A stretch of DNA of 43,025 nucleotides from assembly GCA_947467625.1 (NCBI GenBank), contig CANIJN010000012.1:1-43025 (forward strand). Reading direction: 5' to 3'. This DNA is from Opitutia bacterium (GTDB taxonomy: Bacteria; Verrucomicrobiota; Verrucomicrobiia; Opitutales; Opitutaceae). The position numbers and the translations under genes were made by a program. Of this stretch, positions 1 to 43,025 are shown one piece after another. The notes under the pieces were generated by a model that saw nothing but the letters and a program-made list of their open reading frames with translations, had not been told where the DNA came from and searched no databases. Within the stretch, counting starts at the first letter, position 1; every line of letters starts with the position of its first letter.

Positions 1-239
1 CAAAAACTCAACGGACGGGGGGCTGATACCGACGTCTTGTGATACTTGGACGATGGTCGAACCCCACTCGCTGGCGCTCGCGGCTACCAGAAGCGGTCGA
101 CCAGCAGTTAAAAACTTAACGGACGGGGGGCTGATACCGACCTCTTGTGATACTTGGACGATGGTCGAACCCCACTCGCTGGCGCTCGCGGCTACCCGAC
201 GCGGTCGACCAGCAGTCAAAAACTCAACGGACGGGGGGG
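1..239. repeat. 108-bp tandem repeat array (two full copies plus a partial third)
   Basis: Copies run 1-108 and 109-216, with a third beginning at 217 and fading after about 22 bases into a longer G-run. The first two copies differ at about five positions. Each unit holds a G6 tract, the palindrome GGTCGACC near its end, and a GGTCGA about 40 bases earlier that could pair with it. The array is cut by the left edge of the window, so its true copy number is unknown. The period is divisible by three, which gives an artificial repeating 36-residue reading frame. Function unknown. Confidence 0.93.
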
Positions 240-247
240 GATACGCG

Positions 248-298
248 GAGGCGTGAGCCCACGTTAGGCCGAGACCGAAATTTGCGGGCTTGAACCTC
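248..298 (-). terminator. Possible hairpin at the 3' end of the kinase gene
   Basis: An interrupted inverted repeat pairs GAGG (248-251) and GCCC (257-260) with GGGC (286-289) and CCTC (295-298). It overlaps the stop codon of the minus-strand kinase gene. No T-tract is evident, so a classical intrinsic terminator is uncertain. Confidence 0.3.
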
Positions 299-2558
299 AG
301 ATCATCGGCTCGCCGCTCTTCAGGGCGGCTTGGGTTTCGAGCTCGATGATGAGGTTTTGCAGCGCGGTGAGGCTAAAGGGCTTCATCAAAATCGACACGT
401 TGTGCAGTTGGCCGAGTTTGGCAGTGTCGTATTTCTCGGTGTGGCCGGTCACGAGGATGATTTTTAACGTGCTGCTCTGGGTGAGCAGGCGGCGGCAGAG
501 CTGCACGCCGTCCATGCCAGGCATACGGATGTCGATGACGGCGAGCTTGATCGCGGCTTGGGCGGCGGGGGTGTAGTTTTCGAGAAACGTTTCGGCGCTG
601 GAATAGGCGGCGACTTGATAGCCGAGGTCGCGGAGGATGTTGGCACTGGTCGCGAGCACGATGGGATCGTCGTCGACCACGGCGGCTTGGCCGGATTGTT
701 TGGCGGAGGGGTGCGGGATGGGAAACGGGGATGGGCTGAGGGCGGGCAGCCCGGCGAACAGGGGCAGGGAGATCTCGAAGACGGCGCCGCCGGAAGGCAC
801 GAATTTGGGCTCGATGTTGCCGCCGTGAGCGGTGGCAATGGCTTTGGCGGTGGCTAGGCCGAGGCCGGAGCCTTTGCCGAGGCGTTTGGTGGTGAAGAAC
901 GGTTCGAAGATGTGCGGGATGATTTCTTCGGGGATGCCGGGGCCGGTGTCGGAGAGCTGGATGACGACGTGCGGCGTGGGCTCGAGGCTGACGGAGGGTT
1001 TGGCCACCTCGGTGTAATCAATGCGCACGGTGATGGTGCCACGGTTTTCCATGGCGTCACAGGCGTTGATCATGAGGTTGAGCAGGAGGGTGGCGAGTTC
1101 GTTGCGGTTGCCGACAACGGCGATATGGGTGCTAGATTTAATGGATTCGAGTAGCTCGATGTGGACGCCGCGGGAGTGGCTCACGAGGCGCGAGGTCTCG
1201 TGGATGATTTCGCGCAGATCGAGGGGTTCGTTTTGGCTTTGGGTGATGCGGGAGAGGGCGAGGAGGTTGCTGCTGAGGTCGGTGCAGCGTTTGGCGGCTT
1301 GGACGACGATCTCGAGGTGGGAGCGTTGGGCATCGTTAACGGCTTCGCGCAGGGCCAGCTCACTCATGGCGATGACGCCGGTGAGAATGTTGTTGTACTC
1401 GTGAGCGACGCCGCTGGCGAGGAGGCCGATGGCTTGGAGGTGTTTGGCCTCGAGGAGTTGCTGGCGGGAGGTGAGGGCCTCGGTGATGTCGGTGAGGCAA
1501 ACCATGGCGTGATTGGAATCGGCCACGGAGGGTTTGAAGGGGATAAAACGGGCTCTGTAGGTGATGGTCTCGCCGTCGGTGGCGGTCCAGGTGAGGGTTT
1601 CGGCTTGGATGGCCCCGTCGAGGGCCAAGGCGAGAGCGTGCCAGAACTTTTCCGCGGGGTGGACGGGCGTGCGCGTGCGGTCGTAGCTGCTGAAATCGGA
1701 CGGGCTTAAGAACGGCGTGACGCGGTCTTGGTAGGCGAGGTTTTGAGTGAGGAGGGTGCCTTGGGCGTTGAATTCGGCGCAGGCAAAGGCGCCGTGGCGC
1801 ACCAAGGCATCGAGCATGGCGGTTTGGGCGCGGTTGTGTTCGCCCAGGCATTTATTTTCGCGGACGAGCGATCGTTCGTTCTCTCGGTCGATCCACATGA
1901 AAAAAAGGATCCCGGAGATGCCGTACAGGCCAGGGGCGACGCTCCCGTTGATCACTTTCATGCCGCAAAGGGTATTCCAGACCATGAGGAGGACCATGCA
2001 GATCGTGGCGAACATCATGGCGCGCCCGATTTTGCGATCGCGTTGACGGCACGTGATGTTGGCTAAAAATAAGATGTAGCCCAGCCCGAGGACCCCGCTG
2101 ATGATCAGCACGGAGCGATAGGGTGTCGGCGGGCCATACTGAGGCCGAATGAAGACGTCGCCGTTAAACAACATTTCCTTGGCGAACGTCGCCTCCCCCC
2201 AGTAGCCGCCGCCGGGGAGGAACGCGGCCCCGATCGCCACGAAAATGAGCGCCACGACGAGGGTCTTGGCCGCCACGCTCGGTTGATGCTCCGCGATGAT
2301 TTCGAAGATTTTGATCAAAAAAATCAACGTGACGATGACCGTCGTCACTCCGATTTGCAGGAGGGTGTTTTGCGCCTCCAGCGGGGAGAAAGCCCGCACA
2401 ATCTGGGCTAAGCTCAGGAAAATCACCGCCGCGCAGAAGGCATTGCGGTAGGCTCGGTAGCGTTTGCCGCCGCGCGGCGTGTTCATCCCATTCACGGCGA
2501 CGTAAAAAAACGTCACCCCCAATGTCGTAAAGGCCATGAATAAATTGAAGGGATACAT
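297..2558 (-). CDS. Hybrid sensor histidine kinase with 7TM sensor, PAS-like region and C-terminal receiver
   Basis: This 753-residue inner-membrane kinase autophosphorylates on His and can pass the phosphate to its own receiver or a partner. Seven hydrophobic segments lie within residues 1-225. A PAS-like stretch (about 245-360) precedes the HisKA domain with H386 in a VAHEYNN motif. The ATPase domain shows an N box (about 487-503), DTGPGIP (537-543), FEPFFTTK (551-558) and GSGLGLA (563-569). A receiver follows from about 622, with phospho-acceptor D676. The gene is divergent from the NtrC-type regulator at 2891-4363 and is its likely partner. Position beside a flagellar cluster suggests a FlrB/FleS-like role, but the 7TM input and attached receiver differ from those soluble kinases. 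The ATG at 2558 has no clear ribosome site; an in-frame ATG eight codons on is possible. The stimulus is unknown. Confidence 0.9.
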
Positions 2559-2890
2559 GTTTTTTTAAAAGTCGGGTTCGTGCAGGGCAGGGAAGAGCGC
2601 GCTTGGCACCGCAGGGTACGCCAGCCCTGGGGGGCGGGATTGACCGCCGCGCGCGCGCGCGCTCGCGACTCAAGGAAACTCTCACTCCGGCGCCGCCGAG
2701 TAAAATGAAAATATCCATCCGCCCCGCCGATCACACCCGCGCCGCCGTCGAGCGCGTCGGGTTTACGAAACGCACCGCGAGCGCCATAATTCTTGCCTCA
2801 CCGCACGGAAAAATGCCTATTGTGAGGGAAGTGCGGCATCTTAAGTTTCAACCTTCACACTCGGCTGGACCCCAAAACCCCTGATTTTGC
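2559..2890. promoter_or_regulatory. Divergent intergenic region between kinase and sigma54 activator
   Basis: This 332-base gene-free stretch must hold the promoters for both regulator genes. I see no well-spaced sigma54 element on either strand. It contains an alternating CG run at 2648-2662. No clear Shine-Dalgarno precedes either gene. No operator could be assigned. Confidence 0.5.
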
Positions 2891-4363
2891 GTGCCCCTGG
2901 ATCGCATACTTATCGTCGATGACGACCTGATTATCGCCAGGCTGTTGGAGGAAATCTGCACGCAAGCGAATCTTGGGTTTGCGCACGCGCCCGATCTCAC
3001 CACGGCCAACAGCCTGATTCTGCGGGAAACCTACGACCTCGTATTTTTGGATGTGCGGCTGCCGGACGGCGATGGCCACCAATTTTTGGAACGTCTGATG
3101 ACGTTGCCCGACCGGCCGATCGTCGTGCTGGTGACCGCCGTCGGCACCATCGAGAGCGCCGTCTCCTGCATGCGTGCGGGGGCCTTTGACTACGTCGTGA
3201 AGCCCTTCAACGCCTCGCGCATCGAAGTCCTCCTCAAGAAAGCCGACGTCTACAATCAACTCGTCAAAGTAAACCGCTACCTCAACGACCGCGGCGCCGG
3301 CGGCGATGAATTCGTGGTCGGCGGCAGCCTCGCCATGCGCCGACTGCGCTCGCATGTCGAGCGCGTCGCTCCGACCGAGGCCACCGTGCTCATCACCGGC
3401 GAACACGGCTCCGGCAAAGAAATTGTCGCCCGTGAGATCTTCCGGCTCTCTTCGCGCCGCCGGGAGCCTTTTATTAAGGTCAACTGCGCGGCGTTGTCCG
3501 AGACGCTGATCGAGAGTGAATTATTTGGACACGAACGCGGCGCCTTCACCGGTGCGACGGAGAAGCGCGAAGGCCGCTTTGAACTCGCCAATCGCGGCAC
3601 GCTCCTGCTCGACGAAGTGAGCGAGATCCCGCCCAACCTGCAGGCGAAACTCCTGCGCGTGCTGCAGGAGCGTGAGTTTGAACGCGTCGGCGGCAGCAAG
3701 CCCATCAAAGTCAACGTGCGCATCCTCGCCACGTCCAACCGCGACCTCCTCCACTGCGTCGAGCAAGGCAGCTTTCGCGCGGATTTGTATTACCGCCTCA
3801 ACGTGTTTCCGATCCACGTGCCGCCGCTGCGTGAGCGCGGGGAAGAGATTCCGATCTTGGCCGAGTCATTCCTGCGCTTGAGTGCGCGCCGCAGCGGCAT
3901 CCGCATCCTCGGCTTCTCGCCGCAGGCGATGCACGCGCTGCGCTCGTACCGCTGGCCGGGCAACGTGCGCGAACTCCAAAACACGATCGAGCGAGCCGTG
4001 ATCCTCTCGGAAAACGACCGCCCGATCTCCGGCGCGGCGCTCGGCATTGAGTTACCCGTCGGCGCCGTCGGGGATGTCGTGGAATCCGATTGGCAACCCC
4101 CGGCGTCGCCGGTGACCGGCCCCGCCGCGGAACCCCTGACGCCCCGCGTCGCGCCAGCGCCGCCGCCGCCGCCAGCGGCTTCGCCCGTATCGGAACCGGC
4201 CTTACAGTCGCTCGCTGAGATGGAGAAGCAGGCGATCTTGGCGGCCATGAAAGCCAAAGACGGCAACCGCGCGCAAGTCGTCGAGTTGCTGGGAATTTCT
4301 ATCCGGACCCTCCGCAATAAATTGCAGGAGTACCGAGAGAGTGGCGATTTTTCGGACGAGTAA
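2891..4363 (+). CDS. Sigma54-dependent NtrC-family response regulator, likely flagellar activator
   Basis: This 490-residue activator remodels RNA polymerase-sigma54. The receiver has D10-D12, phospho-acceptor D54, T82 and K104. The AAA+ domain has Walker A GEHGSGKE (170-177), the sigma54-contacting GAFTGA loop intact (217-222) and Walker B LLLDE (238-242). A proline-rich linker (about 410-430) joins a Fis-type helix-turn-helix near the C-terminus (NRAQVVELLGISIRTLRNKL). The start is GTG; an in-frame stop shortly upstream leaves no better choice. It is divergent from a hybrid kinase. Two good sigma54 promoters in the downstream flagellar cluster (before flgB and flhB) make it the obvious candidate activator, comparable in role to FlrC/FleR/FlbD. 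That link is inference from context; family membership is certain. Confidence 0.92.
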   Translation: MPLDRILIVDDDLIIARLLEEICTQANLGFAHAPDLTTANSLILRETYDLVFLDVRLPDGDGHQFLERLMTLPDRPIVVLVTAVGTIESAVSCMRAGAFDYVVKPFNASRIEVLLKKADVYNQLVKVNRYLNDRGAGGDEFVVGGSLAMRRLRSHVERVAPTEATVLITGEHGSGKEIVAREIFRLSSRRREPFIKVNCAALSETLIESELFGHERGAFTGATEKREGRFELANRGTLLLDEVSEIPPNLQAKLLRVLQEREFERVGGSKPIKVNVRILATSNRDLLHCVEQGSFRADLYYRLNVFPIHVPPLRERGEEIPILAESFLRLSARRSGIRILGFSPQAMHALRSYRWPGNVRELQNTIERAVILSENDRPISGAALGIELPVGAVGDVVESDWQPPASPVTGPAAEPLTPRVAPAPPPPPAASPVSEPALQSLAEMEKQAILAAMKAKDGNRAQVVELLGISIRTLRNKLQEYRESGDFSDE

Positions 4364-4486
4364 ACGTCCCGCACCGTGGGGCGCGGCGCATTATTTTTGT
4401 CGTTCGCAGAGATTGCACTTAAGCTTTCGGCCCCGGTTCCGTTCTAGAAAGGAGCGGACAGTCGCTTACGACGCGCAAAAGAATTT

Positions 4487-4547
4487 AGCGGACTTCGGTC
4501 TGCTACCAACGCGAACAGCCCCGCGCTTCTTCGAAGGAAGCGCGGGG
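4487..4547 (+). promoter_or_regulatory. Two tandem hairpins upstream of the secreted-protein pair
   Basis: The first hairpin has arms 4487-4493 and 4498-4504 around a TTCG tetraloop, with one mismatch. The second is a perfect 11-bp GC-rich stem, arms 4519-4529 and 4537-4547, loop TTCGAAG. No T-tract follows the second directly; a T-rich run lies about 30 bases on, near 4579. They could form a terminator for the regulator gene, a leader structure for the next gene, or part of a small RNA. The rest of 4364-4645 shows no gene. Confidence 0.5.
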
Positions 4548-4645
4548 TCAGTTGGCTCAGCCGGAAGGAATCCTGAATTTTTTCTTTAGCTTTCCGCCTT
4601 GGGAGCCGTTGATACGTTATCTCCACACACTTTACGGTCTCCGTT

Positions 4646-5779
4646 ATGTCTCGTTTTCTCTCCCTCCTCGTCTTGCTTATGGCGACGTGCCTCCTTGCGG
4701 TAGGCCCGGCGGCGAGAATGATCGCGGCGGAGAGTAATCGCTTCGACGCCGCGGAGTTTCCCAAGATCAATCCGCCCACGCCCAGCTCGGCCCCCGCCGC
4801 CGCGCCGCTTCGCGCGGAGACCCCGCCTGTCGTCGCGCCGGCGCCAGTTGCGCTGGAAACCAAAGCCGCCAAACCGGGCATCATCGCGAGGATCATTGCG
4901 GCGATTAGGAGCCTATTCACTTTCAATCGCCGCAGCAACACGGCTGTCGAAACGCCGCCCGTCGTTCAATCCCCGACGCAAGTCGTGGCCGAAAAAACCG
5001 GTGCTCCGTCTGCTGAAGCTAACGCGACGGTTGAGCCCACGCCCACGCCCACGCCCGAGGCCGCGCCGGCAGCAGCCCCCGCATCGGCCTCGGTGCTCGC
5101 TGCGAAGCCCGAGTCCGCGCCCACGCCTACGCCTACGTCCGCGCCTACGCCTACTCCCGCGTCCGCGTCCGCGTCCACGTCCGCGCCTACGCCGGCCGCA
5201 GCCCCCGCGCCGGCCTCGGTGCTCGCTGCGAAGCCAGCGGCCAAGTCTCCCGTCGAAACGCCGCAGGTGGAATCCGCTGCGGCCGTTTCTTTTCGGCGTT
5301 TCAATTGGCTCGAGCGCAACTGGGGACCCGCGGCTTCCGTGCCGGCGTTGGTGGCCGGAGCGTTGCCGAGTTTGCGAGCGGAAGCGCGTCGGAGCCGGGC
5401 GCCCAATCTCACTCGGCAGATGCGCTTGGATATGGATCAACGTATCGAGCGTCTCGGCCCCGAGCTCGAACCGGTTTCAGGTTTCGATACGATCAGAGGG
5501 GCGAGCCTGTCCAGCGCGCCCGTGGTCGCGGGGGTCGAGGAAACCGTCCTTACCCTCGAAGCGGCCGCCTTGGTGCAAGCCAAGGCCGCGGGTGGGGTCG
5601 GCGCGGGCGGAATGGCGGGCAAAATCACGCGACGCTCGGAGGAAATTAAATTAATTCCGAACGAAGCGAAGCAGCGCGAACGCTTCCGCGAAGTGAGCGT
5701 CTTCTTTGATCTGCCTCCGCCGCAATCATCCAAGCCGGCAGAAACGCCGAAGAGTTCTGCGACCTATGAAACAAAGTAA
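4646..5779 (+). CDS. Exported low-complexity protein of unknown function
   Basis: A 377-residue protein I do not recognise. Residues 1 to about 28 form a signal peptide (hydrophobic core LSLLVLLMATCLLAV), so it is probably periplasmic, outer-membrane linked or secreted. The middle (about 120-215) is a Pro/Thr/Ala/Ser-rich low-complexity linker containing an internal 45-base duplication. The C-terminal third is more ordinary and charged, rich in Arg and Glu, with no motif I can name. The stop overlaps the start of the TPR gene by 14 bases, so the two are almost certainly co-transcribed and translationally coupled. Their place between a sigma54 regulator and flagellar genes suggests, but does not prove, a motility or envelope role. 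Confidence 0.75.
   Translation: MSRFLSLLVLLMATCLLAVGPAARMIAAESNRFDAAEFPKINPPTPSSAPAAAPLRAETPPVVAPAPVALETKAAKPGIIARIIAAIRSLFTFNRRSNTAVETPPVVQSPTQVVAEKTGAPSAEANATVEPTPTPTPEAAPAAAPASASVLAAKPESAPTPTPTSAPTPTPASASASTSAPTPAAAPAPASVLAAKPAAKSPVETPQVESAAAVSFRRFNWLERNWGPAASVPALVAGALPSLRAEARRSRAPNLTRQMRLDMDQRIERLGPELEPVSGFDTIRGASLSSAPVVAGVEETVLTLEAAALVQAKAAGGVGAGGMAGKITRRSEEIKLIPNEAKQRERFREVSVFFDLPPPQSSKPAETPKSSATYETK
5065..5235 (+). repeat. Internal duplication and hexamer-like repeats inside the exported protein gene
   Basis: A 45-base segment at 5065-5109 recurs at 5191-5235 with a few substitutions, both encoding a segment ending ASVLAAKP. Between them run degenerate CCCACG/GCCTAC/GTCCGC units encoding PT, AP and SA repeats. 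This pattern is typical of slippage-prone low-complexity linkers. Confidence 0.85.
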
Positions 5780-7076
5780 GCCACTATGGGCGCTGGGCGC
5801 GGGATTTTTATTCGTTGGTGCCGTGGTCGTATCCGCCGCCGACGTACCGCCCGCCGCACCTGCGGCGGCACCGGCACCGGTGGTGACGAAGGCCGAACCG
5901 ATCACGGCGTCGCTGACGGAGGCGAACACTCACGCGGCGGGCCATGCCTCGGCGGACTCCGCCCCTGCACTGGGCGCCGAGCGTCCAGTCGCGGCGAAAG
6001 CCGAGGTGCCGCCCGCGGCTGTGCAAGCGGCGGCTCCGGCCAGCGGGCCGGAGAAGGATCCGGCTCCGGTGGCCCGTGTTCCTGCCGCGGAGGCCGCTCT
6101 GGTGCACGAGGATAATCCCGGAGCAAAGACCAAGGCGGCGGAGGCGATCGCTAATCTCACGTTGGCCCGCTCCTTCCGGCGCAACCAGGATTGGGGTCAG
6201 GCGATCCCGTTGTATGAAGCGTATATTTTGGATAATCCTCATTCGCCGGAGTTGCCCATGGCGTTGCTCGAACTCGGGCGCACCTATGCACAAGCGGGGG
6301 CCAATGAGGCGGCTTTGAGTCGGTTTTATTCGGTGCTCGATATGGCGGTAAACCAGGAAAGTGCTTCGTTAACTCAGGGGCGGGAAGTGGCGTACTCGGC
6401 GCAATACGAAATCGCGCAGACGCAGATGGCGCTCGGGCGGTACGCGCAAGCGGCGCGACTTTTCCGTGGCATGCGTAAGTTGCCGCTGATCGATGTGGAT
6501 CGCGCCAATATCTATCTCTCGTGTGCGCGGGCGTTGAAGCTCGCAGGAGACAAGCCCGGCGCGGCCGAGGAATATCAGACCCTGTTGCAGTCGTTTTCGG
6601 ATAGTCCGGACGCGCCTGCGGCGCGTTTCGAATTAGCGGTTGTTTATGCCGAACTAGGACGGCGCGATGATGCCGTGCGGGAAGTGTTGTCGTTGTTTGA
6701 ACGACAGAAGGGCTCCGGCGGCAGTTCCGATGAAATGTGGCGGTACTGGCAGCGTCGCGCGGGCAATCAGTTGGCTAATATGTTTTACAGTGCGGGCAAT
6801 CTACCGGAGGCGGCGGAGCTTTACGGGAAATTGTTGCAGTTGTCGGGTGATGAGCGTTGGCGTTGGTCGTTATTATACCAAGTGGGTTTAGTCGCGGAGC
6901 AGATGAAAGACTTTGCGAAGGCGAAGGTGGCTTTCACCGAGTTGGCCGCGGCGAAAGCCGAGGGGTTGAGCGCTGAAGTCGCGGAATTACCCAAGTTGGC
7001 CCGGTGGCGACTCGAGCACCTGCAATGGGCCGAGCGCATGGACGCGGAGCTCACTAGCTTGAGGAAAGGTCCCTAG
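5766..7076 (+). CDS. Exported tetratricopeptide-repeat protein
   Basis: A 436-residue protein with an N-terminal signal peptide (residues 1 to about 25), then an Ala/Pro-rich stretch to about 110, then TPR-like helical repeats to the end. Examples are LARSFRRNQDWGQAIPLYEA, the ALLELGRTYAQAGANEAALS segment, and a later FELAVVYAELGRRDDAV. TPRs bind partner proteins. The layout resembles periplasmic YbgF/BamD-type or PflA-like scaffold proteins, but no family-specific motif is visible. I chose ATG 5766 because it places the signal peptide correctly; a longer frame from TTG 5706 would put 20 basic residues ahead of it. It overlaps the preceding exported-protein gene, so they form an operon. Role unknown; a motor-associated periplasmic scaffold is one hypothesis. 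Confidence 0.8.
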   Translation: MKQSKPLWALGAGFLFVGAVVVSAADVPPAAPAAAPAPVVTKAEPITASLTEANTHAAGHASADSAPALGAERPVAAKAEVPPAAVQAAAPASGPEKDPAPVARVPAAEAALVHEDNPGAKTKAAEAIANLTLARSFRRNQDWGQAIPLYEAYILDNPHSPELPMALLELGRTYAQAGANEAALSRFYSVLDMAVNQESASLTQGREVAYSAQYEIAQTQMALGRYAQAARLFRGMRKLPLIDVDRANIYLSCARALKLAGDKPGAAEEYQTLLQSFSDSPDAPAARFELAVVYAELGRRDDAVREVLSLFERQKGSGGSSDEMWRYWQRRAGNQLANMFYSAGNLPEAAELYGKLLQLSGDERWRWSLLYQVGLVAEQMKDFAKAKVAFTELAAAKAEGLSAEVAELPKLARWRLEHLQWAERMDAELTSLRKGP

Positions 7077-7117
7077 CGCGCATCAATCACACTTTTCTGA
7101 AGAAAATCTTTTTTCAT

Positions 7118-7206
7118 AGAGCGCACGGAGGTCTGAACCGAGGTCACGGAGCAAAACACACCTTGTCCGCTCTGTGACTTCTGTGGGCTGGGCTCCGTGC
7201 TCTCTG
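7118..7206. repeat. Long imperfect inverted repeat of the CACGGAG type
   Basis: The outer arm AGAGCGCACGGAG (7118-7130) pairs with CTCCGTGCTCT (7193-7203), with a two-base bulge. The inner arm GTCACGGAGC (7143-7152) pairs with GCTCTGTGAC (7169-7178), with one G-T pair. Together they could fold into a long stem. It resembles intergenic palindromic elements, but I see no transposase or defined ends. Confidence 0.7.
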
Positions 7207-7286
7207 TGAAATGCATTGGGTCAAGTTGGGTGTAAAATTTTGGGCTAGCGCACTCGCCGAGTGCGCGCGGCCGCTCTTCCGGATTG

Positions 7287-7479
7287 CTCCCACAGATTCA
7301 GGACTCCGCAGATTCCGGAAACCATTCGTTGCGGTCCTCGCGGCAGAGCGATCCCTCCGCCGCGCTCGGCCAGCCATCTGTGGTGCCCCGAATCTGTGGG
7401 AAATCTCAGCCTCCCGGCGCACTCGCCGAATCGCGCCAACGCTCCGAATTTCTCCCACAGATTCGGGACTCCGCAGATT
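7287..7479. repeat. Three copies of a 28-bp CCCACAGATTC repeat, one inverted
   Basis: Direct copies at 7287-7314 and 7452-7479 match at 27 of 28 positions. An inverted, more diverged copy covers about 7369-7401, its best part being the complement of TCCCACAGATTCGGG. The inverted copy can pair with either direct copy. No open frame or target-site duplication goes with them. Confidence 0.85.
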
Positions 7480-7561
7480 AGGAAGAAAATTGTACAGAAT
7501 CACCATCGGGCGCTTCCTAGCTTGAAGCTGGGCGCGTATGTGTTCTTGCTGGCGTTCTTGC

Positions 7562-7927
7562 ATGAAGCGCATCGAAGCCGTCGATATTCACCTCAAAATC
7601 TGCGAAGAGTTGCACGCGTTAGCGATGGAGGAGAATCGCATCTTGAGGGAAGAGCAGCGACTCCCTGGAGCGGAGATTAGCACGCGCAAGGAGGGGTTGT
7701 TGCAGCGCCTCAACGAGAGTGTGGCGGCCCTGAAGTCGGCGGATAAAGCGGCTGGCGGTGGCCCGCGGTTGGCGTTGGCGCGGGAGCGCTCGATGCAGAT
7801 TTTGCGGCTGGATCGGGAAAATGAGCAGCTCTTGCTGCGGCACAGCCTGGGGACGCGGCGGCCGGTGGTGGCTCAATCGCTCTCGGCGGCAGCTCAGTTG
7901 TACGCGACGCGCCGGCCGAGGGAATAG
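7562..7927 (+). CDS. Small coiled-coil protein, possibly FlgN-like flagellar chaperone
   Basis: A 121-residue soluble protein, mostly heptad-like helix (about residues 5-90). Its spacing of Leu and Glu near the N-terminus, ICEELHALAMEENRILRE, followed by a basic segment and KEGLLQRLNESVAAL, resembles the FlgN family of hook-junction chaperones, which are poorly conserved. The setting ahead of the flagellar operon fits. I chose ATG 7562, since the upstream ATG at 7538 adds eight unlikely residues rich in Cys and Trp. There is no clear ribosome site. It converges with the minus-strand receiver/HD-GYP gene. FlgK and FlgL, the expected clients, are not in this window. The FlgN call is tentative. 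Confidence 0.6.
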   Translation: MKRIEAVDIHLKICEELHALAMEENRILREEQRLPGAEISTRKEGLLQRLNESVAALKSADKAAGGGPRLALARERSMQILRLDRENEQLLLRHSLGTRRPVVAQSLSAAAQLYATRRPRE

Positions 7928-7938
7928 CGCGGGCGGGC

Positions 7939-9342
7939 TCAGCCCAAGGTTTGCAGGCGCTGGCCGAGTTGCGTGCTGGGATCGATGGGAGGCGCGAGTT
8001 TTTTCACGAGGTCTTGGGTCGTGAGGCTGGTATCTAGGCTAAACGCGCTGCCTTCCAAGCTGTAGAGCGGCGTGGCTAGAGGTTGACCGACGCCGCGCTG
8101 GCCGGGTTGCGGTGCGCGGAAGAGCGGGGCGTCGCCGACAAGATTCGGGATGCGGAAAAACAGATTTACCGCGGCAGGATCGAGCGTGCGGCCGGCTTGC
8201 GCGAGGAGGTGCTCGAGCGCGGCGGGGTGGGGCACGGGTTTCTCGACGAGATGCACGGCCACCGCGAGACAGCGGGCTAGCCATGGAATCGTATCGCCTT
8301 TGATTCCGGCGGGAAAACCGCTGCCATCGAAGTGTTCGTGGTGGTTTCGAACGATTTCTGCCACGACCGGATCGGGGTCGAAGTGGCAGGCAAGGTTGTG
8401 GCTGAGGATGGGGTGCGTCTCGTAAGTCTCGGCATCGGCGTCCGACAGGGACGCGGTAGTGCCGAGCACGCGCTCGAGCAACGCCGGTTCGAATCCAATC
8501 ATGCCGAGATCGCAGACGGCGGCGGCGAGTACGAGCCGGCGCGCGGCTTCAGGGTTAAACGCATCGAGTAGCGAGAATTTACGCACGATCGTCAGCAGAT
8601 GTTGGCTGCGCGTGGCGAGGGCCGGGTGGCGGGACGCGAGCAAGTGATGGCAAAAATGTTGGGCGTCCTCGAGCCCGCGTTGCCGGAGATGCCCTAGGAC
8701 TTGGAGCGACTTGAGCTTGGCGCTTAATTCGGCGTCAAGGCTCTGGAGGCGCAGTTGGAGTTGGGCGGCATGTTGGTTGAGGTCGCGCAGTTCCTGCTGG
8801 AGGGAGGCGTTTTCTTTGCGCGTGTGGGCGGTGGCGGCCCCGGCGGCGATTGTTGCGATCAATTCCTCGCGCAGCCAGGGTTTGGTTACGAAGCCGAAGA
8901 AGCGGCCCGCACTGACTTGCTCCATGGCCTGGTTGACGGCGAAGACGCTGGTGAGTGCGACGATCGAGGCGTAGGGCTGCCGGATGGCGGTGCGGATCAA
9001 TAAATCACTCTGATCGCGCACGAGTAGTTCGTGGTCGGCGAGGACGACGGCGAAATCTTCACGTTCCAAAAGCGCGAGGGCCGGGGCAGGGGCGGGCGCT
9101 TGGTGCACCGCAAAGCCCTCGAATTCTAAAGTAAGCTGCAATGCCTCGAGCGTCACCGCATCGCTATTCACCACGAGCACGAGGGGCGAGGCACGATCCT
9201 CCCCACGGCCGCGGGCAAGCGGCACGCCCGAGATCACGATCGGATCCCGTGGAGAGAGCTGAGTTTGGGTGGACACGTCTAAGCCCAATGAAGGTAAACG
9301 TATAAACGGCCCGCTTGGCCTTGGACTTAAGTAAAAAAACAC
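7939..9342 (-). CDS. Receiver plus degenerate HD-GYP domain protein
   Basis: A 467-residue cytoplasmic protein. After about 50 unconserved residues comes a receiver with D103, T131 and K154, then a coiled-coil linker (about 175-215), then an HD-GYP-like domain. Canonical HD-GYP proteins hydrolyse cyclic di-GMP. Here the HD pair reads CDLG (C277-D278) in place of HDIGK, GYP reads GFP (342-344), and the usual downstream Asp of the VADVFDAL motif is replaced (VAVHLVEK, about 361-368). H310 and the HH pair (334-335) remain. Loss of metal ligands suggests a non-catalytic sensor or scaffold. It is divergent from flgB and shares that promoter region, so a link to motility is plausible. The true start may lie downstream, since the first 45 residues look unconserved. 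Confidence 0.85.
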   Translation of the reverse strand: MFFYLSPRPSGPFIRLPSLGLDVSTQTQLSPRDPIVISGVPLARGRGEDRASPLVLVVNSDAVTLEALQLTLEFEGFAVHQAPAPAPALALLEREDFAVVLADHELLVRDQSDLLIRTAIRQPYASIVALTSVFAVNQAMEQVSAGRFFGFVTKPWLREELIATIAAGAATAHTRKENASLQQELRDLNQHAAQLQLRLQSLDAELSAKLKSLQVLGHLRQRGLEDAQHFCHHLLASRHPALATRSQHLLTIVRKFSLLDAFNPEAARRLVLAAAVCDLGMIGFEPALLERVLGTTASLSDADAETYETHPILSHNLACHFDPDPVVAEIVRNHHEHFDGSGFPAGIKGDTIPWLARCLAVAVHLVEKPVPHPAALEHLLAQAGRTLDPAAVNLFFRIPNLVGDAPLFRAPQPGQRGVGQPLATPLYSLEGSAFSLDTSLTTQDLVKKLAPPIDPSTQLGQRLQTLG

Positions 9343-9434
9343 CGGTCGTTTTGCGGCAAAAATTGCCTGTCATTTTCGGAGTGAAATCTAAGGTCCGAAT
9401 CAAGTTTATCATATTTTAATCAACGTTCTGTCTT

Positions 9435-9449
9435 ATGTTTATGTAACAT
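9435..9449. promoter_or_regulatory. Short inverted repeat upstream of the flgB promoter
   Basis: ATGTT (9435-9439) and AACAT (9445-9449) flank five bases, ending 10 bases before the -24 GG element of the flgB promoter. The surrounding 9390-9455 is AT-rich against a GC-rich background. It might be a protein-binding site, but arms this short also arise by chance. Confidence 0.25.
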
Positions 9450-9459
9450 TGTTTTAGGC

Positions 9460-9476
9460 TGGAACCGCATTTGCTT
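9460..9476 (+). promoter_or_regulatory. Sigma54 (-24/-12) promoter of the flgB operon
   Basis: TGGAACCGCATTTGCTT has GG at 9461-9462 and GC at 9473-9474 with exactly ten bases between, as sigma54 holoenzyme requires. Standard spacing puts the transcript start at about 9486-9487, where the flgB ATG begins. The bases after the -12 element, up to GTTGGCAT, are shared with the flhB promoter. The intact GAFTGA regulator at 2891-4363 is the likely activator. Confidence 0.78.
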
Positions 9477-9486
9477 AGTCGTTGGC

Positions 9487-9870
9487 ATGATCCAAGGAAT
9501 CGAACCCAGTCTCAACATGCGCGTTGCGCAAAGGTCCCTGGATGCCTGCGTCCTCCGGCAGGAGGCACTGGCGTCCAACATCGCTAACGTCGAAACCCCC
9601 GGCTACAAGCGGATGGATGTCGCCAAGGATTTTGCCGACCGCCTCAAGACCGCGGTCCAACGTGGCGGCGCCAAAAACGCGCTCCCGACTGCGCGCATCG
9701 CGGAAGATAGCCAAGCCCGCGCTCTGCGCGCTGACGGCAACACGATCGACCTCGAAAATGAATTACTGCAGATGAACAAAAATCAGGTCAATCACGAGTA
9801 TCTCACTCAGCTGATCGGCTCCAATTTCAAGTCGCTGAAAATGGCCATCACCGGCCGGAGCAGCTTCTAA
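9487..9870 (+). CDS. flgB: Flagellar proximal rod protein FlgB
   Basis: A 127-residue rod subunit exported by the flagellar type III system to build the proximal rod. The N-terminal helix carries the rod-family signature ALASNIANVETPGYKRMD, followed by a disordered middle and a C-terminal helix (NHEYLTQLIGSNFKSLKMAI). Length is normal. It is the first gene of the long flagellar operon and directly follows a sigma54 promoter. ATG 9487 lies at the predicted transcript start, implying translation with little or no leader. FlgC follows after 17 bases. Confidence 0.95.
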   Translation: MIQGIEPSLNMRVAQRSLDACVLRQEALASNIANVETPGYKRMDVAKDFADRLKTAVQRGGAKNALPTARIAEDSQARALRADGNTIDLENELLQMNKNQVNHEYLTQLIGSNFKSLKMAITGRSSF

Positions 9871-9887
9871 TTTTCCTTCGCCCGACC

Positions 9888-10313
9888 ATGGAACTCATTA
9901 CTGGCGTAGGTGCCACCGGCAGCGCGTTAAACGCTCAAAAAACCCGGCTCGATCTCATCGCCCAAAATATCGCCAACGCTCAGACGACGCGCTCGGCCGA
10001 CGGCGGTCCTTACAAGCGCCAGGTCGTCACGTTCGAAGCGCAACTCGCCAACCGCATGGCCCGCGGCGGTCAAGGTGCTGGCGCTACCGGCGTCAAAGTC
10101 GCCTCCATCAGCAACGATCCGACCCCCGGGCAAAAAATTTACGATCCACGTCACCCCGATGCCGACGTTCAAGGCATGGTGGCGATGCCCAACGTCAATG
10201 TTTCGACTGAAATGGTCGATCTGATCACGGCCTCCCGTACCTACGAAGCCAATCTCTCCGTCGTCAAAGCCGCCCGCCAGATGGCGCAGAAGACGATCGA
10301 TATCGGCCGTTAA
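9888..10313 (+). CDS. flgC: Flagellar proximal rod protein FlgC
   Basis: A 141-residue rod subunit. The N-terminus has the family pattern LDLIAQNIANAQTTRS followed by PYKRQ, and the C-terminus MVDLITASRTYEANLSVV is the usual rod/hook coiled-coil helix. Length matches the family. It sits between flgB and fliE in the normal order. It forms the proximal rod with FlgB and FliE above the MS ring. Confidence 0.95.
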   Translation: MELITGVGATGSALNAQKTRLDLIAQNIANAQTTRSADGGPYKRQVVTFEAQLANRMARGGQGAGATGVKVASISNDPTPGQKIYDPRHPDADVQGMVAMPNVNVSTEMVDLITASRTYEANLSVVKAARQMAQKTIDIGR

Positions 10314-10326
10314 TTTTTCCTAACCT

Positions 10327-10668
10327 ATGTCGACCATCGGAGCCATCACAGCGAGCGGAATCACCCCGCATGCGGCCACGCGTCTCCCGGCGCTTGATCT
10401 TAAAGGTCTCAACCCTGGCGGCGCGGGCGACAAGGCCGCCACGGGAACGTCGGATTTCGCCGGCGTGCTCTCGCAACTGGCCTCTCCGCTCATCGACAAG
10501 CAAAATGAAGCGGCCGCTTTAACCAAATCTGTGCTCCTCGGCCAAGGCGCTCCACTCCACCAGAGTGTGATCGCGATGCAGGAAGCCTCGGTGGCGTTCA
10601 GCCTCATGGTCGAAGTTCGCAACAAAGTCGTCGAGGGCTTCCAAGAGCTCATGCGCATGCCCGTATAA
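10327..10668 (+). CDS. fliE: Flagellar hook-basal body complex protein FliE
   Basis: A 113-residue protein that joins the MS ring to the rod and is an early export substrate. The C-terminal half carries the typical FliE pattern, with SVIAMQEASVAFSLMVEVRNKVVEGFQELMRM ending in the conserved EVRNK..E.YQE.MRM type helix (about residues 78-112). The N-terminus is less conserved, as usual. It lies 13 bases after flgC and 23 before fliF. Confidence 0.93.
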   Translation: MSTIGAITASGITPHAATRLPALDLKGLNPGGAGDKAATGTSDFAGVLSQLASPLIDKQNEAAALTKSVLLGQGAPLHQSVIAMQEASVAFSLMVEVRNKVVEGFQELMRMPV

Positions 10669-10691
10669 CTTTTTCTCTTACGTCCGTATAA

Positions 10692-12257
10692 ATGAAACCT
10701 TTTATTGATTCCTTCCTACGCGTCTGGCGCGAGTTTACCGTCGGCCAGAAAACCTCTATCATCCTCGCCGCTTTTCTGGTGCTGGGTGGTCTCGTCGCCG
10801 TGGGCGTCTGGTCCGGTCAACCTGATTACCAGCTCCTTTATGGCCGGCTCGCCCAGAAGGACGCCGCGGTCATCATCAGCTCCCTGCAGACGCAGAACAT
10901 CAAGTACCGCACCAGCGCGGATGGCAGCTCCGTCTACGTGCCGGCGGAAAACATTCACCGCTTGCGCATGGATCTGGCCAGCAAAGGCCTCCCGAGCGGC
11001 GAAGGCGTGGGCTTTGAAATTTTTGATAAAGGCCAGTTTGGTCTGAGTGATTTTGCGCAGCGCACCAACTACGCTCGCGCCCTCCAAGGTGAATTATCTC
11101 GCACCATCGCGCAGCTCGACGGCGTCGCCGCCGCGCGCGTCATGATCGTGCAACCCGAAAACCGGCTCCTCCTCGTCGGTCAGAGCATCAAACCCACCGC
11201 CTCGGTCTTCGTAGAGCTCCGCGGCAATCGTATCCCCGTCGAGGCCGTTAACGCGATCCGCAACCTCGTCGCCAATTCCGTCCAAGGCCTGGTCGTCGAT
11301 GAAGTGGCGGTCATTGATCAAAAGGGACACGTGCTTTCGGCCGACCTGAAAGACGATCCGACCTTGGGCGCCGCGACTAGCCAGATGCGCTACCGTCAAC
11401 AGGTCGAAGATTACTTTGCGCGCAAAGTGGAATCCTTGCTCACCCCCGTGATCGGACCCGGCAATGCCGTCGTTCGCGTCTCCGCCGATATCGATAGCGA
11501 GACGGCCAATCGCAGCGAAGAGCGTTTTGACCCCGAGGGCCAAGTCGTGCGCACCCAAACCCATATCGAAGAAACCTCCACCTCGGTGGAAAAGAAAAAA
11601 TCCGGCGTCGCCGGCGTGACTAGCAACACTCCGGATGCCGCGGGTAAAGAAGAAGCCCCGCTCGTGGCCAACGACCAGAACACCAAAAACCGGACCACCA
11701 GCTATGAAATCAATCGCGTCCTCACCAACTCGTCCCGTACGCCGGGCACGATCCGCGGACTTTCCGCCTCGGTCTTCGTTGCTCAACGCATGGTCGGCAC
11801 CGGTGCCGACGCCAAGCCGCAACCCCGCACCGCCGACGAACTCCAAGGCTTGCGCAAACTCGTGATCAACGCGATCGGCCTCAAAGCCTTTGCCGGCGCC
11901 AACGCTAATGCTAATGTCGACGATCTCGTGACGATCCAAGAAGCCGCTTTCCAATCGTCTTTCCCTGCCGCCGCCGAAGAAGCGTTCGTGCCGACGAAGG
12001 TGCGCACCTGGATCGAGCTCAGTGCTAAATACGTTCCCGTGCTGATCGCCGTCCTCGCTTTTGGTTTTTTCTTCCGCCTCCTGCGTACCCAACGCCTCGA
12101 GGCTGTGCCGATGGAGGTGATCAATCCACCGCGCGTAGAGGAAGAATCCGAGCTGCCCGCCGTGGTGACCGCGGCCACTTTGAACGAATTGCTCCGCAAA
12201 AAACCTGGCAACATCGGCGCCGCTCTGCGCGATTGGTCCGCAGAGGCGAAGACCTAA
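10692..12257 (+). CDS. fliF: Flagellar MS-ring protein FliF
   Basis: A 521-residue inner-membrane protein forming the MS ring. The first membrane helix spans about residues 20-45 (TSIILAAFLVLGGLVAVGVW), and the YscJ/FliF ring-building domain follows, with DYQLLYGRLAQKDAAVI and GVGFEIFDKGQFGLSDFAQ. A second membrane helix lies near 435-458 (KYVPVLIAVLAFGFFFRLL), leaving a short cytoplasmic tail of about 60 residues for FliG binding. Length is slightly below the enterobacterial form. It is followed by fliG after 12 bases. Confidence 0.97.
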   Translation: MKPFIDSFLRVWREFTVGQKTSIILAAFLVLGGLVAVGVWSGQPDYQLLYGRLAQKDAAVIISSLQTQNIKYRTSADGSSVYVPAENIHRLRMDLASKGLPSGEGVGFEIFDKGQFGLSDFAQRTNYARALQGELSRTIAQLDGVAAARVMIVQPENRLLLVGQSIKPTASVFVELRGNRIPVEAVNAIRNLVANSVQGLVVDEVAVIDQKGHVLSADLKDDPTLGAATSQMRYRQQVEDYFARKVESLLTPVIGPGNAVVRVSADIDSETANRSEERFDPEGQVVRTQTHIEETSTSVEKKKSGVAGVTSNTPDAAGKEEAPLVANDQNTKNRTTSYEINRVLTNSSRTPGTIRGLSASVFVAQRMVGTGADAKPQPRTADELQGLRKLVINAIGLKAFAGANANANVDDLVTIQEAAFQSSFPAAAEEAFVPTKVRTWIELSAKYVPVLIAVLAFGFFFRLLRTQRLEAVPMEVINPPRVEEESELPAVVTAATLNELLRKKPGNIGAALRDWSAEAKT

Positions 12258-12269
12258 ATTTGACCGCCC

Positions 12270-13292
12270 GTGACTTCGACCGAATACAGCAAACTTAGCC
12301 GACCGCAAAAACTCGCCGCCCTGCTCATCGTGGCAGGCCCGGACGCGGCGGCCGATATCCTGCGTACCTTCCCCGATCGCGAGGTGGAGGAAATCTGCCG
12401 CTTAATGGGCGAATTTGAAGTCGTCTCCGTGGAGCTGAAAGATTTTCTCATCCTTGAATTCGAGCCGCTCATCATCAGCGGTTTGAAATCGGTCGAAGGC
12501 GGCTTCGATTTCGCCAAAAAAGCCCTCGATCTCTCGCGCGGCGAATTCAAGACCGGCGCCATGTTGAGCCGGATCGGCGCGAGCGTGAGCCTCGCCTCTG
12601 CCAAAGTGCTGGAAAGTATTTCCGAAATGGAAGGCCGTGATGTGTTTCTACTTTTGAAACGCGAGCAGCCGCAAACGATCGCCTTCGTGCTTTCTTACAT
12701 CGACAAAGTTAAGGCCCGCGACGCCTTCAAATTATTTTCCCCCGAGCTGCAGGCGGATATTTCGCTGCGGATCGGCCTAATTGATAGCACCTCGCTAAAA
12801 TACATCGAAAAGATCGCCAACCAGCTCGGCGCTAACGTTTCGCGGACCGAGGTGCCCGCGTTCCACCGCAGTGGCGGCGCGGAAACGGTGGCCAACATGC
12901 TCAAAGGTGTTTCCAAAGACGCCACCCGCGCCGTCATGGCCCAGATGGAAGGAAAAAATCCCCGACTCGCAACCGCGGTGCGTCGGAAACTGTTCTCGTT
13001 CGAGGATCTCTCCCGTCTGCGCCCAAGCGACCTGCAACGCCTCATGCGCGAAGTGGATTCGTCGCAATTGGCGCTCGCGCTCAAAGGTGCCTCCGAAGGC
13101 CTGCAGGAAAAAATCTTTTCCGCACTCTCGAAACGCGCCGGTCAAGGTTTGCGAGATGATCTCTCGATGCTCAGCAACGTCCGCTCCAAGGAAGTCGCGA
13201 CGGCGCAGGCCTCCGTGATCGATATGCTCCGCAAGCTCGAGGAATCGGGCGACATCATCCTCGACGAAGACGATGCGGAGGGGTCCGCATAA
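12270..13292 (+). CDS. fliG: Flagellar motor switch protein FliG
   Basis: A 340-residue rotor protein that transmits stator torque. The start is GTG. The N-domain (LSRPQKLAALLIVAGPDAAADILR) binds FliF. The middle domain has EQPQ in place of the usual EHPQ motif (LLKREQPQTIAFVLSYI). The C-domain keeps the torque helix region, with MREVDSSQLALALKGAS followed by FSALSKRAGQGLRDDL, where the conserved Arg and Asp residues are present. An acidic tail of about 10 residues ends the protein. It lies between fliF and fliH, the usual order. Confidence 0.97.
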   Translation: MTSTEYSKLSRPQKLAALLIVAGPDAAADILRTFPDREVEEICRLMGEFEVVSVELKDFLILEFEPLIISGLKSVEGGFDFAKKALDLSRGEFKTGAMLSRIGASVSLASAKVLESISEMEGRDVFLLLKREQPQTIAFVLSYIDKVKARDAFKLFSPELQADISLRIGLIDSTSLKYIEKIANQLGANVSRTEVPAFHRSGGAETVANMLKGVSKDATRAVMAQMEGKNPRLATAVRRKLFSFEDLSRLRPSDLQRLMREVDSSQLALALKGASEGLQEKIFSALSKRAGQGLRDDLSMLSNVRSKEVATAQASVIDMLRKLEESGDIILDEDDAEGSA

Positions 13293-13296
13293 TCCC

Positions 13297-13881
13297 ATGG
13301 CGGTCTCACGTCATACGATCTCATTTACCGGACCTTTCGTGCTGGCCGCCGAAGTGGTCGAGCCCGTGCGGCATTACACCGCGGCGGAATTCGCGGCCGA
13401 GTTTGAACGGGGCCGCCGTGAAGGTGCGCGTCAGGCCGATACCGGCGTGGACCGTCGTTTCGTTGAATTTCGCTCAGAGGTGAGCGCGGTGCAGAATGGA
13501 TTTTTTTCTCGCCTCGGCGAGGCAGAGAAGATGATCGCCGATCAAATCCGGCTAGTTTTGCCCGATCTCGCGGTCGAAGTCGCCAAGCGCGTTCTCGCGG
13601 GTTTCACGCCGCCACCGGAAGTGGTCGCGCAACTGTGTCAGCAAGCCTTAGTCGCGCTTTTTCCCGAAGTGCAGAATCTCGAGCTGGTCGTCGGCGAACG
13701 CGATCATGAGATCATCGCCAGTTTGGTGCCGGAGTGGAAGGTGACGTATCCCGGCATCTCGGTGACGGTCGATCCGGCGTTTGCTTCCGGCGAATGTCAG
13801 GTGCGCAGTCGTTTTGGAGTGATTGATGCACGCCATGGCGCAAAGGTGGAAGCCTTGCGGCGGGAGCTCTCGCGTAAATGA
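13297..13881 (+). CDS. fliH: Flagellar assembly protein FliH
   Basis: A 194-residue stator-like regulator of the export ATPase FliI. The middle is helical (EFAAEFERGRREGARQ, about residues 30-75), and the C-terminal domain resembles the V-ATPase E-subunit fold, with VLPDLAVEVAKRVL and then VDPAFASGECQVRSRFGVIDA. I chose ATG 13297, five bases after the fliG stop; a longer frame begins inside fliG. The end overlaps fliI by ATGA, so FliH and FliI are translationally coupled, matching their complex. Confidence 0.9.
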   Translation: MAVSRHTISFTGPFVLAAEVVEPVRHYTAAEFAAEFERGRREGARQADTGVDRRFVEFRSEVSAVQNGFFSRLGEAEKMIADQIRLVLPDLAVEVAKRVLAGFTPPPEVVAQLCQQALVALFPEVQNLELVVGERDHEIIASLVPEWKVTYPGISVTVDPAFASGECQVRSRFGVIDARHGAKVEALRRELSRK

Positions 13882-15203
13882 ACCCCGGCGTGGCAGACAT
13901 CGTTTCTTTGGTGCGCGGTCAGGTGCAACAGGCTCCGACCTTTAGCCGCTACGGTCGCGTGGCTTCTATTTCTGGGCTCATCGTGGAATCCGATGGGCCG
14001 AATGTCGGCCTCGGTGAACTCTGCGTATTGCGCAGCCAGCGTAACGCTTTCGAAGTACTGGCGGAAGTGGTGGGATTTCGTGCGGAGAAAATTTTATTGA
14101 TGGCGTTGGGCGATGTCGGCGGCTTGCACGTCGGTTGTGAAACGGTCGCGATGGATTCGCTCTCGTTGCCCGTGGCCAATGATCTCTTGTTGGGCCGCGT
14201 GCTCGATGCGCTCGGTCGGCCGATGGATGACGGGGCGACGTTGTCGCGCCAGCGCCAGGCTTGGGCTGCGCAGACCCCGCCTCCGCATCCTTTGCGCCGG
14301 CAGCGGATCTCCGAACCGTTTTTAACCGGCGTGAAGGCAATCGATGCGTTTACGCCCTTGGGCCGGGGGCAGCGGATGGGTATTTTCGCCGGTTCTGGCG
14401 TCGGTAAATCGACGTTGCTCGGGATGATCGCGCGCGGTTCCTCGGCGGATGTCGTGGTGATCGGGCTGGTGGGCGAGCGTGGTCGTGAAGTACGTGAATT
14501 TATTGAGCGTGATCTCGGACCCGACGGTTTGAAAAAATCGGTCGTCGTGGTTGCGACTTCGGATGCGCCGGCGCCGATGCGCTTACGCGCGGCGTTTTCA
14601 GCGACGGCGTTGGCGGAGAGTTACCGCGATCAGGGCCGCAATGTTTTATTGTTAATGGATTCGGTGACGCGTTTCGCGATGGCGCAGCGCGAGATCGGGC
14701 TCGCGGTCGGCGAGCCGCCGGCAACGCGCGGTTACACGCCCTCGGTCTTTGCGTTGCTGCCGCGTTTGTTGGAGAGATCGGGCGCGGGTGAAACCGGCGC
14801 CATCACGGCGTTGTATACGGTCTTGGTCGAAGGTGACGACATGAACGAACCGGTGGCCGATACGGTGCGGGGTATTTTGGATGGGCACTTGGTGTTGTCG
14901 CGGGCGTTGGCGCACGCGAATCATTATCCGGCCGTCGATATTTTGGAAAGTATCAGCCGCTTGGGGCGCGAAGTGGCGCCGCCGGCGGTCTTGCAATGTT
15001 CAGCCGCGGCGCGGGAACATGTGGCGCTGTATCGGCGCAACGAAGATTTGATCAACATCGGCGCGTACAACAAAGGTTCGAATCCCGCGCTCGACCACGC
15101 GATCCGCGTGCATGGGCCTCTACAGACTTACCTGCGTCAGAGCATCAATGAGGTGGTTTCGAGCGAGGCGATGGCGGCCGGATTGAAGGGGGCACTCGCA
15201 TGA
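13878..15203 (+). CDS. fliI: Flagellum-specific export ATPase FliI
   Basis: A 441-residue F1-beta-like ATPase that energises type III export at the base of the flagellum. Walker A GSGVGKST lies at residues 172-179, Walker B LLLMDSVTRFA near 255-266, and the family signature PPATRGYTPSVFALLPRLLERSG follows. It overlaps fliH by four bases upstream and fliJ by four downstream (ATGA), forming a coupled fliHIJ block. No missing motif was seen. Confidence 0.97.
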   Translation: MNPGVADIVSLVRGQVQQAPTFSRYGRVASISGLIVESDGPNVGLGELCVLRSQRNAFEVLAEVVGFRAEKILLMALGDVGGLHVGCETVAMDSLSLPVANDLLLGRVLDALGRPMDDGATLSRQRQAWAAQTPPPHPLRRQRISEPFLTGVKAIDAFTPLGRGQRMGIFAGSGVGKSTLLGMIARGSSADVVVIGLVGERGREVREFIERDLGPDGLKKSVVVVATSDAPAPMRLRAAFSATALAESYRDQGRNVLLLMDSVTRFAMAQREIGLAVGEPPATRGYTPSVFALLPRLLERSGAGETGAITALYTVLVEGDDMNEPVADTVRGILDGHLVLSRALAHANHYPAVDILESISRLGREVAPPAVLQCSAAAREHVALYRRNEDLINIGAYNKGSNPALDHAIRVHGPLQTYLRQSINEVVSSEAMAAGLKGALA

Positions 15204-15655
15204 AGCGTTTTCGTTTTAGACTGCAGAGTTTGCTGTTCTTGCGTGAATTGCGCGAGACTCAGGCGGCGACTGTGCTGGCGCAAAAACTCGAGCAACAGCG
15301 ACGCTTGGAGCATGAGTTGGTTCAAGCGCAGGCTCGTTCCGAGGCGGCGCGGGCGAACTTACTCCAAGCCGAAGGCAAGCGCTTCGCGCCGCAGGATCAC
15401 TCTGCGGCCTTGGCTGATTTTGATCGCACGGTCGAGCAAGAGCGCAGTGCGGAAAAGGCGTTACTCGTTCACACCAAGATTCTGGATAAAGCCCGACTCG
15501 CTTGGGCCGAAGCCGGTAAAGAACTCAAGGCGGTCAATAATCTCCGGGGCCGGGCGGAAGATCGGCATTTCCAGGAAGCGACTCGCCGCGAGCAGGCGGA
15601 GATGGATGAAGCCGCCAGTCGGATCGCAGGTGCCTCCTATTCTCTTCCATCATGA
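15200..15655 (+). CDS. fliJ: Flagellar export chaperone-like protein FliJ
   Basis: A 151-residue, highly charged coiled-coil protein starting FRFRLQSLLFLRELRETQAA, the usual FliJ N-terminal pattern (KF.F.L..LL..R...E). It is the central stalk partner of FliI and helps gate the export apparatus. Overlaps with fliI and with the next gene support translational coupling. Sequence conservation in this family is low, so the call rests on start pattern, length, helix content and position. Confidence 0.88.
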   Translation: MKRFRFRLQSLLFLRELRETQAATVLAQKLEQQRRLEHELVQAQARSEAARANLLQAEGKRFAPQDHSAALADFDRTVEQERSAEKALLVHTKILDKARLAWAEAGKELKAVNNLRGRAEDRHFQEATRREQAEMDEAASRIAGASYSLPS

Positions 15656-16284
15656 AAATGATTACCTCCCCGTTAGTAATTATCCTGGTGGCGACGTTAT
15701 TGGGCGTCGGGCTTTCCAGCTGCGTGGTGATGAAACGTGTTCCCGAATATGCGGCGATGGCTGCGGCGATGCGGCCGAAGCCCAAGGTCATTCCTTCGCA
15801 CGTGCCGGATCGTCTACCGCCAGTGGATGTCACGAGCCGCGCCGTCAGCGAATTGAAGTTGGCCAAAGATCAATTGGCTGTGCGCGAGGCCGCACTGCTC
15901 GAACAACAAAAACGCATGGAATTCGGGCGGCTTGAATTAGAACGCACGCGAGCCGACATCGATTTGATGCGCAAACAGGTCGAGGTGTATTTGGCAGAGG
16001 CGAAAGGCTTAAGCGTCAAGGCACGCGCCGAAGTCACGGTGAATGAACTCAAGAATCTGAAAATGCTCGTGCAAACCTACTCGACGATGTCGCCCAAATC
16101 CACGGTCGCAATCATGCTCCAGATGGACGAGTCGAGCGCGGTCAAAATTCTCGCTCTGATGAAAGTGGATGTGGTCGCGGGAATTTTTGAAGAGATGGGC
16201 AAGCAAGCCGCGGGCGATCCGTTGATGGCCAAGCGGGCGGCTAAGTTAGCCGAGGGTGTTAAAAATGACCGTTCGGCAAAATGA
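15652..16284 (+). CDS. MotE-like protein: export signal/TM, coiled coil and MgtE-N-like domain
   Basis: A 210-residue protein between fliJ and fliK, the usual place of MotE-type (COG3334) genes. Residues 1-23 are hydrophobic and end LSSC, with C24 fitting a lipobox, so it may be a lipoprotein instead of simply membrane-anchored. A coiled coil (about 62-118) precedes an MgtE N-domain/FliG-middle-like segment (YSTMSPKSTVAIMLQMDESSAVKILALM). MotE in Rhizobia helps stabilise the periplasmic motor protein MotC; whether this one acts in the same way is unknown. It overlaps fliJ and fliK by four bases each. Whether the anchor is lipid or a helix needs a signal-peptide predictor. Confidence 0.75.
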   Translation: MKMITSPLVIILVATLLGVGLSSCVVMKRVPEYAAMAAAMRPKPKVIPSHVPDRLPPVDVTSRAVSELKLAKDQLAVREAALLEQQKRMEFGRLELERTRADIDLMRKQVEVYLAEAKGLSVKARAEVTVNELKNLKMLVQTYSTMSPKSTVAIMLQMDESSAVKILALMKVDVVAGIFEEMGKQAAGDPLMAKRAAKLAEGVKNDRSAK

Positions 16285-17864
16285 TGTCTCCCTTTCAGTT
16301 TGAGCCCAAACTTTCGGGCGCCGCGTCCTCTTCGTTAGCTGGTCTGCCGGCTGGAGCGTTTGCTTCGGAGGCGGGTGCCAAGGCTGCGCGTACGTCGGCC
16401 AAGCTGAAACGCTCATTTGCGAGTATGCTCGGGCAGGTTAAAAAAGAAGCACCGTCTGCGTCCTCTACCGCCCCTGGGGTTAAGTCTCCGCAGGGCTTGG
16501 AAACTCACCGTCAGGCGCAGCAGGCGTTAGAGGTAGTTAAAGCAAAATCTCTACATTCTACGCGTCCGACCGCTTCTGAAACGCGAGCACAGTCTACCCG
16601 CGATCCCGCGGAACGCGTGGACGACTCCGGCGAGCAAGAGCTGCCGGCCGATCTTCCCGCCGATGAGCAGGAGGGATCTACCGAGGTTTTTCCGGATGCC
16701 GATAATCTCGCCGGGTTGGTCCCAGTAAGGGTTCCTCAGCCGTTGCTGATCCAGGAATCGGCTCCAGTTAATTTATGTGCATTCGAGGCGCCGTTCGAAT
16801 CCGCGTCGGTTGAGGCGGAAGCGATGGCCCTTACGATCACCGCTGAAGCAAACTCGACCGCGGGTGATGATCGTGCTCGTGCGTCGGTTGAGGCCATGCC
16901 TGCGATCGTGAATCAAATCGGGGGGCGTGAGGCAGCGCTGCCTGCGGCATTTGCAGCCGCGCAGACGCCTGCCACGCAGTGGCCTGCTGCGCAGGCGCCC
17001 GCCACGCAGACACGCCAAGCCGAAGGCGTGTGGTTGAATTTTAATGATGCGGCCGAAGGTAAGGCGGTGAACGCGGACGGGGAACGCTCGACGCAGCAAG
17101 ATGCCGCGGGCGCTTTCAAGCTTCCGGCTGGGTTGAACGCTGTCGTCGCGCAGACGGCTCCTGCCTTGATCGCGGCTTCGCTGCCGCGCTCGTCAAAAGC
17201 AGAAAAAATTGCCGCTCGGTCCTCCGCCGTCAGCGCTATCGGGGATGAAAGCATGGTTTCGACTATTTTTAATAGTGTAGAAAACAATATTAATCAATTA
17301 TTTAAAAAAGTAGATGCGATAGTTGGCCCATCGATTGCTAACAACAACTCGAACATGTCCAGTCCTCTTCTAGATTTCTCGGCAGCGAGCCCCTCGGATG
17401 TACCAGCAGCCGAAGCGGTGACGCGCGTGAATTTGGTGCAAGTCGTTAATGAATTAGCGGCGATCACCGAGAAGGTGCGGATTTCCGGGCAGCAACGCTG
17501 CGTGGTGGATCTCGATGTCACCGGTCACGGCAAACTCCGCGTCGAAGTGGTGCGTCGTGCCGACCAAGTGGAAACGGTCTTGAGCACGGATTCGGCTTCT
17601 TTGCGCGAATCGTTGCAGGCGGCGTTTGATCGCTCGGATCGCTCTAGTCATTTTTCTTCCTCGTTTCAGTGGCAGGGTTCACCGGATACGTCCGGCCGAG
17701 GCCAAAATGGGGCGCAAGCCGATGCGGACGCTCGGCAAAACATGTATTTCAAAGCCGAGCCCGCTGCGCGGGTGGGGCGCACACCATCACTTCCGGTTGT
17801 CCCCGTCGCTCCCGTCGCGGCTCCCGTTCTCGCCGCCAATCACCGTTTGCAAATCTTCGCCTGA
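16281..17864 (+). CDS. fliK: Flagellar hook-length control protein FliK
   Basis: A 527-residue molecular ruler exported during hook growth. The first 375 residues are low-complexity, rich in Ala, Ser, Pro and Glu, with short repeats such as the AATQTPATQ-like segments near 225-250. The conserved C-terminal switch domain begins near residue 375, with VNELAAITEKVRISGQQR and LDVTGHGKLRVEVVRR, typical of the Flg_hook family that signals FlhB to change export specificity. The start overlaps the preceding stop (ATGA). FlgD follows after two bases. Base composition dips (AT-rich) around 17265-17350 within the linker. Confidence 0.9.
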   Translation: MMSPFQFEPKLSGAASSSLAGLPAGAFASEAGAKAARTSAKLKRSFASMLGQVKKEAPSASSTAPGVKSPQGLETHRQAQQALEVVKAKSLHSTRPTASETRAQSTRDPAERVDDSGEQELPADLPADEQEGSTEVFPDADNLAGLVPVRVPQPLLIQESAPVNLCAFEAPFESASVEAEAMALTITAEANSTAGDDRARASVEAMPAIVNQIGGREAALPAAFAAAQTPATQWPAAQAPATQTRQAEGVWLNFNDAAEGKAVNADGERSTQQDAAGAFKLPAGLNAVVAQTAPALIAASLPRSSKAEKIAARSSAVSAIGDESMVSTIFNSVENNINQLFKKVDAIVGPSIANNNSNMSSPLLDFSAASPSDVPAAEAVTRVNLVQVVNELAAITEKVRISGQQRCVVDLDVTGHGKLRVEVVRRADQVETVLSTDSASLRESLQAAFDRSDRSSHFSSSFQWQGSPDTSGRGQNGAQADADARQNMYFKAEPAARVGRTPSLPVVPVAPVAAPVLAANHRLQIFA

Positions 17865-17866
17865 CC

Positions 17867-18322
17867 ATGCCTATCCTCTCCACTACGCCCGCTCCCGCGG
17901 CGGCTGCTCCTTTCGCCGCTCCCACCGCTACTCGCACGACCAAGCAATCGATGACCCAGCAAGATTTTTTGAAGCTGCTCACCATGCAGTTAAGAAATCA
18001 GGACCCGATGAAGCCGATCGATGACAACTCGTTTGTCACCACCATGGCCCAATTCACCGGCCTCGAGCAATCCAGCCAGATGATCACTTCCTTGAAGGGC
18101 ATGGGTGACGCCAACAAGATGATGGCGGCCAGCAGCATGATCGGCCGTGAAGTCACCGTGAGAGATTATACCGGTGCAGAAACCACGGGCATTGTTGATG
18201 CCGTGGAGAATTCATCCGCCGGGCTACAGTTGCGCATGGGTCCGTCGCTTTTTTCGTTTGATTCCGTCACCCGCGTCGCCCCCACCTCAGCCAAGGCTCT
18301 CTCCGCCAACGTTTCTGCCTAA
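17867..18322 (+). CDS. flgD: Flagellar hook assembly (cap) protein FlgD, short form
   Basis: A 151-residue hook cap protein. The N-terminus carries the family signature QDFLKLLTMQLRNQDPMKPIDDNSFVTTMAQFTGLEQ (about residues 26-62). The C-terminus ends with a small beta domain (IGREVTVRDYTGAETTGIVDAV) and lacks the larger FnIII-like part of enterobacterial FlgD, as in several short FlgDs. I chose ATG 17867, two bases after the fliK stop, since the longer frame runs antisense to sense within fliK. FlgE follows after 37 bases. Confidence 0.93.
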   Translation: MPILSTTPAPAAAAPFAAPTATRTTKQSMTQQDFLKLLTMQLRNQDPMKPIDDNSFVTTMAQFTGLEQSSQMITSLKGMGDANKMMAASSMIGREVTVRDYTGAETTGIVDAVENSSAGLQLRMGPSLFSFDSVTRVAPTSAKALSANVSA

Positions 18323-18359
18323 ACTTCATTTTTAAACTCAACCTCAAAACCTAAAACTT

Positions 18360-19145
18360 ATGCCTGTCTCAACCTCAATCTTTACCGGCGTCACTGCCAT
18401 GAAGGCCTTTTCCAGGGGTGTCGAAACCATCAGCGCCAACATCGCCAACGCTAACACCACCGGCTATAAAACCTCGACCGTTTCGTTTTCGGCGGTGATG
18501 GACGATTCGACTAAAGTTTCTCAAGGCTCGCTGTCAATTACCGGCGTAAAGACCGATCTCGCCGTTTCGGGCGATGGATTTTTCCGTTTACTGAAGACTG
18601 ATGACGACTCCCAGTACGCCACGCGTGCCGGTGATTTCCACATCGATGAAGCTGGTTATTTGGTTAACAGCACTGGCTATCAGGTGCAGGGTTTGACCGG
18701 TGGTGCCGTTGGCGCTGCGCCCGCGGCCGTCGGCAGCATTCGTGTTAGCCAGACCCCGCCCGCTGGCGCACAATTGCTCAGCTTCGCTTTTGATAAAAAA
18801 GGTAATTTTACAGAAACGTACTCGAATGGGGCCATCGCCGTGACCAACCGCGTCCTCCTGCAGCGCTACTCAAATCCGACCGCGCTCAAGCTGAACGGGG
18901 GCAATATGTTCACCAATTTTCAAAACGCCGCGCCCGTCGGCGGATTGGCGCTCACCGCCTTAGCTAACTCACCCGGTGGAGTGGGCAACGGCACGATTGA
19001 ACCGGAGACGCTCGAACTCTCCAACGTTGACCTCACCTCCGAATTCGCGTCCCTCATTAGTGCCCAACGCAGTCTGCAGGCTTCCTCGCGTATCGTAACC
19101 GTGTCCGACTCGATGGTCGAGGAAACTGTCAATCTTAAGCGCTAA
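18360..19145 (+). CDS. flgE: Short FlgE-type flagellar hook protein
   Basis: A 261-residue hook/rod-family protein. The N-terminal helix has ISANIANANTTGYKTSTVSF, a central DLAVSGDGFFRL motif marks the FlgE/F/G family, and the C-terminus SNVDLTSEFASLISAQRSLQASSR ending in VNLKR is FlgE-like rather than FlgG- or FlgF-like. Position after flgD also says hook. At 261 residues it is much shorter than usual FlgE (400 or more in enterobacteria), so the outer D2-type domain must be missing or tiny. FlgF or FlgG remains a less likely alternative. FliL follows after 20 bases. Confidence 0.82.
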   Translation: MPVSTSIFTGVTAMKAFSRGVETISANIANANTTGYKTSTVSFSAVMDDSTKVSQGSLSITGVKTDLAVSGDGFFRLLKTDDDSQYATRAGDFHIDEAGYLVNSTGYQVQGLTGGAVGAAPAAVGSIRVSQTPPAGAQLLSFAFDKKGNFTETYSNGAIAVTNRVLLQRYSNPTALKLNGGNMFTNFQNAAPVGGLALTALANSPGGVGNGTIEPETLELSNVDLTSEFASLISAQRSLQASSRIVTVSDSMVEETVNLKR

Positions 19146-19165
19146 AATTTAAATTTCCTCCTCCC

Positions 19166-19759
19166 ATGTCTGACTCCGCCCCCGATAAATCAGCCGAAAA
19201 AGCGGTACCTGCCGCGGGCAAATCTTCCGGTGGCATGCTCCCGACGATCATCGCGGTGGTGCTCGCCCCGCTACTTTCATGGGCGGTGGTTGATTTTGTG
19301 CTCATTCCTCAACTCACTAAAGATATCAAGAGTGAGCTCACCACTATTATGGACAAAGCCAGCAAACGTGATGGCACGGATGCCGAAGAGCATGAAGCCG
19401 GTGCCGGTGCCGTTGCCCCCGCCGCACCGAAGGGCGAAGCGGGCGGTAAAGAAAAACCAGAAGTGCGCCCTAAATTCGAAAGTCTCACCGTTAATATCGC
19501 TGGCACGCAGGGTACCCGCTACCTGAAGGTCACCTTTAATGTCGTCGGCAAAAACGACGCAGCTAATAAAAAAATCGACGCAAAACACGCCGAGTTGGTC
19601 GATACCACTCTGACGATTCTCTCCAGCCTCTCGATGCCTGAGCTTAATGAGCCCAGCGGCAAGGCGGTGGTACGTGGTCGTCTTGTGGCCGCATTCAACG
19701 ATCTGCTCAAAGCGCCTCTGGTGGAGCAGGTCTTTTTCTCTGACTTTGTGGTGCAGTAA
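19166..19759 (+). CDS. fliL: Flagellar basal body-associated protein FliL
   Basis: A 197-residue inner-membrane protein that surrounds and supports the stator. A cytoplasmic N-terminus of about 22 residues is followed by one membrane helix (about 25-48, LPTIIAVVLAPLLSWAVVDF). A linker follows, then a periplasmic stomatin-like FliL domain with FESLTVNIAGTQGTRYLKVTFNV and a C-terminal VEQVFFSDFVVQ that matches the family ending. The stop overlaps the fliM start (TAATG). Confidence 0.93.
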   Translation: MSDSAPDKSAEKAVPAAGKSSGGMLPTIIAVVLAPLLSWAVVDFVLIPQLTKDIKSELTTIMDKASKRDGTDAEEHEAGAGAVAPAAPKGEAGGKEKPEVRPKFESLTVNIAGTQGTRYLKVTFNVVGKNDAANKKIDAKHAELVDTTLTILSSLSMPELNEPSGKAVVRGRLVAAFNDLLKAPLVEQVFFSDFVVQ

Positions 19760-20712
19760 TGACGGCCGAAACCCAGACTGAGCCGGCGGGGCCCGCGATC
19801 CATCTCGATCCCCTTGGTAATCGCGTCGCCGCTGAGGTTTGCCCGGCGGTGCGCGCGTATGATTTCCGGAACCCCGTCATGTTGACGGCGGGGCAACTGT
19901 CGCAGCTGCGCGAGTTACAAGCCCAGTTCGCCCGCCAACTTGCGACGCGTTTATCCTTGGTTTTGAAACTCGAGTGCGTCCTCGGAAAAGTCGGCTTTTC
20001 CGAGTCCACCTTCGCCGAATTTCGCGGTCAAATTTCCGAACGTTCCTACAATTGCACCTTCAAGGCCGAGCCCCTGCGCGGCTTGGGGCAGATGACGTTA
20101 CCCGCCTCCTTGGCCTCTACCGTGGTCGACCGTCTTTTGGGTGGTCCAGGTGAGGCCCAGACCGTCGAGCGTGAACTCACCGAAATTGAGTGCGCCTTGC
20201 TGGACGACATGATGGTGCAAGTCCTCGAAGAATGGTTCAACCAGTGGGGCTATGAACTAGCTCTCCAACCCACCATCCTCGGTGGTCAGCGCTTTTCGGG
20301 CTTCACGCAAAGCTCCTCCAAGACTGCGTCCTTTGTGCATCTCAGCATTGAGATGACTCTCGGAGGCGCTACGGGACCGCTCTCGTTGTGTGTGCCCGAA
20401 GTCATGGTTGAGCCGCTCCTGCGCTCCTTCCAGACTCGCCAAGAAAAAATGCAGCCCGACAAACCCGTCGTGCGTGAACCCAACTGGCATCCCGCTTTTG
20501 AAGACGTGTTGGTGCCGATCACGGCGCATTGGAACGCCTTTACCCTCACTCTCGCCGAACTTTCCAATCTTGAGATCGGCTCTGTCTTGCCGCTGCCCAC
20601 GAGTATCTTGGAGCAGACTTCGATCGTTGTCGGCTCCGAAGAAAAATTTATCGGCACTGTCGGGATCGAAGGTGAACGCATCGCTGTCTCGATCACCTCG
20701 GCCACTCGCTAA
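19759..20712 (+). CDS. fliM: Flagellar motor switch protein FliM lacking the usual CheY-binding N-terminus
   Basis: A 317-residue C-ring protein. The middle domain is recognisable from VRAYDFRNPVML (about residues 31-42), with VVDRLLGGPGEAQTVERELTEIE, and the C-terminal SpoA domain spans about 235-315. The first 30 residues do not contain the LSQxEIDALL motif to which phosphorylated CheY normally binds. The start codon overlaps the fliL stop (TAATG), and any upstream extension would lie inside fliL, so a mis-called start is unlikely. FliN follows after 18 bases. Fold assignment is firm; consequences for motor switching are inference. Confidence 0.92.
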   Translation: MTAETQTEPAGPAIHLDPLGNRVAAEVCPAVRAYDFRNPVMLTAGQLSQLRELQAQFARQLATRLSLVLKLECVLGKVGFSESTFAEFRGQISERSYNCTFKAEPLRGLGQMTLPASLASTVVDRLLGGPGEAQTVERELTEIECALLDDMMVQVLEEWFNQWGYELALQPTILGGQRFSGFTQSSSKTASFVHLSIEMTLGGATGPLSLCVPEVMVEPLLRSFQTRQEKMQPDKPVVREPNWHPAFEDVLVPITAHWNAFTLTLAELSNLEIGSVLPLPTSILEQTSIVVGSEEKFIGTVGIEGERIAVSITSATR

Positions 20713-20730
20713 CTTGTCACCTAACCTATT

Positions 20731-20979
20731 ATGGAAAAAAAATCTCTCGACCTCGTTTTAGACATCAAGGTGAACGTCGCTGTGCAGCTCGGCTCGTGCG
20801 AACTGCCCATGCGCGAGGTGCTCGCTCTCGTGCCCGGCACCATTTTGCAGTTGGCGCAAAAAGCCAATGAGCCCGTGTCGCTGCACGTGAATCACAAACT
20901 CGTCGCTCGCGGCGAAGTCGTACTCGTCGGCGACAGTTTTGGTATTCGTGTCACCGAATTCGTGGGACGCGCCAAATGA
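20731..20979 (+). CDS. fliN: Flagellar motor switch protein FliN
   Basis: An 82-residue protein consisting of little more than one SpoA domain: LDIKVNVAVQLGSCELPMREVLALVPGTILQL and then VNHKLVARGEVVLVGDSFGIRVTEF, the classic FliN pattern. It lacks the N-terminal extension of E. coli FliN, as in many compact forms. It assembles with FliM at the lower C-ring and docks FliH. It overlaps fliO by ATGA. Confidence 0.96.
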   Translation: MEKKSLDLVLDIKVNVAVQLGSCELPMREVLALVPGTILQLAQKANEPVSLHVNHKLVARGEVVLVGDSFGIRVTEFVGRAK

Positions 20980-21407
20980 GGAGCCCCACGCTCACCGTGT
21001 CGATTCACCGTCCGCGTCGCCTGGCCCTTTGGTCTGTGGGTCTGGTCTTTTCTGGCGCTTTGCTTTGGGGGGCAGCCCCGACCGCGCCCCGGTCTGCCGA
21101 TACGGTCATTTTCCCGCAACCAATCGAGCAAAGCGCTGCGCGTCCTGCGGGTTCACCTTCGACCGGTTACATCGTGTTTGTCGTCCTCTGCCTCGGTGGC
21201 GGTGCTTGGCTCTGGTTTCGCGCCAAAGGCAACGGCCGGTCGCTTAAAAACCACGGCTCAGAAATTTCGATCGATGAAACTCGGCCCCTCGGTAACCGCC
21301 AGTACCTGGTGCTTACCTCCTGTCGTGGTCGGTCGTTTCTCATCGGCGTCAGCCAAGGTCGCATCGATCTGGTCTCGGAAGTGCCACCCTCGGAACCTAC
21401 GCCATGA
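20976..21407 (+). CDS. fliO: Flagellar biosynthesis protein FliO
   Basis: A 143-residue membrane protein that helps assemble the FliP-FliR export gate. One hydrophobic segment lies near residues 17-33 and another near 66-82 (IVFVVLCLGGGAWLWF). A cytoplasmic domain follows with IDETRPLGNRQYLVLTSCRGRSFLIGVS, the usual FliO C-domain pattern. The first segment may be a cleaved signal peptide. Position between fliN and fliP and overlaps at both ends support the call. Confidence 0.9.
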   Translation: MRSPTLTVSIHRPRRLALWSVGLVFSGALLWGAAPTAPRSADTVIFPQPIEQSAARPAGSPSTGYIVFVVLCLGGGAWLWFRAKGNGRSLKNHGSEISIDETRPLGNRQYLVLTSCRGRSFLIGVSQGRIDLVSEVPPSEPTP

Positions 21408-22213
21408 ATCTGATTTGGCTCCGGCGCCTGCGATTACCGATTTTATTTTTGTTCACGACCTTGGTGTTTACCCAAGGTTTGCTGCATGCCCAGACGCCAC
21501 CCGCGGCTCCGGGCAATGGCTCGCCCGCGGCGACGCCGGCTCCGTGGAAACTGGCGGTGAATCTCGAAGGCGCGGAAAAACCCGGCGAGATCAGCGTGGG
21601 TTTGCAGATCGTCGTCGTGATGACGCTGCTGTCACTGGCCCCCACGCTAGTGATGTTGATGACGAGTTTCACGCGCATCGTCGTCGTGCTGGGGTTTCTC
21701 CGCACGGCCATAGGGCTGCCCAATGCGCCTTCGAATCAAATTATTACCGGCCTTGCGCTGTTTCTGACTTTGTTTGTGATGGGGCCGACGTTTGAACGAG
21801 TGAATACCGAGGCCTTGCAGCCTTATTTGTCGGGCCAGCTGGCTTCCGGGGCTGCTCTGGAAGCGGCCGGTGAACCGATCAAAGGTTTCATGCTGAAGCA
21901 GACGCGCACGCGTGATATCGAATTTTTTCTCAAGCTTGGGCGGTTTCCGCCGACGAAGGTTCAAGATTTGCCGCTGCGCGTCGTCGTGCCTGCGTTTGTG
22001 ATCAGCGAATTACAGACCGCCTTCCAAATGGGCTTTTTCCTCTTCTTGCCGTTTCTCGTGATCGATCTGCTGGTCTCGACGATCTTAATGTCGCTCGGCA
22101 TGATGATGATGCCGCCCGCCGTGGTGGCTCTGCCGTTTAAATTGCTGCTCTTTGTCTTGGTGGATGGCTGGCAACTGGTGGTGAAGAGCTTGGTGGAGAG
22201 CTTTAATATTTAA
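21404..22213 (+). CDS. fliP: Flagellar export gate protein FliP
   Basis: A 269-residue inner-membrane protein, five copies of which make the export gate. An N-terminal signal peptide (about 1-30) is present, as in most FliPs. Family patterns include TSFTRIVVVLGFLRTAIGLPNAPSNQIITGLALFLT, FVISELQTAFQMGF and a C-terminal LVDGWQLVVKSLVESF. It overlaps fliO by four bases and lies six bases ahead of fliQ. Confidence 0.97.
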   Translation: MNLIWLRRLRLPILFLFTTLVFTQGLLHAQTPPAAPGNGSPAATPAPWKLAVNLEGAEKPGEISVGLQIVVVMTLLSLAPTLVMLMTSFTRIVVVLGFLRTAIGLPNAPSNQIITGLALFLTLFVMGPTFERVNTEALQPYLSGQLASGAALEAAGEPIKGFMLKQTRTRDIEFFLKLGRFPPTKVQDLPLRVVVPAFVISELQTAFQMGFFLFLPFLVIDLLVSTILMSLGMMMMPPAVVALPFKLLLFVLVDGWQLVVKSLVESFNI

Positions 22214-22219
22214 ACGCCC

Positions 22220-22489
22220 ATGACTCCAGAAGCAGCGATCGATATTTTAAAGGAAGTGATCATCTTCTCGTTGCTGGTGTGCAGTCCGTTTTTAATCGGG
22301 ATGCTGGTGGTGGGCTTGATCACGAGTATTTTTCAATCGGCGACGAGTATCCAGGAGCAGACGTTAACGTTTGGGCCTAAGCTGGTCGCGGGCGGACTGA
22401 TGTTTGTGCTGTTGGCGCCGTGGTTGGTCCGAGTGATGGGAGAATTTACGATCAGCTGTTTTGCGCGGATGGCTAGTTTAGGCAATTAA
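22220..22489 (+). CDS. fliQ: Flagellar export gate protein FliQ
   Basis: An 89-residue protein with two membrane helices (about 15-38 and 52-75). It shows the family pattern GMLVVGLITSIFQSATSIQEQTLTFGPKL. Four copies wrap the FliP-FliR pore. Length and position between fliP and fliR are normal. Confidence 0.96.
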   Translation: MTPEAAIDILKEVIIFSLLVCSPFLIGMLVVGLITSIFQSATSIQEQTLTFGPKLVAGGLMFVLLAPWLVRVMGEFTISCFARMASLGN

Positions 22490-22506
22490 AGCGGAGGGAT
22501 GAAGCC

Positions 22507-23271
22507 ATGCTCCTCTGGTTGATAGCATGGGTTTTGATTGGCTTGCGCTCGTTGGGCGTGATTGCCGCGTTGCCCACGCCGGGAGGAGGCACGTTGCCCG
22601 TTCGTATTCGGGTGGCGCTCAGCATGATGTTGGCGGTTTTGCTGGTCGGGGTGGTGCCGTTGCCTGTGGGGTTACGCGATGCGGACTGGATTCGGTTGGC
22701 GATGGCGGCGGTGAGCGAAGTGTTGCTGGGTTTTGCGATGGGGTTGGTGGTACGAGCGGCGCTTTCGATCACGGCGCTGGGCGGTCGATTGATCGCCAAT
22801 GAAATCGGGCTGAATTCACCGCCGGGCTTCGATGTGCCCGTGCCGGCGCAGGAGCCCTTGCCGGCTTTGATCACCGCGTTTGCGGGGGTGTTGTTTTTTG
22901 GGATGGGTGTGCACCAAGACATGTTAGCCGCCTTTGCCCGTAGTTTTGAGTTTTCGCCGTTGGGCACGTACACCGTCACCGCGGTGGCGTTGGAACGTTT
23001 GATCAAAGTGACGGCTGATATTTTGGCGGTGGGGCTGCGGATTGCGGCTCCGTTTATTGCGTTAAGTTTTATCATCAATCTGGCCTTTAGTATTTTGGGC
23101 AAAGCGGTTCCGCGGATGAACGTATTCATCACGAGCATCTCGGTGCGGCTGTGGGGTGGGTTGTTGCTGCTGTCGGGCTTTGGCGCGCTGTTGTTGCGCA
23201 ATCTGGATCCGCTGTGGCAGGCGCTACCCTGGGATATGTTGGAAGTCAGTCTGCGTTCCGCCGGGCCTTGA
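22507..23271 (+). CDS. fliR: Flagellar export gate protein FliR
   Basis: A 254-residue polytopic inner-membrane protein, the single-copy gate subunit. Family features include a repeated helical-hairpin layout, GFAMGLVVRAALSITALGGRLIANEIGL, and a C-terminal half with LRIAAPFIALSFIINLAFSILGKAVPRMNVF. A good ribosome site, GGAGG, precedes ATG 22507 by about five bases. It is the last gene of the flgB operon; a 136-base spacer with a hairpin, an AT-rich palindrome and a sigma54 promoter separates it from flhB. Confidence 0.96.
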   Translation: MLLWLIAWVLIGLRSLGVIAALPTPGGGTLPVRIRVALSMMLAVLLVGVVPLPVGLRDADWIRLAMAAVSEVLLGFAMGLVVRAALSITALGGRLIANEIGLNSPPGFDVPVPAQEPLPALITAFAGVLFFGMGVHQDMLAAFARSFEFSPLGTYTVTAVALERLIKVTADILAVGLRIAAPFIALSFIINLAFSILGKAVPRMNVFITSISVRLWGGLLLLSGFGALLLRNLDPLWQALPWDMLEVSLRSAGP

Positions 23272-23309
23272 GTTTTAGGAAAAAATTGCCGCTTTAGAAC
23301 GGCTAAAAC
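23272..23309 (+). terminator. Possible weak terminator hairpin after fliR
   Basis: GTTTTAG (23272-23278) and CTAAAAC (23303-23309) form outer arms; GCCG (23288-23291) and CGGC (23300-23303) form an inner stem around an eight-base loop. The two stems share C23303, so they cannot form fully together. No T-tract follows, so termination may be partial. Confidence 0.35.
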
Positions 23310-23329
23310 CCGAGGTATTTTGGGATTAA

Positions 23330-23373
23330 TAATTATATAAATCCATATTAAATATGTATTTATAATATAATTA
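23330..23373. promoter_or_regulatory. AT-rich imperfect palindrome upstream of the flhB promoter
   Basis: Left arm 23330-23347 is complementary to right arm 23353-23373 apart from a three-base bulge and one mismatch, around a five-base loop. It is entirely AT-rich in a GC-rich genome and ends seven bases before the -24 element. It could bind an activator or bending protein, or simply ease DNA melting; the sequence does not decide. Confidence 0.6.
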
Positions 23374-23379
23374 TCTAAC

Positions 23380-23396
23380 TGGCGTCCAACTTGCTT
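23380..23396 (+). promoter_or_regulatory. Sigma54 (-24/-12) promoter of the flhB operon
   Basis: TGGCGTCCAACTTGCTT has GG at 23381-23382 and GC at 23393-23394 with exactly ten bases between. Standard spacing gives a transcript start near 23406, two bases before the preferred flhB start codon. Downstream bases up to GTTGGCAT match those after the flgB promoter. Confidence 0.8.
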
Positions 23397-23407
23397 AATG
23401 GTTGGCA

Positions 23408-24514
23408 TTGAGCGCTGAAGATCAAGATTCAAAAACCGAGGCACCCTCCGCGAAGCGGCTTTCCGAAGCCCATTCGAAGGGGCAGTTTGCGCGTGCGCCG
23501 GAGTTGACCTTGGTGTTCACGTTAGCGGCGGCGTTATTTACCCTCGGTTTGGCGGCCCGCGAGGCGTCCGATAAGATGACGCGGTTGGCGGTAGTGATTT
23601 TTGGCCGTTTAGGCGAGTTGCGGGTGCAGGGCGACGAAGTCCCGGCGGTAGCGGAATTGGCGATGACGACATTTGTCTCGATTGCGTTGCCGGTGGTCTT
23701 GGCCACGGCCTTGGCGGCGATTTTGGCCGGCGGAGTACAAAGCGGTTTTCAACTCACTCCGGAAGCGATACAGCCCAATTTCGAACGTTTTAATCCGATT
23801 GCCGGCCTGGGTCGCATTTTCTCAGGAAAAATTTGGGTCACCGCCTCGCTTGACTTGTTAAAGGTGGTTGCGGTGTTCGCGTGTCTGGCGGCTGCGACGA
23901 GCAAGATTTTCAGCGATGTGATTTTCTCGGCTCCGGTGGAGACGGTGTACCTCGCGAATTTTTTGCACACCAGCGCGATGTCGCTGATGTGGAGATTTCT
24001 GGGCGCGATCGCGGTGATCGCGGCCCTCAGTTACGCCTACGAACTTTATAAATCGAACCAGGAGCTGATGATGTCGCGGCAGGAGGTCAAAGACGAGCGG
24101 ACGCAATCGGATGGTAATCCGCTGGTGAAAGCAGCGATGCGCCGATTCGCCCGTCGACTCTTGCAGAAGCAGATGATGGACGCGGTCCCGACCGCGGATG
24201 TGATTGTGGCTAATCCGACGCACTTTGCCGTGGCGCTACGCTACGAGCGGGGATCGGATGCGGCGCCGGTGATCGTTGCGAAGGGCGAAAATCGTCACGC
24301 GCTGCGGATCAAGGAATTGGGCGCGCAACACGGGGTGCCGATCGTGGAAAACCGTCCAGTCGCACGCTTGCTGTATGCGACGGGGAAAGTGGGGGAGCCG
24401 ATTCCGCAGGATATGTTTGAGGCGGTGGCCGAGATCCTCGCCTTCGTTTACCGGACTTACCGTTACTATTATTTCACTCTGCCCAGCCGGCGTGCGGCGG
24501 CGCTTTCTAACTAA
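23408..24514 (+). CDS. flhB: Flagellar export switch protein FlhB (TTG start)
   Basis: A 368-residue membrane protein that sets export specificity. The N-terminus has the family pattern DSKTEAPSAKRLSEAHSKGQFARAPEL; four membrane helices lie in about 30-210; the autocleavage NPTH motif is at residues 269-272, the same number as in Salmonella FlhB. I prefer TTG 23408: TTG 23402 would lie upstream of the predicted transcript start, and ATG 23398 is out of frame. There is no Shine-Dalgarno. First gene of the second flagellar operon; flhA follows after five bases. The NPTH context (VANPTHFAVALRYERG) is intact, so normal specificity switching is expected. Confidence 0.93.
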   Translation: MSAEDQDSKTEAPSAKRLSEAHSKGQFARAPELTLVFTLAAALFTLGLAAREASDKMTRLAVVIFGRLGELRVQGDEVPAVAELAMTTFVSIALPVVLATALAAILAGGVQSGFQLTPEAIQPNFERFNPIAGLGRIFSGKIWVTASLDLLKVVAVFACLAAATSKIFSDVIFSAPVETVYLANFLHTSAMSLMWRFLGAIAVIAALSYAYELYKSNQELMMSRQEVKDERTQSDGNPLVKAAMRRFARRLLQKQMMDAVPTADVIVANPTHFAVALRYERGSDAAPVIVAKGENRHALRIKELGAQHGVPIVENRPVARLLYATGKVGEPIPQDMFEAVAEILAFVYRTYRYYYFTLPSRRAAALSN

Positions 24515-24519
24515 TTTTT

Positions 24520-26643
24520 ATGGCTGCTGTTGTTCCAGTTCCCGCGACGACGTTTTCCCGCCAACTTTTAGGCCGGGCCGATCTTCTCGTCACTGCCGCA
24601 CTGTTTGGTACGATCATGCTGTTAGTTTTGCCGGTGCCGTCGATGGTGATGGATATGTTGCTCTCGCTCAGCATCGCGTCGTCGTTGTTGATCATGCTGG
24701 TGGTGATTTATGTGCGCCAACCGGTAGAATTTTCGGCGTTTCCGACCGTGTTGTTGGGCCTGACGCTTTTCCGCTTGGCGCTGAACATTTGTTCGACGCG
24801 TTTGGTGCTGACGCGGGGTGAAGCTGGCCACATTATCGATGCGTTCGGCAAGATCGTGATTCAGGGTAATTACGTGGTCGGCTTCGTGGTATTCGTGATC
24901 TTGGTTGTGATTAACTTTGTCGTCATCACCAAGGGCGCGGGCCGGATCGCAGAAGTGTCGGCGCGGTTTACCTTGGATGCGTTGCCGGGTAAACAGATGG
25001 CGATCGATGCGGAGCTGAACGCGGGGGCGATCGATGAGTCTACGGCCACGGCTCGGCGGCTTAAAGTGCAACGTGAAGCGGACTTTTATGGCGCGATGGA
25101 CGGTTCGTCGAAGTTTGTGCGCGGTGAAGCGATCGCGGGTATTTTGATCACCTTGGTCAATATTTTGGGTGGCTTCATGATCGGCGTGTTGCAGATGGAT
25201 TTGTCGCTGATGGAGTCGCTGCAAAAATTCACGTTGCTATCGATCGGTGATGGTCTGGTGACGCAAATTCCAGCGCTGGTGATTTCGGTGGCAGCGGGTT
25301 TGCTGGTCTCACGTGCGGCGGATAACGGCGACCTGGGTCAACAAGTCGCCGGGCAATTGGTGCGCTATCCGGTCGCTTTGAAGATGGTCGGCGCGGTGAT
25401 GTTGCTCATGGGCTTCATGCCGGGGTTACCCTTATTCCCGCTCGGGTTGATAGGTGGATTTTTTCTCTATATCGGCTATAAACTTCCAGCGGTCGCGCTT
25501 GAGGCTGAACCGGTCGCCAAGACCGCCGCCGAGAAGGCCAAGGATAAAGAAACCGCGCCGCCGAAGAGTGGCTCGGTGGAGGAAGTGCGTCGATTGATCG
25601 ACGTCGATGTGTTTGCGGTGGAAGTAGGCTTCGGCCTAGTGGGTTTAGCGGATCAGAAGCAAGGTGGCGACTTACCCGCGCGCATCACCGGCGTGCGCAA
25701 AACCTTGGCCCGCGAATTGGGTGTCATCGTGCCGCAGGTGGCAGTACGCGACAATCTAGAGCTTGCGAGTGGCGAGTACCGTTTTCTGTTGCGCGGTCGG
25801 ATCGTGGGGCGTGGTTCGCTCATGATGGGTCGCTGGATGGCGATGAATGTATCGGGCAGTCGCGTGCACTTGCGGGGTGTCGCGTGTCAGGAGCCAGTCT
25901 TCGGTTTGGCTGCGGTGTGGATCGAAGAGGCCGAAAAGAAGAATGCGGAAATCAACGGTTACTCAGTGGTGGATTGCGCTTCGATCATCGTCACGCATCT
26001 CTCCGAAGTTTTGAAGTCGAACGCGCATGTGCTCCTCGGGCGCCAGGATGTGCAGGGTTTGATCGATCATGTGAAGCAATCGCATCCGGCGCTCGTCAGC
26101 GAGTTGCTGCCGGACTTGGTCAATCTCGGTATCATCCAGCGCGTGTTGCAAAATTTGCTCCGCGAAAATGTACCGATTCTCAATCTCCCGTTGATCTTGG
26201 AAGGGATCGCCGATTACTCGGCCTTGACGAAAAATCCCGACGATTTGAGTGAGTTGGTGCGTCGCCGGCTCGGGCCTTATTTTGTACCGTTGTTGGAGTC
26301 GGCTCCGGGCACGGTGCGGGCCTTGACGCTCGATCTGCGCCTCGAAAAAGAGCTGGTCGCGAAAATCCATCGGACGGCGGCGGACTTCGGTCTGGCGCTC
26401 GATCCCGCGTTGAGCGCACATTTACTCCAGGGGATCAATGCCAAGCAGACAGAATTCGCCGCCGGCGGCAGCGCGCCGTGCATCGCGGTGGGCGCCGAGT
26501 TGCGGTTGGCTTTGCGGCGTTTCCTAGAGTCGACGTTCCCGCGACTCACCGTCGTATCATTTCAGGAAATACCGGGGACTTACCAGATCGAGAATGCCGG
26601 TATAATTTCGGCGCCGGTTGAAACGGCCCGGGCGGCAGCTTAA
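24520..26643 (+). CDS. flhA: Flagellar export protein FlhA
   Basis: A 707-residue inner-membrane export component. Eight membrane helices fall within about residues 1-325, with the family signature RFTLDALPGKQMAIDAELNAGAIDE in the cytoplasmic loop. The large C-terminal domain carries the docking platform, for example DHVKQSHPALVSELLPDL and LRENVPILNLPLILEGIADY. Length is normal. It is followed four bases later by flhF. FlhA forms a nonameric ring and uses the proton motive force with FlhB. Confidence 0.97.
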   Translation: MAAVVPVPATTFSRQLLGRADLLVTAALFGTIMLLVLPVPSMVMDMLLSLSIASSLLIMLVVIYVRQPVEFSAFPTVLLGLTLFRLALNICSTRLVLTRGEAGHIIDAFGKIVIQGNYVVGFVVFVILVVINFVVITKGAGRIAEVSARFTLDALPGKQMAIDAELNAGAIDESTATARRLKVQREADFYGAMDGSSKFVRGEAIAGILITLVNILGGFMIGVLQMDLSLMESLQKFTLLSIGDGLVTQIPALVISVAAGLLVSRAADNGDLGQQVAGQLVRYPVALKMVGAVMLLMGFMPGLPLFPLGLIGGFFLYIGYKLPAVALEAEPVAKTAAEKAKDKETAPPKSGSVEEVRRLIDVDVFAVEVGFGLVGLADQKQGGDLPARITGVRKTLARELGVIVPQVAVRDNLELASGEYRFLLRGRIVGRGSLMMGRWMAMNVSGSRVHLRGVACQEPVFGLAAVWIEEAEKKNAEINGYSVVDCASIIVTHLSEVLKSNAHVLLGRQDVQGLIDHVKQSHPALVSELLPDLVNLGIIQRVLQNLLRENVPILNLPLILEGIADYSALTKNPDDLSELVRRRLGPYFVPLLESAPGTVRALTLDLRLEKELVAKIHRTAADFGLALDPALSAHLLQGINAKQTEFAAGGSAPCIAVGAELRLALRRFLESTFPRLTVVSFQEIPGTYQIENAGIISAPVETARAAA

Positions 26644-26647
26644 TCCC

Positions 26648-27676
26648 ATGGCTTCATCTGCTCTTAAATCTCCAGCGCCGGGCACCTACCGGTTCATCGT
26701 GCGCTCCGTAAACGAGGCGCTTTCGGTGCTCAAATCGCAGTTGGGGCCGGAGGCGCGCGTGCTTTCGGTGCGGCCCGTGCGTCAGGGTTTTCTCAAACGT
26801 ATTTTCGGTGGTGCGAAACTGGAAGTCATCGCCGAGCTTGCGGCGCCCGAATCGGTGAGGGAGCCGTTGATAGCGCCTCCGGTGCCAGGGGTGTTGAGTT
26901 CGACGTATGCGGCTGGGTTGGCGGGCGGGAGCCGGCCCGTGGATTTGCGGACTGCGTTGAAGGCGGCGGGATTTTCAGAAGCGCTGCTTTGGCGGGTCGA
27001 AATAGAGCGGCGTTGGTCGATCTCCGACGAGAAACCTTTGGGTGATGCGTTGGCGGAGTTTGTGCGTGAATTACGCCAGTTGGTTGGAGCGTTTCCGGCG
27101 GTGCCGCTCAGCCGGCGGGTAGTTTTTATCAGCAGTTCACAGGCCGATAAATCGTTGGCGCTTGGGCAATGGCTGACGCGGGAGGTGTTTCAGCAGGGCA
27201 CGAAGTGCCGTGTGTGCCACGTGGAATTTAGCCGGCCCAATTCATGTCTCGAGTTGGAAGTATTTTGCGATGCGGTGGGTGTGGGGCTTACGCATTATAC
27301 GCCGGATCTGCGGGTGAGTGATGACGGCGCGCGCGTGTATTGGGATGTGCCTTGCTTCGGCGCGGCTGCGGGCGACGAAACGCCTCAGTTGGCAGATTTG
27401 TTGCGGCAACAAGCGATCGAGACGCGCGTGCTCGTTTTGAATGCCGCTTATGAAATAGAAAGCCTGAGGGCTGGCTTGAAATCGGGGCGTTCGCTCGGGG
27501 CCACCCACGTGGTGCTCACGCACCTGGACGAGACTAAAGATGTGGGTAAACTTTGGGAAATATTGCTCGAGGGAGACATGCGCCCCCTTTTCTTCTCGCA
27601 TGACGGCAACTTGCTTGGCCCCATTGGAGTCGAACCGCTCGATTTCCTCGTCAAAAAAACCCTGGGTAAGAGCTGA
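26648..27676 (+). CDS. flhF: FlhF-like protein with degenerate GTPase motifs
   Basis: A 342-residue SRP-GTPase-family protein. The N-terminus (about 12-62) has the FlhF pattern YRFIVRSVNEALSVLKSQLG, and the C-terminal half aligns along its length with an FlhF NG domain. The nucleotide site is broken: the P-loop GPTGVGKT position reads SSSQADKS (162-169), the DTAGR position reads DVPCF (233-237), while the TKLDE position survives as THLDE (291-295). Family knowledge says FlhF dimerises on GTP to place polar flagella and is switched off by FlhG; this copy probably cannot. The start ATG 26648 is four bases after flhA. No frameshift or stop is seen, so it is a maintained gene and not an obvious pseudogene. 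Confidence 0.87.
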   Translation: MASSALKSPAPGTYRFIVRSVNEALSVLKSQLGPEARVLSVRPVRQGFLKRIFGGAKLEVIAELAAPESVREPLIAPPVPGVLSSTYAAGLAGGSRPVDLRTALKAAGFSEALLWRVEIERRWSISDEKPLGDALAEFVRELRQLVGAFPAVPLSRRVVFISSSQADKSLALGQWLTREVFQQGTKCRVCHVEFSRPNSCLELEVFCDAVGVGLTHYTPDLRVSDDGARVYWDVPCFGAAAGDETPQLADLLRQQAIETRVLVLNAAYEIESLRAGLKSGRSLGATHVVLTHLDETKDVGKLWEILLEGDMRPLFFSHDGNLLGPIGVEPLDFLVKKTLGKS

Positions 27677-27681
27677 TTCGT

Positions 27682-27948
27682 ATGCGCTACATATTTTTGG
27701 TTTTCGGTTTTGTTTTCTTCACGATGGTCTTTGTGGTCGGCCTTTGGGCTGATCGGACTATCGCGTTGGTCGTGCGGGATGCTTGTATCGCCGCCGTCGT
27801 GGGCGGACTCGCGGGTCATTGGTTTTGGAATCACGTTCTGGATGCGATGCGCATCACCGTCGCCGTAAAACGCGCGACGGCCGAAGCCGCCTCCAAGGCA
27901 AAGCGTCAAAAAAAAGGTGAAACTGTGGTCGCCAAAGCAGAGAAATGA
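27682..27948 (+). CDS. Small two-TM membrane protein in the flhG position
   Basis: An 88-residue protein with two hydrophobic helices (about 4-24 and 28-52) and a strongly basic C-terminal tail (KRATAEAASKAKRQKK). I do not recognise a family. It starts five bases after flhF, ending 27 before fliA, the place where flhG (a MinD-like ATPase) usually lies. It is very likely co-transcribed with flhF. The basic tail would face the cytoplasm if both ends are inside. A functional tie to FlhF is a guess from position alone. Confidence 0.75.
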   Translation: MRYIFLVFGFVFFTMVFVVGLWADRTIALVVRDACIAAVVGGLAGHWFWNHVLDAMRITVAVKRATAEAASKAKRQKKGETVVAKAEK

Positions 27949-27975
27949 ACGTGTTGATTAACCGGGGATAAAACC

Positions 27976-28758
27976 ATGGAACCTCCTCTTTCATCCGATA
28001 CGCCTCCGCCACCGATTTCGCCGATGGCGTACAAAGCGTACCAACAGACGAACGGTGCTTCGATGGCTTTAGTCGAGGAGCACCTGCCGTTGGTGCGCCA
28101 GGTCGTCGGTCGGATCAAGATGAGTCTGCCCCCGCATATCGATGCGGATGATCTCCATTCGATGGGGGTGATGGGTTTGATCGCGGCGGGGCAGCGGTAC
28201 GTCCCGCAAGAGGGCCGGACCTTTGTCGGGTATGCGTACACTAAAATCCGCGGAGCGATTCTGGATGAACTTAGGCGCTTGGATTGGTGTCCCCGTCGGA
28301 CCCGGGCCAAGGCGCGTAAATTAAAGGATGCGATCGCCGAGTTGGAGCAGAAGCACCAACGCGCGGCGACGGCAGAGGAGATCCAGCGTCAATTGCAGCT
28401 AACGCCCGCTGAGTACGAAGAGTGGCTGCAGGAATCGAGCCCGGTCACCTTTATCAACATCGATGCGTCGGCGCATGATGACGGCGACGGTTTGAAGCTA
28501 CACGAGACGATCGCCGACGAAAATCTGGAGCCGGCCTCCGCTGGCTTAGAGCGGGCTGAATTGTGGCGTTTAGTGGCCGACCGGATCGAGTTGTTGCCCG
28601 AGACGCAGCGAAAAGTGCTGGCGTTGTACCATTTTGAAGGGCTTCGGCTCGCTGAAATAGCCGAGGCGATGGATTTAACGGAAGCCCGGATCAGTCAGAT
28701 CCATACCCAGGCGATCCTGGCGCTGCGTAGCTTTATCGAACGTAATCAAAATAAATAG
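27976..28758 (+). CDS. fliA: Flagellar sigma factor FliA (sigma28)
   Basis: A 260-residue sigma factor for late flagellar genes. Region 2 shows HLPLVRQVVGRIKMSLPPHIDADDLHSMGVMGLIAA and GRTFVGYAYTKIRGAILDELR, the FliA pattern. Region 3 lies about 95-160. Region 4 has LPETQRKVLALYHFEGLRLAEIAEAMDLTEARISQIHTQAI, the promoter -35 recognition helix-turn-helix. Length is slightly above E. coli FliA. Flagellin and other expected targets are not in the window; no fitting anti-sigma FlgM gene is seen here. It sits inside the flhB operon, so sigma54 may drive its transcription. Confidence 0.96.
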   Translation: MEPPLSSDTPPPPISPMAYKAYQQTNGASMALVEEHLPLVRQVVGRIKMSLPPHIDADDLHSMGVMGLIAAGQRYVPQEGRTFVGYAYTKIRGAILDELRRLDWCPRRTRAKARKLKDAIAELEQKHQRAATAEEIQRQLQLTPAEYEEWLQESSPVTFINIDASAHDDGDGLKLHETIADENLEPASAGLERAELWRLVADRIELLPETQRKVLALYHFEGLRLAEIAEAMDLTEARISQIHTQAILALRSFIERNQNK

Positions 28759-28766
28759 GATATTAT

Positions 28767-29642
28767 ATGCTTATTATCATAGGACTTGTAGTTGTATTGG
28801 GCTGTACGGTGATTTCTTTTATCATGGGTTACAATTGGGATATAAGAATGGTAATGCATTTGCTGCATCCTGCTGAGCTCGTCGCCATTTTCGGTATTAC
28901 GTTAGGTGGGGTCTTAATCGCTACTCCGTTGCATGTTTTGAAGGAGACGCTGAGCAAAATTATGCAAGTCATGACCGGTAAAACGATCGGCAAGACTCAT
29001 TACTTCGAGTTGATCGGGGCGCTTTATGAGCTGTTTCAAGCCGGTCGTAAAAGTGGTTTGCTCGCTTTGGAAGAGCATGTTTCTGCTCCGACCCAGAGCT
29101 CTATTTTTCGTAAATATCCGACCTTGCTGGCATCCCCGGATCGTCTCTCTTTTATCGTCGATAGTTTAAAGCCTCTGGTCGACGGACGGATCAAACCAGA
29201 TCAGCTTGAGGGTGTTATTGAGCTGGATATTCAGACTAAAACCCGTGAGGCAGAGCACTCGGCCCATGTTTTGAATTTTGCTGGGGACTCTTTGCCGGGT
29301 ATCGGCATTGTGGCAGCTGTGATGGGCATCATTCATACTATGGGGGCTATTGACCAAGGTCCCGCAAAGGTCGGCCAAATGGTGGCTGCGGCTCTTTCTG
29401 GAACGATGTTGGGCGTGTTTGCCGCCTATGGTTTTGCTAATCCCATGGCCAGTAGTATTAGAACTTTGAACGAAGGATACATCCAATACCTGCGTTGTAT
29501 CAAAATCGGGGTGGTGGCTTTTGCCAAAGGCATGGCGCCGTTGACCGCTGCCGAGTTGGCTCGCCGCTCGCTTGATCACTTCGTGCAACCCTCGGCCGAA
29601 GCCTTGGAAACCGTCCTGCGTGGCGGTACCGCGACCAAATAA
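28767..29642 (+). CDS. motA: Flagellar stator protein MotA
   Basis: A 291-residue inner-membrane stator subunit of the long E. coli-like type. Helices lie near 2-22, 33-52, about 170-195 and 200-222. The last two contain SLPGIGIVAAVMGIIHTMGAID and LSGTMLGVFAAYGFANPMA, with the conserved prolines. The cytoplasmic loop (about 70-160) is rich in charged residues that contact FliG. An AGGA ribosome site lies six bases before the ATG. MotB follows after 24 bases. Confidence 0.97.
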   Translation: MLIIIGLVVVLGCTVISFIMGYNWDIRMVMHLLHPAELVAIFGITLGGVLIATPLHVLKETLSKIMQVMTGKTIGKTHYFELIGALYELFQAGRKSGLLALEEHVSAPTQSSIFRKYPTLLASPDRLSFIVDSLKPLVDGRIKPDQLEGVIELDIQTKTREAEHSAHVLNFAGDSLPGIGIVAAVMGIIHTMGAIDQGPAKVGQMVAAALSGTMLGVFAAYGFANPMASSIRTLNEGYIQYLRCIKIGVVAFAKGMAPLTAAELARRSLDHFVQPSAEALETVLRGGTATK

Positions 29643-29666
29643 CCACCCTCGACCCCCTTAAATATC

Positions 29667-30443
29667 ATGGCTGGAAGCGGCGGAGCTTGGAAGGTTGCCT
29701 TTGCGGACTTTATGACCGCGATGATGGCGTTCTTTTTGTGCATGTGGCTTTTGAACCAGAAGCCTGATTTATTGGAGGGGGTGGCTAAGTATTTTAGGGA
29801 ACCGCCCAAAATCCGGATGTCATTCAACACCGGCGTACTCAAAGACCAGGCCAAAGAGGCGACCGTGCGTGACATAAACGCCAAATCCAGCACGGAAAAC
29901 GCGGCCAAAGCTGCCGCGGCCGAACAAAAAAATCTCAACGCTATCGCGATGGGCTTTTACGGTATGATCAACGTCAAATCGGAGGATCCCAACCGGCCTG
30001 TTGATGTGGTTGTCTCCAACGACGGCGTGTTGATTACGCTCTATGATCGGCCCCGCAAACCGCTCTTCCAAGGTGAAGCTTCTGCCGAACTCTCGCAGTG
30101 GGGGGATTTCGTTTTCCAAAATCTTGCCTGGCTGGTCGATCGCCACGCTTTCCGCGTGTCCATCGAAGGTCACTCCCGCAGTGGTTTAAAAATGTTATCT
30201 CCGGCTTATTCGGCTTGGGAACTCTCGGGCGATCGCGCCAATAATGTCCGACGGCTCATGGCGAATGTCGCCGTCGCCGGCGAACAATTCGAACGTGTGA
30301 CGTCCTTTGGCGACACCCGCCCGGCCAAGGGCGACAAGAACGATCCCGAAAACGACCACCGCGTAGAAATCAAGCTCTCTATCGGTAACCGAAAACTCGG
30401 TGATTCCGCGCCGGAAAAACCGGTCGAAAAAGTAAAACCATGA
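29667..30443 (+). CDS. motB: Flagellar stator protein MotB
   Basis: A 258-residue protein with one membrane helix carrying the proton-binding Asp, D14, in WKVAFADFMTAMMAFFLCMWLL. The periplasmic OmpA-type peptidoglycan-binding domain spans about 110-245, with IEGHSRSG and the NDHRVEIKLSI ending. The cytoplasmic N-terminus before D14 is much shorter than in E. coli MotB; no upstream in-frame start exists between the motA stop and this ATG. The motif ADFMTAMMAFFLxMW is the proton-driven type by family knowledge. Confidence 0.96.
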   Translation: MAGSGGAWKVAFADFMTAMMAFFLCMWLLNQKPDLLEGVAKYFREPPKIRMSFNTGVLKDQAKEATVRDINAKSSTENAAKAAAAEQKNLNAIAMGFYGMINVKSEDPNRPVDVVVSNDGVLITLYDRPRKPLFQGEASAELSQWGDFVFQNLAWLVDRHAFRVSIEGHSRSGLKMLSPAYSAWELSGDRANNVRRLMANVAVAGEQFERVTSFGDTRPAKGDKNDPENDHRVEIKLSIGNRKLGDSAPEKPVEKVKP

Positions 30444-30691
30444 AGTCCTTTTTATCTGGCCGAACGGGCGTTGCCGTTTCGGATTCGCCAAATCCCGTTG
30501 AGGGCGAGGCGCCCTCGGGCCTATCGCTCTTCGCCTCCGCTAGCGCGCTGCCCAGCGCTGCTGCGCCGAAAGCCGGGGCCTCTTCGGTTCAATGCGTCCG
30601 CGAGGGTGACGTGATCAAAAAATTGATCGTGACGTGTGAATGCGGAAAAATCGTGGAGATCGATTGTCAGTACCCGACCGGCGCGCTTTAA
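30440..30691 (+). CDS. Small unknown protein with Cys cluster
   Basis: An 83-residue protein I do not recognise. The first 50 residues are Ala/Ser/Pro-rich and probably disordered. The C-terminal 35 residues hold VQCVREG, then CECGKIVEIDCQY, a pattern of closely spaced Cys that could bind a metal (half zinc ribbon) or form disulfides. No signal peptide is evident, favouring a cytoplasmic metal site. It overlaps motB by ATGA, so it is translationally coupled to the stator genes and likely has a motility-linked role. Confidence 0.7.
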   Translation: MKSFLSGRTGVAVSDSPNPVEGEAPSGLSLFASASALPSAAAPKAGASSVQCVREGDVIKKLIVTCECGKIVEIDCQYPTGAL

Positions 30692-30702
30692 ACGTCGCTG
30701 CT

Positions 30703-31758
30703 ATGATCAGTCTCAAACAGCTCACGCAGCTGGCCGCGACTTCCACCGAAGTGTGGCAGGTGTTTCAAGCGGATGCCGGCCAAGCGGCTCGGACTGACGC
30801 CACCGCAGCCGCCACTGCAGACGCCGATGCCAAGGAGCGGGCCGAAATACAACTGCGGCGCTCGCGTAATTTGCTCTGGGCGCTATCCTCTCGACTCAAA
30901 GGCTTGAGCGACGAGGCGACCGCCAGCCCAGCGATTCGGGCCCGGTTGCTCGTGGACAATGCCCTCAGACTCGAGGGACTCAATCCGCGAATGTTGGCGG
31001 AGCGTGACGATAAAAACCGGCACGCTCAACTCATTCGTGAATATCAATCCACGTTTGATTCTCTTCGGCTGAATCTCGGCGAAGACAGCATGCGGACTTT
31101 GACGGAAACGTTTCATTATCCCGAGCGCATTTACGCTCTCGGTGAATTTGTGAAATTGCGCCGAGAGAAAGCCGGACTGGAATCGCGGGCTATGGGGATC
31201 GAAAAGAAAATCGAAGAAGCCCGGGCAGCATCGGCCGAGGCCGAAAAAGAGAGCGCATGCGTCGAAGCGTTTTTGCGGACGCTCAAGGCGCAGAAAGGCT
31301 CGGCGATCGCTTTGGGAGTAGCGCTGTTGGGGATGGTTTTGATCAATGTTTCCCTGATCATCGCGGTCGTCGTCGGCGTGCTGGGATTAATCCTCTTAGT
31401 CTTGGGGCTCTTGTCGTGGCTGGTCAGCGGCGTGGCCTTTGCGGCGTTTGATGAAGAGCTGAAACGGAAAGTGAGCGCTTTCAAGGAAGAGGGTTTTTTG
31501 GCGGTCAGCCAGCGGTTGCGTATGGCGCAGGAAGCGATGCGCGCCCTAGAAGTGCGCTTCGAGGAAAACCGCAAAGAATTGAGCGCCGTCAACGCCAAGC
31601 TCGGGAAAGCGGTGGAATTGGAACGTACCTGGAAGCCGATGACGGATTTGGAAGTGGATAATGTGACCCAGAAAATGACCGAAAGCTGCAAGCAGTTTTT
31701 CGGTGAAACGGGCGTGCGAGTGATCTTCCAAAACAAAAAAGAGCTCTCGCTATTGTGA
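30703..31758 (+). CDS. Unknown membrane protein with coiled coils
   Basis: A 351-residue protein without a family I can name. An N-terminal helical region (about 1-160) and a coiled coil (about 165-205) are followed by two adjacent membrane helices (about 215-265, GSAIALGVALLGMVLINVSLIIA then VVVGVLGLILLVLGLLSWL). A C-terminal coiled coil (about 270-335) ends in a cytoplasm-like charged tail. I chose ATG 30703; a longer frame from 30640 lies inside the preceding gene. It starts 11 bases after the Cys-cluster gene and ends the motility operon. Role unknown. Confidence 0.75.
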   Translation: MISLKQLTQLAATSTEVWQVFQADAGQAARTDATAAATADADAKERAEIQLRRSRNLLWALSSRLKGLSDEATASPAIRARLLVDNALRLEGLNPRMLAERDDKNRHAQLIREYQSTFDSLRLNLGEDSMRTLTETFHYPERIYALGEFVKLRREKAGLESRAMGIEKKIEEARAASAEAEKESACVEAFLRTLKAQKGSAIALGVALLGMVLINVSLIIAVVVGVLGLILLVLGLLSWLVSGVAFAAFDEELKRKVSAFKEEGFLAVSQRLRMAQEAMRALEVRFEENRKELSAVNAKLGKAVELERTWKPMTDLEVDNVTQKMTESCKQFFGETGVRVIFQNKKELSLL

Positions 31759-31804
31759 GGATTTCAAAAGGCTTAACCTTGTTGTTGCTCCCACCGAAAG
31801 TAGA

Positions 31805-31866
31805 GCGGGCTGCAGACCCGACGCGTGTGAGCGCCGTGCTGGGGACAACGGCGAGCTGAAGCCCGC
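31805..31866. terminator. Inverted repeat between convergent genes, possible bidirectional terminator
   Basis: GCGGGCT (31805-31811) pairs with AGCCCGC (31860-31866). Inside lie CGCCGT/ACGGCG arms. It sits in the 119-base gap where the unknown membrane gene and yebC converge. There is no T-tract on either side, so it may instead be a REP-like element. Confidence 0.45.
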
Positions 31867-31877
31867 CTGACTTAGAC

Positions 31878-32609
31878 TTACTTCACGGCCGCCCAGACAC
31901 GCTGCACATCGTCGTGGTCTTCGAGTTCCTGAAGGAATTCGCCGACGTCGTTGCGATCCGTCTCGCTGAGCTCGGGGTAAGTCTTGGCGAGGTGACCGAT
32001 TTCAGCGGTGATCACGTGCCACCCATTGGCCTTGAGCCAAGTTGAGACGGCATGCACCGCAGTGCGTTCCGTGATGAAGCGTGCGCCGGCATGCCCTTCG
32101 GGAATATCATCATTTTGCGCGTGGGCGAGCGCCTCAAAATCGTTGGCGCCGGCTTCAATCGCGACGGCTTCGAGATCGACCGTGGTGTCAGTGTGGTGCG
32201 CTTCGACGAGACCTACATGGTCGAACAAAAACTTGTTGCTGTGGGCGGCACCGAGGACGCCGGACTTGAAAAGGTTGCGGATTTCGGGGGCTGTGCGCTG
32301 GTGATTGTCGGTATAGACTTCGACAATGACGGGTACCTTGTGCGGCGCGTAGCCTTCGAACATCAGGTGCTCGAGGGAGGACTTGTCTCCGCCCGCTCCG
32401 GTGCCCTTGGCGATGGCGCGCTCGATGGCTTCACGGGTGACGTTGGCCTTGCGTGCCTTTTCCAAGACAGCGAAGAGCCGTGCATTGCCGGCCGGATCAC
32501 CGCCGCCGAGTTTGGCTGCGACCGTGATTTCTTTAACGAGTTTTCCGACGACCTGACCTTTTTTGAGGTTCACGATCGCGCGTTTCGCGTGGAGCCATTG
32601 ACGTCCCAT
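31878..32609 (-). CDS. yebC: YebC/PmpR family regulatory or translation factor
   Basis: A 243-residue cytoplasmic protein. The start MGRQWLHAKRAIVNLKKGQVV replaces the more common MAGHSKWANIKHRK; later patterns are normal, KLVKEITVAAKLGGGDP, ANVTREAIERAIAKGTG and a strong middle domain FEGYAPHKVPVIVEVYTDN. I chose ATG at 32609; the frame extends 29 codons upstream, overlapping the dinB start, but those residues are not YebC-like. The family was described as transcription regulators and more recently linked to relieving ribosome stalling. It is divergent from dinB across 60 bases. Confidence 0.93.
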   Translation of the reverse strand: MGRQWLHAKRAIVNLKKGQVVGKLVKEITVAAKLGGGDPAGNARLFAVLEKARKANVTREAIERAIAKGTGAGGDKSSLEHLMFEGYAPHKVPVIVEVYTDNHQRTAPEIRNLFKSGVLGAAHSNKFLFDHVGLVEAHHTDTTVDLEAVAIEAGANDFEALAHAQNDDIPEGHAGARFITERTAVHAVSTWLKANGWHVITAEIGHLAKTYPELSETDRNDVGEFLQELEDHDDVQRVWAAVK

Positions 32610-32669
32610 AGGGCGACAGCTTGCGTCGCGATTGCGTGCGGGTGAATCTTTTATTTCAGAAAACTTTGC

Positions 32670-33842
32670 ATGTTGCCCCTTCCGACCATCGTCCACCTCG
32701 ACGCCGACGCGTTCTTTGTTTCGTGCGAACTCGCGCTGAAACCTGAGTTACGCGGGACGAAGTGCGCTGTCGGCGGACGCGAACGCGGGATCATTTCCTC
32801 TGCGAGCTACGAAGCACGGGCCTGTGGGATCTACACCCCGATGCCGACTCAGCGGGCGCTGCAGATTTGTCCGGATCTGATCATGCTGCCGCATACGTCC
32901 GGGCTCTACAGCACAGTGTCGCACCAGATGTTCGACCTCTGCGAAACCCTCACGCCGCTGGTGGAGCGCAACTCGATTGACGAAGGCTACCTTGAGCTCG
33001 GGCCGTGCGTATGCAGCTCGATGGCAGAGATCGAGCAACGCGTGCGCGGCCTCCAGCAGCGCATCGCGACAGAGCTGCAGATCCCGGTTTCCTTCGGCAT
33101 CGCTACGAACAAGCTCGTTTCACAAATCGCCTCCAAGCTGCGCAAGCCGCGGGGGTTCGTCGTCGTGGCGCCGGGCACAGAAGCTGCGTTTCTCGCGCCG
33201 TTGCCCATTGGGAAATTGCCCGGTATCGGAGCGAAGAGTGAAGCGGCGCTCAACGCGCGCGGGCTAAAATTCATCGGGGAGATCGTGCACAAAACCGAGA
33301 GCGAACTGGCCTCGCTTTTCGGCAATAGTTGGCGGGACATGCTCGCCACGGCGCGCGGCAAAGATGAACGCGCGGTCTACACCGAGCAGGAAGACGCCAA
33401 GAGCTACTCACAGCAGGAGACATTTTCCGGAGACGTTGCGGACTTCGCCGAAATCGAACGCGTCGCGAAGCGAATGGTGGATGAACTCCTGCCCAAAGTC
33501 CGCGAAGACAAAAAGCGTGTCCGCACGATGACGGTGAAAGTGCGTTATCCCGATTTCACGCAGGAGACGCACGGTCGCAGTTTGGCGGATGCGACGGATT
33601 TGGAAGCGCCGTTTTATCCGCTCGTCGCGCCGCTCCTGCGCGAAGCATGGACGAAAAAGCGCCCGCTGCGCCTCGTGAGTGTACGCTTTTCCAATGTGGA
33701 GAACGGTGGTCAGCAGTTGGAAATGTTTGCCGAGACCGATGAGAAACGCCGTCGCCTCGCTGGTGTGCTGGACAAATTGAACAACCGGGGCGGCCATCCG
33801 GTCGTGCAGCACGGCCATCAGCTCGGTGCGAAGAATGAGTAG
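32670..33842 (+). CDS. dinB: DNA polymerase IV (Y-family)
   Basis: A 390-residue translesion polymerase. The palm has HLDADAFFVSCE near residue 9, with the metal-binding Asp and the steric-gate aromatic, and SIDEGYLEL (S-x-D-E motif) near 102. The thumb helix-hairpin-helix reads LPGIGAKSEAALNARG, and the little-finger domain follows from about 240. A C-terminal beta-clamp-type hydrophobic motif is suggested by QLEMFAE. No SOS (LexA) box could be recognised in the 60-base gap before it. Both catalytic acidic motifs are intact, so it should be active. Confidence 0.95.
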   Translation: MLPLPTIVHLDADAFFVSCELALKPELRGTKCAVGGRERGIISSASYEARACGIYTPMPTQRALQICPDLIMLPHTSGLYSTVSHQMFDLCETLTPLVERNSIDEGYLELGPCVCSSMAEIEQRVRGLQQRIATELQIPVSFGIATNKLVSQIASKLRKPRGFVVVAPGTEAAFLAPLPIGKLPGIGAKSEAALNARGLKFIGEIVHKTESELASLFGNSWRDMLATARGKDERAVYTEQEDAKSYSQQETFSGDVADFAEIERVAKRMVDELLPKVREDKKRVRTMTVKVRYPDFTQETHGRSLADATDLEAPFYPLVAPLLREAWTKKRPLRLVSVRFSNVENGGQQLEMFAETDEKRRRLAGVLDKLNNRGGHPVVQHGHQLGAKNE

Positions 33843-33988
33843 GTGCTTCAGGAGCTGGCAGGGAAAAAGAACCACTGCATTGCGGTTGCGGAGACATTTG
33901 GTCGACGAAGAATGTGAGTTGTCGTGTTCGCGTTAGACGCTCTCCGCTCAATCCTCGTCCCCGCTCAATTTCGGCCTGTCCTCACGCT

Positions 33989-35218
33989 ATGGAAACCCTC
34001 CAGCCCCCACTCACGCTCACGTCGCGGCTCTCTCGCCCGCGCCTCGCATTCAGTCGCCTGCACCAGTGCGTGACGCTGCTGAGCTGTTGCGTAGTCGGCC
34101 TGCTTTCGGCGGCTGCACCACTCATCGAAACGTCCGACGTGTTCCCCGCCAAGATGGCTGGCATCGAGCGCTACCGCATTCCCGGCATCGTCGTCACGTC
34201 CAGGGGAACCGTACTCGCGTATGCTGAGGCGCGAAAAAATAATAGCTCCGATTGGGGCGAGATCGAGATCCACCTGCGCCGGTCGCTCGATGGCGGGAAA
34301 ACGTGGGAGTCGGGGAAGAAAATTGCTCACCTCGGCGATCGCCTCGAAGGCAACCCGCGCAAGGCAACCGGCGGCGAACGCGAGCAAACGGTCAACAACC
34401 CCGTCGCCATCGTCGACCGCACCACGGGCGCGATTGAGTTTCTCTACTGTATCAACTATGCGCGCTGCTTCTCCATGCGCAGCACCGACGACGGCGTCAC
34501 TTGGAGCCAGCCTGTCGACATTACGGCGACGTTCGAGCCGTTCCGCCGGCACTACGATTGGAAGGTCATCGCGACCGGTCCCGGCCACGGTATTCAACTC
34601 AAGAGTGGGCGTTTGGTTGTTCCCATCTGGCTCGCCTACGGAAAAACCGGCGATCACAAGCCCTCCGCCGCTGCGACGATTTACAGCGATGACCATGGCC
34701 GCTCCTGGAAAGCCGGCGACCTCGCTTTGCCGAACGAGGGCGCATTCGGAGATCCCAACGAAACGATGATTACCACGCTCTCCGACGGCCGAGTGATGCT
34801 CGTCGCGCGCAGCGTCTCCAAAGCTAACCGCAAGCTCATCACCACGAGTGCGGACGGCGCCACCGGTTGGAGTACGCCGAAGTTTCACGAGCAACTTTGG
34901 GAGCCGGTTTGCATGGCCAGCATCGTCGCGCATCCGGCGAAGGCCGGCACCCTCATTTTCTCCAACCCCCACACCCTCGGGCGGGATTCGTCGGGTAAGG
35001 AAATTCCCGCTGGCCGGGGCAAACGCGAGAATCTCGTCATCAAACTCAGCCGTGATGACGGCACGACGTGGCCGGTGAGCCGCACGCTCGACGCTGGCCC
35101 GAGCGCCTACTCGGACCTCGCGGTCTTGGCCGATGGCACCGTCGTTTGTCTCTACGAGAAGGCCTCCGACATCACGGTAGCTCGTTTCAATCTCGAATGG
35201 ATCGAAGGGAAACCATGA
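33989..35218 (+). CDS. Exported sialidase (GH33-type, Asp-box) 1
   Basis: A 409-residue exo-glycosidase of the sialidase fold. A hydrophobic export segment lies at about 25-44, with a possible lipobox LLSC (30-33). The substrate-Arg RIP motif is at 63-65, and EARKNNSSD holds the likely acid/base Asp (D88). Asp boxes are SLDGGKTW, STDDGVTW, SDDHGRSW and SRDDGTTW. EPVCMAS and GPSAYSDLAVL supply the Glu and Tyr of the nucleophile pair. ATG 33989 is used because a 25-codon upstream extension is not signal-like. It overlaps the aldolase gene by ATGA. It is a paralogue of the enzyme at 41719-43020. Substrate may be a sialic acid or another 2-keto-3-deoxy sugar acid. Confidence 0.88.
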   Translation: METLQPPLTLTSRLSRPRLAFSRLHQCVTLLSCCVVGLLSAAAPLIETSDVFPAKMAGIERYRIPGIVVTSRGTVLAYAEARKNNSSDWGEIEIHLRRSLDGGKTWESGKKIAHLGDRLEGNPRKATGGEREQTVNNPVAIVDRTTGAIEFLYCINYARCFSMRSTDDGVTWSQPVDITATFEPFRRHYDWKVIATGPGHGIQLKSGRLVVPIWLAYGKTGDHKPSAAATIYSDDHGRSWKAGDLALPNEGAFGDPNETMITTLSDGRVMLVARSVSKANRKLITTSADGATGWSTPKFHEQLWEPVCMASIVAHPAKAGTLIFSNPHTLGRDSSGKEIPAGRGKRENLVIKLSRDDGTTWPVSRTLDAGPSAYSDLAVLADGTVVCLYEKASDITVARFNLEWIEGKP

Positions 35219-36015
35219 ACTCCTCGCCGGCGAAATTTTTAGCGCAGCGCCTCCGCAGCGCAGATCGCCTTTACGGCACGCTCATCGTGAGCCCGTCGCC
35301 GCATTGGGTGCCGGTGGTCGCGACGCTCGGACTCGACTTTGTTTTCATCGACACAGAGCACATCCCGCTTGATCGCGAGAAACTCGCGTGGATGTGCCAG
35401 GCCTATCGCGCCGTCGGCTTGCCCCCGATCGTCCGGATCACCTCACCCGACCCGTATGAAGCATGTGTGGCGCTCGATGGAGGTGCGGTCGGGATCGTCG
35501 CGCCGTATGTGGAGACGGCAGAACACGTCCGCGCGCTCGTGGGTGCCGTCAAGAAGCGCCCGCTCAAAGGCCGCACGCTGGAGGCCCATTTGGCAGGCGA
35601 ACCCCTCGAGCCAGATCTGAATACCTATGTTGAAAACCGGGCCGCACCTCGCACCCTCATCGTCAATATCGAAAGCGCCCCGGCGCTCGCAGCCCTCGAC
35701 GAGATCCTCGCGGTGGACGGGCTCGACGGCGTTCTGATCGGACCCCATGATTTATCCTGCAGTTTAGGAGTGCCGGAGAATTACGAGCACCCCACATTCC
35801 TCGCCGCCTGCGACACAATCATCGCGAAAGCGCGGGCCCGCGGGCTCGGGGCCGGTGCCCACGTGACGTATCAAGCTAATCGCATAGCCCACGAGGAGCG
35901 TTGGGCCCGGCTCGGCGCAAATCTGATCGTCCACGCTGCCGACATTATTCTTTTCGCCGAAGGGATTCGCCGCGACGTCGGCGACCTGAAGGCGCGACTC
36001 AGCGACTGCGCCTAG
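35215..36015 (+). CDS. HpcH/HpaI-family class II aldolase
   Basis: A 266-residue cytoplasmic TIM-barrel aldolase that would cleave or form a pyruvate-derived 2-keto-3-deoxy acid, metal-dependent. FVFIDTEH carries the catalytic His, PPIVRITSPDPYEACVALDGGA holds the substrate Arg and barrel strand, and VNIESAPALAALDEI plus GPHDLSCSLG hold the metal-binding Glu and Asp. The usual YPPxGxRG loop is replaced by RPLKGRTL. I used ATG 35215, four-base overlap with the sialidase stop; the longer upstream frame is sialidase DNA in another frame. Candidate substrates include 2-keto-3-deoxy acids from the sialidase reaction. Confidence 0.88.
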   Translation: MNSSPAKFLAQRLRSADRLYGTLIVSPSPHWVPVVATLGLDFVFIDTEHIPLDREKLAWMCQAYRAVGLPPIVRITSPDPYEACVALDGGAVGIVAPYVETAEHVRALVGAVKKRPLKGRTLEAHLAGEPLEPDLNTYVENRAAPRTLIVNIESAPALAALDEILAVDGLDGVLIGPHDLSCSLGVPENYEHPTFLAACDTIIAKARARGLGAGAHVTYQANRIAHEERWARLGANLIVHAADIILFAEGIRRDVGDLKARLSDCA

Positions 36016-36074
36016 GGGCGCGACGCCACGACTAACATCTGACTTCACCACGCCCGCGCGCTCTCACCCGCACC

Positions 36075-36833
36075 ATGTCTGCTCCGCTTTCCCTTTCACA
36101 CGCTGATCTCCTCCAGCTCAAGCGCTGGAATACTCCGACGATCTACAACGGCTGGGAGCAGTTCACCCGCCACGACCCGGCGAAGTCCGGATTCAACCTC
36201 GAAGAGACGCGTGACTTTATGCCGCACATGGGCCCGATGGTGGGTCGCGCGGTGACGGTCGTGTGCGAGCCGAGCAACGCCGCGCACCCGCAGAAAAATT
36301 CTCACGCATGGAGCGAGTATCGGCGGTACGTCGCGAGCGTGCCGGGACCGAAAATCGTCATCGTGCAAGACCTCGATAAGCCCAGCGTAATTGGCGCGTT
36401 TTGGGGCGAGGTGAACAGCAATATCCACCGCAGCCTCGGCTGCGTCGGCACGATCATCGACGGCGGGATTCGCGACCTCGACGAAATGACCAACGCCGGC
36501 TTCAAGGCGATCGCCCGTCGGATGTGCGTGGGCCACGCCCATAGTTGCCCCGTGCGCTGGGGCTGCGCGGTTGAAGTCTTTGGTCGCACTGTGCAGCCCG
36601 GCCAGCTTATCCACGCGGACAAGCACGGCTTCCTCGCCATCCCGCCCGAAGATGAAGTGCGCATCTTGGACGCCGCGCGATTCATGGACGCCAACGAATG
36701 TCAGACGCTCATTCCGGCGGCCCGAGATTCCCACGGGAAATCTTCCGGAGAAATCTGCGCCGCGATCGACGAAGCAGCCGGCCGCTTCGGTGCCGCGGCC
36801 CGAGCGAAATTTGGCCGTAAGGGCGAGTGGTAA
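36075..36833 (+). CDS. RraA-family protein (HMG-aldolase/oxaloacetate decarboxylase-like)
   Basis: A 252-residue protein of the RraA fold. It has the hallmark loop GTIIDGGIRDLDEM (G-x-x-R-D, metal/substrate Asp and Arg) and IHADKHGFLAIPPEDE. Catalytic members cleave 4-hydroxy-4-methyl-2-oxoglutarate or decarboxylate oxaloacetate; others have no activity or bind RNase E, which needs different residues. Here the GGIRD motif and position after a class II aldolase favour an aldolase or decarboxylase role. It lies 59 bases after the aldolase. Actual substrate unknown. Confidence 0.87.
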   Translation: MSAPLSLSHADLLQLKRWNTPTIYNGWEQFTRHDPAKSGFNLEETRDFMPHMGPMVGRAVTVVCEPSNAAHPQKNSHAWSEYRRYVASVPGPKIVIVQDLDKPSVIGAFWGEVNSNIHRSLGCVGTIIDGGIRDLDEMTNAGFKAIARRMCVGHAHSCPVRWGCAVEVFGRTVQPGQLIHADKHGFLAIPPEDEVRILDAARFMDANECQTLIPAARDSHGKSSGEICAAIDEAAGRFGAAARAKFGRKGEW

Positions 36834-36870
36834 CTTCGCCTTCGTCACCGCCTGTCACTTTTTGGTCCCC

Positions 36871-37290
36871 ATGAAACCATCCCGATTCCTGCGAGTTTCC
36901 ACACTCGCCCTCGTTGCTGCTGCGGTGATGCCAATCGCTCGCGCGATGAGCCTACTGGAGACGTCACGAAGCAGGAGCGAGATTTTTGGAATACCAAGTC
37001 GAAGGCCTTTTTCGGCCGCACGGCCGGTGGCACGCACCTCCAAGTTTTTAACGACAGCCGCGCCACCCCTGCGCTCACCGGGCGCACCTCGTTCCGTTAC
37101 CAATTGAAGTACGCCGGCGGCGCGTGGAGCGCGGAGAAAATGTTCTACGAAGCGGGCATCAAGAACTCCTCCCCCGCGCTCATCGAGGCCGCGCCGGGGA
37201 GATTTTCGCGCGATCTGCGACCGTGGGACCAAGGACCGCTCGCGCACCCACATCCACTTCGGGAAATTCGGCGTCTGCGACCAACCCTGA
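36871..37290 (+). pseudogene. Frameshifted gene for a small secreted protein
   Basis: A signal peptide starts at ATG 36871 (residues 1 to about 24, core STLALVAAAVMPIARA). Coding continues in a different frame from about 36945, with DVTKQERDFWNTKSKAFFGR and FRYQLKYAGGAWSAEKMFYE, then returns to the first frame after about 37195, with DRSRTHIHFGKFGVCDQP and a stop at 37288-37290. Two compensating one-base indels (about 36945 and in the GGGG run near 37197) fit. Joined, it would be about 140 residues. No known domain is recognised. Either a decaying gene or sequencing errors explain it. It lies between rraA-like and the third sialidase-fold gene. Confidence 0.6.
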
Positions 37291-37303
37291 GATTCCTTTA
37301 CCG

Positions 37304-38509
37304 ATGAATATTTGGTTTTTTGCTTTCGCTGGGCTGATGATCGCTGCGACCTCACCGGCAGCGGAGAGTCAGCCCGCGTTTCGGGTGGACGTATCCACGC
37401 TTTTAACCGGCCACGGTAAGCAGTTCTTCACTCAGTCGCGCGGCGCGCTGATCCCCGGCACCCCGGCCCGCGTCGTCGTGACTACGCAGGAAACCGATCC
37501 GACCGGTGCCCACGGGTATGCCGATCTGTTTACCATCGAGACCGTCGACAACGGCCGCACGTGGTCTTCGCCGCAACGGATCGATTCTCTCCGGCGCACC
37601 CGCCTGCCGGAAGGACACGATCTCGTGATGGGCGACGTGTGTCCGCAGTGGCACGCCGCGACAGGACGCGTGCTCGCGACCGGGAAAACCTTTGGGTTCC
37701 TCGGCGGCACCACAGAGGACCGCGGCCTTGAACGGGTGTCCTATTCCGTGCGTGCGCCGCAATCCGGCGAGTGGAGCGAGCTGCGTGTGCTGACGTTGCC
37801 GGCGAGCGATCATGAAGGGCGTCCGTTTCTGGAGCCTAACTCCGGTTGCCACCAGCGCGTCGATTTGCCGAACGGCGAGATCTTGCTGCCGATCCGCTAT
37901 CGCAAGGACGCTAAGGTCCGCGACTACACGACCATCGTCGCGCGCTGTCGCTTCGACGGGGAAAAGCTCACCTACGTCGAACATGGCTCCGAGTTTACGA
38001 TTCCCCGAGAGCGCGGCCTCTACGAACCGTCGATCACCGCGTTTGGCGGGCGGTATTTTGTGACGATGCGCGCCGACCACTCGGCTTTTGTCGCGCGCGG
38101 CGGCGATGGGCTTAACTATGACCCGTTCATTGAGTGGACGTTTGACGACGGAAAGGTGCTTGGCAGCTACAACACGCAGCAGCACTGGCTGACGCACAAC
38201 GATACACTCTACCTCGTCTACACGCGGCGCGGCGCCAACAACGACCACGTCATGCGGCATCGTGCGCCGTTGTTCATCGCTGAGGTCGATGCGGTGCGCC
38301 TGTGCGTGCGCCGCGCCACCGAGCGGATTCTGATCGCCGAGAGCAACGCCGACATTGGCGGCGGATTCGGCGTTGTTGAAGTGAGCCCGGGTGAGACGTG
38401 GGTCATCACCTCCGAGATTCCCACCAAAAGAAGCCGCGACTTCAACCGCGTGCTCATGGCCCGCCTCACCTGGGCGGAGCCGAACCGGTTGTTTTCCAAG
38501 TCGCCTTAA
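37304..38509 (+). CDS. Exported sialidase-fold (BNR) protein 2
   Basis: A 401-residue protein with a signal peptide (about 1-20). It has an Asp box TVDNGRTW and the general six-bladed propeller layout, with SGEWSELRVL and YEPSITAFGGRYFVTMRADHSAF. It lacks the RIP and GPSAYSDL motifs of its two neighbours, so it belongs to a different branch and could be an enzyme on another sugar or a binding protein. I used ATG 37304; the upstream extension overlaps the frameshifted gene. 123 bases of gene-free DNA separate it from the receptor. Confidence 0.8.
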   Translation: MNIWFFAFAGLMIAATSPAAESQPAFRVDVSTLLTGHGKQFFTQSRGALIPGTPARVVVTTQETDPTGAHGYADLFTIETVDNGRTWSSPQRIDSLRRTRLPEGHDLVMGDVCPQWHAATGRVLATGKTFGFLGGTTEDRGLERVSYSVRAPQSGEWSELRVLTLPASDHEGRPFLEPNSGCHQRVDLPNGEILLPIRYRKDAKVRDYTTIVARCRFDGEKLTYVEHGSEFTIPRERGLYEPSITAFGGRYFVTMRADHSAFVARGGDGLNYDPFIEWTFDDGKVLGSYNTQQHWLTHNDTLYLVYTRRGANNDHVMRHRAPLFIAEVDAVRLCVRRATERILIAESNADIGGGFGVVEVSPGETWVITSEIPTKRSRDFNRVLMARLTWAEPNRLFSKSP

Positions 38510-38632
38510 GATTAACACCGCCACTGCCCAGTAAAACGAACACCAGGTTTCTCGAGAATTCCTTTTCCTCATTCCCGTTCCTCTCACCTCTCCATTCGCC
38601 CTCCAACTCCAATTTGCTCAATCTTACCTCCC

Positions 38633-41600
38633 ATGAAGCCGTCCCTGTTTTTTCGTCTCTGCGCGGTGATCGCGCTCGTTTTTCCATTGGCTGCCTTGGC
38701 GCAGTCGGCCGCTGGCGTCATCGAAGGTCGCGTTTATAACGCCGCGACGGGCTCGGCTCTCGTCAATGCCCGCGTCACGCTGGAGGGCGCCGGTCGTGAA
38801 GTGATTACCGACGAGGCGGGCTCTTTTCGCCTCACCGGTGTCCCCGCGGGCGAGGCCCGGATCAACGTGGCTTACCTGGGAATGACGCCGCAGAAGGCGA
38901 CCGTCAGCGTCGCGCCCGGGGCCGAGGCCCGCCGTGATTTCGAACTCGTGCTCGACCGGGCGGTCCGAAGTGCATCGGCGGATACCATCAAGCTCGATGC
39001 CTTTACTGTGACCGCCGACCGCGAGATGAGCGCGCAGGCGATCTCGATGAACGAGCAGCGTAACGCCCCGAACATCAAAAACGTCGTCGCCCTCGACGAG
39101 TTCGGCGACCGCGGCAGCGAGAACATCGGCGAGTTTCTCCTCTTTCTTCCCGGCGTCTCGATCGCGACGTCGGGGTCGGAGCCCACGACGGTTTCGTTGC
39201 GCGGCTTCCCGGGAAATAACTCGGGCCTGACGCTCGATGGCGGTGAGATGGCCACGTCGTTCGGCGGCAACAGCCGCTCGCTCGACCTCCGCGAGATGCC
39301 GATGAACAACGTCTCGCGTGTCGAGGTGACAAAAGTCCCCACGCCCGATATATCCGCCTCAGGACTCGGCGGTTCGATCAACTTGATTTCTCGCAGCGGC
39401 TTCGAATCCAAGACCCGGAAATTCAGCTATAACGTCTACGGTCAGTTTCACAACCACAACGCCCTCACCTTCGACGGTGGGCCGCGCAACCACAATTCCG
39501 CGAACTCGCCGCGTTTCATCCAGCCGTCCTTCGATTTTAGCTACCTCCAGCCGATCACTCGCAACCTCGCCATTACGGTCGGTGGTTCGCGCACCTGGCG
39601 TTTCAAGCCGATGGAGACCGGCACTAAGGAGACCGACGAATCGCCTACGTGGGATCTCGTGCGGCTCGTGCAAACGACGAGCCAGTGGAACAGTCTCGCG
39701 CAGACGTTCAAGACGCTACAAGGCTCCATCGGCGTTGACTGGCGTATCAGCCCGACTGACACGATCTCGGCGAACGTGAACTACCGCGACTACGGTCTCA
39801 CCATTACGCGCAGCGTGCTCGGGTTTGGCTACGGTGCGGGCGCGACCGGTGGCCCGACGTTTACCCAAGGCGCAGCCACTGCCGTTGGCACGGTTACCAT
39901 GAACGGTAGCGGCGAGAACGTCGACATTACCACCCAGACGAAACACTCCACGCTGAAATACCGCCACCGCGGCGATCTCTGGCGTTGGGAGGTCAATGGA
40001 GCGTTGTCCGGTTCCGCTTCCGACCGCCACGACATCGACGCGGGATTTTTCAACCTCGCGCCGGCCACGCTCACGGGCGTCGTGCTCCGTGGTGACGACA
40101 TTCCGTCCTCGGGCGGCACGATTCCCACGCGTTACAGCGCGGCGCGCGCCGGCGCCGCCGTCGATGTGTACGACGGAGGCAACTACACCCTGGGAAACCC
40201 GACGACCAACCAGCCCGATTGGAACACCCACAAGAGCAACCTTCGCCTCGATCTCGGGCGCGATTTTCTCGGAACGATTCCCTTCACCCTCAAGGTCGGC
40301 ACCGCGATCGACACCTACACCACTGACCAGCGCCGCTACGGGAAGACGTGGGCCTTCCGCCCGAATGGATCGACCCTCGCCGCCGATCGCCTCGCGAGCC
40401 GGTTCGACGTTTTTGATCAAGCGTTCAACACCGATGCACCCACGGTCTTCGGCAAAAAGGTCCGTTGGATCAGTGGCCAAAAGATGTTTGATCTCTACAA
40501 GGCGAATCCCTCGTGGTTCGTCCTCGACGAAGCCCAAATTCATCAGGACTTCGTGAATAATTCGCGCAAACTGCGTGAGACAATCACCGCCGGCTATTTG
40601 CGCGCCGACGCCCGTTTGTTTAAGAATCGTCTCTGGGTGGTGGCCGGCGTCCGCTACGAACGCACTGACGACAACGGCGCGGGCCCGCTGAACGACATCA
40701 ACGCCCAGTTTCAGCGCAATGCGAACGGCACGCTCGTCGACGGCAATCCCAACCTCGCTGGCATCCAACGCGTGGCGCTCTCCGCCGATCCGCTCGTCCT
40801 TCGCAAGCTCCGCTACGTGGAGCGCGGCGCTACCGCCGAGCGCAACTACGATGGCATCTATCCGAGTGTGAACGCGTCGTTCAATATCACGGAAAACCTC
40901 ATTTTTCGCGCCGCCTATGCGCAGACGCTAGGCCGTCCGAATATCAACAATGTCATCCCGAGCACCACGATCTCCGATCCCGATGTCGCCAACCCCACGA
41001 TCACGGTCAACAACGCCGGCCTGAAGCCGTGGAGCGCGAAGAGTTACGACCTTTCGCTCGAGAGCTACCAAATCAAAAATGGGTTCGGCTCGATCGGCGT
41101 GTTTCGCAAAAGCGTGAAAGATTTCTTCGGTAGTATCAGCACCGCCGCCACGCCCGCGCTGCTTGAGCAGTATGGCCTTGAGAGCGATCCGTCGCTGCTC
41201 ACCTACCAGATCTCCTCGCGCACCAACGCCGGCGATGCGCAGATCGATGGCTTCGAGATGTCCTACCGGCAATCGCTCACGTTCCTGCCTTCGTGGGCAC
41301 GCGGCCTGCAAGCATTCGTCAACTTCACGAAGCTCAATCTCAGCGGCACCAACACGGCCGATTTCTCCGGCTACAATCCCAAGTCGCTCGGCGGGGGCCT
41401 CAATTTCGTCCGCGGTCGTCTCGCGCTCAAAACCACGATTAGCTATCTCGGCGATACCCGCACGGGTGCCGTTGCCGCGAGCGCCACCGTGCCGGTCGAC
41501 ACCTTCAACTACCAAGCCAAGCGCATGCGCATCGGCGTCAATGCCGCCTATAGTCTTACGCGTCGCTACTCGCTTTATGCGTCGGTCGTGGATTGGGGTG

Positions 41601-41713
41601 GCTTCGTGCAAGACCTCCAACGCTACGCGCCCGGCACGCCCGACTACGCCAAGCCTACCCGGTGGCAGGAACTGGGCTTCTACACCAACGTCGGCGTGCG
41701 CGGCTCGTTCTGA
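38633..41713 (+). CDS. TonB-dependent receptor with carboxypeptidase-regulatory-like N-domain
   Basis: A 1026-residue outer-membrane transporter. A signal peptide spans about 1-24, a carboxypeptidase-regulatory-like beta domain about 27-105 (GVIEGRVYNAATGSALVNARV), and a TonB box-like DTIKLDAFTVTADRE near 119-133. The plug follows, with LPGVSIATSGSEPTTVSLRG and ASGLGGSINLISRSGF. A 22-strand-type barrel ends in GVRGSF with the terminal Phe needed for insertion. The sialidase genes on either side suggest uptake of sugars released by them. It ends six bases before the next sialidase. Confidence 0.93.
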   Translation: MKPSLFFRLCAVIALVFPLAALAQSAAGVIEGRVYNAATGSALVNARVTLEGAGREVITDEAGSFRLTGVPAGEARINVAYLGMTPQKATVSVAPGAEARRDFELVLDRAVRSASADTIKLDAFTVTADREMSAQAISMNEQRNAPNIKNVVALDEFGDRGSENIGEFLLFLPGVSIATSGSEPTTVSLRGFPGNNSGLTLDGGEMATSFGGNSRSLDLREMPMNNVSRVEVTKVPTPDISASGLGGSINLISRSGFESKTRKFSYNVYGQFHNHNALTFDGGPRNHNSANSPRFIQPSFDFSYLQPITRNLAITVGGSRTWRFKPMETGTKETDESPTWDLVRLVQTTSQWNSLAQTFKTLQGSIGVDWRISPTDTISANVNYRDYGLTITRSVLGFGYGAGATGGPTFTQGAATAVGTVTMNGSGENVDITTQTKHSTLKYRHRGDLWRWEVNGALSGSASDRHDIDAGFFNLAPATLTGVVLRGDDIPSSGGTIPTRYSAARAGAAVDVYDGGNYTLGNPTTNQPDWNTHKSNLRLDLGRDFLGTIPFTLKVGTAIDTYTTDQRRYGKTWAFRPNGSTLAADRLASRFDVFDQAFNTDAPTVFGKKVRWISGQKMFDLYKANPSWFVLDEAQIHQDFVNNSRKLRETITAGYLRADARLFKNRLWVVAGVRYERTDDNGAGPLNDINAQFQRNANGTLVDGNPNLAGIQRVALSADPLVLRKLRYVERGATAERNYDGIYPSVNASFNITENLIFRAAYAQTLGRPNINNVIPSTTISDPDVANPTITVNNAGLKPWSAKSYDLSLESYQIKNGFGSIGVFRKSVKDFFGSISTAATPALLEQYGLESDPSLLTYQISSRTNAGDAQIDGFEMSYRQSLTFLPSWARGLQAFVNFTKLNLSGTNTADFSGYNPKSLGGGLNFVRGRLALKTTISYLGDTRTGAVAASATVPVDTFNYQAKRMRIGVNAAYSLTRRYSLYASVVDWGGFVQDLQRYAPGTPDYAKPTRWQELGFYTNVGVRGSF

Positions 41714-41718
41714 AAACG

Positions 41719-43020
41719 ATGACCATGCGCCGTCCTTCTTCTCTGATCTCGACCGCCGCGTTTACGCTCGCGGGGGCGTTGTGGAGTGGGGGCTCGACGT
41801 TTGCCGCCGCGCCCTTGCTTGATAAAACCCATCTTTTTTCGGAAAAGACCGACGGGTTTGTTTCCTACCGCATCCCGTGCCTCGTCGTCACGGCGCGGGG
41901 CACGGTCTTGGCGTTTTGCGAGGCGCGCAAGTTTTCCGGTCTCGACTGGGGAGAGATCGAGATCCACCGGCGCCGCAGCACCGATGGTGGCCGCACGTTT
42001 GATCGCGCTCGGCAGGTCGCCCACGTGGGGCCGCGCCTGCCCCGCAATCCCGCCAACGCCGACCAACCTCCCGGCAAGGTGATCGGCGATCCGGGGCAGC
42101 AGACCGTCAACAACCCCGTGGCGATCGCCGACCGCGATGGCAGTGTGCACCTCATTTACTGCGTGGAATACATGCGCACGTTCTACGTGCGCAGCACCGA
42201 CGACGGCCTCACGTGGAGCCAGCCCGTCGACATCACCGCCGCCGCCGATCGTTTTCGTCCAGAGTGGCCGTGGCGCGTGATCGCGACGGGCCCCGGCCAT
42301 GGCATCCAGCTCCGGAGCGGTCGCTTGGTCGTCCCTGTATGGCTGGCGAAAGCCGAGGGCGGCGCGCACGGTGGCGCAGTCGTCGCGACACTCTATAGCA
42401 ATGATCGCGGCGCTACCTGGCAACGTGGCGAAATCGCAGTACCCCGCGCCGCGGCCGACACGCCGAGCACGAACGAACCTATCGTGGCGCAGCTTAGCGA
42501 CGGGCGCGTGATGCTGATCGCGCGCAACCATGCCCCGGTTCATCGAAAGATCGTCACCTTGAGTCGCGACGGATCCACCGGCTGGAGTCCGCCTGAGTTT
42601 GCCGAAGCGCTCATCGAGCCGATTTGCCAGGCGAGCCTCTTCAGCTACGAGGATCCCGTCGCCACCGGGAAAACACGCCTGCTCTTCTCGGGCCCGGTCT
42701 CCCTAGCGCGAGCCAGCGGCGCGGCCACCCCCGGCTCTCGCCGTGATCGCGAGAATCTCTCCGTGAAGCTCAGCTCCGACGACGGACGGACCTGGGTGGC
42801 GACGCGTTCACTGGAACCGGGACCCAGCGCCTACAGCGATCTCGCGGTGCTGCCCGACGGCACGATCCTTTGCCTGTTCGAGAATGGACGTCCCGGTGCC
42901 ACGCGCCCCAACTCCAGCCGGACCGACTGGCCTTACGCCCGCATCACGCTCGCCCGTTTCAATCTCGAATGGCTCACGGACGGCAGTAACTCATCCGCGC
43001 CTGCCCCGCTCACCCGCTGA
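41719..43020 (+). CDS. Exported sialidase (GH33-type, Asp-box) 3
   Basis: A 433-residue enzyme with a signal peptide (about 1-30), RIP motif R51-P53, EARKFSGLD for the acid/base Asp, Asp boxes STDGGRTF, STDDGLTW, SNDRGATW and SSDDGRTW, EPICQAS for the Glu and GPSAYSDLAVLPDG for the Tyr. It is a clear paralogue of the enzyme at 33989-35218, with an insertion after RLPRNP and a longer C-terminus. ATG 41719 is chosen, six bases after the receptor stop; an ATG two codons on is also possible. The stop at 43018-43020 is just inside the window. Close spacing makes it likely co-transcribed with the receptor. Confidence 0.9.
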   Translation: MTMRRPSSLISTAAFTLAGALWSGGSTFAAAPLLDKTHLFSEKTDGFVSYRIPCLVVTARGTVLAFCEARKFSGLDWGEIEIHRRRSTDGGRTFDRARQVAHVGPRLPRNPANADQPPGKVIGDPGQQTVNNPVAIADRDGSVHLIYCVEYMRTFYVRSTDDGLTWSQPVDITAAADRFRPEWPWRVIATGPGHGIQLRSGRLVVPVWLAKAEGGAHGGAVVATLYSNDRGATWQRGEIAVPRAAADTPSTNEPIVAQLSDGRVMLIARNHAPVHRKIVTLSRDGSTGWSPPEFAEALIEPICQASLFSYEDPVATGKTRLLFSGPVSLARASGAATPGSRRDRENLSVKLSSDDGRTWVATRSLEPGPSAYSDLAVLPDGTILCLFENGRPGATRPNSSRTDWPYARITLARFNLEWLTDGSNSSAPAPLTR

Positions 43021-43025
43021 CTCGG

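Follow-up and report, generated by a model that had tools for sequence, protein, structure and literature searches.

FlhF is a helper in the positioning of the bacterial flagellum and is normally switched by GTP. For S. putrefaciens FlhF, an N-terminal segment of 60 residues was reported to be both necessary and sufficient to bind FliG, and FliG bound in this way can engage FliF and not FliM/FliN. In addition, the contact between the NG domain and HubP was unaffected by GTP or GDP, and in E. coli FliG was stable only with FlhF (PMC11236974). Mutants of the GTPase site in P. aeruginosa and V. alginolyticus indicate that localisation can survive the loss of hydrolysis (PMC12713375, PMC6092412), and the need for FlhF GTPase activity was described as varying by species (PMC12826062). 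Because these point mutants behave differently, the functions of FlhF that require GTP appear to differ between species. Furthermore, a family of small membrane proteins, FlgV, was described in the PVC clade, including Verrucomicrobia, near FlhF, FlhG and sigma-28 (PMC11607428). A natural FlhF without a nucleotide pocket does not appear in the accessible part of the review (PMC12826062), and a literature search combining FlhF with Verrucomicrobia, pseudoGTPase and Opitut- flagella, which mostly did not extend to subscription papers, returned no title on such a protein.

Herein, an FlhF-derived gene is described from the window, the whole stretch of 43,025 nucleotides that was analysed. Its product shares with canonical FlhF (B. 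subtilis 2px0; S. putrefaciens 8r9r and 9en1) the homology of the G domain, detected through a profile, the N-terminal FliG-interacting domain (FID) and a gene position beside flhA and a sigma factor. Unlike canonical FlhF, it has neither the P-loop glycines nor DTAGR nor the Lys of TKxDE, it scores 25.5 bits against a family cut-off of 174, and no FlhG was found with it. Sequence comparison supports well that it is a maintained pseudo-GTPase. The features referred to below are as follows.

10692..12257, + strand: fliF, MS ring (YscJ_FliF and its C-terminal domain)
12270..13292, + strand: fliG, presumed partner of the FID (FliG_N, FliG_M, FliG_C)
24520..26643, + strand: flhA (PF00771, E 5.8e-245)
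26648..27676, + strand: FlhF-derived putative pseudo-GTPase, 342 aa (ORF, NCBIfam match, family profile)
26681..26845, + strand: FID, residues 12-66, retained (NCBIfam, 9en1 alignment, sister identity)
26939..27112, + strand: N-domain-like helices, residues 98-155 (low-confidence model; sister identity at background)
27131..27154, + strand: collapsed P-loop SSSQADKS, residues 162-169, with K168 and S169 retained
27344..27355, + strand: G3 remnant DVPC, residues 233-236
27518..27532, + strand: G4 remnant THLDE, residues 291-295, with T, D and E of TKxDE retained
27682..27948, + strand: FlgV-like small protein with two membrane helices, adjoining flhF; Arg of helix 2 replaced by His
27976..28758, + strand: flagellar sigma factor, FliA/WhiG type (TIGR02479 over cut-off)

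The flhF locus and its ancestry

The reading frame at 26648-27676 is open throughout, with no internal stops, and starts 4 bases past flhA. It is followed by the gene for an 88-aa membrane protein with two helices and by those for the FliA/WhiG sigma factor, MotA and MotB, so that its place in a flagellar cluster, 3' of flhA, is that of a canonical flhF. The same cluster codes for rod/hook-type proteins, FliE, FliF, FliG, FliH, the export ATPase, FliL, FliM and FliN, together with the export components FliO, FliP, Bac_export_3 (FliQ), Bac_export_1 (FliR), FlhB and FlhA. Two genes at the cluster end (30440-30691 and 30640-31758) gave no convincing family match; the 372-aa product of the larger one has a coiled-coil look and a hydrophobic stretch.

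Direct searches with the 342-aa protein recovered little of its family. The NCBIfam FlhF model (TIGR03499) matched residues 15-68 only (E 1.2e-5, 25.5 bits; cut-off 174.15), Pfam returned zero matches at E up to 1, the SRP54 model scored 10.8 bits, below its cut-off, and the protein used alone as a query reached B. subtilis FlhF at E 0.043. The match to an Opitutaceae FlhF had an E of 3.2e-69 at 44% identity, and a profile of 15 Opitutales FlhF rows, the window included, reached B. subtilis FlhF (2px0) at E 6.7e-17 with the P-loop, G3 and G4 in register. On these comparisons, the protein is placed among the descendants of FlhF. Across the class, TIGR03499 was over its cut-off in 0 of 286 genomes; at E up to 0.01 it matched 286 of 286, a scan swamped by FtsY and Ffh. 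Relatives sought in viral contigs were not found.

Structure prediction was less informative. From an input of eight close rows only, AlphaFold2 returned a weak model (mean pLDDT 47.4, pTM 0.38), for which Foldseek gave zero matches with E < 0.001; the top matches of this low-confidence model were to the FID of S. putrefaciens FlhF (9en1; probability 1.00, E 0.05). A second aligner superposed the modelled FID on 9en1 over 48 of 48 residues (Z 6.9, rmsd 1.4) and the weak model on 2px0 over 169 residues (Z 6.4, rmsd 4.8), the latter among many SRP GTPases; a Z below 8 may reflect merely a common arrangement, and the absence of a family from this aligner's listing does not exclude it. For this reason the case for the NG fold is based chiefly on sequence homology, which suggests that an NG-type shell has been retained.

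The window genome is 96.1% complete and carries one FlhA. A second, canonical flhF, whose presence the preliminary description had regarded as contrary to its reading, was sought throughout this 96.1% complete genome with the SRP54 model and not found; three matches exceeded the cut-off, one FtsY-like, one Ffh-like and one marginal in a 1351-aa frame. Likewise, generic PF13614 matches revealed no FlhG in the same assembly, those over the cut-off being a ParA/Soj-like protein, an Mrp-like protein and a 768-aa frame on another contig (C73), which by its size alone may be Wzc-like. In 12 relatives searched in the same way, mostly fragmented assemblies, no PF13614 match lay near flhF, and second ParA-like matches in four of them have a ParA-type look by reading of the sequences.

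The history of the cluster as a whole is a separate observation. The window FlhA is 91-97% identical to that of window-type genomes of another genus, whose FtsY is only 76-80% identical to the FtsY of the window's genome, and the latter is 99% identical to that of a genome of the same genus (G001). DNA similarity to the other genus ends at about 31760, and the YebC gene beyond is of the same-genus type (90% identity to G005). From these identities, the flagellar cluster (297-31760) looks horizontally exchanged. G001 carries the same cluster on its contig C8, with no DNA match to the window past 31760 and an FlhF only 92% identical, so that the window genome and G001 may have acquired or relocated it independently of each other.

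State of the nucleotide pocket across Opitutaceae

In the window FlhF, the P-loop reads SSSQADKS in place of GxxxxGK[ST]: both glycines are gone (S162, D167), and the Walker residues K168 and S169 are in place. The G3 motif is DVPC (DVPCF from residue 233) and not DTAGR, and G4 is THLDE and not TKxDE, with T, D and E remaining and Lys replaced by His as in relatives. The residues that remain in the site are thus K168, S169, D233, T291, D294 and E295. The preliminary description of this frame as an FlhF with an altered GTPase site, free of stops and with a persisting THLDE, holds with all its motif letters as given. Its statement that Walker A is lost applies to the two glycines and is too strong for K168 and S169; that DTAGR is lost is correct, and DVPCF is present, yet this is not particular to the window gene, given that DTAGR occurs in 0 of the 94 FlhF rows that span G3. 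The alignment with Opitutaceae FlhFs also revealed what that description had overlooked, namely a family-wide erosion of which the window clade forms the extreme.

Nine further metagenome contigs encode a window-type FlhF at 75-92% identity, seven in full length and two in part. The P-loops of the seven are GSSQADKS, GSSPADKS, SSSQADKS or SNSHADKA, and one of the two partial copies spans the motif as GSSPADKS, so that the P-loop is broken alike in all eight of the nine contigs that cover it. As these contigs encode the same protein, the broken P-loop is not a product of chance or sequencing error. These contigs coincide with nine of the ten window-type genomes and are not to be added to them; the ten genomes, from freshwater Opitutaceae, hold eight full-length copies, which come from two genera and all have an open reading frame. 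Within the eight, the Gly preceding the Walker Lys is Asp throughout, and the DxxG Gly is gone throughout, by a clade-specific step from Gly to Cys (Ser in one). The first P-loop Gly remains in five and is gone in three, and Lys-Ser is kept in seven, with Lys-Ala in one.

For the wider comparison, a family profile search matched 135 of 250 Opitutaceae genomes, from 90 of which, the window included, FlhF was fetched. Nine further loci of the class were taken from the TIGR03499 scan: five (L050-L054) served as outgroup, bringing the set to 95 loci, two (L048, L049) were excluded from the counts, and two (L055, L056) had no match to the FlhF profile. Five of the 95 were fragments below 300 aa (L066, L081, L082, L087, L133) and entered neither the tree nor the state counts. 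Among the remaining 90 rows, 16 carry GxxxxGK[ST] (five of them outgroup), 62 carry GxxxxGR[ST] and 12 carry neither form, the last made up of the eight window-clade members, three rows with Lys replaced by Cys and one with Lys replaced by Thr. Of the 85 full-length FlhFs from Opitutaceae, 62 thus have Arg at the position of the Walker Lys. The usual G3 of the relatives is D-x-P-G, still compatible with DxxG, and DxxG is present in 53 of the 90 rows and absent from 37.

On a tree built by a quick method with the motif columns omitted, at least 7 changes are needed for the three P-loop states and 12 for the two G3 states. By reading of this tree, Lys was replaced by Arg close to the base of a group of 76 rows; two rows inside the group carry Lys, either by reversion or because Arg arose later. 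The exact sister of the window clade is unsure, because the clade joins a long branch (L123). Erosion of the GTP site, as read from these alignments, is family-wide and stepwise, the DxxG Gly having been lost repeatedly, and the window clade is its extreme case. A close comparison is offered by the 62 GxxGxGR proteins, which share with the window FlhF the family, the gene order, DxP at G3, THxDE and the absence of an FlhG adjoining flhF. They differ in that their P-loop keeps its glycines and has Arg in the place of Lys, and in that most of them keep DxxG; identity is about 35-44%.

Three further observations concern individual loci. The two excluded loci (L048, L049) belong to a different family of the class and encode a divergent FlhF with a GxxGxGKT P-loop and different G3 and G4 letters. 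In L120 and L121 (genomes G345 and G428), G3 is without any DxxG (ECGA, EGVA) and the two share a long branch; they form a second lineage in which the G domain is strongly altered. In L133 (G426), FlhF is split across frames (171 and 186 aa, with a further piece in another match), possibly by a frameshift or as a pseudogene.

The divergence of the window clade is also unevenly distributed along the protein. Identity between the clade and 14 sister FlhFs, picked by genus from the tree, was set against a background of the sisters versus other Opitutaceae. Over beta1 and the P-loop it is 31% against 73%, with lower values also for G5 (40 vs 64%), G3 (29 vs 43%) and the C-terminus (21 vs 42%). In contrast, the FID (51 vs 48%), the strand at 259-268 (89 vs 82%) and the strand with G4 at 285-296 (80 vs 77%) are at background. 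Best conserved are these two outer strands, the one at 259-268, close to which lies RVLVLNAAYE, and the one at 285-296 (GATHVVLTHLDE). The change in FlhF is, by these identities, local.

Adaptor or switch

The reading favoured here, to which a probability of roughly 0.55 is assigned, is that of a pseudo-GTPase adaptor which retains its FliG-binding domain and has no need of a GTP cycle; the protein would probably be a fixed adaptor instead of a switch. Support comes from the retained FID, the loss of the P-loop and of the DxxG Gly, purifying selection (below), the cluster context and the lack of a detectable FlhG or second FlhF. In such a scheme, the GTP-held homodimer would no longer be formed, and no hydrolysis cycle would be left for FlhG to trigger. 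The FID would hold FliG and thereby the FliF-FliG nucleus, and the outer strands 259-268 and 285-296 would dock on a putative membrane landmark independently of nucleotide. Release could then be brought about by later assembly, with FliM/FliN competing for FliG, or by the FlgV-like membrane protein encoded next to flhF. An FlhF that has lost its pocket but kept its FID and outer strands intact would fit the adaptor half of the scheme described for S. putrefaciens, and flagellar placement without the FlhF GTP cycle, as the preliminary description proposed, is what we infer from it. Counting against an adaptor of this kind, besides the weak structure model and the residues that remain in the site, the FlhF-FliG complex of P. 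aeruginosa was reported as stable in the presence of a GTP analogue but not of GDP (PMC12713375). The GTPase-site mutants of P. aeruginosa and V. alginolyticus differ from the window FlhF in being point mutants made in the laboratory, which presumably retain GTP binding; in the window FlhF, the pocket itself was changed in nature.

The strongest competitor, though we judge it unlikely, is a divergent FlhF that still binds nucleotide, weakly or with changed specificity, and has lost only hydrolysis or dimerisation. K168-S169, D233 and T291/D294/E295 remain in seven of the eight full-length clade members, the eighth having Lys-Ala, and these residues match the positions at which mutation was most harmful in V. 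alginolyticus. There, changes of T306, T436, D439 and E440 abolished flagellation, those of G299, G304, K437 and G380 were partly or largely tolerated, and those of K305 and D377 partly so (PMC6092412). When the positions given in that report are mapped by motif, the equivalents of T306 (as Ser), T436, D439 and E440 all remain in the window FlhF, as do those of K305 and D377, and the equivalents of G299, G304, K437 and G380 are changed. Because the equivalents critical for flagellation remain, residual nucleotide binding stays a live rival. Set against it are the Asp before the Walker Lys in all eight members, which would put a negative charge at the phosphate site, the loss of the first Gly in three of eight and of the DxxG Gly in all, and the diverged G5 region.

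The retained FID, together with the dependence of FliG stability on FlhF in E. coli (PMC11236974), would suit a protein reduced to a FliG assembly factor, in which the FID stabilises FliG and the placement role is gone. This appears improbable, in that the G-type domain has its strands 259-268 and 285-296 conserved to the same degree as in relatives, and the remainder of the protein therefore still does something.

Gene decay is a poorer explanation still. By the Nei-Gojobori method, over 21 pairs from seven clade members, dN/dS is 0.071 for the window-type flhF, compared with 0.032 for flhA, 0.051 for fliA and 0.112 for the gene of the 88-aa protein, and the former P-loop has a pN/pS of 0.055, the former G3 one of 0.023. 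The window-type flhF is under strong purifying selection and hence maintained, which bears out the earlier description of a maintained pseudo-GTPase. A gene heading for a pseudogene would accord with the lost nucleotide site and with a somewhat fast rate relative to FlhA (path ratio 2.56 over 520 pairs, against a median of 2.17 over 1929 pairs). However, dN/dS is close to that of fliA, the frame is open in all eight copies and the ratio lies inside the 5-95% range of 1.72-2.85, so that decay is largely refuted and very improbable. A strong acceleration of the window FlhF is for the same reason unsupported.

Finally, an artefact of assembly, binning or frame, which the fragmentation of the window genome (362 contigs) and the resemblance of its flagellar cluster to that of another genus might suggest, is refuted for the reading frame by the nine further contigs and otherwise highly improbable, as the same-genus type of the YebC just beyond the cluster on the same contig (90% identity) argues against mis-binning.

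A FlgV-like neighbour and the wider family

The 88-aa protein encoded at 27682-27948, between flhF and the sigma-factor gene, has two membrane helices and gave no match in Pfam or NCBIfam. A small hydrophobic ORF occupies this interval in 86 of 89 loci with flhF and fliA on one strand, and a profile of the protein matches in 92 of 95 loci. Its place is where FlhG often sits. In being small, having two membrane helices and adjoining flhF and a sigma factor, it resembles FlgV (B. burgdorferi BB0268). The size, the helices, the position and an Arg in helix 2 of the family fit the published description of FlgV (PMC11607428), with which the comparison was made.

Of the 91 family rows with a letter at that position, 76 have this Arg. 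Unlike FlgV, the window clade has it replaced in 10 of 10 loci, by His in two, the window among them, and by Gln in eight, compared with a loss in 5 of 81 other loci with a letter there. The joint loss of this Arg and of the pocket lies on a single branch of the tree and therefore proves no link between the two. In the four other rows without the Walker Lys or its Arg replacement, three retain the Arg of helix 2 and one has Lys there.

Beyond the window clade, a broader proposal is put forward tentatively, as one we hold to be somewhat less probable than not: in Opitutaceae, and perhaps in more Verrucomicrobiota, flagella may be sited without the FlhF GTPase/FlhG ATPase switch, by a nucleotide-independent FlhF scaffold together with a FlgV-like membrane protein encoded directly after flhF, the pocket having been eroded stepwise. 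The rest of the family, with Arg for the Walker Lys, would represent an earlier stage of the same erosion. The order would have been Lys to Arg, loss of DxxG and then loss of the P-loop, as the switch fell from use.

Altogether, evolution would here have separated the parts of FlhF, with the FliG-binding domain and the outer strands of the G domain retained and the pocket and FlhG gone. The FlgV-like neighbour may be a concrete candidate for what replaced the switch. Since one family holds a graded series, with the Walker Lys kept, replaced by Arg or set in a collapsed P-loop, the adaptor role of FlhF becomes testable apart from its role as a switch.
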